Assembly: GCF_017939615.1 (NCBI RefSeq)
Contig: NZ_JAGKSR010000001.1
Coordinates: 186,001 to 250,000 of the forward strand
Reading direction: 5' to 3'
DNA from: Microbacterium sp. BLY
GTDB lineage: Bacteria; Actinomycetota; Actinomycetes; Actinomycetales; Microbacteriaceae
DNA: 64,000 nucleotides
Of the stretch, positions 1-64,000 are shown in pieces. The stretch's first letter is position 1, and each line of letters begins with the position of its first letter. The notes under the pieces were generated by a model. It ran no database searches. It worked only from the letters and a program-made list of their open reading frames with translations, and had not been told where the DNA came from. A program made the translations under genes and the position numbers.

Positions 1-1272
1 GTGGCTGAGGCCGAGGCCGCCGTAGCCGATCGCGACCGCGAGCAGCGCGGTGTGCACGGTGTCCAGCCCCATCGCGGAGACCGACGGCAGCAGGAGCCCC
101 GCGGTGGTGGCGATCGCGACGGTCGCGGACCCCTGGGCGGCACGCATGATGAGCGAGATGAGGAAGGCCGCGAGCAGCAGAGGCATCCCGCTGGCGGCGA
201 GCACCTCGGCGACCGCGCCGCCGATCCCCGTCTCGGTGAGGATCCGGCCGAAGGCGCCACCGGCACCGGTGACGAGGATGATGACCGCGGCGGCCGGCAG
301 CGCCGACTCCATGACCTCACCGAGGTGCGCCGCCGACCATCCGCGGCGGATGCCGAGCAGGTACATCGCCGCGGCGATGGCGACCATGAGCGCGAAGATC
401 GGCTGGCCGACCATGCTGAGGAAGCCGTTCCAGAACGTGCCTGCCTCGAACAGCGGCGCCACCGCGGTGCCGAGCATGATGAGCACGAGCGGAAGGAGGA
501 TGAGCCCGAGGACCGTGCCGGCGCCCGGCGCCTTCTCGCCCTCGCCCAGTCCGCCGGTGAGCGTCGACTTCTCCGTGCCGAAGTTGTCGTACATCTCCTT
601 GGTGGCAGCCAGCATCGCGAACTCGCGGGTGTTGATCCACTTCGCGACGAGGTAGGACAGCACACCGAGAGGCACCGAGATCGCGAGCGAGAAGATCGTG
701 ACCCAGCCGATGTCGGCACCGAGGATCGCGGAGCCGCCGACGATGCCCGGGTGCGGGGGCACCGCGACGTGCACGGCGAGCATGATGCCGGCCACGGGAA
801 GACCGAACTTGATCGGGTTGAGACCGGCGGCCTTCGAGAAGGCGAACACGATGGGGATGAGGATGATGAACCCCGCGTCGAAGAACACCGGGATCGCGAG
901 GACGCCGGCGGCGATGACGAGCGCGATGCCGACGCGCTTCGGGCCCAGCCAGCCGGTGAAACGGCCGGCGAGCGCATCGGCGCCGCCGGACAGCTCGATG
1001 ATCTTGCCGAGCATCGACCCGAGCGCGACGAGCACGGCCACCGAGCCGAGCGTGCCGCCGACACCGGCGATGATCGCCTGGATGACGCCGAGCTGCTCGG
1101 GGGTGTCACCGTCGGCGGGGATCGTGGTCAGCGGGAGCCCGGCCGCGATGCCGACGATGATCGACACCAGGATGAGGGCGTAGAACGCCTGCATCTTGAA
1201 CCGGATGATGAGCAGGAGCAGCAGGCCGAGGCCCGCCAGGCCGATCAGGATGAGGATCGGAAGAGGAAGCAT
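1..1272 (-). CDS. GntP-family sugar-acid:H+ permease (partial, C-terminus cut)
   Basis: Read on the minus strand, an open frame starts with ATG at 1272 and runs off the left edge (424 codons seen; the family is about 450 residues, so only the last helix or so is missing). It is almost entirely hydrophobic, with repeated membrane segments and the loop PVFFDAGFIILIPI followed by VAVPPHPG, both typical of GntP gluconate/sugar-acid proton symporters. It lies 39 bp after the dehydrogenase gene in the same direction, and the neighbouring four-carbon acid-sugar kinase suggests a C4 aldonate such as threonate or erythronate as substrate. The family is clear; the substrate is inferred from context. 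Confidence 0.88.
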   Translation of the reverse strand, partial: MLPLPILILIGLAGLGLLLLLIIRFKMQAFYALILVSIIVGIAAGLPLTTIPADGDTPEQLGVIQAIIAGVGGTLGSVAVLVALGSMLGKIIELSGGADALAGRFTGWLGPKRVGIALVIAAGVLAIPVFFDAGFIILIPIVFAFSKAAGLNPIKFGLPVAGIMLAVHVAVPPHPGIVGGSAILGADIGWVTIFSLAISVPLGVLSYLVAKWINTREFAMLAATKEMYDNFGTEKSTLTGGLGEGEKAPGAGTVLGLILLPLVLIMLGTAVAPLFEAGTFWNGFLSMVGQPIFALMVAIAAAMYLLGIRRGWSAAHLGEVMESALPAAAVIILVTGAGGAFGRILTETGIGGAVAEVLAASGMPLLLAAFLISLIMRAAQGSATVAIATTAGLLLPSVSAMGLDTVHTALLAVAIGYGGLGLSH

Positions 1273-1311
1273 CTCTGGATCTCTTCTTTCAGTGAGGGCG
1301 CGACGTCGCGC

Positions 1312-2202
1312 TCAGGACAGTCGTTCGGGTGCGACGACGCGGATGACGGCGGAGTCGTCGAGGGCGCCGAGGCCCTGCGCTTCGCCGAGGAGGAACAGCT
1401 GCTCGGCCGCGGCGGCGACCGGCGTGGAGAGGTGCGCCCGGCGGGCGGCGTCGCCGACGATGCCGAGGTCCTTGACGAAGATGTCGAGGCGGCTGAGCAC
1501 TTCAGCACCGTCCTCGTCGTACGCCTGCAGGGCGCGCGGACCGCGGTTGCCGAGCATGAAGGAGTTCGCGGCACCGGCCGTCAGCGCGTCCAGCGTGCGG
1601 GCGCGGTCCAGCCCGAGGGCATCGGCGAGCGCGAGCGCTTCGGCAGCCGCGGCGATGTGCACGCCGCAGAGGAGCTGGTTGACGGTCTTCAGCGCCTGAC
1701 CGTCGCCGGGCTTGTCGCCGACGATGGACAGCGTGGAGGCGAGCTGATCGAGAACGGGGCGTGCCGTCTCCAGAGCACTCGGCGTGGCGCCGACGACGAT
1801 GAGGAGGTCGCCCTCCCCCGCACGGACCGGTCCGCCGGAGAGCGGGGCATCCACGAGCTCCGCGCCGTGGGCGGCGAGCTGCGCGGCGATCGCGTCGATG
1901 CCGTCCGTGCCCACCGTGCTGGTGAGGATCACGACGGCGCCGTCGGCGAGGTGGGGAGCGAGTCCGTCCTCGCCGAAGAGCAGCGCCTCGAGCTGCGCGC
2001 CGGTGCGGACGGCGACGAGCACCGCATCCGCACCGTCCACGGCGTCCGCCGCCGAGGAGGTCGGCGTGACGCCCGCCTCGGCGGCGAGGGACACGCGTTC
2101 GGGGGCGATGTCGAAACCGCGAACGGTGAAGCGCTCGGCGAGGCGGGTCGCCATCGGCAGCCCCATGGCGCCGAGTCCGATGACAGCGACGGTGGTTGTC
2201 AT
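1312..2202 (-). CDS. NAD-binding beta-hydroxyacid dehydrogenase (threonate / 2-hydroxy-3-oxopropionate type)
   Basis: 296 residues, the usual size of the 3-hydroxyisobutyrate dehydrogenase superfamily. The N-terminal Rossmann motif VIGLGAMGLPMA, the substrate loop DAPLSGGPVRAGEGDL and the catalytic lysine K172 in LKTVNQLL are all present. In tetronate pathways such enzymes oxidise L-threonate or D-erythronate to the 2-oxo acid that the DUF1537 kinase then phosphorylates. Its ATG overlaps the kinase stop as ATGA, so the two are translationally coupled. The upstream in-frame codons are discarded because they would lie inside the kinase gene. Exact substrate unknown; a GarR-like tartronate semialdehyde reductase is the main alternative. 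Confidence 0.85.
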   Translation of the reverse strand: MTTTVAVIGLGAMGLPMATRLAERFTVRGFDIAPERVSLAAEAGVTPTSSAADAVDGADAVLVAVRTGAQLEALLFGEDGLAPHLADGAVVILTSTVGTDGIDAIAAQLAAHGAELVDAPLSGGPVRAGEGDLLIVVGATPSALETARPVLDQLASTLSIVGDKPGDGQALKTVNQLLCGVHIAAAAEALALADALGLDRARTLDALTAGAANSFMLGNRGPRALQAYDEDGAEVLSRLDIFVKDLGIVGDAARRAHLSTPVAAAAEQLFLLGEAQGLGALDDSAVIRVVAPERLS

Positions 2203-3626
2203 GAGTGTCCTTCCGGGTGGGTTCCATCGTCGCCTGCGAGAGTGGCGACGACGGTGACGAGGGAGTCCGCGTCGCCGACGTTGCCGGCGAACACGACGTA
2301 CGGGATGCCGACGGCGGGGCCGGTCTCCGGCTGCCACAGCGAGACGAGACCGGGCAGCATCGGGCCGAGCACGGTGGCCCGGCGGATCTCCAGCGCTTCG
2401 CTGGCGACGTCGCTCGAGGTGATGCCGCCCTTCGCGATCACGAAGCGGGGCGGTGCGATGGCGAGCACCCGGCGCACGAGATCGACGACGCCGCTGGAGA
2501 TGCGTCGAGCGATCGCGAGGCTCTCGTCACCGCTGGCGCCCGTGACGAGCTCCCGCGTGGTGTGCACGATCACGGTGCCGGTGGCGAGCGCGGCGGCGAC
2601 GGCGTGCGCCTGCGCCTCGAGGTGGCTCTCGCGTTCGGGGCCGATGAGGGCGCGCACGTCGAGCTCGATCGTGCGGGTGTTCGGTCGAGCGGCGATCAGC
2701 GCTTCGAGCTGCGCGGTGGTGAGTGGCACGTGGCTGCCGACGACCACGAGGCCTCCGCGGTCATGCGCGAAGGGGATGTCCGCGGCCTGCACGGGCTCGG
2801 CGATCTCCTGCCCGATGTGTGCGCGCACGTAGGGAGGGCCGACGCGGAGCAGCACGTCCCGGTCGCGGAGGCGGTGCAGGGCGAGGGCGACGACACGCAT
2901 GTCGGATTCCTCGACGACGTCGACCGCCACGACCGTACCGTCGGCGAGGGCCTCGAGGAAACGGACGACGGCGTCCACACCGCTGCGGATGGTGCGGATG
3001 TCGAGGCCGGCGACCGCCGACGCGGGGATGCGGCCGTGCGTCTTCTCCGCGACCCACTCGCGCAGATCGGAGGACGTGTAGCCGAAGGTCGCATCGGCCG
3101 CGAAGGGGGTCTCGCCGACCGGGGTGGCCTCGCCGTCGGTCACCCAGTAGTGCACGGAGTCGACGGTGATGCGGCCGGCGTCGGGGAACGCGGGCACGAG
3201 CAGGGTCAGTGCGGGGGCGCGGCCGGTGCGGGAGGCGATCTCCGTGGAGAGGACGTCGGTCTCGAGCGGGAAGTGGCCGCGGAGCGTCGAGTCGCCCCGC
3301 GAGACGAACGTGACGCGCCGTCCGTGTGCCGCGGCCGCGGCCAGGGTCACGTCGACGATCTCGCGGTTGCGGGCGGCCGCCGCGTCCTCGTCGAGGGAGC
3401 GGGTGTTCGTGAGCACGTAGACGGCGGCGGCACCGGTCGCGAGCGCCTCGTCCAGGTCGGGGCGCTCCCACCGGGTGAGGACGGGGAGGTTCGCGACCGA
3501 CTGCGTGCCGGTCGGGTCGTCGTCGAGGACGACCAGCACATCGGCGGGGTCGACCTCCGTGCGGACCTCGGCGGCGGTGGCGGCGACGGGTGCGGGCAGG
3601 GGGGCCAGCAGGTCGTCGATGTGCAC
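2199..3626 (-). CDS. four-carbon acid-sugar kinase (DUF1537 family)
   Basis: 475 residues with the family signature DDDPTGTQ at residues 35-42 (N-terminal acid-sugar domain) and a C-terminal nucleotide-binding part containing AKGGITSSD. These kinases phosphorylate 3-oxo-tetronates or D-threonate at O4 in aldonate catabolism. A GTG at 3626 is chosen because AAGGAG lies 5 nt ahead of it; a longer frame to 3722 would run through the operator. It is the first gene of the operon kinase-dehydrogenase-permease and is probably repressed by the GntR protein encoded just upstream. The partner isomerase or decarboxylase, if present, lies beyond the left edge. Confidence 0.87.
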   Translation of the reverse strand: MHIDDLLAPLPAPVAATAAEVRTEVDPADVLVVLDDDPTGTQSVANLPVLTRWERPDLDEALATGAAAVYVLTNTRSLDEDAAAARNREIVDVTLAAAAAHGRRVTFVSRGDSTLRGHFPLETDVLSTEIASRTGRAPALTLLVPAFPDAGRITVDSVHYWVTDGEATPVGETPFAADATFGYTSSDLREWVAEKTHGRIPASAVAGLDIRTIRSGVDAVVRFLEALADGTVVAVDVVEESDMRVVALALHRLRDRDVLLRVGPPYVRAHIGQEIAEPVQAADIPFAHDRGGLVVVGSHVPLTTAQLEALIAARPNTRTIELDVRALIGPERESHLEAQAHAVAAALATGTVIVHTTRELVTGASGDESLAIARRISSGVVDLVRRVLAIAPPRFVIAKGGITSSDVASEALEIRRATVLGPMLPGLVSLWQPETGPAVGIPYVVFAGNVGDADSLVTVVATLAGDDGTHPEGHS

Positions 3627-3683
3627 ACGAACTCCTTCGTTCCGGGAGTGGTCCGCCGTGGGGCGACGAACCGGGGGAATCCG

Positions 3684-3709
3684 ATCGTTATCCGATATCA
3701 GATAACGAT
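3684..3709. promoter_or_regulatory. GntR/FCD-type operator and promoter of the sugar-acid operon
   Basis: A perfect 9-bp inverted repeat, ATCGTTATC (3684-3692) and GATAACGAT (3701-3709), with the AT-rich spacer CGATATCA, lies 58 bp before the kinase start. On the minus strand a -10-like TACGCT (3714-3719) comes just before it, so a bound repressor would cover the transcription start. The likely ligand-responsive repressor is the adjacent FCD-type GntR protein. The palindrome is seen directly; the regulator assignment is inferred. Confidence 0.7.
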
Positions 3710-3722
3710 GAGCGTACCCCAC

Positions 3723-3760
3723 GAGCCGGCCCGCTCCAAAACGCGGGCTTCGCCCGGCTC
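3723..3760 (-). terminator. hairpin at the end of the gntR gene
   Basis: GAGCCGG (3723-3729) pairs with CCGGCTC (3754-3760), with an inner CCCGC/GCGGG pairing. The hairpin overlaps the gntR stop codon and precedes the operator of the next operon. There is no T-tract, so it could be a weak terminator. The stretch 3748-3762 also resembles a degenerate copy of the dispersed repeat found in the ribosomal operons. Confidence 0.4.
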
Positions 3761-4469
3761 AGCGGCCGTGCACGTAGTGCAGCAGATCGTCCCTGGTCTG
3801 CCGCATGTGGCTGCGCATCGCCTGACGGGCGGCCGCGCCCGAGCCGGTGCGCATCGCCTCCAGCACGGCGGCATGCTCGGCCAGCGCGTGCTCGCGGATG
3901 TCCGGGATCGCGCTCGTCTCGCTGCGGGTGGCCTGCAGCATCGTGGTCAGCGGACGCATCGAGGCGACGAGGATGCGGTTCTCCGCCGCACGGATGATCA
4001 CATCGTGGAAGGCGAGGTCCGCCGCCACGAACCCCTCGACGTCGGCACGCTCATGCGCTCGGTGCATCTCGGCGAGCAGAGCCTCGAGTTCGGCGAGGTG
4101 CTCTTCGGTGCGCCGCCCGGCGGCGAGCTCGGCCGCCCCGGTCTCGAACATCATGCGCATCTCGAGCATCTCCAGCGAGGACCGCTCCCGCGCGTCCGCG
4201 CTCTGCGCGTGGCGGACAACGGCGTCGAGGCCCGTCCATTCCTCGGTCGGAGCGATACGGTGCCGGGTGCCCGGCACGGCGACGATCACTCCCTGCGCCT
4301 GGAGCAGACGCACGCCCTCGCGCATCGTCAGCCGGGAGACGCCGAACTGGTCTGCCAGCTCCCCCTCGGGAGGCAGCGGCTGCCCGGCCTCGAGCCGGCC
4401 CGCGATGATGGCGTCGAGGAGCCCGTCCACGACCGCCTGCGTCCGCGACACCCGCTCGAGCTTCGTCAC
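3759..4469 (-). CDS. GntR-family regulator, FCD subfamily
   Basis: 236 residues: N-terminal winged helix (residues about 1-75, with FGVSRLTMREGVRLLQAQG) followed by an all-helical FCD ligand domain carrying the usual D/H metal-site residues (AADLAFHDVI and later EHAAVLEAM). GTG at 4469 is used because it overlaps the murB stop (GTGA) and gives the standard length. It most likely represses the kinase-dehydrogenase-permease operon downstream through the palindrome at 3684-3709 and responds to an aldonate. Coupling to murB upstream is odd, since the two functions are unrelated. Confidence 0.88.
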   Translation of the reverse strand: MTKLERVSRTQAVVDGLLDAIIAGRLEAGQPLPPEGELADQFGVSRLTMREGVRLLQAQGVIVAVPGTRHRIAPTEEWTGLDAVVRHAQSADARERSSLEMLEMRMMFETGAAELAAGRRTEEHLAELEALLAEMHRAHERADVEGFVAADLAFHDVIIRAAENRILVASMRPLTTMLQATRSETSAIPDIREHALAEHAAVLEAMRTGSGAAARQAMRSHMRQTRDDLLHYVHGR

Positions 4470-5596
4470 AGGTCGACGCCCACCAGCACGGGTTCCGGCT
4501 GCAGCACGAGCCCAAATTCGGCATGCACGCGGTTCTGGATGAAACGGGCGAGCTCGGCGACCTCCGCCGCCGTGGCGCCGCCGCGGTTGGTGAGGGCCAG
4601 AGCGTGCTTGGTCGACACCGAGGCCCGCGATCGGGGCAGCTTGAACCCCTTGCGGATGCCCGCCTGCTCGATGAGCCAGGCCGCGCTCACCTTCACGTCC
4701 GGCGCCTCGGTCTTCGCGGCCGGCACATGACCGTCGTAGGACGCGAGCGGGATCACCGTGACGGCGTCCAGGTCGGGAGCCACCGGCCAGCGCGGGCACT
4801 CCGGCGGCAGCGAGCGGGCCTGGGCGGCCGTGACGATCGCGTTCTGGAAGAACGAGCCGACGCCGTGCGTGTCCGGGTCGTCGGCGTCCAGCAGCATGCC
4901 CTTCGACGCGCGAGTGGCGAGGATGCGCTCCCGCACCCACGTCAGCGGCACCGGGGTGTCGTCGGTCAGGCCGAGCGCTCGACGGAGCTGCTCCCCGCGG
5001 ACCACCCGCTCCCGCGCCACCAGCAGGTCGACCGTGACCGACAGGATCACGGCCCGCCGCTGCGGCTCGCTGCCGTGATGATGCTTGAGCACCGAGGTGC
5101 GGAAGCCCAGCCCGAGGTCGGCGGCGGGAACGGTGGAGATCTCGCCCGTGGCCTCGTCGATGAGGTCGACCTCGACCAGCGTCTCCTGGATCTCCTGGCC
5201 GTAGGCGCCGATGTTCTGCACCGGGGAGGCCCCGACCGTGCCCGGGATGCCGCTCATGGCCTCGAGCCCGGCGTAGCCCTGCGCGACGGTGTGGGCGACG
5301 AGGTCGTCCCAGCCGTGCCCGGCCTGCACCCGCAGACGGATCCGGCCGTCGTGCGGCGACGGCAGCTCCTCGATCCCGCTGGTGCGGATGCGGATGACGG
5401 TGCCCTCGAACGGCTCGTCCCCCACGAAGAGGTTCGACCCGCCGCCGAGCACCAGCCAGGGATCACCCTCCGCCCAGGTCTCGCGGAGGACCGCGACGAG
5501 CTCGTCGGTGGTGGTCGCCTCTCGCATGCGCGCGGGAGCGGCGCCCGTGCGGAGAGTGGTGAGCTCGGCCAGGCGGATCGGCTCGACGTCGCTCAT
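4466..5596 (-). CDS. murB: UDP-N-acetylenolpyruvoylglucosamine reductase MurB
   Basis: 376 residues. MurB uses NADPH and FAD to reduce the enolpyruvyl group of UDP-GlcNAc-enolpyruvate to UDP-MurNAc in cytoplasmic peptidoglycan precursor synthesis. Visible motifs are the FAD-binding LVLGGGSNLFVGD, GIPGTVGASPVQNIGAYGQE, and GVGSFFQNAIV with the proton-donor serine S248. The C-terminal HAEFGLVLQPEP carries the conserved acidic residue. The ATG overlaps the stop of the MaoC-type gene (ATGA), so hadA-like, hadB-like and murB form one coupled operon. Confidence 0.97.
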   Translation of the reverse strand: MSDVEPIRLAELTTLRTGAAPARMREATTTDELVAVLRETWAEGDPWLVLGGGSNLFVGDEPFEGTVIRIRTSGIEELPSPHDGRIRLRVQAGHGWDDLVAHTVAQGYAGLEAMSGIPGTVGASPVQNIGAYGQEIQETLVEVDLIDEATGEISTVPAADLGLGFRTSVLKHHHGSEPQRRAVILSVTVDLLVARERVVRGEQLRRALGLTDDTPVPLTWVRERILATRASKGMLLDADDPDTHGVGSFFQNAIVTAAQARSLPPECPRWPVAPDLDAVTVIPLASYDGHVPAAKTEAPDVKVSAAWLIEQAGIRKGFKLPRSRASVSTKHALALTNRGGATAAEVAELARFIQNRVHAEFGLVLQPEPVLVGVDL

Positions 5597-5997
5597 CGGA
5601 CGGCGACGCGCAGCTGCGCCTTGACGAGCACGGTGGTGTCGCCGGTGGTGACCTTGAGGTCGATCCGTGCGGACTCGTCGTCGACCGCACCGACCGTCGC
5701 CACGACCTGCACGTCGGCGCCGGTCTCGGGGTCGACCACCACGGGCTTCGTGAAGCGCACGCCGTAGTCGAGGATGCGGGTCCGCGGATCGAGGGCGGCG
5801 ACCACGACCGACGAGGCGATGCCCATCGTCAGCATGCCGTGCGCCAGCACACCGGGAAGGCCGACCGCGGCGGCGACGTCGTCGCGGTAGTGGATCGGGT
5901 TGAAGTCACCGGAAGCCCCGGCGTAGCGGACGAGCGACTCCCTCGTCAGGTGCACGGTGCGCTCGGCGAGCACGTCTCCCACGGTGAACGCGCTCAT
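5593..5997 (-). CDS. MaoC-type (hot-dog) (R)-specific enoyl dehydratase subunit, HadB-like
   Basis: 134 residues forming a single hot-dog domain with the hydratase motif YAGASGDFNPIHYRDDVAAAVGLPGVLAHGM, where the D/H pair of the MaoC family sits. Such proteins dehydrate 3-hydroxyacyl thioesters. The gene overlaps by ATGA both the N-type dehydratase gene upstream and murB downstream, like the hadAB pair in other actinobacteria. The two proteins probably form a heterodimer, with this one carrying the catalytic residues. A fatty-acid synthase II role is inferred from the family. Confidence 0.85.
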   Translation of the reverse strand: MSAFTVGDVLAERTVHLTRESLVRYAGASGDFNPIHYRDDVAAAVGLPGVLAHGMLTMGIASSVVVAALDPRTRILDYGVRFTKPVVVDPETGADVQVVATVGAVDDESARIDLKVTTGDTTVLVKAQLRVAVR

Positions 5998-6449
5998 GCG
6001 GCCTCCTCCTCGGCGCCGACGAGCAGGACGCTCGTAGCCGTGACGACGTGGGCTCCGCCGTCGTCGGTGATCTCGGCCTCGCTGGTGATCATGGCGTTGC
6101 CGCCTATCATGCGGATGCCGGTGACGCGCAGCTGCGCGGTCAGCTCGTCGCCCGCGACGATCGGCCGCGTGTAACGGAACCGCTGCTCGGCGTGGATGGT
6201 CCGCGCCAGCACGATGCCGGAATCGGGCTGGGCCAGCAGCTGCTGCAGCGTGAGGTCCTGCAGGACCATCGCGAAGGTCGGGGGCGCCACCACGTCGGCG
6301 AAGCCGGCCGCGCGGGCGGCCTCGACGTCGGTGTGCTGCGGGGCGTCGGCGAAGACGGCGCGCGCGAACTCGCGCACCTTCTCCCGCCCAACGAGGTAGG
6401 GGGCGGTCGGCGGGAACTCCCGGCCGACGAGATCTTGGTTCACTGCCAC
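5994..6449 (-). CDS. FAS1-like dehydratase / MaoC N-terminal domain protein, HadA-like
   Basis: 151 residues matching the non-catalytic hot-dog partner of MaoC dehydratases: LVGREFPPTAPYLVGREKVREFARAV at the start, AGFADVVAPPTFAMVL and EQRFRYTRPIVAGDEL later. GTG at 6449 (6 nt after an AGGAT sequence) is taken as start; a second GTG at 6443 is possible. Its last codons overlap the start of the HadB-like gene by ATGA. It presumably binds the acyl chain in a heterodimeric 3-hydroxyacyl dehydratase. Confidence 0.82.
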   Translation of the reverse strand: MAVNQDLVGREFPPTAPYLVGREKVREFARAVFADAPQHTDVEAARAAGFADVVAPPTFAMVLQDLTLQQLLAQPDSGIVLARTIHAEQRFRYTRPIVAGDELTAQLRVTGIRMIGGNAMITSEAEITDDGGAHVVTATSVLLVGAEEEAA

Positions 6450-6507
6450 CCGTCGATCCTACCGAGGCCCGCCGACAGGCCGGCTCCGGCGACGCCGGGG
6501 AAACCGA

Positions 6508-7305
6508 TCAGCCGCGTCGCCGACCGCGGACGGCCTTGATCCCCATCTGCACCGCGATCACCACGAGATACGCGGCGAAGAGAAGGTTGCCGACGGTCGG
6601 GTCGACGATGGTCGCCAGCCAGGCGCCGAGCGCCGTGGTCGTGCACGCCGAGACGCCGATGAGCAGCGCGGCGACGAGATCGACGTTCCGGTTGCGGAGG
6701 TTGCCGACCGTGCCGGAGAGAGCGGTCGGGATCATCATCAGCAGCGACGTGCCCTTCGCGACGAGGTCGCTCGTGCCGAACGCGAGCATGAGCACCGGGA
6801 CGACGATCACGCCGCCGCCGACACCGATGAGACCGGCCAGGACGCCGGTGCCGATCCCCACCGCGACCAGGGCGGCGCCGGTCAGCCAGGTGAGCTCGAA
6901 CACGGCGTCGCGCGACGGGATCACGAGGAACAGGCTCACGATCACGATCGCGAGGAAGCCGACGAAACCCCAGCGGAGCGCGGTCTGCGAGATCCGCGGA
7001 AGCAGCCGAGTGCCGATCTGGGCGCCCACCACGGCCCCGGCGGCGAGGATCAGCGCCGGGATCCAGGCGACCGAGCCGGAGGCGGCGTACGAGATGACGC
7101 CGACGGCCGCCGTCGGGACGATCGCGGCCAACGAGGTTCCGGCCGCGAGTCGCTGGTCGAACGCGAGCAGGAGCACCAGCAGCGGGACGATCACCGTGCC
7201 GCCGCCGACGCCGAAGAGACCGGAGAGGAGGCCGGCGAGGAGGCCGATGCCGATGAACGCCGCGTAGGCGCGAGGCCCGCGCTTCAGGACCGTCGCATCG
7301 TTCAC
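6508..7305 (-). CDS. TSUP (TauE/SafE) family membrane permease
   Basis: 265 residues with about eight membrane helices and the duplicated glycine-rich TSUP signatures SGLFGVGGGTVIVPLL (N-terminal half) and AGLIGVGGGVIVVPVL (C-terminal half). The family exports or imports sulfite, sulfoacetate, sulfonates or other small anions. The gene is single, with no sulfur-metabolism neighbour, so the substrate cannot be named. It is 58 bp upstream of the dehydratase operon on the same strand. Confidence 0.88.
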   Translation of the reverse strand: MNDATVLKRGPRAYAAFIGIGLLAGLLSGLFGVGGGTVIVPLLVLLLAFDQRLAAGTSLAAIVPTAAVGVISYAASGSVAWIPALILAAGAVVGAQIGTRLLPRISQTALRWGFVGFLAIVIVSLFLVIPSRDAVFELTWLTGAALVAVGIGTGVLAGLIGVGGGVIVVPVLMLAFGTSDLVAKGTSLLMMIPTALSGTVGNLRNRNVDLVAALLIGVSACTTTALGAWLATIVDPTVGNLLFAAYLVVIAVQMGIKAVRGRRRG

Positions 7306-7397
7306 CGGATCAGCCTACTCCCGGCCCCTCCCTCGCCCGAATCGCGGCGGATCAGACCTCCGAGTCCGCTGTGACGGGCACCGATCGCGGGTGAACG

Positions 7398-7435
7398 ACG
7401 AAGCCCGCCACCCCGGAAGGGGCGGCGGGCTTCGT
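7398..7435 (-). terminator. intrinsic terminator of the alpha (infA-rplQ) operon
   Basis: ACGAAGCCCGCC (7398-7409) and GGCGGGCTTCGT (7424-7435) form a perfect 12-bp stem, extended inside by CCCC/GGGG around a GGAA loop, 12 bp after the rplQ stop. There is no long T-tract, as is usual for high-GC actinobacteria. Confidence 0.8.
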
Positions 7436-7447
7436 AGGGAGAGGTCC

Positions 7448-8020
7448 TTACTCGGACTTCTTCTCGACGGCGTCCTCGGCGGCGGCCTCAGCGGCCTCGC
7501 CCTCGGCCTGCGACTCGGCGCCGGCCTCGGCAGCCGTGTCGTCGGCAGCAGTCTCGTCCGCGGGGGCCTCGACGGTCTCCTCGGCGGGAGCCTCCTCGGC
7601 AGCCGGCTTCTCGTCCTTCGGAGCAGCGGCGGCCTTCTTGGTCGACTTCGCCTTCGGGGTGACGGGCTCGAGGACGAGCTCGATCACGGCCATGGGCGCG
7701 TTGTCGCCCTTGCGGTTGCCGACCTTGGTGATGCGCGTGTAGCCACCCTCGCGGTCCGCGACGAGCGGAGCGATCTCGTTGAACAGGACGTGCACGACTT
7801 CCTTGTCACCGATGACCGACAGCACGCGACGGCGGGCGTGCAGGTCTCCGCGCTTGGCGAAGGTGATGAGGCGCTCGGCGAGCGGACGCAGGCGCTTGGC
7901 CTTGGTCTCGGTCGTCTTGATCGACTTGTGGGTGTACAGCGCAGCGGCGAGGTTGGCAAGCAGCAGGCGCTCGTGGGCGGGGCCGCCTCCGAGGCGGGGA
8001 CCCTTGGTGGGCTTGGGCAT
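7448..8020 (-). CDS. rplQ: 50S ribosomal protein L17 with long acidic C-terminal tail
   Basis: 190 residues. The first 120 are the normal L17 domain ([28 protein letters not shown], then [15 protein letters not shown]). The rest is a low-complexity Ala/Glu/Pro tail ending AVEKKSE, so the protein is about 70 residues longer than compact L17 proteins. L17 binds 23S rRNA near the exit tunnel. It is the last gene of the alpha operon, 34 bp after rpoA, followed by a strong hairpin. Confidence 0.97.
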
Positions 8021-8054
8021 AATCGTCTAACTCCTGGTCAGAAAGGGTCGGGTA

Positions 8055-9044
8055 TCAGAAGGACTCGTCTTCGCTGCCGCCGTAGAAGTGGGCGCCGTCG
8101 AAACCGGGCACCGAATCCTTGAGCGACAGACCGAGCGAGATGAGCTTGTCGCGCACCTCGTCGACCGACTTCTGGCCGAAATTGCGGATGTTCATGAGCT
8201 GCGTCTCCGACAGGGCGACGAGCTCAGAAACGGTGTTGATGCCCTCACGCTTCAGGCAGTTGTACGAGCGGACCGACAGGTCGAGGTCCTCGATCGGCAT
8301 CGACAGCTCGCTGGAGTTCACAGCCTCCACCGGCGCCGGGCCGATCTCGATGCCCTCGGCCTCGACGTTCAGCTCGCGGGCGAGGCCGAACAGCTCGGTG
8401 AGCGTCTTGGCGGCCGACGCGACGGCGTCGCGGGGGCTGATCGCCGACTTGGTCTCGACGTCGAGGATGAGCTTGTCGAAGTCGGTGCGCTCACCGGCAC
8501 GGGTGGCGTCGACGCGGTAGCTGACCTTGAGCACGGGCGAGTAGATCGAGTCGATCGGGATCTGCCCGGCCTCGGCGTACTCGTTGCGGTTCTGCGTCGC
8601 GGAGACGTAGCCACGGCCGCGCTCGATGGTGAGCTCGAGCTCGAACTTGGCGGTGTCGTTGAGCGTCGCGATGACGAGCTCGGGGTTGTGCACCTCGACA
8701 CCGGCCGGAGCCGAGATGTCGGCGGCGGTCACTTCACCGGCACCGGTCTTGCGAAGGTACGCGGTGATGGGCTCGTCGCGCTCGCTGGAGACGACCAGCT
8801 GCTTGATGTTGAGGATGATCTCGGTGACATCCTCCTTCACGCCGGGGATCGTGCTGAACTCGTGCAGCACACCGTCGATGCGGACGCTGGTGACAGCGGC
8901 GCCGGGGATCGACGACAGCAGGCTGCGGCGCAGCGCGTTGCCGATCGTGTAGCCGAAGCCGGGCTCCAGAGGCTCGATGATGAACCGGCTCCGGTTCTCG
9001 ACGATCTTTTCCTCGGTCAGTGTGGGACGCTGTGCAATAAGCAC
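8055..9044 (-). CDS. rpoA: DNA-directed RNA polymerase alpha subunit
   Basis: 329 residues, full length. The N-terminal assembly domain shows [25 protein letters not shown]. The C-terminal domain (from about residue 250) shows [16 protein letters not shown] and [13 protein letters not shown], the helix-hairpin-helix parts that bind UP elements and activators. GTG at 9044 gives the standard MLIAQRPTL start. It is transcribed after rpsK with a repeat-containing hairpin in between. Confidence 0.98.
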
Positions 9045-9131
9045 TCTGTGTTCCTTTCGATCACATGCCCGCTATATGACATGTGGTGGGGTGAGGTCTT
9101 GAGTTGTGGAAGTCGATGCCCCACGCGGGGC

Positions 9132-9189
9132 GCCGAGCCGCTCACCCCGTCATGGCTCCCTGAGCCTGTCGAAGGGTGAGCGGCTCGGC
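9132..9189. repeat. hairpin carrying a copy of the dispersed repeat (rpsK-rpoA gap)
   Basis: Two perfect 16-base arms, 9132-9147 and 9174-9189, enclose the dispersed repeat CCCTGAGCCTGTCGAAGGG (9158-9176), part of which belongs to the right arm. It sits between the rpsK stop and the rpoA start inside the alpha operon. It may set differential mRNA stability or attenuate transcription into rpoA. Confidence 0.75.
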
Positions 9190-9196
9190 ACACGCA

Positions 9197-9595
9197 TCAG
9201 ACGCGGCGACGCTTCGGCGGGCGGCAGCCGTTGTGCGCCTGCGGGGTGACATCCTGGATCGAACCCACCTCGAGGCCGGCGGCCTGCAGCGAGCGGATCG
9301 CGGTCTCGCGGCCGGAGCCCGGACCCTTCACGAAGACGTCGACCTTCTTGACGCCGTGCTCCTGCGCCTGGCGGGCGGCCGACTCGGCGGCCATGCCTGC
9401 GGCGTACGGGGTCGACTTGCGGGAGCCCTTGAAGCCCACGCCACCCGACGACGCCCAGCTGATGACAGCGCCGGACGGGTCGGTGATCGAAACGATGGTG
9501 TTGTTGAACGTCGACTTGATGTGGGCCTGGCCCAGCGCGATGTTCTTCTTCTCCTTGCGGCGCGGCTTGCGCGCGGCGGCCTTGGGTGCAGCCAT
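9197..9595 (-). CDS. rpsK: 30S ribosomal protein S11
   Basis: 132 residues, full length: basic N-terminal extension [13 protein letters not shown], core [22 protein letters not shown] and conserved C-terminal [19 protein letters not shown]11 forms part of the 30S platform and the mRNA exit region. The order rpsM-rpsK-rpoA-rplQ is the usual alpha operon, except that rpsD is not between rpsK and rpoA. Confidence 0.98.
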
Positions 9596-9625
9596 GAAAG
9601 TGTTCTCCTAGTCCCTGGCCGCTGC

Positions 9626-10000
9626 TTAGCGGGCCTTCTTCTTGCCGGCGACGGTGCGCTTCGGGCCCTTGCGGGTACGGGCGTTGGTCTTGGTGCGCTG
9701 ACCGCGGACCGGGAGGCCACGACGGTGGCGCAGGCCCTCGTAGGAGCCGATCTCGACCTTGCGGCGGATGTCTGCGGCGACCTCGCGGCGCAGGTCACCC
9801 TCCACCTTGTAGTTGCCTTCGATGTAGTCGCGGAGGGCGACGAGCTGGTCGTCGCTGAGGTCCTTCACGCGGATGCTCTCGTCGATGTCGGTCGCCTTGA
9901 GGATCTCGACCGAGCGGGTACGGCCGACGCCGTAGATGTAGGTAAGGGCGATCACCACGCGCTTGTCGCGCGGGATGTCAACGCCGGCAAGACGTGCCAT
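9626..10000 (-). CDS. rpsM: 30S ribosomal protein S13
   Basis: 124 residues: [24 protein letters not shown] at the start, the H2TH-like part, and the basic tail [19 protein letters not shown] that reaches the decoding-site tRNAs. S13 sits in the head of the 30S subunit and contacts L5 across the subunit bridge. It lies 30 bp before rpsK and 180 bp after rpmJ, with a single dispersed repeat in that upstream gap. Confidence 0.98.
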
Positions 10001-10097
10001 GCGGTTCTCCTGGGTGTTGTGGAGGTATGGAGCAGGATCGGTGCCCGGGCCTCCGCCCCGAGGTGTCAGCCCCCACGGCTCCGCCGGTTACCCGGTC

Positions 10098-10114
10098 GCT
10101 GAGCCTGTCGAAGC
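10098..10114. repeat. dispersed repeat copy, rpmJ-rpsM gap
   Basis: GCTGAGCCTGTCGAAGC, a copy of the core found also at 9158, 10355, 12921, 17322, 17346, 24148, 26570, 28802 and 62057. It lies between the rpmJ stop and rpsM start in the 180-bp gap of the alpha operon, which otherwise shows no gene. Confidence 0.7.
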
Positions 10115-10180
10115 GTCTGATCCTGCCGTGTCGTATTGAGTTATGAGAGTGCGAGAGCGGCGCTCACGCAGCGGGGGCGC

Positions 10181-10297
10181 TCAGCCCTGGCGCTGCTTGT
10201 GGCGCGGGTTGCTCTTGCAGATCACCATGACGCGGCCGTGGCGGCGGATCACCTTGCAGTGATCGCAGATCGGCTTGACGCTGGGGTTGACCTTCAT
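10181..10297 (-). CDS. rpmJ: 50S ribosomal protein L36
   Basis: A 38-residue gene, starting [21 protein letters not shown] and ending NPRHKQRQG. It keeps the zinc-ribbon ligands (CDHC, a later Cys and His), so it is the C+ form of L36. It lies between infA and rpsM, the usual place, 97 bp after infA with a dispersed repeat in the gap. Confidence 0.97.
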
Positions 10298-10354
10298 GAT
10301 GTTTCCTGTTCGCTGTCTTCGTGCTGCCCGGTGTCCGACCTCTGAGACCGGGGT

Positions 10355-10373
10355 CCCTGAGCCCGTCGAAGGG
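10355..10373. repeat. dispersed repeat copy, infA-rpmJ gap
   Basis: CCCTGAGCCCGTCGAAGGG (10355-10373), 21 bp after the infA stop on the minus strand. A flanking GCTGCCC (10323-10329) can pair with GGGCAGC (10371-10377), so this copy too can close a hairpin. Confidence 0.7.
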
Positions 10374-10394
10374 CAGCCGTTACTTCTCGACCGA

Positions 10395-10616
10395 TCAGCG
10401 GTAGCGGTAGACGATGCGGCCGCGGGTCAGGTCGTAGGGGCTGAGCTCCACGACCACGCGGTCCTCGGGGATGATGCGGATGTAGTTCTGCCGCATCTTT
10501 CCGGAGATCGTTGCCAGAACCTTGTGTCCGTTGGTGAGCTCAACGCGGAACATCGCGTTGGGCAGAGCCTCCGACACGACGCCCTCGATCTCGATGACAC
10601 CGTCTTTCTTAGCCAT
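10395..10616 (-). CDS. infA: translation initiation factor IF-1
   Basis: 73 residues, standard for IF-1: [23 protein letters not shown], then [25 protein letters not shown] and terminal RGRIVYRYR, an S1/OB fold. It occupies the A site of the 30S subunit during initiation. It opens the alpha operon; the start at 10616 is fixed by the conserved MAKKDGVIE. An upstream extension with the same frame is not conserved. Confidence 0.98.
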
Positions 10617-10725
10617 AGCCTCGCTGACGCTTCTGCAGACCGGTCGATCTGCGGTGGGTGGGTGGATTGCGGTGACCGGGCCGGATCGGACACGCCGAAC
10701 GCATGGCACAAGGCACCAAAGATCT

Positions 10726-10754
10726 ATGTTATCCGACGACGCCCCATCCGGCAA
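10726..10754 (-). promoter_or_regulatory. putative promoter of the infA (alpha) operon
   Basis: On the minus strand TTGCCG (10749-10754) and TAACAT (10726-10731) are separated by 17 bp, a good sigma70-type match. This gives a leader of about 100 nt before infA. The -35 box lies in the loop side of the terminator of the preceding gene. Confidence 0.6.
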
Positions 10755-10774
10755 CCTGGTCGGACGGGGCGTCG
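10737..10774 (-). terminator. terminator of the secY-adk-map-dsbA operon
   Basis: CGACGCCCCATCCG (10737-10750) pairs with CGGACGGGGCGTCG (10761-10774) with one mismatch and a 10-nt loop, 16 bp after the stop of the DsbA-like gene. A short T-rich stretch follows on the minus strand (GATCTTTGG). It overlaps the putative infA promoter. Confidence 0.7.
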
Positions 10775-10790
10775 AGCGGGATTCCGCGGA

Positions 10791-11462
10791 TCAGCCGAGG
10801 AGATCGGTGAACCGCTTCATGTCGGCCTGGTTCTGGAGGTCGAGACGCTCGCCGTCGATCTCGACCGTCGGCGTGCCCTGGATGTCGTTCTGCTTCGCCT
10901 GCGCCGCACCGAACTTGCGGTACGTCTCGTCGGTGATGCAGGAGACGACGTCGTCATCCGCCCCGACCTGGGTGGCGAACTGGGCGAGCTGCTCGTTCGT
11001 GAGGCCGGGGGTGTTCTCCGCCGGCTGGTTCTCGAACAGCACCTTCGCATAGTCGAAGTAGAGGTCGCTGTCCGACTCGGCGACGCAGAACGCGGCGCCG
11101 GCCGAGCGGGAGGAGAACTCTGTGCCCTGCGAGAAGCGGTCGAGGATCGCGATGGGGTGCTGCTCGAGCGTGATCTCGCCGCTCTGGGCCTTGGCCTCGA
11201 GCGCGGCACCGAACTGGTCCTCGAAGGACTTGCAGACCGGGCACTGGAAGTCGAGGAAGACCGACACGGTCGTGTCGCCGTCGCCCATGGAGACCGAACC
11301 GGCATCCGCGTCGAAGTTGTCGCTGGCGGACGGAGTGGCACCGGGGGACGTCGCCTGGTTGTTGAGGAACACCACGAGTCCGCCGAGGGCCACGAGGACC
11401 ACGACGACGGCGATGGAGACGCCGATCGCGAACCAGTTCGTGTTGCTCTTCGCCGCTGCCAT
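10791..11462 (-). CDS. membrane-anchored DsbA/thioredoxin-fold oxidoreductase
   Basis: 223 residues: a cytoplasmic start, one membrane helix (about residues 11-33), a short linker, then a thioredoxin-fold domain with the active-site motif CPVC in VFLDFQCPVCKSFEDQF and the cis-proline in QGTPTVEIDG. It likely acts outside the membrane in thiol-disulfide exchange of exported proteins. Its ATG overlaps the map stop (TAATG), placing it in the secY-adk-map operon, a sensible position next to the Sec channel gene. A second homologue lies at 51838. Confidence 0.85.
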   Translation of the reverse strand: MAAAKSNTNWFAIGVSIAVVVVLVALGGLVVFLNNQATSPGATPSASDNFDADAGSVSMGDGDTTVSVFLDFQCPVCKSFEDQFGAALEAKAQSGEITLEQHPIAILDRFSQGTEFSSRSAGAAFCVAESDSDLYFDYAKVLFENQPAENTPGLTNEQLAQFATQVGADDDVVSCITDETYRKFGAAQAKQNDIQGTPTVEIDGERLDLQNQADMKRFTDLLG

Positions 11463-12313
11463 TACTTTCCGATCTCTCGAGGCTCGACCCCGAACGGGGC
11501 GAGTCCGGCTCTTCCACCATCGGGCGCGGTGAGCACCCAGATGCCCCCATCATGCCGGGCCACGCTATGTTCCCAATGTGAGCCGTCCGTGCCGTCGACG
11601 GTCGTGACGGTCCAGTCGTCCTCCTCGACGAAGGTCGCCTCGCCGCCCGCGGTCACCATCGGCTCGATGGCGAGCACGAGTCCGGGCTTCACATCTGCCC
11701 CGCGGTCCGGCGTCCGGTAGTTGAAGACGCTGGGCGCCTCGTGCATCTTGCGGCCGATGCCGTGGCCGACGTACTCGCGCAGGATGCCGTACGGCTCACC
11801 GCTGACAGCGGACGGCCCCTGCGCCTCGATGTAGTCCTGGATCGCGGCACCGATCTCATCGATCGACGTCGCCGTGGCCATCGCGGCGATCCCTGCCCAC
11901 ATCGAGCCCTCGGTCACGCGAGAGAGCTCCTCGCGGCGGGCGACGAGCTCCGGACGCTCGGGGTCAGGGACGACGATGGTGATCGCGCTGTCGCCGTTCC
12001 ATCCCTCGAACTGCGCACCGCAGTCCACCGAGACGATGTCGCCGGGCTCGAGCACCCGTTCCCCCGGGATGCCGTGCACGACCTGCTCGTTCACCGAGAC
12101 GCAGATCGTGTGGTGGTAGCCCTTGACGAGCTGGAAGTTCGACTCCGCCCCCCGCTGTACGATCGCGCGGTTCGCGGCGGCATCGAGCTCGATCGTCTTC
12201 ACCCCCGGCTTGACGAGCGCCCGGACGGCGTCGAGCGCCTCGGCGGTGATGAGGCCGGGTTCGGCCAGGGCTCGCAGCTGAGCCGGGGTCTTGTAGATCG
12301 AGCGGCGGAACAT
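11462..12313 (-). CDS. map: methionine aminopeptidase, type I
   Basis: 283 residues. It removes the initiator methionine of new proteins. The pita-bread fold motifs are visible: HHTICVSVNEQVVHGIPG, DIVSVDCGAQFEGWNGDSA (two metal-binding Asp), EYVGHGIGRKMHEAP (His) and LAIEPMVTAGG (Glu). The start MFRRSIYKTPAQ at 12313 comes 1 nt after the adk stop. An upstream open frame is antisense noise. It is followed directly by the DsbA-like gene. Confidence 0.97.
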   Translation of the reverse strand: MFRRSIYKTPAQLRALAEPGLITAEALDAVRALVKPGVKTIELDAAANRAIVQRGAESNFQLVKGYHHTICVSVNEQVVHGIPGERVLEPGDIVSVDCGAQFEGWNGDSAITIVVPDPERPELVARREELSRVTEGSMWAGIAAMATATSIDEIGAAIQDYIEAQGPSAVSGEPYGILREYVGHGIGRKMHEAPSVFNYRTPDRGADVKPGLVLAIEPMVTAGGEATFVEEDDWTVTTVDGTDGSHWEHSVARHDGGIWVLTAPDGGRAGLAPFGVEPREIGK

Positions 12314-12314
12314 C

Positions 12315-12959
12315 TCAGGCGGCGGAAGCGGCGGAACGCAGCCCGCGAGCGGCCAGGGCGGCGCCGATGCGCTCGGTGATCTCCTCGAGCGAGCCCACGC
12401 CGTCGATGCGGTCGACGATGCCGCGGCTGCTGTAGACCTCGATGATCGGCGCCGTCTCCTTCTCGTAGATATCGAGCCGGTGCGCGATGGCCTCGTCCGT
12501 GTCGTCCGAACGGCCCTGCTCGGCGGCACGGAGGGCGAGGCGGGCGATGCTCTCCTCGCGCGGGACGTCGAGGAGGATGACCGCATCGAGCGCCTCCCCG
12601 CGCTCCTCGAGGAACGCATCCAGGTGCGCCACCTGCGCGGTGTTGCGCGGGTAGCCGTCGAGGAGGAAGCCGTGCTCCGCATCCTCCTGGCTCAGCCGGT
12701 CGCGCACGATCTCGCTGGTCAGCTCATCCGGAACGAGGTCGCCCTTGTCGAGGATCGCGGTGACCTGCTGGCCCAGCGCGGTCCCCTCCTTGATGTTCGC
12801 GCGGAAGATGTCTCCGGTGGAGACCACCGGGATGCCGTAGGACTCGGCGATGCGCACGCCCTGCGTGCCCTTGCCGGAACCCTGGGGACCGACGATGAGC
12901 AAACGGGCGGTGGGTCGGCGCCCTTCGACGGGCTCAGGGACCAGGTGGGGCACTGTCAT
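12315..12959 (-). CDS. adk: adenylate kinase with repeat-derived N-terminal extension
   Basis: 214 residues. It interconverts ATP + AMP and 2 ADP. The P-loop is GPQGSGKGTQ (from residue 24), followed by DGYPRNTAQV and the short LID form without zinc ligands (SDDTDEAIAHRLDIYEKE), as in other actinobacteria. The ATG at 12959 overlaps the secY stop (ATGA). The P-loop normally lies within the first 8-17 residues; here the segment LVPEPVEGRR precedes it and is encoded by a copy of the dispersed repeat at 12921-12939. Confidence 0.95.
   Translation of the reverse strand: MTVPHLVPEPVEGRRPTARLLIVGPQGSGKGTQGVRIAESYGIPVVSTGDIFRANIKEGTALGQQVTAILDKGDLVPDELTSEIVRDRLSQEDAEHGFLLDGYPRNTAQVAHLDAFLEERGEALDAVILLDVPREESIARLALRAAEQGRSDDTDEAIAHRLDIYEKETAPIIEVYSSRGIVDRIDGVGSLEEITERIGAALAARGLRSAASAA
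12921..12939. repeat. dispersed repeat copy inside the 5' end of adk
   Basis: CCCTTCGACGGGCTCAGGG, the reverse complement of the copies at 10355 and 28802. On the coding strand it is translated as part of VPEPVEG near residues 7-13 of Adk. The reading frame is kept. Confidence 0.75.
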
Positions 12960-14278
12960 CGGAGAAGTCCTTCGTAGTGTCGCTGCTGCAGCTGGGCGTC
13001 GATCTGCTTGACCGTCTCGAGACCGACGCCGACGATGATGAGGATCGATGCGCCACCGAACGGGAAGTTCTGGTTCGCGCCGACCGTGGCGAGGGCGATC
13101 AACGGGATGAGGGCGATCAGACCCAGGTAGAGGGAACCGGGGAGCGTGATGCGGGTGAGCACGTAGTCCAGGTACTCCGCGGTCGGACGGCCGGCCCGGA
13201 TCCCGGGGATGAAGCCGCCGTACTTCTTCATGTTGTCGGCGACCTCGACGGGGTTGAACGTGATCGCGACGTAGAAGTAGGTGAACCCGATGATCAGCAG
13301 GAAGTACGCCGCCATGTAGATCGGGCTGTTGCCGGAGGTGAAGTTCGCGCTGACCCAGCTGACCCACGCGGGCGGCGTCGAGCCGTCCTGCGGGGTGTTG
13401 AACTGGGCGATGAGCGCCGGGATGTACAGCAGCGACGAGGCGAAGATGACCGGGATCACACCCGCCATGTTCACCTTGATCGGGATGTACGTGTTCGTGC
13501 CGCCGTAGGTGCGGCGCCCGACCATCCGCTTCGCGTACTGCACCGGGATGCGACGCTGCGACTGCTCGACGAAGACCACGAGGCCCATGACGATGATGCC
13601 GACGAGCAGCACCAGGAGGAACACCTCGAAGCCGCGGGTCTGCCAGATGACCGACATCGCGCCGGGGAACGTCGCGGCGATCGACGTGAAGATGAGCAGC
13701 GACATGCCGTTGCCGATGCCGCGCTCGGTGACGAGCTCGGCGAACCACATGATGAGACCAGTGCCGGCGGTCATCGCCATGATGATGAGCACCTGCGCCC
13801 ACCACACGTCGTTCGTCAGGAGCTGGCTGCACGCGCCGATGTCGGTCGTACCGAACAGCTGCCCGGTGCGCGCGACCGTGACGAGGGTCGTCGACTGCAG
13901 GAGCGCCAGCGCGATCGTGAGGTAGCGCGTGTACTGGGTCAGCTTGGCCTGTCCGGCCTGACCCTCCTTGTGGAGCGCCTCGAAGTGCGGGATGACGACG
14001 CGCAGGAGCTGCGTGATGATCGTCGCCGTGATGTAGGGCATGACGCCCAATGCGAAGATCGACAGCTGCAGCAGGGCGCCGCCCGAGAAGAGGTTGACGA
14101 GTCCGAGCAGGCCCTCGGTGCCGGCATTGGCCGCGAGGCACTGCTCCACGTTCGGGAAGTTGACGAACGGCGCAGGGACGTTCGAGCCGAGACGGTAGAT
14201 CGCGATGATCGCGAGAGTGAAACCGATCTTCCGACGCAGGTCGGGCGTGCGGAAGATCCGCGCGATGGCGCTAAACAA
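12956..14278 (-). CDS. secY: preprotein translocase subunit SecY
   Basis: 440 residues, ten membrane helices: start FSAIARIFRTPDLRRKIGFTL, plug/TM2 region LFSGGALLQLSIFALGVMPYITA, and cytosolic loops GQAGQAKLTQYTRYLT and KRMVGRRTYGG. SecY is the pore of the SecYEG channel. A TTG at 14278 is used as start because AGGAGG lies 7 nt ahead; an upstream ATG frame has no such site and is not conserved. First gene of a secY-adk-map-dsbA operon separated from rplO by a hairpin. Confidence 0.97.
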   Translation of the reverse strand: MFSAIARIFRTPDLRRKIGFTLAIIAIYRLGSNVPAPFVNFPNVEQCLAANAGTEGLLGLVNLFSGGALLQLSIFALGVMPYITATIITQLLRVVIPHFEALHKEGQAGQAKLTQYTRYLTIALALLQSTTLVTVARTGQLFGTTDIGACSQLLTNDVWWAQVLIIMAMTAGTGLIMWFAELVTERGIGNGMSLLIFTSIAATFPGAMSVIWQTRGFEVFLLVLLVGIIVMGLVVFVEQSQRRIPVQYAKRMVGRRTYGGTNTYIPIKVNMAGVIPVIFASSLLYIPALIAQFNTPQDGSTPPAWVSWVSANFTSGNSPIYMAAYFLLIIGFTYFYVAITFNPVEVADNMKKYGGFIPGIRAGRPTAEYLDYVLTRITLPGSLYLGLIALIPLIALATVGANQNFPFGGASILIIVGVGLETVKQIDAQLQQRHYEGLLR

Positions 14279-14330
14279 GAACGTTCCTCCTGAAAAGGTG
14301 GCCGAACCCCCGAGGGGCGGCTGAAACACC

Positions 14331-14358
14331 AGGGTAACCCACTCCGAGGTCCGGGGAA
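14331..14358 (-). promoter_or_regulatory. putative secY operon promoter
   Basis: Minus-strand TTCCCC (14353-14358) and TACCCT (14331-14336) with a 16-bp spacer lie between the rplO hairpin and the secY start. The -10 fits TANNNT, the -35 is weak. It would give secY a leader of about 45 nt. Confidence 0.4.
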
Positions 14359-14388
14359 TGCGAGCGGTCGTCTTCTCCCCCGCCGAAT

Positions 14389-14425
14389 CAGAAGAGGGGC
14401 CGGAGAATCTCCGACCCCTCTTCTG
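14389..14425 (-). terminator. hairpin terminator after rplO (end of spc operon)
   Basis: An almost perfect 18-bp stem: CAGAAGAGGGG starts the left arm at 14389 and CCCCTCTTCTG ends the right arm at 14425, with one C/T mismatch and a very small loop. It begins 6 bp after the rplO stop. It separates rplO from secY, which are usually co-transcribed. No T-tract follows. Confidence 0.7.
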
Positions 14426-14431
14426 CAGTGG

Positions 14432-15049
14432 TTACTTGACGGATCCGCCCGCAGCCACGATCTTCTGCTCGGCGGAACCCGAGACCTTGTCGACCGCGAC
14501 GGTGAGCTTCACGGCGATGTCGCCGCCTCCGAGAACCTTGACCTTCTCGTTCTTGCGAACCGCACCCTTGGCGACCAGGTCGCTCACGGTGACGTCGCCA
14601 CCCTGGGGGTAGAGCTCCGCGAGCTTCTCCAGGTTCACGACCTGGTACTCGACGCGGAACGGGTTCTTGAAGCCGCGCAGCTTGGGCGTGCGCATGTGCA
14701 GCGGCATCTGGCCACCCTCGAAGCCGACGCGCACGGTGTTGCGGGCCTTGGTGCCCTTCGTGCCGCGACCGGCCGTCTTGCCCTTCGAGCCCTCACCGCG
14801 ACCGACACGGGTCTTCGCGGTGTTGGAGCCGGGGACCGGACGCAGGTGGTGGACCTTCAGCACGCCGGGGCGGGACGCCGGGGCGTCCTTCTTCGGCGCA
14901 GCCTTGGCGGTGCCCTCAGCCTTGGCGTCGGCGGCAGCGGTCTTGGCCGGCGCCTTCTTCGCAGCGGGCTTCTTGGCGGCGTCGGCCTTGGGAGCCGCCG
15001 CCTTCTTGGTGGCCTTCTCGGCCTCGACGGCCTCGTTCTTCTCAGCCAT
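14432..15049 (-). CDS. rplO: 50S ribosomal protein L15 with Lys/Ala-rich N-terminal extension
   Basis: 205 residues; L15 is normally about 145. Residues 1-60 are a repetitive Ala/Lys/Pro segment ([12 protein letters not shown] and [13 protein letters not shown]). The L15 core follows: [25 protein letters not shown] and [19 protein letters not shown]. The ATG at 15049 overlaps the rpmD stop (TAATG) and supports the long form. Confidence 0.96.
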
Positions 15050-15234
15050 TAGTCGATCTCCTCAACCTTGACGAGGTGGGCGACGGTCTTGACGTAGCCG
15101 CGCGTCTGCGCGTCGTCGGGGCGGACGGTGGTGTCACCGATCCGCTTGAGACCGAGGCTGCGCAGCGTGTCGCGCTGGTTCTGCTTCTCGCTCACCTTGG
15201 ACTTGATCTGCGTGACCTTGAGTCGCGCGGCCAT
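15049..15234 (-). CDS. rpmD: 50S ribosomal protein L30
   Basis: 61 residues: [21 protein letters not shown] then [18 protein letters not shown], the complete L30 fold. Its ATG shares one base with the rpsE stop (TGATG) and its stop shares one base with the rplO start. Standard spc-operon position between rpsE and rplO. Confidence 0.97.
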
Positions 15235-15932
15235 CAGGCACCTACCTTCTGTGCGGCGATGGCCTCGGCCTCGGCGCGGACGAGCCGGGCCGGGGCGACC
15301 TGGTCGAACTCGAGACCACGACGTGCGGCGACGGCGCGGGGCTCCTCGAGCTCCTTCAGGGCGGTGACCGTCGCGTGCACGATGTTGATCGTGTTCGACG
15401 AGCCGAGCGACTTGGACAGCACGTCGTGGATGCCGGCGCACTCGAGCACGGCGCGGACCGGACCACCGGCGATGACACCGGTACCGGCGGCGGCGGGGCG
15501 CAGGAGCACCACACCGGCGGCCGACTCACCCTGCACGGGGTGCGGGATGGTGCTGCCGACGCGCGGGACGCGGAAGAAGTTGCGCTTGGCCTCTTCGACA
15601 CCCTTCGAGATCGCCAGGGGGACCTCGCGGGCCTTGCCGTAGCCGACGCCCACCAGACCGTTGCCGTCACCGACGACCACGAGAGCGGTGAAGCTGAAGC
15701 GACGACCACCCTTCACGACCTTCGAGACGCGGTTGATGGTGACGACGCGCTCCAGGAACTGGTTGTCGCCGCGGTCACGCGAGTTGCGGTCGCGGCCGCC
15801 CTGGTTGCGGTCACGTCCGCCGCGGCGGCCGTCCCGCTGGTCGCGAGTGGGCTCAGCCTGCGTGGTGCCGGCGGCCGTCTCGGAAGTGGCAGCAGCCGCT
15901 TCGGTCACTTCGTTCTCCTTGTTGTCACTCAC
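15234..15932 (-). CDS. rpsE: 30S ribosomal protein S5 with Arg/Gly/Asp-rich N-terminal extension
   Basis: 232 residues against about 165-200 in most bacteria. Residues 1-55 hold an acidic/Ala stretch followed by an RGG-like segment ([20 protein letters not shown]). The S5 core starts at [21 protein letters not shown] and contains [22 protein letters not shown]5 shapes the mRNA entry channel. GTG at 15932 overlaps the rplR stop (GTGA), supporting the long form. Confidence 0.97.
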
Positions 15933-16288
15933 AGTGCCAGACCCCCTTCACGGGCGCCGTCGGCGATGGCGGCGACACGACCCGCGTAGCGGTTACCGCC
16001 ACGGTCGAACACTGCCTCGGAAACGCCTGCGGCCTTCGCACGCTCGGCGAGGAGCTCGCCGACCTTGCGGGCCTTGGCGGTCTTGTCGCCGTCCAGCGAG
16101 CGCAGGTCGGTCTCGAGCGTCGAGGCCGACGCGACCGTGTGGCCCTTGCTGTCGTCGACGAGCTGCACGAAGACGTGACGCGCCGAACGGTTGACGACGA
16201 GGCGCGGACGCACCTCGGTGCCCACGATCTTCTTGCGAAGGCGGGCGTGACGACGCGCGCGGGCGTCGGACTTCGACTTCACAGCCAT
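15929..16288 (-). CDS. rplR: 50S ribosomal protein L18
   Basis: 119 residues: [20 protein letters not shown] then [20 protein letters not shown] and the conserved end [25 protein letters not shown]18 binds 5S rRNA with L5. It lies 2 bp after rplF and overlaps rpsE by 4 bp. Confidence 0.98.
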
Positions 16289-16290
16289 GG

Positions 16291-16827
16291 TTACTTACCA
16301 GCCTTTCCGGCCTTGCGACGCACGACCTCGCCGGCGTAGCGCACACCCTTGCCCTTGTACGGCTCGGGCTTGCGGATCTTGCGGATGTTCGCAGCCGCCT
16401 CGCCGACGGCCTGCTTGTCGATCCCGCTGACGGTGAGCTTGTTCGTGCCCTCGACCGTGAGCGTGATGCCGGCGGGCGGGTCGACCAGGACCGGGTGCGA
16501 GAAGCCGAGGGCGAACTCGACCGAGCTCCCCTTCTGCTGCACGCGGTAACCGGTGCCGACGACCTCGAGACCCTTGGTGTAGCCCTGGGTCACGCCGATG
16601 ATGTTGTTGTTGATGAGCGTGCGGGTCAGGCCGTGAAGCGACCGGGACTCGCGCTCGTCGTCGGGGCGGGTGACGAGAACCTGGTTCTCCTCGACCGTGA
16701 CCTCGATGGGGCTGGCCACCGTGAGGGTGAGCTCACCCTTGGGGCCCTTCACCGCGACCTCACGGCCGTCGACCGAAACGGTCACGCCCGCGGGAACGTC
16801 GATGGGAAGTCGTCCAATACGCGACAT
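16291..16827 (-). CDS. rplF: 50S ribosomal protein L6
   Basis: 178 residues with the duplicated L6 fold and the C-terminal signature [14 protein letters not shown]. It stabilises the factor-binding region near the sarcin-ricin loop. It follows rpsH after 6 bp. Confidence 0.98.
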
Positions 16828-16833
16828 TTCGGA

Positions 16834-17232
16834 TTACCACACGTAGGCGAGAACTTCTCCGCCCACGCCCTTCTGCTCAGCCTGGCGGTCCGTGAGGAGA
16901 CCGGAGGAGGTGGACAGGATGGCCACGCCGAGGCCGCCGAGGACGGTGGGGATCTCGGTCGACTTCGCGTACACGCGAAGGCCGGGCTTCGACACGCGCT
17001 TGATGCCCGCGATCGAGCGCTCGCGGTTCGGACCGTACTTCAGCGTCAGCGTGAGGTTCTTGCCCACGCGGGCGTCGGAGGTCTCCCAACCGGCGATGTA
17101 GCCCTCCTGCTGGAGGATCTCTGCGATGTGCGTCTTGAGCTTGCTCGACGGCAGCGTCACGGTGTCGTGGTGCGCCGAGTTCGCGTTGCGCAGACGGGTC
17201 AGCATGTCTGCGACCGGGTCTGTCATTGTCAT
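16834..17232 (-). CDS. rpsH: 30S ribosomal protein S8
   Basis: 132 residues: [21 protein letters not shown] at the start and the usual C-terminal [20 protein letters not shown]8 binds helix 21 of 16S rRNA and in some bacteria represses the spc operon. Two ATGs (17232, 17226) are possible. It is separated from rplE by 132 bp that contain an inverted repeat pair instead of rpsN. Confidence 0.97.
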
Positions 17233-17321
17233 TGTTGTCTACTTTCGATCATGAGGTTCCGGCTGCCGTTACACGACAGACGGCCTGCGATGAGCACGCA
17301 ATCTTCAATTGTACGTGCACA

Positions 17322-17364
17322 TCGACGGGCTCAGTGACACGAGACCACTGAGCCCGTCGAAGGG
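17322..17364. repeat. head-to-head pair of dispersed repeats between rplE and rpsH
   Basis: TCGACGGGCTCAGTG (17322-17336) and CACTGAGCCCGTCGA (17346-17360) are perfect 15-bp inverted copies with a 9-nt loop; the second continues to AGGG at 17364. The pair begins immediately after the rplE stop. It forms a stable hairpin inside the spc operon, where many actinobacteria have rpsN. Confidence 0.85.
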
Positions 17365-17955
17365 TCACGCCTGGGCGTCGTCCGCGCGGAACGGGAAGCC
17401 GAGGTGACGGAGCAGCGCCCGACCCTCGTCGTCCGTCTTCGCCGAGGTCACGACGGTGATGTCGAAACCACGGACGCGGTCGATCTTGTCCTGATCGATC
17501 TCGTGGAACACGCTCTGCTCCTGGAGACCGAAGGTGTAGTTGCCGTTGCCGTCGAACTGCTTGGCCGACAGGCCGCGGAAGTCGCGGATGCGGGGCAGCG
17601 CGAGCGAGACCAGGCGGTCCACGAACTCCCACGCACGGTCGCCACGGAGGGTGACGTGCGCGCCGATGGCCTGGCCCTCACGCAGCTTGAACTGCGCGAT
17701 GGACTTGCGAGCCTTGGTGACGATCGGCTTCTGGCCGGTGATCTTGGTGAGGTCGTCGACCGCACCATCGATCACCTTGCTGTCGCGAGCCGCCTCGCCG
17801 ACACCGGTGTTCACGACGACCTTGACCAGGCCGGGGATCTGCATGACGTTCTCGTAGCCGAACTCGTCCTGCAGAGCCTTCTTGATCTCGGCGTTGTACT
17901 TCGCCTTCAGGCGGGGCTGGATCTTGCCAGCCACCGCAGCGTCGGTCGTTGCCAT
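17365..17955 (-). CDS. rplE: 50S ribosomal protein L5
   Basis: 196 residues: [22 protein letters not shown], then [21 protein letters not shown] and the conserved FREGQ-type region [17 protein letters not shown]5 binds 5S rRNA and the P-site tRNA elbow. Its ATG shares a base with the rplX stop (TGATG). The repeat pair follows its stop codon. Confidence 0.98.
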
Positions 17956-18314
17956 CAGAGGTCCTTACCGCTCTTCTTCGCGAAGCGCACGCGGACGGTG
18001 CGCTTCACGCCGTCCTTGGTCTGCTCCTCGACCCGGCGGCCGACCTTAGTCGGCTTCTTGGTCGAAGGGTCGACAAGTGCGACGTTCGAGATGTGGATGG
18101 GCGCCTCGACGGTCTCGAGGCCACCCGTCTTCGTGCCACGCTGCGTCTGACCGACGCGCGTGTGCTTGGTGACGTAGTTGACGCCTTCGACGACGACACG
18201 GTTCTGCTCGACGAGGACGTCGAGGACCTTGCCCTGCTTGCCGCGGTCGCCACCACGCTCGGGCTTGGCGCCCGAGATGACCTGAACCAGGTCGCCCTTC
18301 TTGATCTTCGCCAT
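17955..18314 (-). CDS. rplX: 50S ribosomal protein L24
   Basis: 119 residues with the KOW motif [24 protein letters not shown] at the start and [18 protein letters not shown] later. It is one of the first proteins in 50S assembly. It lies 2 bp after rplN and overlaps rplE by one base. Confidence 0.98.
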
Positions 18315-18316
18315 GA

Positions 18317-18685
18317 TCAGATGACCTCCGGTGCCAGCGAGACGATCTTCATGAACTTCTTGTCGCGAAGCTCACGGCCGACCGGCCCGAAGATACGGGT
18401 GCCGCGGGGCTCCCCGTCGTTCTTCAGGATGACGGCGGCGTTCTCGTCGAACTTGATGTAGGAGCCGTCGGGACGACGGGTCTCCTTCTTGGTGCGGACG
18501 ATGACCGCCTTGACGACGTCGCCCTTCTTGACGTTGCCACCGGGGATCGCGTCCTTGACGGTCGCGACGATGGTGTCGCCCAGACCGGCGTACCGGCGGC
18601 GCGAGCCACCGAGGACGCGGATCGTGAGCAGCTCCTTGGCGCCGGTGTTGTCGGCGACCTTGAGACGGGACTCCTGCTGAATCAC
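18317..18685 (-). CDS. rplN: 50S ribosomal protein L14
   Basis: 122 residues: [20 protein letters not shown] and the L14 signature region [23 protein letters not shown] at 18685 overlaps the rpsQ stop (GTGA). First gene of the spc group, here continuous with the S10 group with no gap, so both may be one long transcript. Confidence 0.98.
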
Positions 18686-18999
18686 TTGGCCTTCTCCAGA
18701 ATCTCCACCAGACGCCAGCGCTTGGTGGCGCTCAGCGGGCGGGTCTCGTTGATCAGGACCAGGTCGCCGATGCCGGCGGAGTTCGCCTCATCGTGCGCCT
18801 TGACCTTCGACGTCCGGCGGATGACCTTGCCGTAAAGCGGGTGCTTCACGCGGTCCTCGACCTCGACGACGATCGTCTTGTCCATCTTGTCGCTGACGAC
18901 GTAGCCACGACGGGCCTTGCGGTATCCGCGGGCGTCGGCGTCGCGCACGTCGTGAGCGGCGTGCTCAGCCTCGACGGCGGCTTCCTTCTTGGTGGCCAT
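18682..18999 (-). CDS. rpsQ: 30S ribosomal protein S17
   Basis: 105 residues: a 25-residue N-terminal extension ([17 protein letters not shown]), then the S17 OB-fold, [22 protein letters not shown], and the end [15 protein letters not shown] at 18999 overlaps the rpmC stop (TGATG); a GTG one codon upstream is also possible. S17 binds 16S rRNA helices 7 and 11. Confidence 0.97.
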
Positions 19000-19316
19000 C
19001 ACTCAGCCTCTTCCTTCGGGGCGTCCTCGGCGGCGTCCGCCTTCTTCGCCTTCGACTTGGTCGCCTTCTTCGCGGGAGCCTCGACCGGAGCGGGCGTCGC
19101 ACGGATGCCCAGCTCGCGCTCGCGGATCACCGTGTAAAGGCGCGCGATGTCGCGCTTGACGGCGCGGATGCGGCCGTGGCTCTCCAGCTGGCCGGTGGCC
19201 GACTGGAAACGGAGGTTGAACAGCTCCTCCTTGGCCTTGCGCAGCTCCTCAACGAGGCGCTGGTCTTCGAACGTGTCGAGCTCTGCCGGAGCGAGCTCCT
19301 TGGTGCCGATCGCCAT
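18999..19316 (-). CDS. rpmC: 50S ribosomal protein L29 with Lys/Ala C-terminal tail
   Basis: 105 residues, where L29 is normally 65-75. The helical-hairpin core is present ([41 protein letters not shown]). It is followed by a low-complexity tail of Pro/Ala/Lys/Glu ending [10 protein letters not shown]29 sits at the peptide exit and helps bind SRP and trigger factor. ATG at 19316 shares a base with the rplP stop (TAATG). Confidence 0.96.
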
Positions 19317-19735
19317 TACGCGTCGCCCTCCTCGCGCTTGATGATGCGTGCCTTGAGCGGCAGCTTGTGGATTGCACGGGTCAGTGCCTCGCGAGCGAGC
19401 TGCTCGTCGACACCCGCGACCTCGAAGAGGACGCGGCCCGGCTTGACGTTGGCGACCCACCACTCGGGGGAACCCTTACCGGAACCCATGCGGGTCTCGG
19501 CCGGCTTCTTGGTGAGCGGACGGTCCGGGTAGATGTTGATCCACACCTTGCCGCCACGCTTGATGTGACGGGTCATCGCGATACGAGCGGACTCGATCTG
19601 ACGGTTCGTCACGTACGCGGGGGTGAGGGCCTGGATGCCGAACTCGCCGAAGGAGACCTTCGTGCCGCCGGTGGCCTGACCCGAGCGCCCCGGGTGGTGC
19701 TGCTTGCGGTACTTGACCTTACGGGGGATGAGCAT
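19316..19735 (-). CDS. rplP: 50S ribosomal protein L16
   Basis: 139 residues: [19 protein letters not shown], then [23 protein letters not shown] and [22 protein letters not shown]16 organises the A-site tRNA-binding region of the 50S. It overlaps its neighbours by one base on each side (TAATG). Confidence 0.98.
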
Positions 19736-20487
19736 TATGCCGACGCTCCTTCTGCAACAGGTGCCTCGTTGCGCGGGGCACGGCGGCGGTCACCACGGTC
19801 GTCACGGCGCGACTTCGGCGCGTTGGCCTGCTCGCGCGCGAGCTCCTTGGCGGTGAGGTCGCCCTTGTAGATCCACACCTTCACGCCGATGCGGCCGAAG
19901 GTGGTCTTGGCCTCGTAGAAGCCGTAGTCGATGTTCGCGCGCAGCGTGTGCAGCGGCACACGACCCTCGCGGTAGAACTCCGACCGGCTCATCTCGGCGC
20001 CGCCGAGACGGCCCGAGACCTGGATGCGGATGCCCTTGGCGCCGGCGCGCTGCGCGCCCTGCAGACCCTTGCGCATCGCGCGGCGGAAGGCCACACGAGC
20101 CGAGAGCTGCTCGGCGATGCCCTGGGCGACCAGCTGAGCGTCGGCCTCGGGGTTCTTGACCTCGAGGATGTTCAGCTGGATCTGCTTGCCCGTGAGCTTC
20201 TCGAGGTCGCCGCGGATGCGCTCGGCCTCGGCGCCACGACGACCGATCACGATGCCCGGGCGGGCGGTGTGGATGTCGACGCGGACGCGGTCACGGGTGC
20301 GCTCGATCTCGATGTTCGAGACGCCGGCACGGTCGAGCTGCGTCTGCAGCAGGCGACGGATCTTGATGTCCTCGGCCACGTAGTCGGCGTAACGCTGACC
20401 CGGCTTCGTCGAGTCGGAGAACCAGCGCGACACGTGGTCCGTGGTGATGCCGAGGCGGAAGCCGTACGGGTTGACCTTCTGTCCCAT
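19735..20487 (-). CDS. rpsC: 30S ribosomal protein S3
   Basis: 250 residues: [24 protein letters not shown] domain with [21 protein letters not shown], and the C-terminal domain [22 protein letters not shown]. The last 30 residues are a basic/Arg-rich tail ([15 protein letters not shown]). S3 forms the mRNA entry site helicase with S4 and S5. Confidence 0.98.
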
Positions 20488-20885
20488 TACTTGCTCGCCT
20501 TCTTGTTGCTGTCGCCGGCCGCAGCAGGAGCCGCATCCGGCGTCGAGAGCACGACCGTGATGTGGCTCGTGCGCTTCTTGATCTGGAAAGCGCGACCCTG
20601 TGCACGGGGCTGGAAACGCTTGAGCGTCGTGCCCTCGTCCACGTACGCGTTCTTCACGTACAGGTCCTGCTCGTCGAGGTACTCGCCGTCACGATCCGCC
20701 TTGACCTGCGCGTTGGCCATGGCCGACGCGACAAGCTTGTAGATCGGCTCACTGGCGGACTGCTGAGCGAACTTCAGGATCGCCAGAGCCTCCTGGGCCT
20801 GCTTGCCCTTGATGAGCGCGACGACACGACGAGCCTTCTGAGGGGTCACGCGGATGTGTCGCACGCGTGCGATGGACTCCACCAT
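20487..20885 (-). CDS. rplV: 50S ribosomal protein L22
   Basis: 132 residues: [23 protein letters not shown] and the beta-hairpin region [22 protein letters not shown] that lines the exit tunnel, ending in an Ala/Lys tail. Start at 20885 is set by GGAGAG just upstream and by the conserved first residues; a longer frame covers the rpsS stop and is discarded. Confidence 0.97.
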
Positions 20886-20910
20886 TTCTCTCTCCTCTAT
20901 CGCCGCCGCG

Positions 20911-21192
20911 TCAGCGGCGACGGCCCTTCTTGTCGTCCTTCTCGTGGCCGCGGAAGGTGCGGGTGGGCGCGAACTCGCCCAGCTTGTGACCGACCATGGT
21001 CTCGGAGACAAACACGGGGATGTGCTTGCGACCGTCGTGGACCGCGATCGTGTGACCCAGCATGGCCGGGATGATCATGGACCGGCGGGACCAGGTCTTG
21101 ATGACGTTCTTCGTGCCGGCTTCGTTCTGCACGACCACCTTGCGAAGCAGGTGCTCGTCGACGAAGGGGCCCTTCTTGAGACTGCGAGGCAT
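20911..21192 (-). CDS. rpsS: 30S ribosomal protein S19
   Basis: 93 residues: [19 protein letters not shown], then [24 protein letters not shown] and [24 protein letters not shown]19 lies in the 30S head and contacts S13. 12 bp after rplB. Confidence 0.98.
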
Positions 21193-21204
21193 CTTCTCTT
21201 ACTC

Positions 21205-22044
21205 CTACTTGCGCTTCTTGCCGGCGTTGCGACGACGCACGATGTACTTGTCGCTTTCCTTGTTGGCGTGGCGGGTGCGGCCCTCGGCCTGACCCCACGG
21301 GGAGACGGGGTGACGTCCACCGGACGTCTTGCCCTCACCACCACCGTGCGGGTGGTCGACCGGGTTCATCGCGACACCGCGGACGGTCGGGCGGACGCCC
21401 TTCCAGCGCATGCGGCCGGCCTTGCCCCAGTTGATGTTCGACTGCTCGGCGTTGCCGACCTCGCCGATGGTCGCGCGGCAGCGCGCATCGACGTTGCGGA
21501 TCTCACCCGAGGGCAGACGCAGCTGGGCGTAGGGGCCGTCCTTCGCGACGAGGCGAACCGACGCACCGGCCGAGCGCGCCATCTTCGCGCCGCCGCCGGG
21601 GCGGAGCTCGATGGCGTGGATGACGGTACCCGTGGGGATGTTCTTCAGCGGGAGGTTATTTCCCGGCTTGATGTCCGCCGCGGGACCCGACTCGACGATG
21701 TCGCCCTGCTTCAGCTTCGCCGGCGCGAGGATGTAGCGCTTCTCGCCGTCGAAGTAGTGCAGCAGCGCGATGCGCGCGGTGCGGTTGGGGTCGTACTCGA
21801 TGTGAGCGACCTTGGCGTTCACGCCGTCCTTGTCATTGCGACGGAAGTCGATGACGCGGTACTGGCGCTTGTGGCCACCACCGATGTGACGGGTCGTGAT
21901 GCGGCCCTGGTTGTTGCGACCACCGGTCTTCGAGATCGGGCGCAGCAGCGACTTCTCCGGCGTCGATCGGGTGATCTCGGCGAAGTCAGCCACCGACGAG
22001 CCGCGACGGCCCGGGGTCGTGGGCTTGTACTTGCGAATAGCCAT
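21205..22044 (-). CDS. rplB: 50S ribosomal protein L2
   Basis: 279 residues, full length. [21 protein letters not shown] begins it, and the C-terminal [26 protein letters not shown] holds the conserved histidine important for peptidyl transfer and subunit joining. It follows rplW after 20 bp. Confidence 0.98.
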
Positions 22045-22064
22045 GATTGTCCTTATCCCCCGGA

Positions 22065-22388
22065 TCAGCCGATTGCCGTGAAGATGTCGATGGTGCCCGA
22101 CTTCAGGCTCACGATGGCGCGCTTGGTGTCCTTGCGCTTACCGGTGCCGAAGCGGGTGCGACGGGCCTTGCCGACGCGGTTGATCGTGTTGACGGACGCG
22201 ACCTTGACACCGAAGATCTTCTCGATGGCGAGCTTGATCTCGGTCTTCGAAGCGCGCGGGTCGACGAGGAAGGTGTACTTGCCCTCGTCGATCAGGCCGT
22301 AGCTCTTCTCGGACACGACCGGCTTCAGGATGATGTCGCGCGGGTCCTTGTTCAGGGCCGTCTGGAGAACAGATGCCTGCTCGCTCAT
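22065..22388 (-). CDS. rplW: 50S ribosomal protein L23
   Basis: 107 residues: [22 protein letters not shown] and [21 protein letters not shown]23 is the docking site for trigger factor and SRP at the tunnel exit. Overlaps the rplD stop (ATGA). Confidence 0.98.
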
Positions 22389-23047
22389 GCGGAGACCTCC
22401 TGGTTGGCGCCGGACTTGGAGGCGATGAAGCCCTCGAGCGCGGCCTGGGTGAAGACGATGTCGTCGGAGACGAGCACGTCGTAGGCGTTGAGCTGGTCGA
22501 ACGTCAGCACGTGGACGTGGCCGAGGTTGCGGATGCTCTTGAGCGCGAGCTCGTCGCCGCGCTCGATGACCACGAGGACGTTCTTCGACGTGGCGACCTG
22601 GGCGAGGAAGCCCGCGGCAGCCTTGGTCGACGGCGCGCCGTCGGTGCCGAAGGTGTCGATCGCGTGCAGACGGTCACCGCGGAAGCGGTCGCTGAGCGCG
22701 CCCAGCAGGGCGGCCGCGATCATCTTCTTGGGGGTGCGCTGCGAGTAGTCGCGCGGCTTCGGGCCGTGCACGATGCCACCGCCGGTCATGTGCGGCGCGC
22801 GGATGGAACCCTGACGGGCGTTACCCGTGCCCTTCTGCTTGAAGGGCTTGCGGCCGGCACCGGAGACCTCGCCACGACGCTTGGTCGAGTGCGTGCCCTG
22901 GCGAGCCGCCGCGAGCTGCGCGACGACGACCTGGTGGATGAGCGGGATGTTCGTCTTGACGTCGAACAGCGCGGCGGGAAGCTCGATGGAGCCTGCCTTC
23001 TTGCCGTCTGCCTTGAGGACGTCGAGCGCGAGAGTGGAGTCAGCCAT
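22385..23047 (-). CDS. rplD: 50S ribosomal protein L4
   Basis: 220 residues, with the tunnel loop around [22 protein letters not shown] and [21 protein letters not shown]4 forms the tunnel constriction and, in some bacteria, autoregulates the S10 operon. It lies 2 bp after rplC. Confidence 0.98.
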
Positions 23048-23049
23048 GA

Positions 23050-23709
23050 TCAGGCACCCTTCACTGCGTTGCGGACGTAGACGATGCGGCCGCGAGCACC
23101 GGGGACGGCGCCCTTGACGAGCATGAGTCCCTTCTCGATGTCGATGGCGTGCACCGTGAGGTTGAGGACGGTCACGCGCTCGCCACCCATACGGCCGGCC
23201 ATGCGCATGCCCTTGAAGACGCGGCTCGGGGTCGACGATGCGCCGATGGAGCCGGGCTTGCGGTGGTTGCGGTGCGCACCGTGCGATGCCGAGACGCCCT
23301 TGAAGTTGTGGCGCTTCATGACACCGGCGGTGCCCTTGCCCTTGCTCGTGCCGACGACGTCGACGAGCTGGCCGGCCTCGAACGTGCCGTCCACCGTGAG
23401 CTCCTGGCCCAGGGTGTAGTCGGCGGCGTCGGCCGTGCGGACCTCGGTCACGTGGCGACGCGGCGTGACGCCGGCAGCCTCGAAGTGAGCCGAGAGGGGC
23501 TTGTTCACCTTGCGCGGGTCGATCTGGCCGTACGCGATCTGCACGGCGTTGTAGCCGTCCTTCTCGGGCGTACGGATCTGGGTGACCACGTTCGGCGCGA
23601 GCTCGATGACGGTGACGGGAACGAGCTTGCCGTTCTCGTTCCAGACCTGGGTCATGCCGAGCTTGGTGCCGAGCATGCCCTTGGAAACCTTGGAGTTGAT
23701 GTCAGCCAT
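23050..23709 (-). CDS. rplC: 50S ribosomal protein L3
   Basis: 219 residues: [22 protein letters not shown] and the long loop [23 protein letters not shown] that reaches the peptidyl transferase centre. The start [11 protein letters not shown] at 23709, 8 bp after the rpsJ stop, replaces a longer out-of-context frame. Confidence 0.98.
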
Positions 23710-23717
23710 GTCGAACC

Positions 23718-24026
23718 TCAGAGCTTGATCTCGATGTTGACGTCGGCCGGCAGGTCGAGACGCATCAGCGAGTCGACGGCCTTGGGCGTCGGGTCGACGA
23801 TGTCGATCAGGCGCTTGTGGGTGCGCATCTCGAAGTGCTCGCGGCTGTCCTTGTACTTGTGGGGCGACCGGATGACGCACACGACGTTCTTCTCGGTCGG
23901 AAGGGGCACGGGTCCGACGACGGTCGCGCCCGCACGGGTCACGGTGTCGACGATCTTGCGTGCGGACGTGTCGATGACCTCGTGGTCATACGACTTCAGG
24001 CGAATGCGGATCTTCTGTCCCGCCAT
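23718..24026 (-). CDS. rpsJ: 30S ribosomal protein S10
   Basis: 102 residues: [22 protein letters not shown], then [30 protein letters not shown], both conserved. S10 works in the 30S head and, as NusE, in antitermination. First gene of the S10 group; an 860-bp gene-free stretch lies upstream. Confidence 0.98.
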
Positions 24027-24147
24027 TGTCTGCTCTCTCTCTTTCAGCGTCTTACCGTCCTGGACCGGGTGGCCCTGGGGCATTGGACGCACGTCGGCGC
24101 TGTTCGCGCCTCGGCACTCGTCTTCTCGGGCCCGTGACCTCTCGGTC

Positions 24148-24165
24148 GCGGAGCCTGTCGAAGAG
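24148..24165. repeat. dispersed repeat copy in the S10 leader
   Basis: GCGGAGCCTGTCGAAGAG, a variant of the dispersed core (GGAG instead of TGAG). It lies about 120 bp upstream of the rpsJ start, inside the presumed leader. Confidence 0.6.
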
Positions 24166-24381
24166 GCTGCACCACTGTTCTGCTGTCAGCCGCACACCCG
24201 AAGGTGACGGATGCCCGACCCCCGCCGCGCACGGCAGTGCCCTCGATGATGAAGGTGTCGGGATTGTGTTCTGCTGCCCGCGGCCTAGAACCCTGCAGCC
24301 TCCCGGAAGAGGCGCCGTCTATGCACTGCCCTGGCAGTGATCCGGCGCACGCGCAGCGGCGACGGAATATCGAACCTGTCT

Positions 24382-24411
24382 ATTCTGCCACGGCGGATTT
24401 CACTTCTGCAA
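24382..24411 (-). promoter_or_regulatory. candidate S10 operon promoter
   Basis: Minus-strand TTGCAG (24406-24411) and CAGAAT (24382-24387) with 18-bp spacing lie in a locally AT-richer patch about 360 bp before rpsJ. The -35 is good, the -10 lacks the leading T. Other promoters nearer to rpsJ cannot be excluded. Confidence 0.4.
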
Positions 24412-24482
24412 ACCCGGGCGTGTCGCGCTCACCGGACTCCCAGCGAACCCCTCCTCCGGGGCCTCTCAGACGGCGGAGGAGC

Positions 24483-24514
24483 GCGGGGCGAGGCATCCCC
24501 ATGCCTCGCCCCGC
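24483..24514. terminator. perfect hairpin upstream of the S10 operon
   Basis: GCGGGGCGAGGCAT (24483-24496) and ATGCCTCGCCCCGC (24501-24514) pair perfectly around a CCCC loop. No T-tract on either side. It could end readthrough from the small gene at 24889 or mark a regulatory leader. Confidence 0.5.
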
Positions 24515-24840
24515 TTGGGGAGGGCGTTCAGTGCGAGGGGGCACACCGAACGCGAGGAATCCGACGTGAAGGGACGCCGGACGCCTCGACCGAGGGCACG
24601 GCGGAAGACCCGCCGCGCAGGCGGGGAGACGCTCAGGCGCACCGAGTGCGCGCGTCGCACGATGATCCCCAAGATCGCTTTCCCCAGTTTCGAACGCGGA
24701 TGAACCGCGTGATTCGGGAGCCGAACCCCTTCGGCATCCCCGACCGCAAGATCCCCAGGCGGTCTGGTTCATCGTAACCGATGGAACCGTCTCGACGCCA
24801 CTCGCCGCCCCGTGTCGGTCCCGGACGCTTCCCGCACGAG

Positions 24841-24872
24841 AGAGCGGCGCCCCCGGGTGGGAACGCCGCTCT
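24841..24872 (-). terminator. terminator of the small helical protein gene
   Basis: AGAGCGGCG (24841-24849) and CGCCGCTCT (24864-24872) form a 9-bp stem 16 bp after the stop of the small gene at 24889-25101. Confidence 0.6.
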
Positions 24873-24888
24873 GCGGATGACGCGGGAT

Positions 24889-25101
24889 CTACTCGTTGCC
24901 GACGGCCTTGTCGGCCTGGTCGCGGATCTCGTCGATCTTGTCCGCCGCGCCGGGGGCGATCTTCTTGGCGAAGTCGGCGACGCCGTCGAGCACCTTGTCG
25001 CTGACGTCCTCCGCCTGCTCGCTCTTCACGGCCTCCGCGAGCTTGTCCTTGTTCTGCTCGTACAGATCCCTGCCCTTGTTGACGGCGTCCTCGATGCCCA
25101 T
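24889..25101 (-). CDS. small Lys/Asp-rich helical protein, Rv0909/MT0933 antitoxin-like
   Basis: 70 residues, highly charged and predicted helical: [20 protein letters not shown] and [21 protein letters not shown]. It resembles the small actinobacterial family named after the MT0933 antitoxin and, more loosely, CsbD-like stress proteins. No toxin gene is next to it. ATG at 25101 follows GGGG after 6 nt; a GTG 9 codons earlier is possible. It has its own terminator and sits alone between tuf and the S10 leader. Confidence 0.7.
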
Positions 25102-25200
25102 GTGTATCCCCTTCGGAGGTGTGTGCACCCGGCGATGGCGCCGGATGCACTCATTGTGCCGGGACGGGGCGAGCGGCGGAAGACTCCGGCCCGAAAACGA

Positions 25201-25234
25201 CAGAGGGGCCGAGCCCGAAGGCTCGACCCCTCTG
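25201..25234 (-). terminator. intrinsic terminator of tuf
   Basis: CAGAGGGGCCGAGCC (25201-25215) pairs with GGCTCGACCCCTCTG (25220-25234) with one mismatch around a CGAA loop, 15 bp after the tuf stop. On the minus strand the stem is followed by TCGTTTTCGG, the best T-tract of any terminator here. Confidence 0.85.
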
Positions 25235-25249
25235 CGAGGAAGCAGATGC

Positions 25250-26443
<1,194 letters not shown>

Positions 26444-26565
26444 TGGGTCCTCCTCAGGACGTCGTTGTAGAGGTGCCGGGCACTGGTTTGCGACCGGTTC
26501 TCTACGGGTTAGGTTCTCAGTTTAGTAGAGAGGGAATGTGAAGTTGTAGGTGACCTGGGAACCCC

Positions 26566-26592
26566 GGGTGCTTCGACAGGCTCAGCGACCCA
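26566..26592. repeat. dispersed repeat hairpin between fusA and tuf
   Basis: GCTTCGACAGGCTCAGCG (26570-26587) flanked by GGGT (26566-26569) and ACCC (26588-26591); wider flanks GGGAACCC/GGGCTCCC also pair imperfectly. It starts about 20 bp after the fusA stop and is probably an operon-internal stability element. Confidence 0.7.
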
Positions 26593-26610
26593 GGGCTCCC
26601 AGAAGAGCGA

Positions 26611-28725
26611 TTACTCGCCCTTGGCCTTCTGGACGATCTCGTCGGCCACCGCGCGCGGGACCTCGGCGTAGCTGTCGAACTCCATGGAGTAGACGGCACG
26701 GCCCGAGGTCTTCGAGCGCAGGTCGCCGATGTAGCCGAACATCTCGGACAGCGGCACCGCGGCGCGCACGACCTTGACGCCGGCGGCGTCCTCCATCGAC
26801 TGGATCTGGCCACGACGCGAGTTCAGGTCGCCGATGACGTCGCCCATGTACTCCTCCGGAGTACGGACCTCGACGGCCATCAGCGGCTCGAGCAGCACGG
26901 GGTTGGCACGGCGAGCGGCCTCCTTGAAGCCCATGGAGCCCGCGATCTTGAACGCCATCTCCGAGGAGTCGACGTCGTGCGCCGCACCGTCGACGATGGT
27001 CGCCTTGACGCCCACCATCGGGTAACCCGCCAGGACACCGACGTTCATCGCGTCCTGGAAACCGGCGTCGATCGAGCCGATGTACTCGCGCGGGATGCGG
27101 CCACCGGTGACCGCGTTCACGAACTCGTACGTCTTCTCGCCATCGAGCTCGAGCGGCTCGATGTTGAACTGGATCTTGGCGAACTGGCCCGATCCACCGG
27201 TCTGCTTCTTGTGCGTGTAGTCGTGCTTCTCGACGGCCTTGCGGATCGTCTCGCGGTACGCCACCTGCGGCTTGCCGACGTTCGCCTCGACGCGGAACTC
27301 GCGCTTCATGCGGTCGACGAGGATGTCGAGGTGCAGCTCGCCCATGCCCTTGATGGTCGTCTGACCGGTCTCGGGGTTGAGCTCCGTGCGGAAGGTCGGG
27401 TCCTCCTCAGCGAGCTTCTGGATCGCGAGACCCAGCTTCTCCTGGTCGGCCTTGGTCTTCGGCTCGATGGCGACCTCGATCACCGGCTCCGGGAACGTCA
27501 TCGACTCGAGGACGACCGGCTGCGCGATGTCGGCGAGGGTGTCACCGGTGGTGGTGTCCTTCAGGCCGATGACAGCGTAGATGTTGCCGGCGGTCAGCTT
27601 GTCGACCGGGTTCTCCTTGTTGGCGTGCATCTGGAAGATCTTCCCGATGCGCTCCTTCTTGCCCTTGGTCGAGTTGATGACCTGCGCACCCGACTCGAGC
27701 TCGCCCGAGTAGACGCGCACGTACGTCAGACGACCGAAGAACGGGTGCACGGCGACCTTGAAGGCCAGGGCCGCGAACGGGTCCTTCGCGTCGGGGTGAC
27801 GCTCGATGATCTTCTCCTCGTCCTTCGGGTCGTGCGCCTCGATCGCGGGCACGTCCAGCGGGGACGGGAGGTAGTCGACGACGGCGTCCAGCATCGGCTG
27901 CACACCGCGGTTCTTGAAGGCGGAGCCGCAGAGGACCGGGTAGATCTCGCTGGCGACGACCATCTTGCGGATGGCGCCCTTGATCTCCGCGACGGTGAGC
28001 TCCTCGCCGCCGAAGAACTTCTCGAGAAGCTCCTCGTCGGTCTCGGCGACCGTCTCCAGCAGCTGCTGGCGGTAGTCCTCGGCCTTGTCCTTGAGGTCGG
28101 CCGGGATCTCCTGCACCTCGTAGGAGGCGCCCATGGTCACGTCACCCTTGGCGTCGCCGGGCCACACCAGGGCACGCATCTCGACGAGGTCGATGACGCC
28201 GACGAAGTCGTTCTCGGCACCGATCGGGAGCTGCAGCACCAGCGGCTTGGCACCGAGGCGGTTGATGATCGTGTCGACCGTGAAGTAGAAGTCCGCGCCG
28301 AGCTTGTCCATCTTGTTGACGAAGCAGATGCGGGGCACGTTGTACTTGTCGGCCTGACGCCACACGGTCTCGGACTGGGGCTCGACGCCCTCCTTGCCGT
28401 CGAACACGGCGACCGCACCGTCGAGGACGCGGAGCGAGCGCTCCACCTCGACCGTGAAGTCCACGTGACCGGGGGTGTCGATGATGTTGATCTGGTTCTT
28501 GTTCCAGAAGCAGGTCACGGCGGCAGACGTGATCGTGATGCCGCGCTCCTTCTCCTGCTCCATCCAGTCGGTGGTCGACGCACCGTCGTGCGTCTCGCCG
28601 AGCTTGTGGTTGACGCCCGTGTAGAACAGGATGCGCTCGGTCGTCGTGGTCTTGCCGGCATCGATGTGCGCCATGATGCCGATGTTGCGGACCTTGCTCA
28701 GGTCCGTGAGCACGTCTTGTGCCAC
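26611..28725 (-). CDS. fusA: elongation factor G
   Basis: 704 residues with all five domains: [19 protein letters not shown] (G1), DTPGHVDF (G3), [10 protein letters not shown] (G4), and the domain IV/V region [19 protein letters not shown] and [21 protein letters not shown] drives translocation and, with RRF, ribosome recycling. GTG at 28725. A repeat pair lies in the 96-bp gap after rpsG. Confidence 0.99.
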
Positions 28726-28775
28726 AGGAGTGTCCTTATCTATTGGAGCAGCAGGTGTACTGCGAAGAGGGGGTG

Positions 28776-28820
28776 CGACGGGCCCAGGGACGCGGAAGGG
28801 ACCCTGAGCCCGTCGAAGGG
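28776..28820. repeat. inverted pair of dispersed repeats between rpsG and fusA
   Basis: CGACGGGCCCAGGG (28776-28789) and CCCTGAGCCCGTCG (28802-28815) are inverted copies with one mismatch and a 12-nt loop; the second copy continues GAAGGG... to 28820, next to the rpsG stop. Same head-to-head architecture as at 17322-17364. Confidence 0.8.
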
Positions 28821-28821
28821 G

Positions 28822-29292
28822 TTACCAGCGGTAGTGAGCGAACGCGCGGTTCGACTCGGCCATCTTGTGGGTGTCCTCGCGGCGCTTGACCGCGGCACCG
28901 AGGCCGTTCGACGCGTCCAGGATCTCGTTCTGGAGACGCTCGGTCATCGTCTTCTCACGACGACCCTTGGCGTAGCTCACGAGCCAGCGCAGCGCGAGGG
29001 TGTTCGCGCGGTGCGGCTTGACCTCGACCGGAACCTGGTAGGTCGAGCCACCGACGCGGCGGCTGCGGACCTCGAGCGTGGGGCGCACGTTGTCGAGCGC
29101 CTTCTTCAGGGTGGCGACGGCGTCCTGGCCGTTCTTCGCCTCGACACCGCGGAGGGCGCCGTAGACGATCGACTCGGCCAGCGACTTCTTGCCGTCGACG
29201 AGGATCTTGTTCACCAGCGAGGTGACGATCGGAGCGCCGTAGACCGGGTCGTTGACGACGGGGCGCTTGGGGGCGGGACCCTTACGAGGCAT
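28822..29292 (-). CDS. rpsG: 30S ribosomal protein S7
   Basis: 156 residues: [19 protein letters not shown], then [25 protein letters not shown], ending [10 protein letters not shown]7 nucleates the 30S head and lines the E site. It lies 5 bp after rpsL. Confidence 0.99.
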
Positions 29293-29297
29293 CTAAC

Positions 29298-29666
29298 TCA
29301 ACCCTTCTTCGCGCCGTAGCGGGAACGAGCCTGCTTACGGTTCTTGACGGCCTGGGTGTCCAGAGCGCCACGGACGATCTTGTAACGCACACCGGGGAGG
29401 TCCTTCACACGACCGCCGCGGACGAGCACCAGGGAGTGCTCCTGCAGGTTGTGGCCCTCGCCGGGGATGTACGCGGTGACCTCGGTCCCGTTGCGGAGCT
29501 TCACACGAGCGACCTTGCGCATCGCCGAGTTCGGCTTCTTGGGGGTGGTGGTGTAGACGCGGGTGCAGACCCCGGCCTGCTGCGGGTTCGCCTTGAGCGC
29601 GGGCGCCTTGGTCTTGGTGACCTTGGGCGAGCGACCCTTGCGAACCAACTGCTGAATGGTTGGCAC
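29298..29666 (-). CDS. rpsL: 30S ribosomal protein S12
   Basis: 122 residues: [22 protein letters not shown] and the decoding-site loops [15 protein letters not shown] (K43-type lysine present, the streptomycin-sensitive form) and [10 protein letters not shown] with [14 protein letters not shown]. First gene of the str operon; GTG at 29666 with GAGGAGAG upstream. Confidence 0.99.
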
Positions 29667-29832
29667 GTTCTCTCCTCATAGTGCTGCACGGTGACAGCGC
29701 GATGGATTTCACATCATGACCCACCGGCACGCCGGAGCCGACGCGCTTTTGGTGTGGTGGGTATGCCGTGGGGGCGGACCGGCGAGGTGCCGACGCCCAG
29801 CGCGCACGTCAGGACGTGCACACACCTGATCA

Positions 29833-29861
29833 AGTGTAATGCCGCGCAACCTGACGGTCAA
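29833..29861 (-). promoter_or_regulatory. strong str operon promoter
   Basis: Minus-strand TTGACC (29856-29861) and TACACT (29833-29838) with exactly 17 bp between them, about 160 bp upstream of rpsL. This is the best consensus promoter in the ribosomal region. The leader in between carries no gene. Confidence 0.75.
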
Positions 29862-29891
29862 ATGGCCGTCGCCCTGCCCCGCCGCGCCGTT

Positions 29892-30539
29892 TCAGGGGAT
29901 GTCGGGGTCGAACGGCGAGTCCAGCGACTCCGTCAGCTCCGCGAGCAGCGCCTCGATCTGCGGCTCGACGTGGCGGGACACCGCCGCCTGGATCGAGACG
30001 CGATGACGGAGCAGCATTCCGCAGATCTCCCGGCCGACGAGGTTGGCGTACTCGTCCGCGAGCGCGACCTCCTGGCGCAGCGCCGTCTTGGCCTCCTCCG
30101 TCAACGGTGGGAGCGGAGGGAGCTCCGCGGCCGAGTCGTCCGCGAGCCCCGCGATCGTGAAGAGGAACGGGGCGCCGGGCACCGGTTCCGGGTCGAGCGG
30201 CATCCCCTCGAACTCCGGGTCGAGGTCCTCCGTCGGGCGATAGCTGCGGGCCCGGTTACGGGCCGCCTGCTGATCGAGCTCCCGCTGCAGGGTCGGCAGG
30301 TTTCGTGCCGTGTATTCGGCGACGGCGTGGTCGACGATCGTCTTGATGCGCGTCGAGAGGCCGTGCTGCACACCGTGCGGGGTGGTCCCGGCGATCCCGG
30401 CCGCGGCGAGGATGGGCGAGCCGAGGCAGCGGCGGCAGGGCGCGGTGCGACCGCGGTGGGTCGCCGGCTCCCAGCGCGGCACCCAGCGCAGCCAGGCCTC
30501 GACGGCCTGGTCGACCTGCGTCTCCAACGAGCGCTCCAC
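29892..30539 (-). CDS. conserved-looking hypothetical protein with CxxC motif
   Basis: 215 residues, soluble. Near residue 35 it has PCRRCLGSP, a possible half zinc site, then a long mixed alpha/charged region (STRIKTIVDHAVAEYTARNL, LTEEAKTALRQEVALADEYANLVG). GTG at 30539 is preferred over an upstream frame. It ends 25 bp before the str promoter. I do not recognise the family; helical content suggests a protein-binding role but nothing more can be said. Confidence 0.7.
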   Translation of the reverse strand: MERSLETQVDQAVEAWLRWVPRWEPATHRGRTAPCRRCLGSPILAAAGIAGTTPHGVQHGLSTRIKTIVDHAVAEYTARNLPTLQRELDQQAARNRARSYRPTEDLDPEFEGMPLDPEPVPGAPFLFTIAGLADDSAAELPPLPPLTEEAKTALRQEVALADEYANLVGREICGMLLRHRVSIQAAVSRHVEPQIEALLAELTESLDSPFDPDIP

Positions 30540-30588
30540 CCCACCAGCGTACGGCGCGTCGCCCCTCACGGCGCGGATTTCGGAGGGG

Positions 30589-31017
30589 TCACCCGTCCTC
30601 GTCGCGCTCCCACGGCCACCGGGGCCGCTCCCCCTTCGTGCGGCGGAGGGCGATGCCGCCCCACGCCGCCACCGCGGCGGCGGCGAGGATCACCAGGCTC
30701 GCACCCCCGCGGACCAGATCTCCGGCGACGGCCGTCGCCACCACGAGGTCGCTCGTCGCCACGAGGACCGCCACCCAGACGACGGCGAGGTGCACGAGAG
30801 CCGTGAGCAGGCCGATGACCGGAGCCGAACCGAACGAGGCCGTGCCGCGTCGCACCGTCGCCCACAGAGCCAGGGCGAACACGACCACGGCGGCGACCAT
30901 CCCGGACACCCCCGGGATCTGCCCGAGCCCCGGGACGTCGATGATGTCGCGGTCGGTCACGACGCTCAACGCCCCGAGACCGAAGACCGCGAGGGCGAAG
31001 AACCCGATGGTCGCCAT
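30589..31017 (-). CDS. small multi-pass membrane protein, unknown
   Basis: 142 residues with about four hydrophobic segments (starting MATIGFFALAVFGLGALSVV, then SGMVAAVVVFALALWATV, PVIGLLTALVHLAVVWVAVLVA and GASLVILAAAAVAAWGG) and a basic, Trp-rich C-terminus (RPRWPWERDEDG). No known motif. It lies between the CxxC protein and the larger membrane protein on the same strand, perhaps as one group. Confidence 0.7.
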   Translation of the reverse strand: MATIGFFALAVFGLGALSVVTDRDIIDVPGLGQIPGVSGMVAAVVVFALALWATVRRGTASFGSAPVIGLLTALVHLAVVWVAVLVATSDLVVATAVAGDLVRGGASLVILAAAAVAAWGGIALRRTKGERPRWPWERDEDG

Positions 31018-31088
31018 GACGGCTGCGAGGACAGCCGAAACCCCCGCGGACTCGGGCCCGCGGGGGTTCGGCGTGGTGGTGTTCGTGA

Positions 31089-32201
31089 TTACCTCGCCAG
31101 TGTCGGACCGGCCTCGAGGGTGCGCTCGTACTCGCGCTGCGCCTCTTCGTTCAGCTCGGTCTTGCGGGCGCCGCTGCGGGCCACCCAGGCGCCGAACCAG
31201 ATGGTGAGCTCGCGGGCGAAGACGAACGCCGCGATCGCCAGCGGGGCGAGGAGCTGCTCACCGGCGAGTTCCATGCCCTGCGAGGCGGTGAGCTTCCAGA
31301 AAGGCGCCTCGAACAGCTGCCCGAGGATGTGGCCCGCGTAGGCGATGAGACCGACGACGATGCCGAAGACCACCCAGAGCCCCCAGCGTCCGCGGTTGAT
31401 GATCGCGCCGAGGAGCCAGAAGCCGAGGAAGAAGACGACGACCGGCGTCCAGAAGCCCCAGGTGAGCAGCGGGGCGACGAGGGCCTCGCCGATGTTCTCC
31501 CCCGTCACGTCGCCCGCGAGGGCGCCGAGGCCGAGCGTGGTGGCCAGGTAGAGGACCGCGAAGGCGACCGTGGCGAGCAGGCCGATTGCTCCCGCCGTGC
31601 CGCGGTTGCCGCGCTCGCGGGGCGGCTCGGGCGCCTGCACGAAGATCGGCTGGGGCTGCTGCGGAGCCGCGGCGCCGTTCGTGAGCGGCTCGGACGGGAC
31701 GATCCGGGTGTCGGTGTCATCCGCGTGCGCGGCGTACGCCGCACCGGCCATGGCCGACTCCTCGTGCGACGGGGCGGCCGGATTCGCGTACAGCGAGGTC
31801 TCGGGGGCCGCGTACAGCGACGTCTCCGGGGTCGCGTCCCGGCGGTCGGCGTCACGGACGTCCGCGTCGCGACGGTCGGCGGCGAGGCGGTCGCTCTCGG
31901 TGCGCGAGGGCGTCGGGACCGTGGAGCCGAAGGTACCCGGGTGCTCCCGCTCGGCGGCCTCGAAGGCAGCGAGGTCGGGATCGACGGCGGGCTCCTGACG
32001 CGTGACGGCCGGGTCTGCGGCGGTGTCGCCGGAGGACGCGGCGTCGGCGTCGGCGCGCACGCCGTCCGCACGCGTGTCATCGGCGTGGCCGGGGACATCT
32101 CCGCGGGCCGCCGCTGCGGCGTCGAGACCGGCGTTCGCGCTGCCGACGACGTCGTCGACGTCGCTCGGCTTCTCGGGCTGACGAGCCTCGGGATCACTCA
32201 T
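31089..32201 (-). CDS. membrane protein with long disordered N-terminal region
   Basis: 370 residues. Residues 1-200 are low-complexity, acidic and Ala/Asp/Pro-rich, with short internal duplications (RRDADVRDADRRDA; PETSLYA repeated twice). The C-terminal half has about four membrane helices (AGAIGLLATVAFAVLYLATT, FWTPVVVFFLGFWLLGAI, LWVVFGIVVGLIAYAG, LLAPLAIAAFVFAR). The ribosomal genes are separate. Function unknown; the layout suggests a cytoplasmic disordered arm on an integral membrane domain. Confidence 0.75.
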   Translation of the reverse strand: MSDPEARQPEKPSDVDDVVGSANAGLDAAAAARGDVPGHADDTRADGVRADADAASSGDTAADPAVTRQEPAVDPDLAAFEAAEREHPGTFGSTVPTPSRTESDRLAADRRDADVRDADRRDATPETSLYAAPETSLYANPAAPSHEESAMAGAAYAAHADDTDTRIVPSEPLTNGAAAPQQPQPIFVQAPEPPRERGNRGTAGAIGLLATVAFAVLYLATTLGLGALAGDVTGENIGEALVAPLLTWGFWTPVVVFFLGFWLLGAIINRGRWGLWVVFGIVVGLIAYAGHILGQLFEAPFWKLTASQGMELAGEQLLAPLAIAAFVFARELTIWFGAWVARSGARKTELNEEAQREYERTLEAGPTLAR

Positions 32202-32313
32202 GGGATGCGCCTCTCATCGGGGATGTGCAGTGCGAGATTACCGCCGTGCGGCGCGGCCCTTCCGGAGGCGTGCCGACGTGTCGTCATACGCGTGTTCGCG
32301 CCGTGTTCGGCGC

Positions 32314-32466
32314 TCAGGGGAAGGCGTTGCGGAGCGCGTCTCCGGCGAAGTGCGCGAGGACCGGCAGCATGGGCAGCGAGAGCCAGACGAGAGCGCCGAC
32401 GATCCCGACGCACACGATCCCGGCGAACCAGCTCACTCCGAGGTTGCGTCCCCCCACCCGTGCCAT
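32314..32466 (-). CDS. single-pass small membrane protein, unknown
   Basis: 50 residues: MARVGGRNLGVSWFAGIVCVG followed by one hydrophobic helix and FAGDALRNAFP. ATG at 32466 is preferred to a longer start. A homologue-like short protein is common in actinobacteria, but I cannot name it. It lies between the HAAS protein and the disordered membrane protein. Confidence 0.55.
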   Translation of the reverse strand: MARVGGRNLGVSWFAGIVCVGIVGALVWLSLPMLPVLAHFAGDALRNAFP

Positions 32467-32544
32467 GCCTCCACCGTAGGACGGGGTCTCGCCGTCGGAT
32501 GGGAGCAACGCCGAACGACGATGCGCTCGGCGTGGCGCGCCGGG

Positions 32545-33192
32545 TCAGCGCAGACCGCGCCCGCGCATGCGCCACAACAGCCACAGGCCGGATGCCGGCA
32601 CCAGGAGGAAGCCGAGGAGGATGAGGAGGTGCCATTCGCCGAAGCTCGGCAGGAGCGGGTTCGCGGCCGGAGGCACCTCGCCGCTCGTCGAGCTGCCGGA
32701 GGCCGACCCGGTCGTGAAGCCGGTCATGGTCGAGACGACGAGGAAGGACAGCCCCGTGACGACGAGGGGGACGAGGATCGCGACGGCCTTCTCCCAGGTC
32801 CGCCACATCGCACTGAGACTCACCAGCACCGCCCCGACGAACCATCCGATGACCGGCACGACGATGCCGCCGAAGCTCAGCGTGAGCGCCGCGGCGATGG
32901 CGAAGCCGCGCGTCGCGGTCATCGGGGTGCGCGGCGCTGGTGGTGCGGGCATCGGCGCCGGATGCACGAGCGGCGGCGCGGACGGCACCTCGTCCTCGGC
33001 CTCGCGTGCGATGCCGCGCGGGTCTCCCAACGAGGCGATCCGCTCAGCGGTCGCGGCGGCGTCGAGCCCGTCGAGCTCCTCCGCGATCCCCTCGCGGATG
33101 TCGGAGGCGACGCCGTGCGGAAGCCCGCGCATCGCCTCGTCGAGTCGCGCCAGGTAGTCGTCGCGCAGCGCGGCTGCAGTGTTGTCTGTCAT
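32545..33192 (-). CDS. HAAS-domain / DUF1700-like membrane signalling protein
   Basis: 215 residues. The N-terminal 65 residues have the HAAS pattern (ALRDDYLARLDEAMRGLP, DIREGIAEELDGL, ERIASLGDPRGIAREAE), followed by a Pro/Ala linker and three to four membrane helices. HAAS proteins usually pair with a PadR regulator, as here. ATG at 33192 has GGAAGG 6 nt upstream; ATG at 33198 would overlap the padR stop (ATGA). It probably senses an envelope signal or acts as anti-regulator; this is inference. Confidence 0.75.
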   Translation of the reverse strand: MTDNTAAALRDDYLARLDEAMRGLPHGVASDIREGIAEELDGLDAAATAERIASLGDPRGIAREAEDEVPSAPPLVHPAPMPAPPAPRTPMTATRGFAIAAALTLSFGGIVVPVIGWFVGAVLVSLSAMWRTWEKAVAILVPLVVTGLSFLVVSTMTGFTTGSASGSSTSGEVPPAANPLLPSFGEWHLLILLGFLLVPASGLWLLWRMRGRGLR

Positions 33193-33194
33193 GG

Positions 33195-33521
33195 TCATCC
33201 TTCCCCCACCATGCCCGTGACGGCACGGGCGAACGGCGCCCACTGCGCCCGGAAGCGCGCGAGCTGATCGATACCGGCATCCGTGAGCCGGTAGTACTTG
33301 CGCGCCGGACCGCTCTCGGACGGCCGATCGAACGTCGTCACCCAGCCGTTGTCGCGCAGCCGCCCGAGCAGCGGGTAGAGCGTGCCGATGCTGGCGATCA
33401 GCCCGGCGCCGGTGAGTGCCTCCGACAGCTGCCAGCCGTACATGGGCTCGCGGGAGAGCAGGCCGAGCACGCAGTACTCGACCACTCCTTTGCGCATCTG
33501 CGCCCCGACGTCGACTGTCAT
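33195..33521 (-). CDS. PadR-family transcriptional regulator
   Basis: 108 residues, the compact PadR winged helix: VEYCVLGLLSREPMYGWQLSEAL, SIGTLYPLLGRLRDNGWV and GPARKYYRLTDAG. It precedes the HAAS gene in one operon and a palindrome at 33533-33551 is its likely own operator. It may sense drugs or lipids; the ligand is unknown. Confidence 0.88.
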   Translation of the reverse strand: MTVDVGAQMRKGVVEYCVLGLLSREPMYGWQLSEALTGAGLIASIGTLYPLLGRLRDNGWVTTFDRPSESGPARKYYRLTDAGIDQLARFRAQWAPFARAVTGMVGEG

Positions 33522-33532
33522 GCCTCACAAGG

Positions 33533-33551
33533 TAGCATGTGACGCACGCTA
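33533..33551. promoter_or_regulatory. candidate PadR operator
   Basis: TAGCATG (33533-33539) and CACGCTA (33545-33551) are inverted with one mismatch and a 5-bp spacer, 12 bp upstream of the padR start. Position and symmetry suggest autorepression. Confidence 0.5.
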
Positions 33552-33570
33552 GCACCGACCGATGCGTCGA

Positions 33571-34479
33571 TCAGCCCTTGGTGGCCCCCGCCGTCAGCCC
33601 ACCCACGATGTACTTCTGCAGGAAGAGGAAGAGCACCATGACCGGGATCGCCGCCATGACCGCGCCGGCGGAGAAGGCAGACCAATCGGCGTAGCGCGGG
33701 TTGGCCACGAGCTTGGTCATGCCGACGACGAGGGTCTGCTGATCCACGTCGACGAGCATCACACTGGCGATGACGTACTCGTTCACCGTGCCGATGAAGG
33801 AGAGCAGACCGACGACCGCGAGGATGGGGGCGACCAGCCGCAGGATGATCGTGAAGAAGATCCGCGCGTGTCCGGCGCCGTCGATGCGGGCGGCCTCGTC
33901 GATCTCCTTCGGGATCGTGTTGAAGAACCCGTACATGAGGTACGTGTTCACGCCGAGCGCGCCCCCGAGGTAGACGAGGATCAGGCCGGTGTGCGTGTTG
34001 AGGCCGATCGCCGGGAACCAGTCCCCCAGCGTCGACATCAGCAGGAAGATGGCGACCACCGCGAGGAGCTGCGGGAACATCTGCACTACGACGATGGTGA
34101 CGAGCCCCACGCGGCGGCCCGCGAAGCGCATGCGGGAGAAGGCATACGCGGCGCAGGCTCCGATGAAGACGGTGACCGCGCCCGTCACGACCGCGATGAG
34201 CAGCGTGTTCAGGAACCACGTCCCGTAGGGATTCTGCGGGTCGCTGAGGATGCGCACGTAGCTGTCGATCCCGATGGCCGAGAAGAGCTGGTTCGAGCCG
34301 GTGAGGGTGCCCTTCGGGTTGAGGGAGGCCGACACGACGTACAGGAGCGGGAAGAGGGCGAAGGCGCTCACCACGATCGCGACGAGGTGACGCCAGCCGG
34401 TGTCGGCGAACCAGGCGCCGAAGGAGCGACGGGGCGGAGCCGTGCGGCGGGCGGGGGCGGTGCTGCGGACGGTGCTCAT
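33571..34479 (-). CDS. MalG-type sugar ABC transporter permease
   Basis: 302 residues, six membrane helices, with the EAA loop EIDEAARIDGAGHARIFFTIILRL that docks the ATPase. This is the MalG class of carbohydrate permease. It begins 1 bp after the malF-like stop and ends the operon; no ATPase gene is nearby, so a shared MsiK/MsmK-type ATPase encoded elsewhere is expected. Confidence 0.9.
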   Translation of the reverse strand: MSTVRSTAPARRTAPPRRSFGAWFADTGWRHLVAIVVSAFALFPLLYVVSASLNPKGTLTGSNQLFSAIGIDSYVRILSDPQNPYGTWFLNTLLIAVVTGAVTVFIGACAAYAFSRMRFAGRRVGLVTIVVVQMFPQLLAVVAIFLLMSTLGDWFPAIGLNTHTGLILVYLGGALGVNTYLMYGFFNTIPKEIDEAARIDGAGHARIFFTIILRLVAPILAVVGLLSFIGTVNEYVIASVMLVDVDQQTLVVGMTKLVANPRYADWSAFSAGAVMAAIPVMVLFLFLQKYIVGGLTAGATKG

Positions 34480-34480
34480 G

Positions 34481-36085
34481 TCAGTTCAGCTCCTCGAGGG
34501 CCTTGGTCTTGCGGAAGCTGATGATCGAGATCGTCGCCACCACGACGAAGATCAGGATCGTGAAGGCGGAGGCCAGTCCGTAATCGCGGGTCTGTCCGGT
34601 GAATGCGACCTTGTAGACCATGGAGATGAGGATGTCGGTGTGTCCGACCGGGATCGACACGTCGCTGAAACGCGGCCCGCCCTTGGTCAGCATGTAGATC
34701 AGGTTGAAGTTGTTGAAGTTGAACGCGAACGACGAGATCAGCAGCGGCGCCACGGTCACCAGCAGCAGCGGCAGCTTGATGCGGCGGAAGATCTGCCATG
34801 CGTTGGCGCCGTCCATCACGGCCGCCTCGTTCACGTCGTCCGGGATGCCCTGCAGCGCACCCATGCACACGAGGAACATGTAGGGGAAGCCGAGCCAGAG
34901 GTTCACCAGCAGCACGGACACCTTCGCCAGCACGGGGTCGGTGAGCCATGGGATGGCGGCGCCGCCGAACAGCACCTGGTTGATGAAGCCGAAGCTCTCG
35001 TTCATCATCCCGGCCCAGACCAGCGCGGAGAGGAACGCGGGGAAGGCGTACGGGAGGATGAGGATGATCCGGTAGCCGTTGCGGAACCGCATCCGCGTGT
35101 TGTTGAAGACGAGCGCGAGGAGCAGACCGAGGAAGAACGTCGTCGCGACGGAGACGAGCGCGAAGACGAAGGTCCACACGGTGACGGAGATGAGCGGACC
35201 GCGGATGGACTCGTCGGTCACCGCGCGGACGAAGTTGTCGAAGCCGACCGTGGTCTGCCAGCCGGGCAGCAGCTGCTCGCCGTCCTCCGCGGTGAAGGCA
35301 CCGTCGCCGGTGTCGCTGTAGACCGTGCCGGTCGCGGTGTCCGTGATCGTGTCGGCATCCGCGTCGTACGCCAGCGTCGAGACGTAGAGGTAGCCGTTCT
35401 GCCCGTCGGGTGCACGGAGGCTGCCGTCGTTGGGGTCATCGCTGAACGGGACGGAGAGCTGCTCCAGCTCCTCCGAGAGCGTGAAGACGGTGGCGAGCGG
35501 AAGCGTGGTCCACCCGTCCACGGCGACGGCCTTGCCGCCCTCGAACTCGGCATCGACCTCGGCGAGGGGCTGATCGGCGGTGCCGAGGAGCGCATCGCCG
35601 TCCTCCGGATCCGTGACGAGGAGGCCGTACGTGCCGAACTGCTCGACCACCGTGACCGGATACGTCGGGGAGTCCTCGACCCGCTCCTGCGCGGAGGCGA
35701 GCAGCGACGAGATCGCCTGCTCCTTGCTGCCGTTGTGACCGGTGCCGTAGTTCGTGAAGCCGATGTAGCCCGTGTAGAGCAGCGTGAAGACCTGGAAGAG
35801 GACGAGGAAGATGATCCCGGGCGTCAGGTACTTCGCGGCGATCCGCTTGCGGGAGAAGTAGATGTAGTTGACGACGACGGTCACGGCGACGACGAGGCCG
35901 AGGACCAGCCCCTCGTGCTGCACGAGCAGCACGAACACGGCGTAGACGGCGATCGCGTCCACGATCGCCAACAACAGGATCTTGAGCAGCATCCACCCGA
36001 TCGGTCGGGAGGCCGCCTCGGCGATCTTCGCCGCCTGGCGCTGCCGAGGCGTGGGGGGCGCGGTGCGCTCTTCGGTGTCGGTCAT
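34481..36085 (-). CDS. MalF-type sugar ABC transporter permease with P2-like extracytoplasmic domain
   Basis: 534 residues. After three helices, a roughly 160-residue extracytoplasmic stretch (from about residue 110 to 280) resembles the P2 loop of enteric MalF. Then the permease core follows with the EAA loop EAAVMDGANAWQIFRRIKLP. MalF with P2 is a mark of maltose/maltodextrin importers and binds MalE. Its gene is separated from malE by a perfect 14-bp hairpin. Confidence 0.9.
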   Translation of the reverse strand: MTDTEERTAPPTPRQRQAAKIAEAASRPIGWMLLKILLLAIVDAIAVYAVFVLLVQHEGLVLGLVVAVTVVVNYIYFSRKRIAAKYLTPGIIFLVLFQVFTLLYTGYIGFTNYGTGHNGSKEQAISSLLASAQERVEDSPTYPVTVVEQFGTYGLLVTDPEDGDALLGTADQPLAEVDAEFEGGKAVAVDGWTTLPLATVFTLSEELEQLSVPFSDDPNDGSLRAPDGQNGYLYVSTLAYDADADTITDTATGTVYSDTGDGAFTAEDGEQLLPGWQTTVGFDNFVRAVTDESIRGPLISVTVWTFVFALVSVATTFFLGLLLALVFNNTRMRFRNGYRIILILPYAFPAFLSALVWAGMMNESFGFINQVLFGGAAIPWLTDPVLAKVSVLLVNLWLGFPYMFLVCMGALQGIPDDVNEAAVMDGANAWQIFRRIKLPLLLVTVAPLLISSFAFNFNNFNLIYMLTKGGPRFSDVSIPVGHTDILISMVYKVAFTGQTRDYGLASAFTILIFVVVATISIISFRKTKALEELN

Positions 36086-36102
36086 GTCGTCCTCGTCATG
36101 GT

Positions 36103-36138
36103 CCTGCCGGGGCGGGTCGGTCGGCCCGCCCCGGCAGG
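36103..36138 (-). terminator. hairpin between malE- and malF-like genes
   Basis: CCTGCCGGGGCGGG (36103-36116) pairs perfectly with CCCGCCCCGGCAGG (36125-36138), loop TCGGTCGG. It lies 19 bp after the malE-like stop. Such hairpins stop part of the transcripts or protect malE mRNA, giving excess binding protein over permease. Confidence 0.75.
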
Positions 36139-36157
36139 GTCGTCATCTTGTCGGCCG

Positions 36158-37369
36158 TTACTTGATCGCGGCGGTCACGTCGTCGACGAGCTTCTGCCAC
36201 GTCGCCTGCGGGTCCTCGCCGTTGATGATCGCGGCCTCGGCCACGCCCCAGTACTGCCAGACGGCACCCATCGCCGGGATGGCCGGCATGGGGACGGCGT
36301 CGGCGCCGACGGCCTGGAAGCCGGCGATGATCGGGTCGGACGCCGCGGTGTCGGCGGCCGCCGTCAGGGCCGGGAGGACGTTGCCGGCCTTGAACAGCTC
36401 CAGCTGGACGTCCTCCGTGCCGAGGTAGTTGACGAGGAAGTCGTTCGCGGCGACCTTGTTCTTCGACTCGGCGCTCACGAAGAAGCCCTTGACGCCGGCG
36501 AACGGCGAGGCCGTCTCGCCCGTCGGGCTCGGGATCGGGTCGATCTCGACGTTGATGCCCGCATCGGTGGCCGCGCCCACGTTCCACGGACCGGTCAGCC
36601 AGAAGGCGGCGGTGCCGTCGAGGAACTGCTGCTTGGCGATCTCGCCGTCGATGTCGGTGTTGAGCGTGCCCGCCGCGCCCTGCGCACCCAGCCAGTCGGC
36701 GAAGGCGAAGCCGCCCTCGCTGCCGAGCTGCAGGTCGGTCGGGTCGTAGCTGCCGCTGTCGTCGGTGCCGAAGACGGGAGCACCGAAGGCGGTCTGGAAC
36801 GGGTACAGGTGGTAGGGGTTGCCCTCGGCGCCCTGCTCCACGACGAAGGTGCCCTTCGAGACCATGTCGTCGAAGCTCGTCGCGGGCTCCGGGACGAGGT
36901 CGGCGTTGCGCAAGACGGCGATGTTCTCGACCGCGTACGGGAGCATGTAGACGGTGCCCTCGTAGGTCGCCGCCTGGAGCGCGACGGGGAGGTAGTCCTC
37001 GGAGCTGTCGCCCAGCTCGATCGGCGCGACGACGCCGTTGGTCGACAGCTCGCCGAGCCAGTCGTGGGCGCCCATGACCACGTCGGGGCCCTTACCGGTC
37101 GGGACCTGCTGGATGAAGTCGTCCTTCATGTCGTCGACGGACTTCCCCACCAGCTTTACCGTGACGCCGGTCTTCTCCTGGTAGGCGTCCGCCGCGCCCT
37201 GCAGCGCGTCGACCCGCTCGGCGTCGACCCAGACGGTCAGCGTGCCGCCGCTGTCGCCACCGGAGGAAGAGTCGTCGCCGCCGGATCCGGTCGAGCAGCC
37301 GGCGAGTGTCAGGGCCGAAACGATGGCGATGGCGCCCGCGGCGACCATGCCCCTCTTGTTCACCTTCAT
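36158..37369 (-). CDS. sugar ABC transporter substrate-binding lipoprotein (MalE-like)
   Basis: 403 residues. Lipoprotein signal with lipobox LAGC (Cys25), then a Ser/Gly/Asp linker and a periplasmic-binding fold: SGGTLTVWVDAERVDALQ, GKGPDVVMGAHDWLGELSTNG, DGTAAFWLTGPWN. It resembles maltose/maltodextrin-binding proteins. First gene of the malEFG operon; the promoter carries LacI-type operators. Confidence 0.9.
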   Translation of the reverse strand: MKVNKRGMVAAGAIAIVSALTLAGCSTGSGGDDSSSGGDSGGTLTVWVDAERVDALQGAADAYQEKTGVTVKLVGKSVDDMKDDFIQQVPTGKGPDVVMGAHDWLGELSTNGVVAPIELGDSSEDYLPVALQAATYEGTVYMLPYAVENIAVLRNADLVPEPATSFDDMVSKGTFVVEQGAEGNPYHLYPFQTAFGAPVFGTDDSGSYDPTDLQLGSEGGFAFADWLGAQGAAGTLNTDIDGEIAKQQFLDGTAAFWLTGPWNVGAATDAGINVEIDPIPSPTGETASPFAGVKGFFVSAESKNKVAANDFLVNYLGTEDVQLELFKAGNVLPALTAAADTAASDPIIAGFQAVGADAVPMPAIPAMGAVWQYWGVAEAAIINGEDPQATWQKLVDDVTAAIK

Positions 37370-37407
37370 TGGTGTGTGCCTCTCTCAGTGCTGAGCGCCT
37401 GCAAGAC

Positions 37408-37421
37408 TGCAAGCGCTTACA
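37408..37421. promoter_or_regulatory. LacI-family operator, proximal
   Basis: TGCAAGCGCTTACA matches the LacI/GalR consensus TGNAANCGNTTNCA exactly. It directly follows the -10 box on the minus strand and so covers the transcription start of malE. Confidence 0.8.
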
Positions 37422-37450
37422 GTATGCATCGTTTCGAGAAGCGATCACAA
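37421..37450 (-). promoter_or_regulatory. malE promoter
   Basis: Minus-strand TTGTGA (37445-37450) and CATACT (37421-37426) with an 18-bp spacer. The start would lie inside the proximal LacI-type operator, 40-50 nt before malE. Confidence 0.6.
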
Positions 37451-37504
37451 TCCGCGAGCGCGGCGATATCAACCCGTGATCGGCCAGACGAGAGGCCCGC
37501 GACA

Positions 37505-37518
37505 TGAAAACGCTTCCA
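37505..37518. promoter_or_regulatory. LacI-family operator, distal
   Basis: TGAAAACGCTTCCA also fits TGNAANCGNTTNCA exactly, centred 97 bp upstream of the first site. Two sites in this arrangement allow looping by a tetrameric repressor, or one may serve a different regulator. Confidence 0.7.
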
Positions 37519-37707
37519 AACTCGCCGTAATCCGGCACGTCCGAGGTAGCGGCGGGAACGCGGCACACTCCTCGGTCGGGTGTCGCCGGCACGTTCACCG
37601 TCGTCGCCCGGGGGCATCTGTTCCGGACGAGACGAGCCCGATCTCTGACGCCGTGGACGCGGCGAGCGACGGCCGACGGCGCCGCAGCCCGGGTGGTGGC
37701 GGAAGCG

Positions 37708-37995
37708 TCAGCGGGCGGCGTCCCCGCCGGCACGATGCGGCGCATCGCGGATGACGCGGTCGATCCAATCACGCCGCGGCACGGCGGCGATCGCCTCTCG
37801 GGAGAACCAGCCCAGTTCGAGGATCTCGTCCATGTCCGGTGCCGGGTCGCTGAGCAGCTCGCACTCGGAGGCGACCGTGACGTAGCCGACCTGGTCGCCG
37901 TTCGGGTAGGTCACCGCCATCGGGTCGCCACCGTACGCGCCGATCAGTCCCGTGATCCGCACACGCGCACCTGTCTCTTCGAGGAGGCGAAGCCC
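37708..37995 (-). pseudogene. Nudix hydrolase remnant, 5' end missing
   Basis: The frame encodes only the C-terminal half of a Nudix domain: RLLEETGARVRITGLIGAYGG (the end of the Nudix box), VGYVTVASECELLSDPAP, and EILELGWFSREAIAAVP. The N-terminal half, including the first glutamates of the box, and a believable start are absent; the sequence in front is the leader of yajQ. Probably a decayed gene, not an active enzyme. Confidence 0.65.
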
Positions 37996-38032
37996 GCGGG
38001 ACTTTCCGCACACCCCCGGATACAGTTGAGAC

Positions 38033-38521
38033 ATGGCTGACAGTTCCTTTGACATCGTCTCGAAAGTGGATCGCCAGGAGGCCGAGAACGCCCTGAACCA
38101 GGCACGCAAAGAGGTGGAGCAGCGCTACGACTTCAAGGGGACCGGCGCTTCGATCGCCTGGAGCGGCGAGCAGATCCTCATCACCGCGAACACCGAGGAG
38201 CGCGCCAACGCCGTCCTCGACGTGTTCCAGTCCAAGCTCATCAAGCGCGGCATCTCGCTGAAGAGCCTCGACTCCGGTGAGCCCTTCGCCAGCGGCAAGG
38301 AGTTCCGCATCGTCTCGAGCCTCAAGGACGGGATCTCCTCCGAGAACGCCAAGAAGATCGGCAAGATCATCCGCGACGAGGGCCCCAAGGGCGTGAAGAG
38401 CCAGATCCAGGGCGACGAGCTGCGCGTGCAGTCCAAGAGCCGCGACGACCTTCAGGCCGTGATCGCGCTCCTCAAGGGAAGCGACCTCGACATCGATCTG
38501 CAGTTCATCAACTACCGCTAG
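38033..38521 (+). CDS. YajQ-family nucleotide-binding protein
   Basis: 162 residues, standard length: [54 protein letters not shown] and the end [11 protein letters not shown]. YajQ proteins bind nucleotides or c-di-GMP and have been linked to gene regulation and phage functions. First plus-strand gene after the long minus block; no ribosome site is stronger than AGACATGG at the start. Confidence 0.93.
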
Positions 38522-38601
38522 GACTGCGTCCCGACGGGCGCGCCGTCGAGACGCGGCAGAGCGGCTGACGTGTCGGTCCCGCCCGTTCTGTGCGCGGGTT
38601 T

Positions 38602-39353
38602 CTATCCGATTGCACCACTGATGAGTGCGACGTTCATCTGGCCACCTTCACGATCCTGGGGGTCAAGGTTCGTCCAGCTCGTGTGCGCGGGACCACTGAT
38701 CTGGGAAGTGAGCGCACGAATCCGACGCCGGTCGTTCCTGCTCGTTCCGTCGTAGTCGAGGGCCGAGGCGTCGGTGACGCAGGCGAACAGGACTGCGGCG
38801 TCGTCGAGGTGGCGACCACGGTCCCGCTGATCGACGGTGAACGCCGCCCCCTTGGCGACGATGGCGCCGAGCTCGTCCGGGACGCCGAGGGTCACCGAAG
38901 CTCCGCCGTTGAACGTCAGTACGTACGTGTCGCGGCGACCGATGGCCTGCTGCCCAGCGGGGGCGGCGAAGGCGTCCCGCTGCTGGAGCCGGGGCCGCAT
39001 CCCGGAGGGCAGGTGGTCCGCCACCATGATGTCCACCTTGCGGCTATCGGCGTGGATGAACCTGTACGCGGGCTCCCTCTCTCTCCGGCGGACAACTCGA
39101 AGCCCAGTCCTCGCAGGGCAAATGCCGCATCCGTCAGACTGCTTCGGTTGGCGCGGAAGTCAACGAGTACGTCCACATCGTCTGTCGAACGCCGCATGAC
39201 GACACCGGCTCTGCGCCCGTGTACGGCGACCATGAGTCCCCCGAAGAGGGTGAGGTCCGTCACCGCCCCCGCGCGGCCGACGTCGATGACGGTCTGCCAT
39301 GCGGGAAGAAGGTCATCGTCGTCCATGTGAACGGTGTGCTCTGCGCCAGCCAT
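38602..39353 (-). pseudogene. nucleotidyltransferase, AbiEii/type IV toxin-like, split by a frameshift
   Basis: Frame A (from ATG 39353) carries the nucleotidyltransferase motif FGGLMVAVHGRR and STDDVDVLVDFR. Frame B (to the stop at 38602) continues with KVDIMVADHLPSGM and the rest of the domain. The two frames meet at a GA-dinucleotide tract (plus-strand CTCTCTCTC, 39077-39085). Removing one GA unit would restore a 249-residue protein with the joint AGEREPAYRFIHADSRKVD. It follows the HTH gene by 7 bp with GAGGAAACC upstream. It is either a decayed toxin or one switched off by repeat slippage. Confidence 0.75.
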
Positions 39354-39360
39354 GGTTTCC

Positions 39361-40053
39361 TCAGGTCGCGCCGCGAGTGTCGACAGTGAGCCACCTCGCC
39401 CGCAGCTCCTCGAGCGCGCGCAGGCCGGCGGAGCGCTCGCGCGTATCGGTCGAGACCGAGAGATCTGCAGCGATGACGGCGAGCGGCATGGTGTCGCCGC
39501 TGTACGGGACGGGCAGCGTGTTGTCGTAGACGACGTGCTGGCCGGTGGCGCTTTCGACCATGAATCGGCTCTTCGCGTACTCGGCCGCGGTCCTGGTCGC
39601 GTATCCCACCGCGGCGCGTCGATCGTCCATGAGCCCGACACCGAGCTGGCCGGCGGCCGCCCGGCCGGTAGCGATGAGCCCTTCTGCGGCCTTGGCGGCA
39701 TTGGCTGCCTGGTAGCGATGGGTGGTCGTCCGGGAGGAGACGGCGCGTGCGATCTCCTCGGGAGTCGCGCGACGGATGCGTCCGCGGAGTCTGCTGAGGG
39801 TGCTTGAGGGGATCCAGGTGGGAGTGAGGCCGGACAGTATCCACAGCAGCGCCCATGCGTTGCCCGGTTCGAGCCTGCGGCCGCTCCCCCGCCGTGAGGC
39901 GGCCTCGTACCGCGCGACGGAATCGCTATCGGCGAGCCAGGCTCCGGACGGGAGTTGACGGCCCGTGATGGCCCCGCACGCCAGGAGGTCGATGGCATAG
40001 CGGCGCGTGATCCCGAGGCGCTCTGCCAGCTCGGGTGCGGTCAGCTCCACCAT
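39361..40053 (-). CDS. HTH-domain protein, probable antitoxin partner
   Basis: 230 residues. An N-terminal MerR/excisionase-like HTH (VELTAPELAERLGITRRYAIDLL) is followed by a region rich in Arg/Ala and an unclassified C-terminal domain (ending LRALEELRARWLTVDTRGAT). Position in front of an AbiEii-like nucleotidyltransferase in one operon is the arrangement of type IV toxin-antitoxin or abortive-infection systems. A palindrome lies over its ribosome site. Antitoxin activity is inferred from context only. Confidence 0.7.
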   Translation of the reverse strand: MVELTAPELAERLGITRRYAIDLLACGAITGRQLPSGAWLADSDSVARYEAASRRGSGRRLEPGNAWALLWILSGLTPTWIPSSTLSRLRGRIRRATPEEIARAVSSRTTTHRYQAANAAKAAEGLIATGRAAAGQLGVGLMDDRRAAVGYATRTAAEYAKSRFMVESATGQHVVYDNTLPVPYSGDTMPLAVIAADLSVSTDTRERSAGLRALEELRARWLTVDTRGAT

Positions 40054-40064
40054 TTCAGAAAACC

Positions 40065-40076
40065 TCCAATATTGGA
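40065..40076. promoter_or_regulatory. palindrome at the ribosome site of the HTH gene
   Basis: TCCAATATTGGA is a perfect 12-bp palindrome, 12 bp before the ATG and overlapping the minus-strand GGAGG ribosome site. It also covers the predicted transcription start. A natural autoregulatory operator for the HTH protein. Confidence 0.65.
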
Positions 40077-40079
40077 ACT

Positions 40080-40108
40080 ATTCTGATACAACAAGCCCAA
40101 GGCAGCAA
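40080..40108 (-). promoter_or_regulatory. promoter of the HTH/nucleotidyltransferase operon
   Basis: Minus-strand TTGCTG (40103-40108) and CAGAAT (40080-40085) with 17-bp spacing in an AT-rich patch unlike its surroundings. It precedes the palindrome at 40065. Confidence 0.55.
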
Positions 40109-40505
40109 CCGTGCAGTCGGGACGGGTGCCGAACCTCACATCTTTTCCCCGGTCAACGCATACCGAGATATCGGTGTTCTTCGCGGAGACTGGAACCGGT
40201 CGCGCTTCGGCGCGACTCCGACGCCATCCCCGGACGACACCCGATCGTCGCGGCGGATGCGCCTCGAGGACACCGCGCCGGCTCTGGGGAGGGAACGGCA
40301 CCGGCCCTCGGGGCTCGCGTCGGCCCGGGCCCGCCGTCGGCACACGACGACCGGTCCCGGAAGCAGGACAAGCCTCCCCGTCCGCTCGCGCCCCCACGCG
40401 GATCGGCCCCCACGGAGGAGGCATGACGACGATGCGACCGTCGCCCTTCCTCACCCGCGAAGGAGGCGACGTCGCGGACCAAGAGAGACGACCGGGGGCT
40501 GGGCC
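40109..40505. other. 397-bp stretch without a convincing gene
   Basis: Between the HTH promoter and the GntR gene. Open frames on both strands lack start signals and family features. I see no long repeat or hairpin. It could be leader sequence of gntR or decayed DNA at the edge of the accessory patch. Confidence 0.5.
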
Positions 40506-41138
40506 ATGGGGCAGATCGAGACGAAGAGCATCGGAGAGAGCAAGCAGCTGCTGGCGGAGGAGGTGTTCCACCACATCGCGCGGCTCATCACGGAGGGCGA
40601 GTTCGCCGAAGGCGACCGCATCCGCGACGTGGACGTGGCGGATGAACTCCACGTGTCACGGACACCCGTCAGGGAAGCACTGCAGCGGCTGGAGCGGCTG
40701 GGGCTGGTGACGATGTACCCGAGCCGATACACGGAGGTGACCGTCGTCACGCCGCAGGTGGTGTCCGAGTCCCTGGAGTTCGCCGGCTACCAGGGCGGGG
40801 TCACGGCCCGGATGGCGGTGCCGCGACTCGGCACCGCCCAGCGGAAGCACGTGCTGGACCTCATCGCCCGCCTGCAGGACGCGCTCGCCGACGGAGCCTC
40901 CACGGCCCGCGCCCGGTGGGCCGTCTTCGCGTACCTCGCCGACCACAGCGGCAACCGTCAGCACCGGATGCTGATCGACGACGTCGCCGTCGCCGTCACC
41001 CGGAACCTGCGCGGCTGGACGGTCCGTCCCGGCGACCGGGAGCGGATGCGGCAGCTGTATGCCGACTTCGCAGAGGCGGTGCGCGTCGGCGACGGCGACG
41101 AGGCCGAACGTCTCGTCCGCGCGATGTACTACGTCTGA
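40506..41138 (+). CDS. GntR-family transcriptional regulator
   Basis: 210 residues: N-terminal winged helix (LLAEEVFHHIARLITEGEF, ELHVSRTPVREALQRLERLGL) and a helical C-terminal ligand domain (ARARWAVFAYLADHSGNRQ). Start at 40506 (MGQIETKSIGESKQ); a longer frame to 40035 overlaps the HTH promoter. No ribosome site of note. The target is unknown; the next gene is convergent and overlaps the stop by 10 bp. Confidence 0.85.
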   Translation: MGQIETKSIGESKQLLAEEVFHHIARLITEGEFAEGDRIRDVDVADELHVSRTPVREALQRLERLGLVTMYPSRYTEVTVVTPQVVSESLEFAGYQGGVTARMAVPRLGTAQRKHVLDLIARLQDALADGASTARARWAVFAYLADHSGNRQHRMLIDDVAVAVTRNLRGWTVRPGDRERMRQLYADFAEAVRVGDGDEAERLVRAMYYV

Positions 41139-42139
41139 GCGGCGCGCCAGCCGACCACCCAGCGGTGCAGGCGGCGGTAGGCGTCCTCCCGCGCCTCGTG
41201 ACGCGAGAGGAACACGTCGTGCAGCGCCCCGTCGATCCGCTCGACGGTCACGGACGAGCCCAGCTTCAGCGACGCCCGGGCGATGTCGTCGACGACGAGC
41301 ACCGAGTCGGCGGAGGTGAGCTCCTCCGACCAGCGGGTCGGCGGGACGAACCGCGCCGACAGCAGCACGCAGACCGGCGCCTCGATGCCCAGCCCGGCCG
41401 CGACGGCCTTGTGCCCGGAGAGGATCGCGTTGAGCCAGCCCGCATAGACGGCCATCGTCTGGACGGGACGCCACGCCGTGTCGACCTCCATCGGGTCGTC
41501 CGGGTCGGCGACCTCCTGCTGTGCCCGCGTGTAGTAGCCGAGATCGATCTGCGGTGCCGCGTCGAGAGGTCGGATCCGCGCCTGGAACTCGACCATCGGC
41601 GCGATGGCGGCGCGGACCGGCGCGAACTGGAACTCCAGCCACGGGCTGTTCAGGATGAGCGCATCGGCCGCACCCGGATGCCGCGCCGCCCACAGGCTCA
41701 GGGTCAGTCCGCCGGTGGAGTGCCCGACGAGGATCAGGCGCCGCCCGGCCTCCGCCCCGTCGTCCCCGCGTCCCATCGCGTCCAGCGCCGCAGCGATGTC
41801 CTCGTCATACGTCGACAGGTCGGTGATGTACCCCGGCGTCTGCCCTTCACGGAGACTGCGCCCGTACTTGCGGAGATCGAGGGCGAAGAAGCGGGCGCCA
41901 CGCGCGGTCCAGAACCGGGCGAGCCGCTTCTGGAAGAAGTAGTCCGACCAGCCGTGGATGTAGAGCACGTCCACGCCCTCCAGTAGCCGCCGGCGGCGAC
42001 GCGGACGATCCCACCACGGGATCGGAGCGGGAAGCGCGCGCACGAGAGTCGCCACCACCGGCCCCTGCTCGTCGCTGCCGAGGTCCAGCGTCAGCTGGGC
42101 GAACTCGTCACCGAGCACATCCGGGATCCACTCGGCCAT
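41129..42139 (-). CDS. alpha/beta hydrolase
   Basis: 336 residues with LYIHGWSDYFFQKRLARFW (oxyanion His-Gly), the nucleophile elbow GHSTGG and C-terminal IDGALHDVF (catalytic His). Serine-hydrolase of the lysophospholipase/esterase class. It is convergent with gntR, whose stop it overlaps by 10 bp, and stands apart from other enzymes; substrate unknown. Confidence 0.88.
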   Translation of the reverse strand: MAEWIPDVLGDEFAQLTLDLGSDEQGPVVATLVRALPAPIPWWDRPRRRRRLLEGVDVLYIHGWSDYFFQKRLARFWTARGARFFALDLRKYGRSLREGQTPGYITDLSTYDEDIAAALDAMGRGDDGAEAGRRLILVGHSTGGLTLSLWAARHPGAADALILNSPWLEFQFAPVRAAIAPMVEFQARIRPLDAAPQIDLGYYTRAQQEVADPDDPMEVDTAWRPVQTMAVYAGWLNAILSGHKAVAAGLGIEAPVCVLLSARFVPPTRWSEELTSADSVLVVDDIARASLKLGSSVTVERIDGALHDVFLSRHEAREDAYRRLHRWVVGWRAAQT

Positions 42140-42176
42140 GCGTCCTCCCCCTCGCGCCCAGGCTAGTCCACGGTCG

Positions 42177-43214
42177 TTACTGGCCGCCTGGACGGGCGAC
42201 CGAGAGGTCCTCCGCGACGGTGGCGCCGATCGGCGTGAGGTCGTCGATGCCGGAGCCCTGGACCGCGGTCAGACGCAGCCAGTCCCCACCCGCCCGCAGG
42301 TCGAGCACCTGACGTCCGAGCTCGTCGACCCCCGTGAGGGCGGCCTCCGCGCCCTCGACGACGACCTCCTCCTGGTCGTCGAGCTCGAGCTCGTCGAACG
42401 CCCACGCGCCACCCGGCAACGTGGTGAGGATGACGTAGCCCTGTGCGGCGTACTCGTCACCCTCGGACGCGTAGTAACAGATGCGCGACCCGTTGCGCTC
42501 CTGGTAGACCTCGGCCGGGATCGACCACCCGCCGAACGCGTCGACGACGTGCACCTCCGCAGCGTCGATATGCTCGGCGAGCTCGTTCGCCGTGAGGAAG
42601 CGCGAGCAGTCCACCCCCGCGACCGCGCTCTCCGGTACCTCCACCTCCCGCAGCGACGCCACGGCCGACGCGGCGAGTCCGCGCAGGCCCTCCTCGAGCG
42701 TCGCGGTGTCGTCCGGGCCCTTCTCCGGGTCGACGACGGTCGCCGAGACGAGCACCTCGCCGTCGACGAGCTGGAAGAAGCAGTATCCGCCGCTCTCGCA
42801 GCGGGCCTCCTCCCCGTAGTAGCCGCCACGAGACTCCGCGCCCGTGATGGTCTCCGCGGCGCCGGGAAGGATCGTGACCTCCCAGTTGCGTTCCGTGGTG
42901 CCGGCGGAGCAGGCGATCCCGCCGGCTCGCTGGAACATGTGCTGCGCAGGCCCCGGGTACCAGCTCGGCGAGGACCACACGCCGAGGACCTCCGCCACAT
43001 CACCCTCGACCTCACCGACGGCGCTCGTCATCGCTGCGGCGACATCCGCGCAGTCCACGTCGAACGCCGGGGTCGGGGCGCCGGGACCGGTCGTCGGCGC
43101 GGGGGTCACATCAGCGGTCGGCGTCCCCGTCGGCGCGACCTCCGGCTCGGGCGCGCAGCCGGCGAGCACGAGGACGGCAGCGGCGCCGATGGCCAGGAGT
43201 ACACGGGGTCGCAT
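42177..43214 (-). CDS. secreted lipoprotein, unknown
   Basis: 345 residues. Signal peptide and lipobox (MRPRVLLAIG... LAGC, Cys20), then a Thr/Pro linker and a soluble domain with several cysteines. It has internal repeats of similar type, as two halves with Phe/Tyr-Cys patterns (GIACSAGTTERNWEVTILPG; SRICYYASEGDEYAAQGYVILT). No enzyme motif is seen. It lies upstream of the alpha/beta hydrolase gene. Confidence 0.75.
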   Translation of the reverse strand: MRPRVLLAIGAAAVLVLAGCAPEPEVAPTGTPTADVTPAPTTGPGAPTPAFDVDCADVAAAMTSAVGEVEGDVAEVLGVWSSPSWYPGPAQHMFQRAGGIACSAGTTERNWEVTILPGAAETITGAESRGGYYGEEARCESGGYCFFQLVDGEVLVSATVVDPEKGPDDTATLEEGLRGLAASAVASLREVEVPESAVAGVDCSRFLTANELAEHIDAAEVHVVDAFGGWSIPAEVYQERNGSRICYYASEGDEYAAQGYVILTTLPGGAWAFDELELDDQEEVVVEGAEAALTGVDELGRQVLDLRAGGDWLRLTAVQGSGIDDLTPIGATVAEDLSVARPGGQ

Positions 43215-43276
43215 GGCCTCAGCCTAGGGCCGGGAGGCGCGGGTGCCGGGGAGCACGCCCCGGCACCGGCGCGAGT

Positions 43277-44650
43277 TCACTCGCCGCGGGAGACGCGCAC
43301 CATCTCGTCGCGCGGGACGACCTTGACACGTGCCCGCTCCTGCGGGGCGCCGAGAGCGATCTCGTGCTCGTCCAGGCGGTGCCAGCCGTCGAGGTCGGTC
43401 CAGGCCACGCCCCGGTCCGCGAGCAACGCGGGGATCGCGTCCTCCGACGGGTCCTCCGGCTGCCACCAGGATCCCTGGTCGTTGATGAGGTGCCGGACGG
43501 TCTCCATCGCGTCGGACTTCGTGTGGCCGATGAGGCCGACCGGTCCGCGTTTGATCCAGCCGGTGGCGTAGACGCCGGGGACGCGGTCGTTGGAGTCCTT
43601 CGCGAGCACCTGGCCCTCGTGGTTCGGGATGACGCCGTGCTTCTTGTCGAAGGGGACGCCGGGCAGCGGCGAGCCGAAGTAGCCGATGGCACGGTACAGG
43701 GCCTGCACCGGCACCTCGCGCATCTCCCCCGTGCCGACCGCCCCGCCCTGGCCGTCCGGCTGCGTGCGCTCGTACACGAACGCCGCGACGCGGCCGCTGT
43801 CGTCCGTGCGGACCTCGACCGGCCGCGCCCAGAAGTGCAGGTGCAGACGGCGGGAAGCGGTGCCGCCCGCGTTGTTGACGGAGTCGCGCTTGCGCCACGA
43901 CTGCAGGATGCGGTCGATGACCATGACCTGCTTGTTGCTCGCGACGGCGGCCTTCGACGCCTCGTCGTAGTCGAAGTCCTCGTCGTAGACCACCATGTCG
44001 ACGTCGCGCAGCTCGCCGAGCTCACGCAGCTCCAGCGGCGTGAACTTGACCTGCGCGGGACCGCGACGGCCGAAGACGTGCACATCGGTGACGGCGCTGG
44101 CCTTCAGACCCTCGTAGACGTTCTCCGGAACCTCGGTGACAAGGAGGTCCTCCGCGTGCTTGGCGAGCATGCGGGACACGTCGAGCGCGACGTTGCCGTT
44201 GCCGAGGACCGCGACCGACGCGGCGTCCAGCGGCCACTCGCGCGGCACGTCCGGATGCCCGTCGAACCAGCTGACGTAGTCGGCGGCACCGTAGGAGCCG
44301 ATCGCGTCGATTCCCGGGATGTCCAGCGTCGTGTCGCGGATCGCTCCGGTCGCGAAGATGACCGCGTTGTAGTGCTTCTTGAGGTCGTCGAGGGTGATGT
44401 CCTCCCCGAAGCGGACATTGCCGAACAGCCGGATGTCGCCGCGGTCGAGCACGTCGCGGAGGGCGGTGATGATGCCCTTGATGCGGGGGTGATCGGGAGC
44501 GACGCCGTAGCGGACGAGGCCGTAAGGGGCGGGGAGCTGCTCGAAGAGGTCGATCGACACGTCGAACTTGCGCTCCGCCTTCAGCAGGATGTCCGCGGCG
44601 TAGATGCCTGCGGGGCCTGCACCGACGATGGCCAGTCTCAGCTTGGTCAT
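43277..44650 (-). CDS. fprA: ferredoxin-NADP+ reductase, FprA-type
   Basis: 457 residues: LRLAIVGAGPAGIYAADILL (FAD), LVRYGVAPDHPRIK, VAVLGNGNVALDVSRMLA (NADP-binding) and FTPLELRELGELRD, all of the adrenodoxin-reductase-like FprA family. It transfers electrons from NADPH to ferredoxin or flavodoxin. It precedes the polyprenyl synthase and menaquinone genes in the same direction. Confidence 0.93.
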   Translation of the reverse strand: MTKLRLAIVGAGPAGIYAADILLKAERKFDVSIDLFEQLPAPYGLVRYGVAPDHPRIKGIITALRDVLDRGDIRLFGNVRFGEDITLDDLKKHYNAVIFATGAIRDTTLDIPGIDAIGSYGAADYVSWFDGHPDVPREWPLDAASVAVLGNGNVALDVSRMLAKHAEDLLVTEVPENVYEGLKASAVTDVHVFGRRGPAQVKFTPLELRELGELRDVDMVVYDEDFDYDEASKAAVASNKQVMVIDRILQSWRKRDSVNNAGGTASRRLHLHFWARPVEVRTDDSGRVAAFVYERTQPDGQGGAVGTGEMREVPVQALYRAIGYFGSPLPGVPFDKKHGVIPNHEGQVLAKDSNDRVPGVYATGWIKRGPVGLIGHTKSDAMETVRHLINDQGSWWQPEDPSEDAIPALLADRGVAWTDLDGWHRLDEHEIALGAPQERARVKVVPRDEMVRVSRGE

Positions 44651-44708
44651 GGAGGTCCTTTCGTGTGCCGTCGCGGCGGACACCCGGGCACGAGGCCCGT
44701 TCGCGGTG

Positions 44709-45770
44709 TCAGCTGGAGCGCTCGGCGAGGGTCTCGGCGAATCGGGTGAGCGCTTCGCGCACGGTGCCGCGCGGAAGGGCCGCGAGCGCGTCGATCGCCT
44801 CCTGCGTCCAGGCGTGCGCGAGCTCGAGGGTCTTCTGGGTGACGGGGTGGTCGCGCAGCTCGTCCAGCGGGCCGTCGAGGATCGCCGCGTCGGCGCCGTC
44901 CGCGATGAGAGCCACACCGTCGTCGATGCGGGCGGCGAGGTCGGCGGCCGCCGCATCGTCCTCCGCCTTGAGCAGGAGGTAGGGCATGGTCGGCACGCCC
45001 GCGCGCAGGTCGGTGCCGGGGACCTTGCCGGTCTCCTCCGGCTTGGCGGACAGATCGATCACGTCGTCGAGGAGCTGGAAGGCGACGCCGATCTTCTCGC
45101 CGTAGACGCGCAGCGGCTCCTCGAACTCCGCCGGGGCGTTCGAGAAGATCACGCCGCCCTGGGTGGCCGCCGCGATGAGCGAGCCCGTCTTGTCGGCGAG
45201 CACCTGGATGTAGAACGCGATCGGGTCGTCCTCGGGCTGCGGGCCGAGGGTCTCGTGCATCTGACCGAGGACGAGGCGCTCGAACGTGTCGGCCTGGAGG
45301 CGGATCGCCCGCTCGCCGAGGCGCGACATGAGCTGGCTGGCGCGGGAGAAGAGGATGTCGCCGGTGAGGATGGCGATGTTGTTGCCCCACACCGTCTGAG
45401 CGGCGGGGACCCCGCGGCGACGGTCGGCACCGTCCATGACGTCGTCGTGGTAGAGCGATCCGAGGTGGGTGATCTCCAGCGCCTTCGCGACGTCGATCAC
45501 CTCCCGCGTGTTGCCGTCGCCGAGCTGCGCCGCGAGCAGGGTGAGCACCGGCCGGATGCGCTTGCCCCCGGCCTCGTACAGATACCGGCTGGCGGCGTCG
45601 GCGAGAGGGTCGGCGACGCGCACGTCGTCCGCGAGCCCGGTCTCGACCAGTTCCAGTCCGTCCTCGATGGTGCGGGCGATGCGACGCGCGGCGGGACCGA
45701 CGAAAACGCGATCGCTGAAGCCGAGACGGCTCGCGAGTCGCGAACCCGGGGCGCTGGGGCTCGAAGTCAC
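44709..45770 (-). CDS. polyprenyl diphosphate synthase (menaquinone side chain)
   Basis: 353 residues with the two Asp-rich motifs, DDVMD in HLGSLYHDDVMDGADRRRG and DDVID in AFQLLDDVIDLSAKP. It makes a long isoprenoid diphosphate, probably the menaquinone side chain attached by MenA. It lies 43 bp after menG on the same strand. Product length cannot be told. Confidence 0.9.
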   Translation of the reverse strand: MTSSPSAPGSRLASRLGFSDRVFVGPAARRIARTIEDGLELVETGLADDVRVADPLADAASRYLYEAGGKRIRPVLTLLAAQLGDGNTREVIDVAKALEITHLGSLYHDDVMDGADRRRGVPAAQTVWGNNIAILTGDILFSRASQLMSRLGERAIRLQADTFERLVLGQMHETLGPQPEDDPIAFYIQVLADKTGSLIAAATQGGVIFSNAPAEFEEPLRVYGEKIGVAFQLLDDVIDLSAKPEETGKVPGTDLRAGVPTMPYLLLKAEDDAAAADLAARIDDGVALIADGADAAILDGPLDELRDHPVTQKTLELAHAWTQEAIDALAALPRGTVREALTRFAETLAERSS

Positions 45771-45813
45771 GCTCCCAGCCTACCCGCGTCGGGTGACGCC
45801 GTTCGCGCCGGAG

Positions 45814-46533
45814 TCACGCCGGCTTGCGGGCCCGGTGCAGGGCCACGATGCCGAAGGTGAGGTTGCGGTAGGCGACGTCCTGCCAGCCGGCCTCCCGGAT
45901 CCAGGCGGACAGCCGCTTCTGGTCCGGCCAGTCGCGGATCGACTCGTTCAGGTAGTCGTAGGCGTCGCCGTTCGTCCCGGCGACGCGGGCCACGCGCGGG
46001 AGGACCTGCGCGTTGTAGAACCGGTAGACCCCGCGGAACAGCTTGCCCGGCGGGGTGGAGAACTCGTTGATGACCAGGCGGCCGCCCGGCTTGGTCACCC
46101 GGTACAGCTCGCGCAGCGCCTTCTTCGGGTCGTTCACGTTCCGCAGCGCGTACGACATCGTCACCGCGTCGAACTCGCCGTCTCCGAACGGGAGGGCCGT
46201 GGCGTCCGCCTGCACGAACGAGAGGTTGCGCATCGCGCCGTGCCGACGCTCGCCTTCCGCGAGCATGCCCGGCGAGAAGTCCGCCGCGACCACCTGGGCG
46301 CCGCTCCGGGCGAGGGAGGCGGACGACGATGCCGTGCCCGCACCGAGGTCGAGGATGCGCTCCCCGGGCTTCGGAGCGACGGCGCGCGTGGTCGCGGCCC
46401 GCCACAGCGCGTCGTTGCCGAACGTCATCGCGGTGTTCGTGCGGTCGTACCCGGCGGCGACCTGGTCGAACATGCCGCTGACGCGGGCGGGGTCCTTGCC
46501 GAGATCGGCGCGGTTCTTGTCGTTCGCGGTCAC
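45814..46533 (-). CDS. menG: demethylmenaquinone methyltransferase (MenG/UbiE type)
   Basis: 239 residues: VSGMFDQVAAGYDRTNTAMTFG, SAM-binding ILDLGAGTASSSASLARSG, DATALPFGDGEFDAVTMSYALRN, and KPGGRLVINEFSTPPG, all UbiE motifs. It methylates demethylmenaquinone in the last step of menaquinone synthesis. GTG at 46533 overlaps the stop of the DUF402 gene by 4 bp. Confidence 0.93.
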   Translation of the reverse strand: MTANDKNRADLGKDPARVSGMFDQVAAGYDRTNTAMTFGNDALWRAATTRAVAPKPGERILDLGAGTASSSASLARSGAQVVAADFSPGMLAEGERRHGAMRNLSFVQADATALPFGDGEFDAVTMSYALRNVNDPKKALRELYRVTKPGGRLVINEFSTPPGKLFRGVYRFYNAQVLPRVARVAGTNGDAYDYLNESIRDWPDQKRLSAWIREAGWQDVAYRNLTFGIVALHRARKPA

Positions 46534-47093
46534 GCGTCCAGTCTAGGCGCGAGCTCCAGCGCCTCCAGCCGGTCCAGCCACGGATCGGCGGTGGCGTCAT
46601 CGAACGGCGCCGTGCGTTCCCTCACCCGCGTCTCGAGGTCGAGCGCCAACTCCTCCAGATGCCGCATGACGGCGGCCGGGTAGCCGTAGCGCTCGCTGTG
46701 CTCGGCCCACTCGTCACGATCGTCGACCCAGGTGCCGCGCTCGCCCTCCACCCGGACGACGTCGAGGTCCATGTCGATCCCGGTCGCGAGCAGCGGATCG
46801 TCCGACCAGCGCACGTCCCATCCGAGATCGATGTAGACGCGCATCCCGCGCGGATGTCGCCGGTTGACGGTGAGGGCGAAGTCGGCGCTCGGCGGCACGA
46901 GCGTGACGTTCGGGGTGGCCGCGTGGAACTCCGCTCCCGGACGCACGCTGTGCCAGCCGGTCGGCTGCCCCACCCAGTCGCCCCAGCGGTCGGCTCCCAG
47001 GTACACGCACTCGTGGCGCCAGTGCGGCGACCCGTCCCACTTACGCCACTGGAAGATCATCTCGGCACCGGCTGCGGGACGCGCATCGCTCAT
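46530..47093 (-). CDS. DUF402 family protein
   Basis: 187 residues. IFQWRKWDGSPHWRHECVYLGA and GMRVYIDLGWDVRW, then the acidic D/E-rich motif GIDMDLDVVRVEGERGTWVDDRDEWAEH typical of DUF402 (FomD/YgaC-like phosphatases of nucleotides). It overlaps the menG start by 4 bp and is divergent from menF with a 55-bp gap. A role in menaquinone synthesis is not implied. Confidence 0.8.
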   Translation of the reverse strand: MSDARPAAGAEMIFQWRKWDGSPHWRHECVYLGADRWGDWVGQPTGWHSVRPGAEFHAATPNVTLVPPSADFALTVNRRHPRGMRVYIDLGWDVRWSDDPLLATGIDMDLDVVRVEGERGTWVDDRDEWAEHSERYGYPAAVMRHLEELALDLETRVRERTAPFDDATADPWLDRLEALELAPRLDA

Positions 47094-47148
47094 CCGCCCA
47101 CCCTACGTCCGCGGGCTCCGACGACGCCCCGCGGAATAGGCTGGAGGG

Positions 47149-48402
47149 GTGCAGCACACCCCCCTGGTCGTGGAGACCCGAGAGATCGACCCGGTCGACG
47201 ACCTCCTCTCCTTCGCGGACCCCGCCCACCCTCTCGCCTGGTTCCGTCGCGGCGACGGGATCGTGGCCGTGGGCGAGCCTCTCGCCGAGCTCCGCCCGGC
47301 GGCGGAGACCGGACGGCCGCGCGGCGAGGCCCTCGCCGCTCTCTGGCACGACCTCACCGCCGCGGCCGAGGTCACGGACCCCGTGCGCCTCCCCGGCACC
47401 GGCCTGGTCGCGTTCGGAGCGTTCACCTTCGACGAGGACTCGCGCGCGGACAGCGTGCTCGTCGTCCCCGCCCGGATCCTCGGACGACACGGCGACCGGT
47501 TCTGGGAGACCCGCATCCGCCGCTCCGACGACGAGCGTGCCCCGGGCGCCGTCGAGCCCGCCGCGTACGGACCGCACTGGGCCGGCACCGTCGGCCCGGG
47601 GGCACAGAGCCCGCAGGGCTACCAGGACGCCGTGCGCGGAGCGCTCGCCCGCATCGCGGACGACGAGGTCAGCAAGGTCGTCCTCGCCCGTGACCTCCAG
47701 GGGACGATCCCGGCCGGCTCCGACCTGCGGCGCCTCGTCCGGGCGCTGGCCACCGGGTACCCCGACACCTGGGTCTTCGCGGTCGACGGACTCATCGGCG
47801 CCAGCCCGGAGACCCTCGTCACGGTGCAGGACCGGACGGTGACCGCACGCGTGCTCGCCGGCACGATCGGGCGCGGGGCCGACGCCGACGCCGACACCGC
47901 GGCCTCCGCGCACCTCGCCTCCAGCACCAAGGACCTCGACGAGCACCAGTACGCCGTGCAGAGCGTGCTCGCATCCCTGCGCCCGTACACCAGGGCTCTG
48001 GCGGCGAGCGAGCAGCCGTTCCTGCTCAAGCTGCCGAACCTCTTCCACCTGGCGACCGATGTGGAGGGCGAGCTCGAGAACGGCCGCTCTGCCCTCGACC
48101 TCGTGCGCGCCCTGCACCCGACCGCGGCCGTCGCCGGGACGCCGACACCGGCGGCCATCGCCGCCATCCGGGAGCTCGAGCCGTTCGACCGCGGCCGCTA
48201 CGCCGGGCCCGTCGGCTGGGTCGACGCGGACGGCAACGGCGAGTGGGCCATCGCCCTCCGCTGCGCGCAGTTCACCGCCGCCGAGGACACGATCACGGTC
48301 ACCGCCTACGCGGGGGCCGGGATCGTCGCCGGATCGGATCCGGAGAGCGAGCTCCTGGAGACCCGCGTGAAGTTCCGTCCGCTCGTCGACGCGCTGGCCT
48401 GA
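47149..48402 (+). CDS. menF: isochorismate synthase
   Basis: 417 residues, chorismate-utilising enzyme fold: EVSKVVLARDLQG, GASPETLVTVQDRTVTARVLAGTIGRG, SSTKDLDEHQYAVQSVLASL, and HPTAAVAGTPTPAAIAAI then VGWVDADGNGEWAIALR. It converts chorismate to isochorismate, the first menaquinone step. A TAGGCT box (47137-47142) lies 6 nt before the GTG, which suggests a leaderless transcript. Divergent to the DUF402 gene and convergent to PPK2. Confidence 0.93.
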   Translation: MQHTPLVVETREIDPVDDLLSFADPAHPLAWFRRGDGIVAVGEPLAELRPAAETGRPRGEALAALWHDLTAAAEVTDPVRLPGTGLVAFGAFTFDEDSRADSVLVVPARILGRHGDRFWETRIRRSDDERAPGAVEPAAYGPHWAGTVGPGAQSPQGYQDAVRGALARIADDEVSKVVLARDLQGTIPAGSDLRRLVRALATGYPDTWVFAVDGLIGASPETLVTVQDRTVTARVLAGTIGRGADADADTAASAHLASSTKDLDEHQYAVQSVLASLRPYTRALAASEQPFLLKLPNLFHLATDVEGELENGRSALDLVRALHPTAAVAGTPTPAAIAAIRELEPFDRGRYAGPVGWVDADGNGEWAIALRCAQFTAAEDTITVTAYAGAGIVAGSDPESELLETRVKFRPLVDALA

Positions 48403-48408
48403 CCCCGG

Positions 48409-49251
48409 TCAGCTCGCGGCGAGGCGCTTCTTCTCGGCCTCGACGTCGAAGTCGGCGGCCGGCCACTGCGGATCGATGTCCTCGAGGGCGGCGAGCAGCA
48501 GCTCCTGCACGGCCAGCCGCGCGTACCACTTCGCATTCGCCGGGACGACGTACCAGGGCGCCGCCTCGGTCGAGGTGCGATCGAAGACGGTCTGGTACGC
48601 CTCCATGTACTGCGGCCACAGCAACCGCTCGTCGACGTCGCCCGGGTTGTACTTCCAGTGCTTGTCCGGGCGCTCCAGGCGTTCCATCAGGCGCGCCTTC
48701 TGCTCCTCCGGCGAGATGTGCAGCATGACCTTGACGATGCGGACGCCGGAGGCGGCGACGCGCTCCTCGAAGGCGTTGATGGCGTCGTACCGGCGTTCGA
48801 TCTCCGCGGCGTCGGCGAACGCGCGCACCCGGCCGATGAGCACGTCCTCGTAGTGCGACCGGTCGAAGACGCCGATGAAGCCGGGCTCCGGGAGCCGCTT
48901 CTCCACGCGCCACAGGAAGTCGTGCCGGCGCTCCTCCTCCGTCGGCGCCTTGAACGCCGCCAGCGCGACCCCCTGCGGGTCGACGCCGCCGACCACGTGC
49001 CGGACGATTCCGCCCTTGCCCGCGGAGTCCATCGCCTGCAGCACGAGCAGCACCGCATCCTGCGCGGCGCCCACCCGACTCTGGGCGAACAGCCGCTCCT
49101 GCAGATCGTTCAGCCGCTCCAGGCCCGCGGCGAGGTCGTCCGTACCCCGCGACTTGCCGTGGTCGTAGCCGGGCTTGCTGTCGGGGTCGACATCGGCGAG
49201 GCGGAATCCGGGCCCCACCCGCAGGTGCTGCGTCCAGGTGTGCGCGTTCAT
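48409..49251 (-). CDS. polyphosphate kinase 2 family protein
   Basis: 280 residues: Walker A-like LQAMDSAGKGGIVRHVVGG, DFLWRVEKRLPEPGFIGVFDRSHYEDVL (Walker B-like DRSHYED) and LHISPEEQKARLMERLERPDKHWKYNPGD lid. PPK2 phosphorylates nucleotides with polyphosphate. ATG at 49251, with AGGA upstream. It lies convergent to menF and just downstream of menD; whether AMP or ADP is the substrate is not decided by the sequence. Confidence 0.9.
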   Translation of the reverse strand: MNAHTWTQHLRVGPGFRLADVDPDSKPGYDHGKSRGTDDLAAGLERLNDLQERLFAQSRVGAAQDAVLLVLQAMDSAGKGGIVRHVVGGVDPQGVALAAFKAPTEEERRHDFLWRVEKRLPEPGFIGVFDRSHYEDVLIGRVRAFADAAEIERRYDAINAFEERVAASGVRIVKVMLHISPEEQKARLMERLERPDKHWKYNPGDVDERLLWPQYMEAYQTVFDRTSTEAAPWYVVPANAKWYARLAVQELLLAALEDIDPQWPAADFDVEAEKKRLAAS

Positions 49252-49263
49252 ACGCACATCCTG

Positions 49264-50931
49264 TCACCGCGGCAGCGGCACCTCGATGATCTGACGACCG
49301 CCGCGCGGCGTCGTCAGTGCCTGGTCGAGGGCGGTCCGCGTGGTGACCCGCTGATACTCCCAGCCGTAGGCCAGCGCGAGATGCTCGATCCGCACGCCGT
49401 GCGGGGTGTAGAACATGCGGTCCAGGTGCGCGGACGGCGCGGTGCCCGCCACCTCCAGGCCGTCGAAGATCGTGCCGCCCCCGTCGTTGCCGACGATCAC
49501 CTGGAGTCGCGGCTCGGTCTCGTCGCTCGGGAACAGCAGGGCGCCGACGTCGTGGAGGAAGGCGAGATCGCCGAGCAGCACGCGGGTCACGCCGGGCGCC
49601 CCGGCGGCCTGGCTCGCGACGGCGATGCCCGTGGCAGTGGCGATCGTGCCGTCGATCCCGGCGAGGCCACGATTGGCGTGCACGGGGACCTTCTTGCCGC
49701 CGAGCACCTCGTCGGCGACGCGGACGAGCCGCGACGACCCGAAGACCAGACGGTCGTGCGGCCACGTGGCCCGCCAGACGGCGTCCACGAGGCGCTCGCG
49801 GTCGAGGGGACGACGGACGGCGTCGAGCTCCGCGCGCACCGCGTCGCGGCGGGCGGCGAAGTCGGTGGACGAGAGCCCCTCGGTGTCGGGGGCGTTCTCG
49901 CTGAGATCCACGGCCTCGTCGGCGGACCCGCGCATCCACGCGCCGAGCCACTCCCGATCCGCGGCGCCCGAAGCGACCGTGACGACCGCGACGGCGCGCG
50001 TGCGGTGGTTCAGGTTGACCTCCTCGCCGCCCTTCCGGACCGCGATCACCTCCACGTCCGTGCGGGACAGCAGGCGCGCGGCCTCACGACTGAGCGTGGG
50101 GTGTCCGAGCACGACCACGCGCTCGATGCGCCCGCCCAGGTCATCACGCGCGAGCAGCCGGCGGTAGCCGTGCACCACCTGGCGTCCGAACCGCGCACCG
50201 CTGACGATCTCGGCGATGAGCGGCCAGCCGCCCGCGTGAGCGATCTCCTCCGCGTCCCCTCCGGCATCCGCCCCCGCGAGGACCACCGTGCGCGGGCCGC
50301 GCTCCAGCACGAACGCCTCCGGCTCCGGCGGGCTCGGCGCCTCCCCCGGCGACAGCGTGCGCACGGGCATCGCGCCCGACAGCGGCTCGCGGGACGGCAG
50401 GTTCAGGTGCACCGGACCCTGGACGCCGGGAAGCCCGGACTCGGGTTCCGCCGCTCCGAGCGCGAGGGCGACCACACGGGCGGCGAGACCCGCCCACTCA
50501 CCGTCTCCCGGGACGGGCGCGTCGATCTGCGCCCGCACCCAGGGGTGGAAGAGCCCCTCCTGGAGGGTGGCCTGATTCGCCCCGACTCCGCGCAGCTCGG
50601 GAGGCCGATCCGCGGTGAGCAGCAGCAGCGGCACGCCGGAGTGGAAGGCCTCCATCGTCGCCGGGAGGAGGTTCGCGACGGCCGTGCCGCTGGTGCACAC
50701 GACCGCGACGGGCACCCGCGTCTCCCGGGCGATGCCCACGGCGGTGAACCCGGCGACCCGCTCGTCGATGCGCACGTGCACGCGCAGCGCGCCCTCTTCG
50801 GCGAAGGCCGCCGCGGCGAGCGCGAGAGCCTGCGAGCGCGATCCCGGGGACAGCACGACATCCCGGACGCCGTGGGCGACGAGGTCGGCGAGCAGGGAGG
50901 CCGCGGCCTCCATCGCCGGCGACGACGTCAC
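49264..50931 (-). CDS. menD: 2-succinyl-5-enolpyruvyl-6-hydroxy-3-cyclohexene-1-carboxylate synthase
   Basis: 555 residues, a ThDP enzyme of menaquinone synthesis (isochorismate + 2-oxoglutarate to SEPHCHC). Motifs: DVVLSPGSRSQALALAA, RIDERVAGFTAVGIAR, TSGTAVANLLPATMEAF, GDLAFLHDVGALL and IVGNDGGGTIFDGLEV (ThDP/Mg). GTG at 50931 overlaps the stop of the PLDc_N gene (GTGA). Confidence 0.95.
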   Translation of the reverse strand: MTSSPAMEAAASLLADLVAHGVRDVVLSPGSRSQALALAAAAFAEEGALRVHVRIDERVAGFTAVGIARETRVPVAVVCTSGTAVANLLPATMEAFHSGVPLLLLTADRPPELRGVGANQATLQEGLFHPWVRAQIDAPVPGDGEWAGLAARVVALALGAAEPESGLPGVQGPVHLNLPSREPLSGAMPVRTLSPGEAPSPPEPEAFVLERGPRTVVLAGADAGGDAEEIAHAGGWPLIAEIVSGARFGRQVVHGYRRLLARDDLGGRIERVVVLGHPTLSREAARLLSRTDVEVIAVRKGGEEVNLNHRTRAVAVVTVASGAADREWLGAWMRGSADEAVDLSENAPDTEGLSSTDFAARRDAVRAELDAVRRPLDRERLVDAVWRATWPHDRLVFGSSRLVRVADEVLGGKKVPVHANRGLAGIDGTIATATGIAVASQAAGAPGVTRVLLGDLAFLHDVGALLFPSDETEPRLQVIVGNDGGGTIFDGLEVAGTAPSAHLDRMFYTPHGVRIEHLALAYGWEYQRVTTRTALDQALTTPRGGRQIIEVPLPR

Positions 50932-51278
50932 GGGCGCGGATCCGCGGAGGGCGGCTCGTCGGTCTCCTCGTCGAGCCGCGCGAGCTCCTCCTCGAGGCGA
51001 CGGATCCGGGCGTCCTGCTCCGCCTTGCTGATGCTGCGGAGGAACGCGGGATCGTCGTCCGGGGCCACGACGCGCGGCACACCTTGGTCGTTCGCCCGGC
51101 GGCGGCCGATGACGAACCAGAGGATGCCGCCGATGACGGGGATGAGGATGACGATGGCGATCCATGCCCCCTTGGGCACGCCGCGGTGACGCGTCGGCGG
51201 CTGCACGGCGCAGTCGACGATGCTGTACACCCAGAACACGGCGGCGAGGAAGCCGCCGATGATCAGTAGTCTCGCCAC
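50928..51278 (-). CDS. PLD nuclease N-terminal-domain membrane protein
   Basis: 116 residues: two membrane helices (LLIIGGFLAAVFWVYSIVDCAV and GAWIAIVILIPVIGGILWFVIG) typical of PLDc_N proteins, then a charged cytoplasmic coil (EQDARIRRLEEELARLDEE). It overlaps menD by 4 bp. The family is often found next to menaquinone or cell-envelope genes, but its role is unknown. Confidence 0.85.
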   Translation of the reverse strand: MARLLIIGGFLAAVFWVYSIVDCAVQPPTRHRGVPKGAWIAIVILIPVIGGILWFVIGRRRANDQGVPRVVAPDDDPAFLRSISKAEQDARIRRLEEELARLDEETDEPPSADPRP

Positions 51279-51351
51279 CCCTCCAGTCTAGGCATGTCGT
51301 CGGCGGTCCGGCCCTGGCCGGCGAAGGGCCCGTTGCTAGACTGCGCGCGAC

Positions 51352-51777
51352 ATGTCACCCCTCGCCCCCGTCCCGACGCCGCGCGTGCGGGCCGAGCCGA
51401 TTATCCTGACCCGGATCGTGATCGCCGTCGGCCTCGCACTGCTCCTCGTCGTCGGCGCGTGGTCCGCATCCCACGGCTCGGCGGACGCGCATGCGACCCT
51501 GTGCCTCGCCCCCGGCGCCACCTCGTCGGCCGTGGCGGAGACGACCGCGGCTCCGGTCGTCGAGCACGGCGCGGGCGACCTGCTCACGGATGCGGCGACC
51601 TGCGCGGCGGCCGCTCTGTGCGCCGTCGCCCTCGTCCTCCTCCTGCGGCACCTGGGCACCCGCCGCGGCGTCCGCCTTCGCCGCCTCCTCCCCCGGACGC
51701 TCGCGCCTCTCCGCGCGGGCCCCCGCCCGCGCGTCCGCCCGCTGTCCCTCGCGCAGCTCTCGATCTCCCGCACCTGA
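51352..51777 (+). CDS. membrane protein, unknown
   Basis: 141 residues with two membrane helices (IVIAVGLALLLVVGAWSAS and ATCAAAALCAVALVLLLRH) and a basic, Arg/Pro-rich C-terminus. A TAGACT box lies 9 nt before the ATG, suggesting a leaderless or near-leaderless transcript. It precedes the DsbA-like gene by 60 bp and may be its partner, for example a DsbB-like role, though it has only few cysteines. Confidence 0.65.
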   Translation: MSPLAPVPTPRVRAEPIILTRIVIAVGLALLLVVGAWSASHGSADAHATLCLAPGATSSAVAETTAAPVVEHGAGDLLTDAATCAAAALCAVALVLLLRHLGTRRGVRLRRLLPRTLAPLRAGPRPRVRPLSLAQLSISRT

Positions 51778-51837
51778 TCCGACGCCGGCCCCGGCCGCTC
51801 CGCGGCATCCCCGTCGTACCCCGTGTTTGGAGACCCC

Positions 51838-52491
51838 ATGAAGACCCCCGTCAAAGCGCCCCTCATCGCCCTCGCCGTCGCCATCGTGCTGCTCGTCGTC
51901 GGCATCATCTACGCCCTCAGCCAGCGGCCGGCGCAGCCCGACCCCGACGCCGGGGAGAAGCTGCCCACCGTCCGCACCGACTCCCACGTCCTCGACGACG
52001 GAGGGCCGGACGCCGTCACCGTCGTCGAGTTCCTCGACTTCGAGTGCGAGGCCTGCGGCGCCTTCGCCCCCATCGTCGAGGACCTGCGTGCCACATACGA
52101 CGGCGACATCCGCTACGTCGTCCGGTACTTCCCGTTGCCCGGTCACGTGAACTCGACGCCGGCCGCCCTGGCCGCCGAGGCGGCCGCCGCGCAGGGCCGG
52201 TTCGAGGACATGTTCCACCGACTGTTCGCGACGCAGGCGCAGTGGGGCGAGCAGCCGACCGAGACACCCGCGGTGTTCCGCGCCTTCGCCGAGGAGCTCG
52301 GACTGGACATGGCCGCGTACGATGCTGCGATCGCGGACCCCGCGACCCTCGCGCGCGTGCAGCAGGACAAACGCGACGGCGAGCGGCTGGGCGTCGCCAG
52401 CACGCCGACGTTCTTCGTCGACGGCGAGATGGTCGAGATCCGCGAGTGGGACGACCTGGAGCAGGCGATCGCGAAGGCCGTGGGCGAGTGA
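51838..52491 (+). CDS. DsbA/thioredoxin-fold membrane-anchored oxidoreductase
   Basis: 217 residues: membrane helix (PLIALAVAIVLLVVGIIYAL), linker, then thioredoxin fold with CEAC in VVEFLDFECEACGAFAPIV and the cis-proline in STPTFFVDGEMVE. It resembles the protein at 10791 but with a different CxxC. ATG at 51838 has GGAGA upstream. Extracytoplasmic disulfide formation is likely. Confidence 0.85.
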   Translation: MKTPVKAPLIALAVAIVLLVVGIIYALSQRPAQPDPDAGEKLPTVRTDSHVLDDGGPDAVTVVEFLDFECEACGAFAPIVEDLRATYDGDIRYVVRYFPLPGHVNSTPAALAAEAAAAQGRFEDMFHRLFATQAQWGEQPTETPAVFRAFAEELGLDMAAYDAAIADPATLARVQQDKRDGERLGVASTPTFFVDGEMVEIREWDDLEQAIAKAVGE

Positions 52492-52533
52492 CCCGGGGTC
52501 GCCGTCCGACGGCCCCGCCTCTACGCTGAGCGC

Positions 52534-54606
52534 ATGACCTCGGAGCGCCCCTCGCCGACCCGTCTCGTGCTCGGGGCGCTCCGGACCACCCCGGCGACGC
52601 TGATCATGATCGGCCTCGTCCTGCTCACGGGAGTGATCTGGCAGGGCCTGTGGCGACCGTTCCAGGACACCGACCTCTTCCCTCTCGTCGCCTACGGATT
52701 GCCGAGCCTCGCCGAGGGGCGATGGTGGACACCGGTCACCGGGACGTTCTTCGTCAACCAGCCCTGGGTGTACTTCTTCACGATCGCCGGGTTCTGGGGC
52801 ATGGGCTTCCTGGAGCATCGCCGCGGAACCCGGGTCGCGGTCGCGTACTTCGCCGTCGGGCAGCTGTTCGCCGTCTTCGCCACCGCCCTGTTCCTGCTCC
52901 TCGTGTCACAGGTGCCGTGGGCATGGGCGCAGACCCAGGCCCACGCCCTCGACGTGGGCGCGTCGGGCGGGACCATGGCCTGCATCGCCGCCGCGGTCGG
53001 TCTGTTCCGCCCGCCGTGGCGCGTGCGCGGGTGGCTCGTGCTGCTCGGCTTCGTGTTCGTCGCGATGATGTTCTGGGGCGAGCTGGCCGACCTCGAGCAC
53101 CTGTTCGCCGTGCTGCTGATCCTGTTCGTCGACCGCAGCCTCCGGGTGCGGCGCACGACCGTCCGCGAGCAGCGGCTGATCGCCGTCATGGCGGTGCTGG
53201 TGCTCGTCGCCATCGAGGTCATCACGGTCTTCGTCCCCACCGACGGCCCGTTCGGTCCCACCGATCCCGTCTCCGGCGGATACATCGACACGGCCATCGA
53301 CGTCGCGGTGATCCTGCTCATCGCGAACGGCCTGCGCCGCGGGCGGCGCTGGGCGTGGATCGTGGCCGTCATCCTCGGCCCCCTCAACGTGCTGGCCGCC
53401 ACCCTGGTCCTCGTCCTCATCATCGTCACGAGCGAAGCGCAGCTGGAGCTCCTGATCGATGCGGAGACCGAGCTCACGCTCGCGATGGGCGTGCTGTGGG
53501 CTCTGGTGCTCGTCTACCTCATCGCGGTGCGCCGCGCCTTCCGCGCGCGGCGGTCGACGAAGCTGGGGCGGCAGCCCGCTCCGACCGTGGACGAGCTCCG
53601 CCGCGACCTGCGGGCGCACGGCGGCGGCACCCTCTCCTGGATGACCACCTGGGACGGCAACAGCTACGCCCGCGTCGACGGCGGGATCGTCGCGTATCAG
53701 CGCCGCAACGGGGTCGCTCTCGCGCTCGCCGACCCGATCGGCCCGGCGGAGTCCCGGGCGGCCGCGGTCCGCGACTTCATCCGCACGGCCGAGGAGGCCG
53801 GCCTCGTGCCCTGCTTCTTCAGCGCGGACGAGGCGACCAGGGCGGCCGTCCCGGAGACCTGGCGCAGCCTCGTCGTCGCCGACGACACGATCGTCGATCT
53901 CCCGGGCCTCACCTTCACCGGTAAGCGCTGGCAGCCGGTGCGCACGTCACTCAACCGGGCGGGACGGGAGCACATGACCTTCCGGCTCACGCACCTGACG
54001 GAGGAGACCTGGGGCGTGCAGCAGCAGATCAGGGCGATCTCCGAGGCGTGGGTCGGCGACAAGGACCTGCCGGAGATGCGCTTCACCCTCGGCACCCTGG
54101 AGGAGGCGGAGGACCTCGAGGTCCGCCTGGCTCTCGCGATCGCCCCGAACGGCGATGTCGACGGATTCCTGTCGTGGCTGCCCGTGTACGGGGAGGGCGG
54201 GGTGGTCCGGGGCTGGACCCTCGACCTGATGCGGCGCCGCGAGGGCGGTTTCGGGCCGGTGATGGAGTACCTGATCGGCGCCTCCGCGCAGCGGTTCTCG
54301 GACGAGGGCGCGCAGATCATGTCGCTCTCGGGGGCGCCCCTGGCCCACGACTACCCGCAGGACGCGGGAGTGATCGCGGTGCTGAGCGACCGGCTCGCGG
54401 ATGCGCTGGAACCCGTCTACGGCTTCCGTTCGCTGCACCGGTTCAAGGAGAAGTTCCACCCCCGCTACGAGACCATGTACCTCCTCTTCCGCGACGAGAG
54501 CGACCTCACCCGCATCGGCGGCGCCCTCACGCGGGCCTTCCTCCCCGATGCCACGCTGCGGCAGTTCGCCGGCGCGGGCCTGGAGCTGGTCCGCGGCGAG
54601 CACTGA
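52534..54606 (+). CDS. rhomboid-like membrane domain fused to DUF2156 / MprF-type synthase domain
   Basis: 690 residues. Residues 1-210 form a rhomboid-like domain with GASG (142-145, candidate nucleophile S144) and a possible catalytic His189 in LEHLFA. More helices follow, and from about residue 350 a soluble DUF2156/phosphatidylglycerol lysyltransferase-like domain with TWDGNSYARVDGGIVAYQ, LPGLTFTGKRWQPVRTSLNRA and SLHRFKEKFHPRYETMYL. It could aminoacylate lipids (peptide resistance); the rhomboid part is unusual. TACGCT lies 6 nt before the ATG (leaderless). Confidence 0.75.
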   Translation: MTSERPSPTRLVLGALRTTPATLIMIGLVLLTGVIWQGLWRPFQDTDLFPLVAYGLPSLAEGRWWTPVTGTFFVNQPWVYFFTIAGFWGMGFLEHRRGTRVAVAYFAVGQLFAVFATALFLLLVSQVPWAWAQTQAHALDVGASGGTMACIAAAVGLFRPPWRVRGWLVLLGFVFVAMMFWGELADLEHLFAVLLILFVDRSLRVRRTTVREQRLIAVMAVLVLVAIEVITVFVPTDGPFGPTDPVSGGYIDTAIDVAVILLIANGLRRGRRWAWIVAVILGPLNVLAATLVLVLIIVTSEAQLELLIDAETELTLAMGVLWALVLVYLIAVRRAFRARRSTKLGRQPAPTVDELRRDLRAHGGGTLSWMTTWDGNSYARVDGGIVAYQRRNGVALALADPIGPAESRAAAVRDFIRTAEEAGLVPCFFSADEATRAAVPETWRSLVVADDTIVDLPGLTFTGKRWQPVRTSLNRAGREHMTFRLTHLTEETWGVQQQIRAISEAWVGDKDLPEMRFTLGTLEEAEDLEVRLALAIAPNGDVDGFLSWLPVYGEGGVVRGWTLDLMRRREGGFGPVMEYLIGASAQRFSDEGAQIMSLSGAPLAHDYPQDAGVIAVLSDRLADALEPVYGFRSLHRFKEKFHPRYETMYLLFRDESDLTRIGGALTRAFLPDATLRQFAGAGLELVRGEH

Positions 54607-54628
54607 CCCCGCCGGCACGCCCGGGCCG

Positions 54629-55912
54629 TCACCTGGGGGTCTCCGCGAGTGCGGGGGCGGCGCCCGCCTCCCTCGCGTCCGCGGGACGCTTCGCCGTGTT
54701 CGCGATGTGCGCCCGGGCGACGACCAGGACGGCGACGAGCATGATGCCGACTCCCAGCCAGTAGGGGGCGGCGTGGCTGACGACGGTGTACAGCGCCGCG
54801 GCGATCAGCGGGGCGACGGTGTTCATCGCCGCGGTGAGGGACTGGGTGGCACCGCCGAGCCATCCCTGCTCGTCGTCGCCGACCGCGTTGGACATCGCGC
54901 CGTCCATCGCGGCCTGCGCCGCCCCTTGACCGGCCGCGAGCAGGAGCGCCCCGACGATGAACAGCCAGGGCTGGGCGAGCAGCGATGCGACGATCGCGAG
55001 GCCGGCGAGGCCGATCGCCTGCGCGACGATGGCGCTCACGATCACGCCGCGCTCGCCCATCCTCCGCAGGAGGAAGCCGAGCAGCACGCCCTGGATGAGG
55101 ATGTCGATGATGCCGACGCCCGCCGTGAGCAGTCCGATCTGCGTGGGCCCCCATTGGATGCTGTCGAGGGCGAGCACGCTGAAGTTGTTCACGAAGAACC
55201 CGAACGGCAGAGCGAGCAGCCCGAACGCGATCATCAGCCCGCGCAGCTCCGGGCGGCGGAAGGCGGTCCGGAAGACGCCGAAGGGCTGGACGTCGCGCAG
55301 CGCGATCCGGGCGATCCGGTTCTCGGGTCGCAGGCTCTCGGGCAGGAGGACGATGCTGAGGATCGCGATCGTCAGGCCGACGGCGGCGGTGAGGAACACC
55401 GGCAGGCGCAGATCGATCGCGGCGAGGAGACCGCCGATGGCGGGCCCGATCATGGTGCCGATGCCCGTGAGCGCGCCGAGGAGCCCGAAGCGCTGCGCAC
55501 GCTTCTCCGGGGGCGTGATGTCGGCGAGGTAGGCGAACAGGGCGGGGAGGTCTCCGGCGGTCAGCCCCTGGATGACGCGGGCGAGCACGAGCACCCAGAG
55601 CGCCCCGCCCACTCCGAACAGCGTCATGGAGAAGGCCGCACCGAACGCCGCGACGATGATGACCGGGCGTCGTCCGAACCGGTCCGAGAGCCGGCCGAGG
55701 AGCGGGGCGGCGAGGAACGCGCACAGGCCGTTGACCGCTTCGAGCACGCCGACCCACAGCGCGAGGTCGTGCTCGTGGGTGACGTACTGCAGCACGACGA
55801 ACGGCAGCACGGGAAGGACGACGGTCATGCCGATGACCGTGAGCATCGTCAGGACGACGAGCATGACCCAGGCGCGGCCGGCGCCGCGGACGGGGAGGTG
55901 AGGTGAAGTCAT
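54629..55912 (-). CDS. MFS drug/metabolite efflux transporter (TCR/Tet type)
   Basis: 427 residues, twelve membrane helices with GRLSDRFGRRPVIIVAAFG (motif A between helices 2 and 3), typical of the DHA1/Tet family. Divergent from a TetR gene; the operator at 55916-55955 lies 4 bp before its ATG. The -10 box is 6 nt before the ATG, so the mRNA is probably leaderless. Substrate unknown. Confidence 0.9.
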   Translation of the reverse strand: MTSPHLPVRGAGRAWVMLVVLTMLTVIGMTVVLPVLPFVVLQYVTHEHDLALWVGVLEAVNGLCAFLAAPLLGRLSDRFGRRPVIIVAAFGAAFSMTLFGVGGALWVLVLARVIQGLTAGDLPALFAYLADITPPEKRAQRFGLLGALTGIGTMIGPAIGGLLAAIDLRLPVFLTAAVGLTIAILSIVLLPESLRPENRIARIALRDVQPFGVFRTAFRRPELRGLMIAFGLLALPFGFFVNNFSVLALDSIQWGPTQIGLLTAGVGIIDILIQGVLLGFLLRRMGERGVIVSAIVAQAIGLAGLAIVASLLAQPWLFIVGALLLAAGQGAAQAAMDGAMSNAVGDDEQGWLGGATQSLTAAMNTVAPLIAAALYTVVSHAAPYWLGVGIMLVAVLVVARAHIANTAKRPADAREAGAAPALAETPR

Positions 55913-55915
55913 ACC

Positions 55916-55955
55916 GAAAGTGTAGCGATACCAGTTTTGGTGTCAATACACTTTC
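55916..55955. promoter_or_regulatory. nested TetR operator and promoter of the MFS gene
   Basis: Symmetric layers AGTGTA-n3-ATACCA-n4-TGGTGT-n3-TACACT (55919-55952), extended outside to GAAAGTGTA (55916) and TACACTTTC (55955). On the minus strand TTGACA (55941-55946) and TACACT (55919-55924) with 16-bp spacing form the MFS promoter, so a repressor would cover both boxes. It also lies just upstream of the TetR gene (TAGGGT at 55971). Confidence 0.85.
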
Positions 55956-55982
55956 TGGTCGGGTGCGCGATAGGGTGGCCGC

Positions 55983-56648
55983 ATGACGACGCCCCCGCCC
56001 CTGGGCCGCCGCGAGCGCAAGAAGGCCGCGACCCGCAAGAACATCTCCGACGTGGCCACGCGGATGTTCCTGGAACGCGGATTCGACAACGTCAGCATCC
56101 GCGAGGTCGCCGACGCCGCCGACGTCTCCCCCACGACGGTCTTCGCCCACTTCCCCCAGAAGGAAGCCCTCGTGTTCGACGAGGACGACGAGCAGCGCGA
56201 CCGCCTCGTCGCGGCCGTCCGCGAGCGCCAGGCCGGCGTCACGATCAATCGCGCGATCCACGACTTCTACGCCGCGGAGGTCGGCGCCAACCTCGACGAG
56301 CACGGCGATGACGTCGCCCGCGTCTTCCTGCGCTTCCTCACCGAGACCCCGGCGCTCCGGGAGTACGCATCGAAGATGTGGCTGCGGCACGAGGATGCGC
56401 TCGCGGACGCCATCGCCGAGGAGCTCGACCTCGCCGCCCCGACGCCCGAGATCCGCGTGTACGCCCGGTTCGTCCTGCAGATGCAGATCCTCGTCACCGA
56501 GAGCGAGGATCAGCAGAAGGTGCTCGAAGCAGGATCCGCCCTGCTGGAGCACGGCTGGGCACCGATCGAGGACCGCCTCACCGCGCCCCGGGACGCGGTC
56601 CCGGACGCCGACGTCAGTCCTCCCGGGGGCGCCGTCGCAGGCTCTTGA
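55983..56648 (+). CDS. TetR-family regulator of the MFS gene
   Basis: 221 residues: HTH (FDNVSIREVADAADVSPTTVFAHFPQKEALV) then a helical ligand domain. It probably represses the divergent MFS gene and itself through the nested operator. TAGGGT (55971-55976) lies 6 nt before the ATG, suggesting a leaderless transcript. Its 3' end overlaps arfB (convergent, 35 bp). Confidence 0.9.
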   Translation: MTTPPPLGRRERKKAATRKNISDVATRMFLERGFDNVSIREVADAADVSPTTVFAHFPQKEALVFDEDDEQRDRLVAAVRERQAGVTINRAIHDFYAAEVGANLDEHGDDVARVFLRFLTETPALREYASKMWLRHEDALADAIAEELDLAAPTPEIRVYARFVLQMQILVTESEDQQKVLEAGSALLEHGWAPIEDRLTAPRDAVPDADVSPPGGAVAGS

Positions 56649-57054
56649 CGTCCGTGCGGCGATGCTTCGCCGTCAGCCGACGCTCCTTCGATCCTCTGCT
56701 CGGCTTCGTCGCGCGCCGCGGCGCCACCGGCGGGCGCACGCCCTCCGCGATCAGCGCCGCCAGCCGCTCCCTCGCCGCCTCGCGGTTGCGCAGCTGCGCC
56801 CGATGCTCGGACGAGGCGACCGTCAGCACGCCGTCGACCAGCCGCCCGCGGAGCCGATCGAGGAGTCGGTCGCGCTGCGTCGGCGAGAGAGCCGCGGACC
56901 GCGCCGCGTCCCAGACGAGCTCGACCCGGGAATCGGTGGTGTTCACCCCCTGACCGCCGGGCCCCGAGGATCGCGAGAACCGCCACGACAGCTCGGACTC
57001 CGGGATCGTCAGACCCGCGGAGACCCGGAGTCCGGAGCGCGGGGCGGAAGGCAT
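56614..57054 (-). CDS. arfB: alternative ribosome-rescue hydrolase ArfB (YaeJ)
   Basis: 146 residues: the catalytic GGQ loop in WRFSRSSGPGGQGVNTTDSRV, and the basic C-terminal tail (KPSRGSKERRLTAKHRRTDVKSLRRRPRED) that enters the empty mRNA channel of stalled ribosomes. It hydrolyses peptidyl-tRNA there. The gene is 38 nt downstream of a tRNA-like sequence on the same strand and convergently overlaps TetR. Confidence 0.92.
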   Translation of the reverse strand: MPSAPRSGLRVSAGLTIPESELSWRFSRSSGPGGQGVNTTDSRVELVWDAARSAALSPTQRDRLLDRLRGRLVDGVLTVASSEHRAQLRNREAARERLAALIAEGVRPPVAPRRATKPSRGSKERRLTAKHRRTDVKSLRRRPRED

Positions 57055-57092
57055 GCCTCCATCATCCGGGATGAGCGGCCGAGGAGGCTGAG

Positions 57093-57168
57093 TGGACGCG
57101 ACGGCGGGAGTCGAACCCGCAGCGCCTCCGGATATGAGCCGGGGCCCGGGACCGCCCGGATCGCCGCG
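57093..57168 (-). tRNA. tRNA-like gene, anticodon CAU (divergent)
   Basis: A 76-nt sequence with encoded CCA. Acceptor stem 1-7/66-72 pairs fully (one G-U); T-arm GCGGG-TTCGACT-CCCGC is canonical; the anticodon loop is CTCATAT with U33 and anticodon CAU, with a 4-bp stem plus C.A mismatch. The D-arm is odd: CCGG-GCGGTC-CCGG, lacking T8, A14 and A21. A TAACGT box lies upstream (57178-57183). Could be a divergent Met/Ile-type tRNA, a pseudo-tRNA, or a tRNA-like leader of arfB. Confidence 0.5.
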
Positions 57169-57350
57169 ATGGGGATGACGTTACCCGGCCGTGACCATCC
57201 CCACCAGGGCCGTTGCCTGGGATGACACCGTGAGTCCTCGGATGACAGCGGGGGGCTAGCGCCGCCGTCGCGCGCCGTCAACCGGTTCGACCGCGGAGCG
57301 CGTCCGCCGTACCGTCGCTCGGACCGATGACGCCCGAGCAGGAGGCCGAC

Positions 57351-58217
57351 ATGTCCGAATCTCAGCACAACGACAAGACCCCGACCCCGATGGCCGAGAC
57401 CGGCGAGCCGCAGGCCCGCCTGGAGGCCGAGGCCCGCCGCGCGATCGTGACCGGAGCCGACTCCGGCATCGGCCGCGCGACCGCCGTGGCCCTCGCCGCC
57501 GCCGGAATCGACGTCGGCATCACCTGGCACAGCGACGAAGCCGGCGCCCAGGCAACCGCCGACGAGGTGCGCAGCCACGGCGCCCGCGCGGTCGTCGCGC
57601 AGCTCGACGCGTCCGACATCCCGGCCTGCGGCGACGTGGTCGACGCGCTGATCGCAGAGCTCGGCGGCGTCGACGTCTTCGTCAACAACGCCGGGGCCGG
57701 GCTTCAGACCCCGTTCCTCGACGTCACTCTCGACGAGTGGAACCGGGTGCTCGACACCGACCTCACCGGTGCCTTCGTCTGCCTGCAGCGCGCCGCACGG
57801 TCGATGGTCGCAGCCGGCCGCGGCGGCCGTCTCATCTCCGTCACCAGCGTGCACGAGCACCAGCCGATGGTGGGGGCGAGCGCCTATGACACCGCCAAGC
57901 ACGGGCTCGGCGGGCTCATGAAGAACCTCGCGCTCGAGCTGGGCCGGTACGGGATCAGCGCGGTCAGCGTCGCTCCGGGCGAGATCGCGACTCCGATGAC
58001 CGGTCAGACCGACACCGACCCGCACGCCGAGGACCGGCCCGGCATCCCGCTCGGACGCCCCGGCGACGCCCGCGAGGTCGCGGCACTGATCGCGTTCCTC
58101 GCCTCCCCGGAGGCCGCCTACATCACCGGCGCCTCGGTCGTGATCGACGGGGGGATGCTCCAGATGGGCCCGCAGGCGGGCGCGGCGATCGAGAGCCACG
58201 ACTGGCGCACGGTCTGA
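57351..58217 (+). CDS. short-chain dehydrogenase/reductase (SDR)
   Basis: 288 residues: TGxxxGIG motif VTGADSGIGRATAVALA, NNAGAG, catalytic S-Y-K in SVTSVHEHQPMVGASAYDTAKHG, and C-terminal GASVVIDGGML. A classical SDR, possibly a 3-oxoacyl reductase or sugar dehydrogenase. ATG at 57351 follows AGGAGG by 6 nt; an ATG 8 codons earlier has none. It stands alone on the plus strand. Confidence 0.9.
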   Translation: MSESQHNDKTPTPMAETGEPQARLEAEARRAIVTGADSGIGRATAVALAAAGIDVGITWHSDEAGAQATADEVRSHGARAVVAQLDASDIPACGDVVDALIAELGGVDVFVNNAGAGLQTPFLDVTLDEWNRVLDTDLTGAFVCLQRAARSMVAAGRGGRLISVTSVHEHQPMVGASAYDTAKHGLGGLMKNLALELGRYGISAVSVAPGEIATPMTGQTDTDPHAEDRPGIPLGRPGDAREVAALIAFLASPEAAYITGASVVIDGGMLQMGPQAGAAIESHDWRTV

Positions 58218-58559
58218 GAGCGGGCGGTCCGGGCTACCGCCGGATCGAACCCCTGGTGCGGGGCAGGGTGACGTCGCGAGGCGCACGCTGAGGTGTGGCC
58301 CGCACCCGAACGAGCCACACCCCCAGTGCGGTGCACTGCCGGATGCGAGCACCCGGTCATAACCGCCACCGTGCGGTGACGGCCACCCCGCGGCGGTACT
58401 GGCCCCCACCAGCGGACCGCGAGGCGTCGTCGAGAGCGACTCCATGAAGATCAACACTCAACACGTAACACGATACAACCGTCTGTCGGATCGCGCGAAT
58501 CGACCTAGGTCAATCCGTGAAAATTCGCGCCGCCCTCTCCCATCGGCGACGATGGACGC
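58218..58559. other. 342-bp gene-free stretch
   Basis: No gene on either strand. It contains a perfect palindrome CAGTGC-GGT-GCACTG (58324-58338) and a few GC-rich repeats without clear pairing. Just before the next gene lies an AT-richer stretch (58440-58530), probably its promoter. Confidence 0.5.
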
Positions 58560-59489
58560 ATGCGGTGGCCGTGGAGAACGATGTGGCGCCCGGTGCGGCG
58601 ACGCCGTCGCGGCGGCGGGGGCATCGAGCTGCGCTGGCTGACCGCGCGCTCCTGGACCGAACGCTGGTACCCCCAGGGGATCGACGTGGGCACGCATCGC
58701 GGACGACGCGCGCTCGCCGTGAGCTGGTTCCGCCAGGACAGCGGCGGCCGACACCTCGCCTCCCGCGTCACCCTCGTCGACCGCGAACGCGCCCGCCGCA
58801 TCGACATCGTGCTGGCCGTCGCCGACGACACCGGCACCCTGCAGCCCGCCCGGATCCACGCGGGCGGACTGGCCTGGTTCGGCGACCGCCTGTTCGCCGC
58901 CGCGACGGGCCAGGGCATCTGGGAGTTCGACCTCGGCACGCTCCGCCGGGTGCACGGCACCGACGCACAACGGGTCGTCGGCGGGCACCGGCGACGGGAT
59001 CGGCGGACGATCGTCGTCGCCGTCCGCACCCGACGGCACCCCGTCCCCCTCCGCTGCTCCTTCGTCGGACGCGTGTTCGACGCGGACGGCACCGCCCTCC
59101 CCCGGGTCCTCATCGGCGAGTATCGCGGCACCGACAGCGGCCTGATCGGCGAGTTCACGGTCCCCGAGGGGACGGACGACGTCTTCCTCGAGCACGCGCG
59201 CTTCCGTCCGGGCATCCGGCACATGCAGGGCGTCGTGCGCTGGGGCGACCGCCTCTTCGTGTCGCAGTCCGACCACCTCCGCCCCGGTGTGCTGTGGAGC
59301 GGGAACCACGACCGGCTCACCCGCCACCCCGTCGCGCTGCCGATCGGGTGCGAGGATCTCGCGCTCGATCCCGATGACGCGCTCCTGTGGACCCTCGGCG
59401 AGCACCCCTGGCGTCGTGTGGTGCGCGGCATCCCCTTCGCGGCGGTCGGGCTCCGGCGCCCCGACGGGCGCACAGCCCCGCGAACGTAG
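58560..59489 (+). CDS. beta-propeller-like protein, unknown
   Basis: 309 residues. Arg-rich first 20 residues, then repeated blades with W/D patterns (AGGLAWFGDRLFAAATGQGIWEFDLGTL, QGVVRWGDRLFVSQSDHLRPGVLW, CEDLALDPDDALLWTLGEHPWR). It resembles lactonase- or YVTN-like propellers but the substrate site is not identifiable. No signal peptide is evident. Precedes DUF4229 by 9 bp. Confidence 0.7.
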   Translation: MRWPWRTMWRPVRRRRRGGGGIELRWLTARSWTERWYPQGIDVGTHRGRRALAVSWFRQDSGGRHLASRVTLVDRERARRIDIVLAVADDTGTLQPARIHAGGLAWFGDRLFAAATGQGIWEFDLGTLRRVHGTDAQRVVGGHRRRDRRTIVVAVRTRRHPVPLRCSFVGRVFDADGTALPRVLIGEYRGTDSGLIGEFTVPEGTDDVFLEHARFRPGIRHMQGVVRWGDRLFVSQSDHLRPGVLWSGNHDRLTRHPVALPIGCEDLALDPDDALLWTLGEHPWRRVVRGIPFAAVGLRRPDGRTAPRT

Positions 59490-59498
59490 ACTGAAGGG

Positions 59499-59789
59499 GT
59501 GAAGAAGCCCGCCCCCCTCCTCGTCTACACCGTGCTGCGCCTGCTGGCATTCCTCGTGCCGCTGGCCATCCTGTGGTTCTTCTTCCCGATCTTCCGCGAG
59601 TTCTGGTGGCTGGCCGCGATCTTCGCCGCCCTCATCGGCGCGAGCATCTCGATGCTCTTCCTCCGCACGCCGCTCTCCGACGCCTCCGCCCGCCTGCACG
59701 AGCGCCGGCAGGGCAAGGCCTCCGGCCCGCAGGCCGACGCGGAAGCCGAGGACGAGCTCGTCGACCGCACCCCCGACGACCGCCCCTGA
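59499..59789 (+). CDS. DUF4229-type membrane protein
   Basis: 96 residues: two membrane helices (LVYTVLRLLAFLVPLAILWF and FWWLAAIFAALIGASISMLF) and a charged tail with R-x-R/E-rich coil. DUF4229 proteins are often encoded beside menA, as here (convergent). TAGACT lies 6 nt before the GTG. Function unknown. Confidence 0.8.
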   Translation: MKKPAPLLVYTVLRLLAFLVPLAILWFFFPIFREFWWLAAIFAALIGASISMLFLRTPLSDASARLHERRQGKASGPQADAEAEDELVDRTPDDRP

Positions 59790-60003
59790 CGCAGGACCTC
59801 CGCGCACGACTACGGAGATCCGCCACGACGCGCCCTCCCGCCGGTCGCTGCCGCCGCGTGTCGCCGGCCTCCTCCGAAGTCGTGCCGGGTCGAGGTGGAT
59901 CCGATTGTTGGATCGAGTCGTGAAACTCTCGGCGGAACCATAGGTTCAACCGACATCTCGGCCCACCAGTCCCGGGGCCGCCCGGCGCATGACGGGGAGC
60001 GGG

Positions 60004-60972
60004 TCAGCCGGCGAAGGCCCAGAACAGGGCCCCGGCGTAGAGCAGTGAGGTCAGGGAGGTGAGCGCGAGGGCGATCACCAGTTCCCTCGGCTGCCGGTAG
60101 GTCCAGACGATGGCGATCGCGGGAAGCCCGGCGAGGAGCGCGAGCAGCGCGAGCCAGGCGATCGGGAACAGCAACGCGAGGAACACGGCGATGCCGAACG
60201 GCACGAGCACGAAGAGCGTGAAGAGGACCTGGGTGGCGCGGCGGCCGATCAGCACCGTCAGCGTGCGCTTGCCGACCTCGCGATCCTGATCGATGTCGCG
60301 GAGGTTGTTGGCCAGCAGCACCGCGCAGGCGAACAGCCCGGCCGCGATCGCTCCCAGCCAAGCCTGCTGCGGGAGCAGGAAGACCTGCACCCAGGTGGTG
60401 CCGAGGGTGGCGACGAGCCCGAAGAACACGAAGACGAAGACCTCGCCGAGGCCGTAGTACCCGTACGGCCGCTTGCCGCCGGTGTAGAACCACGCGGCGA
60501 CGATGCAGGCGGCGCCGACCGCGAGCATCCACCACTGCCCGGTCCTCACGACGATCGCGATACCGACCACCGCGGCGAGCGCGAAGAAGACGAGGCCGAT
60601 GACGAGCACCGTCCGCGGCTTCACCCGTCCGGACGCCGTGAGCCGTGCGGGGCCGACCCGATGGGCGTCGGTGCCGCGGATGCCGTCGCTGTAGTCGTTG
60701 GTGAAGTTCACGCCGATCTGCAGCAGGACCGCCACGGCGAGGCACGCGAGGGCGATCACCCAATGGAACTCGGGCCCCGTGCTGCGCGCGGCGCCGGTGC
60801 CGATGACGACGGGGGCGATCGCGAGGGGCAGCGTGCGCAGACGAGCGGCGCCGATCCAGTCGGCGGCGGTCACCGGCCCGGCCTCGACGACCGGCCGCTT
60901 AGCCGGGTTGCCGCTGGTGCGCGGCGGGGTGCGACGACCGGACTTCTTCTTGCGCTGGGAGGATGCTGCCAC
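60004..60972 (-). CDS. menA: 1,4-dihydroxy-2-naphthoate polyprenyltransferase
   Basis: 322 residues: GAARLRTLPLAIAPVVIGTG, the Mg-binding motif NFTNDYSDGIRGTDAHRVGPARL and the second NNLRDIDQDREVGKRTL. Nine or so membrane helices. It attaches the polyprenyl chain to DHNA, the step before MenG. A Lys/Arg-rich 20-residue N-terminus precedes it. Convergent with the DUF4229 gene; 214 bp without a gene lie between them. Confidence 0.95.
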   Translation of the reverse strand: MAASSQRKKKSGRRTPPRTSGNPAKRPVVEAGPVTAADWIGAARLRTLPLAIAPVVIGTGAARSTGPEFHWVIALACLAVAVLLQIGVNFTNDYSDGIRGTDAHRVGPARLTASGRVKPRTVLVIGLVFFALAAVVGIAIVVRTGQWWMLAVGAACIVAAWFYTGGKRPYGYYGLGEVFVFVFFGLVATLGTTWVQVFLLPQQAWLGAIAAGLFACAVLLANNLRDIDQDREVGKRTLTVLIGRRATQVLFTLFVLVPFGIAVFLALLFPIAWLALLALLAGLPAIAIVWTYRQPRELVIALALTSLTSLLYAGALFWAFAG

Positions 60973-61008
60973 CCACGGAAGCCTAGTCGTCGCGGCGATG
61001 CGACGAGC

Positions 61009-61299
61009 TCAGCGGTGCGGGTTGCTGTCCTTGCCGTCGAGCCAGAGCTCGTCGGTCTTGTCGGCATGCGTCCCCGTGGTGCCGACGTGCTTGTCGCTGA
61101 TCTTCGGCCCCTTCAGGATGACGTGGACCATCGCCTGCGCGTGGCCGTGGCCGAGGCCGTACTCCTCCTTCAGCCAGTTCAGGACCACGGTGGACTTCGT
61201 GCTCTCGTCGAACCCCTGCTCGTGAGCGAGGGCGATGAACTGCCGCGGCGTGAGGCCGGTCTGGGTCTCGACCTTGTCGAGGTACGCCTGGAAGGACAT
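61009..61299 (-). CDS. DUF4287 domain protein
   Basis: 96 residues: SFQAYLDKVETQTGLTPRQFIALAHEQGF and KEEYGLGHGHAQAMVHVIL, matching the short DUF4287 family, thought to bind small ligands or DNA. ATG at 61299 preferred over a longer frame. It lies alone between menA and the Lrp gene. Confidence 0.85.
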   Translation of the reverse strand: MSFQAYLDKVETQTGLTPRQFIALAHEQGFDESTKSTVVLNWLKEEYGLGHGHAQAMVHVILKGPKISDKHVGTTGTHADKTDELWLDGKDSNPHR

Positions 61300-61360
61300 G
61301 CTTCTCTCCGTTCTCCGTCCCCGCGAGGACCGTCGGGATGATGATCCCACGCGGGCCGGT

Positions 61361-61819
61361 CTAATCGGCGGTGGCGACGGGGATGATCGGGCGGTGCTCG
61401 TAGTAGGTCTGCAGCACCACGGTCGTGCGGGTGCTCACGTTCGCCGCGAGGCGCACATCGCGGACGAGCTGCTCCAGATCGCGCGGCGTCGGCACCCGGA
61501 CGAAGAGCATGTAGCTCGCGTCGCCGGCGATGGAGTGGCACGCCTCGATGGCGTCGAGGTGCTCCAGGAGCTCCGGGGCGTTGTCGGGCTGGGCCGGATC
61601 GAGCGGGGTGATCTCGATGAAGGCGGAGAGCGGGGTGCCCACCTGCTCGGGGTCGAGCACCGCCCGGTAACCGGCGATCACCCCGCGCGTCTCGAGCCTC
61701 CGCAGGCGGGACTGCACCGCCGACACGGAGAGCCCCACGGCGTCGGAGAGCTGCGACAGCGTCGCCCGCCCGTCGCGGGAGATGGTCGCCAGGATCGCAC
61801 GGTCGACAGAATCATCCAT
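61361..61819 (-). CDS. Lrp/AsnC-family transcriptional regulator
   Basis: 152 residues: HTH (SQLSDAVGLSVSAVQSRLRRLETRGVI) and RAM domain (SAFIEITPL, DASYMLFVRVPTPRDLEQLV). Divergent from the DUF6421-like gene with 72 bp between starts, a classical divergent regulator arrangement. It most likely responds to an amino acid or related metabolite. Confidence 0.9.
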   Translation of the reverse strand: MDDSVDRAILATISRDGRATLSQLSDAVGLSVSAVQSRLRRLETRGVIAGYRAVLDPEQVGTPLSAFIEITPLDPAQPDNAPELLEHLDAIEACHSIAGDASYMLFVRVPTPRDLEQLVRDVRLAANVSTRTTVVLQTYYEHRPIIPVATAD

Positions 61820-61839
61820 GGCTGTAAGATTATCGTCAG

Positions 61840-61860
61840 GATTCCGTTATTGCCGGAATC
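61840..61860. promoter_or_regulatory. inverted repeat between the Lrp gene and the DUF6421-like gene
   Basis: GATTCCG (61840-61846) and CGGAATC (61854-61860) are perfect 7-bp inverted repeats with a 7-bp spacer, in the divergent gap. On the minus strand GATAAT lies just downstream as a possible -10 of the Lrp gene. A likely Lrp-type binding site controlling both genes. Confidence 0.6.
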
Positions 61861-61891
61861 TTTCCGTCTTTCACTGCGATCGGAGGTTCCG

Positions 61892-63343
61892 ATGTCCCTC
61901 GTTTCCGCCAACAGTTCCGCTGTCCAGGCCGTCGTCGGCGAACCCGAGGTCGTCGAGGACGCGTCGATCGCGGAGAACTCCGCCGCCTGGGCGCAGCTCA
62001 AGCGGGCCGCGATCGCCCTCCGCGAGCTGCAGATCAAGGACGGCTCGATCCCTGGCGCTTCGACAAGCTCAGCGACCCAGGACCAGGCGACGGCGCTCGT
62101 CGGGGAGATCACCGCCGCGATCCGGGCCCTCGCCCCCGCCTTCCCGCACGACGCGGACTACCTCGCGGCCTCCGTCGCCGACTTCGAGCGCTGGGCGTCC
62201 GAGGGCTTCGGCGTGCCCGACTTCCTCGACTCGCTCGTGGCGTTCCAGCCGCAGCAGCACCGCATCGACGGCATCCGACACCTCGTGGTCTTCCCGATGT
62301 ACACGCAGAACGGCTCCAGCGACCGCCTGGTCGAGGCGCTCATCGTCGAGACCATCTGGCCGGAGTTCATCGCGGCGCTCGAGGCCGGCGACTACGGCAA
62401 CAAGCTCTTCGTCTCGCTGCGCCTCGTGGACTTCACCCCCGGGTACGACACGAACTCCGCGGTGCTCTTCCCGGAGACCGTCGCCATGCGCGAGATCCCG
62501 ACCTTCACGTGGGGAGCGATCTTCCAGGACCGCGAGGCCGCCCGTTACCGCCGCGTGGTCCGTGCGGCCGCCGGCATCACCAACCTCGACCTCCCGGAGC
62601 GTGCGGCGGCGATGCTCGAGGATCAGGAGATCGCCGAGAAGACGTTCGTGATGTGGGACATCATCCACGACCGCACCCACATGCGCGGGGACCTGCCCTT
62701 CGACCCGTTCATGATCAAGCAGCGGATGCCGTTCTTCCTCTACTCGCTGGAGGAGATGCGCTGCGACATGACGGCGTTCCGCGAATCGGTGAAGATCGAG
62801 CGGGCGCTCGACGCCCGAGTCGCCGCGGGCGAGGAGCTCACGGAGACCGAGCGCGAGATGCACGAGTACGCGCACCTCGTGCAGTACGCCGTCATCTTCG
62901 ACCGCATCTTCCGCTTCGCCATCACCGGCACCCGCGTGCGCAACTACGACGCGGTGGGCGGCCAGCTCCTGTTCGCGTGGCTGCACCAGCGCGGCGTCCT
63001 GCACTGGACCGACACGGCCCTCGCCTTCGACTGGGAGAACGTTCCGGACGCGGTGGTCGCCCTCGGCGACGCGATCGACGACCTGTACTGGCACTCGATC
63101 GACCGCCCGAAGGTCGCGCACTGGCTCGCCGCCTACGAGCTGGTCCGCGGCACGCTGACTCCGCATCCTGCGTCGCAGTGGGCGCGCGGTCTGCCGGACG
63201 AGATCCTCGCCGGAGCGCCGAAGGGATACACCGACGCCGTGCTGGACGACGAGTTCCCGCTGTCGATGTTCTTCGAGACGCTGGACAAGAAGATGAAGCC
63301 GGTCATCGAGTCGACGGTCGGCATCCGCGGTACGGACGACTGA
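61892..63343 (+). CDS. DUF6421-like protein, possible metal-dependent enzyme
   Basis: 483 residues, soluble. I assign it to the DUF6421-type family from its context and length, not from a search. Conserved-looking parts: LVVFPMYTQNGSSDRLVEALIVE, AVLFPETVAMREIPTFTWGAIFQDREA, WDIIHDRTHMRGDLPFDPFM and LEEMRCDMTAF. HDRTH (259-263) and EEMRCD (287-292) look like a zincin-type metal site, HDxxH plus EExxxD. GGAGG lies 5 nt before the ATG. It is flanked by Lrp (divergent) and an SDR (same strand), so it may be a metabolic enzyme of an amino-acid-related pathway. Confidence 0.7.
   Translation: MSLVSANSSAVQAVVGEPEVVEDASIAENSAAWAQLKRAAIALRELQIKDGSIPGASTSSATQDQATALVGEITAAIRALAPAFPHDADYLAASVADFERWASEGFGVPDFLDSLVAFQPQQHRIDGIRHLVVFPMYTQNGSSDRLVEALIVETIWPEFIAALEAGDYGNKLFVSLRLVDFTPGYDTNSAVLFPETVAMREIPTFTWGAIFQDREAARYRRVVRAAAGITNLDLPERAAAMLEDQEIAEKTFVMWDIIHDRTHMRGDLPFDPFMIKQRMPFFLYSLEEMRCDMTAFRESVKIERALDARVAAGEELTETEREMHEYAHLVQYAVIFDRIFRFAITGTRVRNYDAVGGQLLFAWLHQRGVLHWTDTALAFDWENVPDAVVALGDAIDDLYWHSIDRPKVAHWLAAYELVRGTLTPHPASQWARGLPDEILAGAPKGYTDAVLDDEFPLSMFFETLDKKMKPVIESTVGIRGTDD
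62051..62081. repeat. dispersed repeat copy inside the DUF6421-like gene
   Basis: GCTTCGACAAGCTCAGCG (62057-62074) flanked by CCTGG (62051) and CCAGG (to 62081), a hairpin. In frame it encodes about residues 54-63, PGASTSSATQ, in a low-complexity stretch near the N-terminus. Confidence 0.65.
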
Positions 63344-63379
63344 TCCGCACCGCTCCGCTGTGACGCTGGGGCGCACCCC

Positions 63380-63420
63380 CTCTGCGGCCGGAGACCCGGA
63401 TCCCGGGTCCGGCCGCAGAG
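63380..63420. terminator. strong hairpin between the DUF6421-like and SDR genes
   Basis: CTCTGCGGCCG (63380-63390) pairs with CGGCCGCAGAG (63410-63420), and inside it GACCCGG pairs with CCGGGTC. It lies 36 bp after the DUF6421-like stop and 25 bp before the SDR start. It may end most transcripts before the SDR or act as a stability element. Confidence 0.6.
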
Positions 63421-63445
63421 GCATCTCCGACCGAGAGGACACCGC

Positions 63446-64000
63446 ATGACGACGCCGACGAGCCAGGGAGCCCGGGACCGCGTGGTCGTGCTGGCCGGGG
63501 CAACGAGCGCCGCGGGCCTCGCCGCGACCCGTGCCCTGCGCGATGCCGGCGCCCGGGTGATCGTCACGGGACGCTCCGCCGAACGCCTGTGCCCTCTCGC
63601 TGACGCCGGCGCGGAGACCGTCGTCGCCGACGCCACCTCCCCCGCCGAGATGACCGCGCTCGCCGGTCGGCTCGACACGGTCGACGCGGTGGTGCCGCTC
63701 GTGGGCGGCTGGCGGGGTGGCGGCGGCCTCGCCGGGCAGAGGGACGACGACTTCGCGGCACTGCTGCCGGCGCTGGAGGCCGTGCGGGCGACGAGCCGTG
63801 CCTTCGACGCCCGGCTCCGCGCCTCCCCCGCCGGACGGTTCGCGATCGTCTCGTCCACCGCTGTCGCCCGACCCCTCGCCGGCGGAGCGAACTACGCAGC
63901 GGTCAAGGCGGCGAGCGAGGCCTGGACCCGTGCCGTCGCCCAGGGCTTCTCCAAGGCGGCGCGCGAGGCCGACGAACCGCTGCGCGCCGCTGCCGTCGTG
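63446..64000 (+). CDS. short-chain dehydrogenase (partial, right edge)
   Basis: 185 codons seen, open to the right edge. LAGATSAAGLAATRAL (cofactor), then SSTAVARPLAGGANYAAVKAASEAW with the Y-x3-K catalytic pair. ATG at 63446 with GAGAGGA upstream. Together with Lrp and the DUF6421-like gene it forms a module; the C-terminal part is outside. Confidence 0.85.
   Translation, partial: MTTPTSQGARDRVVVLAGATSAAGLAATRALRDAGARVIVTGRSAERLCPLADAGAETVVADATSPAEMTALAGRLDTVDAVVPLVGGWRGGGGLAGQRDDDFAALLPALEAVRATSRAFDARLRASPAGRFAIVSSTAVARPLAGGANYAAVKAASEAWTRAVAQGFSKAAREADEPLRAAAVV

Follow-up and report, generated by a model that had tools for sequence, protein, structure and literature searches.

The right-hand end of the window (the whole stretch of 64,000 nucleotides from Microbacterium sp. 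BLY analysed here) carries a gene for a 483-residue protein that lies divergent from an Lrp-type regulator and is followed by an SDR. What does this protein do, and do its neighbours take part in it? The preliminary description, which placed the three genes and the motifs HDRTH and EEMRCD correctly (Table 1), recognised no known enzyme family here, a view that is wrong as of 2025, since the protein belongs to Pfam family DUF6421 and matches PolE in structure. The DUF6421 family is thus already known, having recently been recognised as iron/pterin-dependent amino-acid oxidases; its definition, which drew on a single antibiotic pathway, left some 10,000 homologues with no assigned function (PMC12614342). 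What is new is a conserved DUF6421–SDR–threonine aldolase cassette with an Lrp palindrome, and the pathway, open to testing, that follows from it.

Table 1. Features of the locus (positions in the window).
Feature	Position	Strand	Basis or remark
Lrp/AsnC-family regulator, 152 aa	61361–61819	−	Pfam; divergent from DUF6421 gene
Second inverted repeat, GATTCCG-N7-CGGAATC	61840–61860	none	Inverted-repeat count in intergenic regions; overlaps main palindrome
Predicted Lrp operator, palindrome CCGGAATCTTTCCGT, consensus CMGGAANNNTTCCKG	61853–61867	none	Recurrence across intergenic regions
GGAGG, ribosome-binding site of DUF6421 gene	61882–61886	+	Intergenic sequence read directly
DUF6421 protein, predicted PolE-type Fe(II)/pterin-dependent amino-acid oxidase, 483 aa	61892–63343	+	PF19985; fold match
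HDRTH (residues 259–263), predicted metal-binding HDxxH motif (H259, H263)	62666–62680	+	Alignment
EEMRCD (residues 287–292), predicted third metal ligand E287 or E288 and neighbours	62750–62767	+	Alignment
SDR with LVGGWRG, 219 aa, predicted quinonoid-dihydropterin reductase	63446–64000	+	adh_short; stop past the window, equivalent to 64105
L-threonine aldolase	Equivalent of 65624–66691, outside the window		PF01212; PDB matches

The 483-residue protein matches PF19985 (DUF6421) over profile positions 2–436 of 437 (E 1.9e-242; 805 bits against a cut-off of 25), and no NCBIfam model matches it. The nearest named relatives are from Microbacterium, with 98% protein identity to Microbacterium sp. 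LCT-H2. Convincing sequence relatives of the 483-residue protein in the PDB are limited to PolE structures (3e-7, or 4.5e-9 with a profile). Likewise, a structural model of the protein (mean pLDDT 85.5) retrieves PolE as the six best Foldseek matches (top 1.8e-12), followed by dipeptidyl peptidase III (DPP III), and VIA-align places the model on PolE with Z 28–29 over 363–364 residues at an rmsd of 3.6–4.0, and on DPP III with Z 9–16.5. PolE is an Fe(II)-, BH4- and O2-dependent L-Ile 3,4-desaturase specific for L-Ile (PMC12614342; Nat Chem 2025). Its soluble motif mutants are inactive, and its family of about 10,000 homologues has the common motif HE/DXXHX(21–23)E, structural homology to DPP III without the peptidase motif, and many members near amino-acid-modifying enzymes (PMC12614342).

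In an alignment of 35 diverse DUF6421 homologues, H259, D260, H263, E287, E288, R290, C291 and D292 are invariant and the first motif reads HDRTH or HDRSH in all 35, so the His and Glu residues on which the preliminary description had staked its metal site held throughout. Their coming together in the predicted structure was checked through the fold match to PolE. EEMRCD aligns with LEELRVD of PolE, and by analogy with DPP III, E288 could be the metal ligand. The H263-X23-E287 spacing fits the PolE-family motif (PMC12614342), and E288 is equally conserved. Additionally, Phe140 and Tyr280 of PolE correspond in the alignment to the conserved F193 and Y352, whereas Tyr157 appears to be replaced by T206, a tentative assignment in a weakly aligned stretch; this pattern suggests that PolE's catalytic core is kept and that the substrate pocket differs. 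The early proposal of a metal-dependent metabolic enzyme is supported by the match in fold and motif to an Fe/pterin enzyme (PMC12614342). From its family, fold and invariant metal-site residues we infer the chemistry of its clade: the DUF6421 protein is very probably an oxidase of the Fe/pterin type. In a deep-branching genome, the DUF6421 gene (L031:6424-8553) has an apparent extra N-terminal stretch of roughly 230 residues.

The partners of this enzyme emerge from a comparison of 92 loci taken from a phylum sample and from named genomes (Microbacterium, Agromyces, Leifsonia, Kocuria, Demequina, Nocardioides, Curtobacterium, Leucobacter, Micrococcus and others), 91 of which have a strong DUF6421 match. 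An SDR ortholog occurs in 80 of these 91 loci and an L-threonine aldolase in 78, whereas an lrp ortholog accompanies 59, Lrp being a neighbour in only part of the range of the cassette. The three genes first noticed are thus conserved together, yet they form an incomplete unit whose wide partners are the SDR and the aldolase; the latter lies just outside the window and was missing from the earlier list of genes, as was the palindrome between lrp and the DUF6421 gene. The order of DUF6421, one SDR ortholog and usually an L-threonine aldolase extends from Microbacterium to another actinobacterial class, in which the genes of one locus (L031) run end to end (DUF6421 6424–8553, SDR 8553–9263, aldolase 9260–10321). 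The frames overlap by a few bases or nearly so in many loci, and those of SDR and aldolase overlap in 7/7 genomes of 7–10 Mb from one class-mate genus. Among the 198 genomes of the phylum sample, the SDR ortholog is present in 10/10 with DUF6421 versus 3/188 without it (Fisher p 1.4e-14). All eight genomes tested that have no adjacent aldolase encode an aldolase ortholog, and in one of them (Curtobacterium) the apparent gap is a contig break, as L132 carries both SDR and aldolase. In Agromyces and some Leifsonia the aldolase gene lies apart from the cassette, and genomes without DUF6421 also have it. Within Microbacterium, DUF6421 was found in 83 of the 89 genomes sampled.

A reverse-strand MFS gene separates the SDR from the aldolase, a position confined to Microbacterium and close relatives. 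This gene and the downstream GntR, ALDH and glutamine-synthetase genes were set aside as cassette members, since their place next to DUF6421 is not conserved beyond Microbacterium and its near relatives. A second DUF6421-like match, short and PolE-sized, occurs in genome G171 (L032:7956-9077, minus strand). It adjoins an FAD-dependent halogenase/hydroxylase-like gene and, as judged by eye, a large nonribosomal-peptide-synthetase-like gene, and is probably part of a natural-product cluster separate from the cassette.

If DUF6421 consumes a pterin, the SDR is a candidate for its recycling. Across the SDR orthologs, the segment LVGGWRG after beta-4 is invariant, as are S136, Y150 and K154. Dihydropteridine reductase (DHPR), in which the catalytic Ser is missing, presumably likewise has a GGW motif at this beta-4 position. 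Full-length searches by sequence, fold and profile return FabG-like SDRs first, with dihydropteridine reductases absent among the listed top matches of the sequence and fold searches, and membership of the dihydropteridine-reductase family is therefore not established by them. A profile of the substrate loop, made from longer orthologs (seven rows, two of them from SDRs without DUF6421) and run against 177,635 distinct PDB sequences, gave five matches, of which the top three are dihydropteridine reductases at E 0.33–0.38, values not significant alone. The window's own SDR has a shortened substrate loop, and the beta-4 segment alone as a query found designed repeat proteins only. The chance that the SDR acts as a pterin reductase is about even.

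On another reading, DUF6421 is Fe/pterin-dependent and the pterin is recycled elsewhere, the SDR being an ordinary carbon-skeleton dehydrogenase for a beta-hydroxy amino acid or for the aldehyde released by the aldolase. Such an enzyme would fit the overall closeness to FabG-type SDRs in sequence and fold, the intact Ser-Tyr-Lys triad and the requirement of an aldolase aldehyde for reduction or oxidation. We nevertheless regard it as rather unlikely: the usual segment after beta-4 is replaced by the invariant LVGGWRG, the loop profile ranks dihydropteridine reductases first, and the SDR is the tightest-linked partner of DUF6421, even where the aldolase is unlinked. Against a role of the SDR in pterin recycling, LVGGWRG-type SDRs occur without DUF6421 in three genomes (L120:3524-4204, L119:7836-8546 and L121:7656-8366); the first adjoins a dnaG-like gene, the place that the whole cassette occupies in the related genome L031.

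As to the pterin itself, the genome encodes GTP cyclohydrolase I, and no PTPS, pterin-4a-carbinolamine dehydratase or aromatic amino-acid hydroxylase was found in it. No association of DUF6421 with pterin-4a-carbinolamine dehydratase, PTPS or Biopterin_H was seen, and an aromatic amino-acid hydroxylase (Biopterin_H) is encoded in 1/198 genomes of the phylum sample. Because the genome has neither PTPS nor pterin-4a-carbinolamine dehydratase, tetrahydrobiopterin from the animal route is probably not the natural cofactor. With PolE, quinoid dihydropteridine reductase raises the activity 2–3 fold in vitro (PMC12614342).

The third member of the cassette carries a Beta_elim_lyase domain (PF01212, 7.5e-46) and aligns over its whole length with L-threonine aldolases (5vye, 2.4e-76; 1v72, a phenylserine aldolase, 4.5e-67). 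Together with the invariant K210, the expected PLP lysine, the domain and these close solved aldolases identify it as an L-threonine aldolase. Such enzymes split beta-hydroxy-alpha-amino acids into glycine and an aldehyde. It is chiefly because one of them keeps a conserved place next to an amino-acid oxidase that DUF6421 is proposed to perform a beta-hydroxylation. That the aldolase acts on the DUF6421 product seems to us evenly balanced. Against beta-hydroxylation stands PolE, which desaturates rather than hydroxylates, and the DUF6421 protein has only about 18% identity to it.

The DUF6421 protein could accordingly desaturate an aliphatic L-amino acid in the manner of PolE, yielding an unusual amino acid that the aldolase and the SDR process or detoxify. 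Such a reaction is favoured by the 3,4-desaturation of L-Ile, for which PolE, the sole characterised family member, is specific, and by the distant G171 relative beside nonribosomal-peptide-like genes. It is improbable all the same, since a desaturated amino acid is no direct substrate of threonine aldolase, the cassette is not accompanied by natural-product genes, and the apparent Thr206 in place of Tyr157 tentatively indicates a pocket that probably differs.

The divergent regulator matches HTH_24 (7e-14) and has both an AsnC-type HTH (HTH_AsnC-type, 4.6e-12) and an AsnC ligand-binding domain (AsnC_trans_reg, 5.3e-10) above the Pfam cut-offs, and is hence a member of the Lrp/AsnC family. The palindrome core MGGAANNNTTCCK is present in 37 of the 58 divergent lrp–DUF6421 intergenic regions and once elsewhere in the same loci, versus a mean of 0.02 in shuffled intergenic regions, a count that overstates independence because many of the compared regions are closely related. 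In the upstream regions of DUF6421 loci without Lrp, the core was found in 0/32. The own genome (3.24 Mb) has three palindrome sites including the lrp–DUF6421 one, and a reversed control pattern is about equally frequent, so that genome-wide only the lrp–DUF6421 site stands out. A Nocardioides locus (L093) contains an exact match (CCGGAAAAGTTCCGG) and a Demequina locus (L059) a near match in different surroundings. The natural reading of the palindrome is a local Lrp switch with a predicted operator common to lrp and DUF6421, which lends support to the early suggestion of Lrp control.

Around lrp, two further groups of genes recur. Immediately downstream of lrp is a DUF4287 gene (window 61009–61350); many Microbacterium genomes have one close to the cassette as well, with no evident link between the two. 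In L054:443-8422 and about 10 other Microbacterium loci, the region upstream of lrp repeatedly contains ABC transporter genes together with an aldehyde dehydrogenase and a class-III-aminotransferase-like gene, apparently a catabolic cluster of its own.

Taken together, these observations suggest the following course of events. DUF6421 would attack a free L-amino acid, probably at the beta carbon, as an oxidase/oxygenase dependent on non-haem Fe(II), a tetrahydropterin and O2; both the substrate and the preference for beta-hydroxylation over desaturation are what we infer. The SDR would most likely return the spent quinonoid dihydropterin to tetrahydropterin with NAD(P)H, and the aldolase would then most likely split the beta-hydroxylated product, giving glycine and an aldehyde. 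Lrp, as the presumed binder of the palindrome, would sense an amino acid and switch the cassette accordingly. The combination of a DUF6421 oxidase, pterin recycling by the SDR, cleavage by the aldolase and an Lrp switch is our best explanation, and we place it just short of an even chance. The full statement, a widespread and previously undescribed actinobacterial pathway in which Fe/tetrahydropterin-dependent beta-hydroxylation of an L-amino acid by DUF6421 is served by a dedicated bacterial dihydropterin reductase and followed by retro-aldol cleavage to glycine and aldehyde, with local Lrp control in Microbacteriaceae and some relatives, is tentative and in our judgement more possible than probable.

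For a large actinobacterial DUF6421 clade, the cassette supplies two candidate partners and a regulator site, and it apparently belongs to ordinary metabolism rather than to an antibiotic cluster. In place of "unknown function" it offers a reaction sequence that is specific and can be tested quickly. Among the papers searched, DUF6421 is named in one, and none joins a pterin-dependent hydroxylase with a threonine aldolase. If the proposed pathway is true, it would bring pterin-dependent oxidation into bacteria that mostly are without classical aromatic amino-acid hydroxylases, as in the own genome and in all but one of the sampled genomes.

Among known systems, PolE of polyoxin biosynthesis (PDB 9j2e, 9j3g) is closest to the DUF6421 protein, the two having in common the fold, the motif and the pairs Tyr280/Y352 and Phe140/F193. 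Distinct from PolE, the DUF6421 protein has HDxxH instead of HExxH and is about 110 residues longer, and its gene stands in a reductase/aldolase cassette, whereas PolE is accompanied by PolF and an antibiotic cluster. The zincin-type site proposed at the outset was right in so far as the overall fold and the EExR-type second motif are also those of DPP III (M49), a zinc enzyme; a zinc metallopeptidase of this type was nevertheless rejected as extremely improbable, because its HEXXGH motif is absent from all 35 homologues, which have HDRTH or HDRSH, the structural match is much weaker than that to PolE (Z 29), the closest solved relatives are iron oxidases, and the conserved neighbours are amino-acid enzymes and not a peptidase context. 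The SDR has in common with dihydropteridine reductase (QDPR/DHPR; PDB 1dhr, 1hdr) the SDR fold, and its substrate-loop profile ranks DHPR first in the PDB at E values not significant alone; unlike DHPR it retains the catalytic Ser, and overall it is no more similar to DHPR than to other SDRs. Finally, the aldolase is strongly similar over its full length to L-threonine/phenylserine aldolases (PDB 5vye, 7w0i, 1v72), down to the invariant K210, and differs from them in its genomic linkage to an Fe/pterin oxidase.
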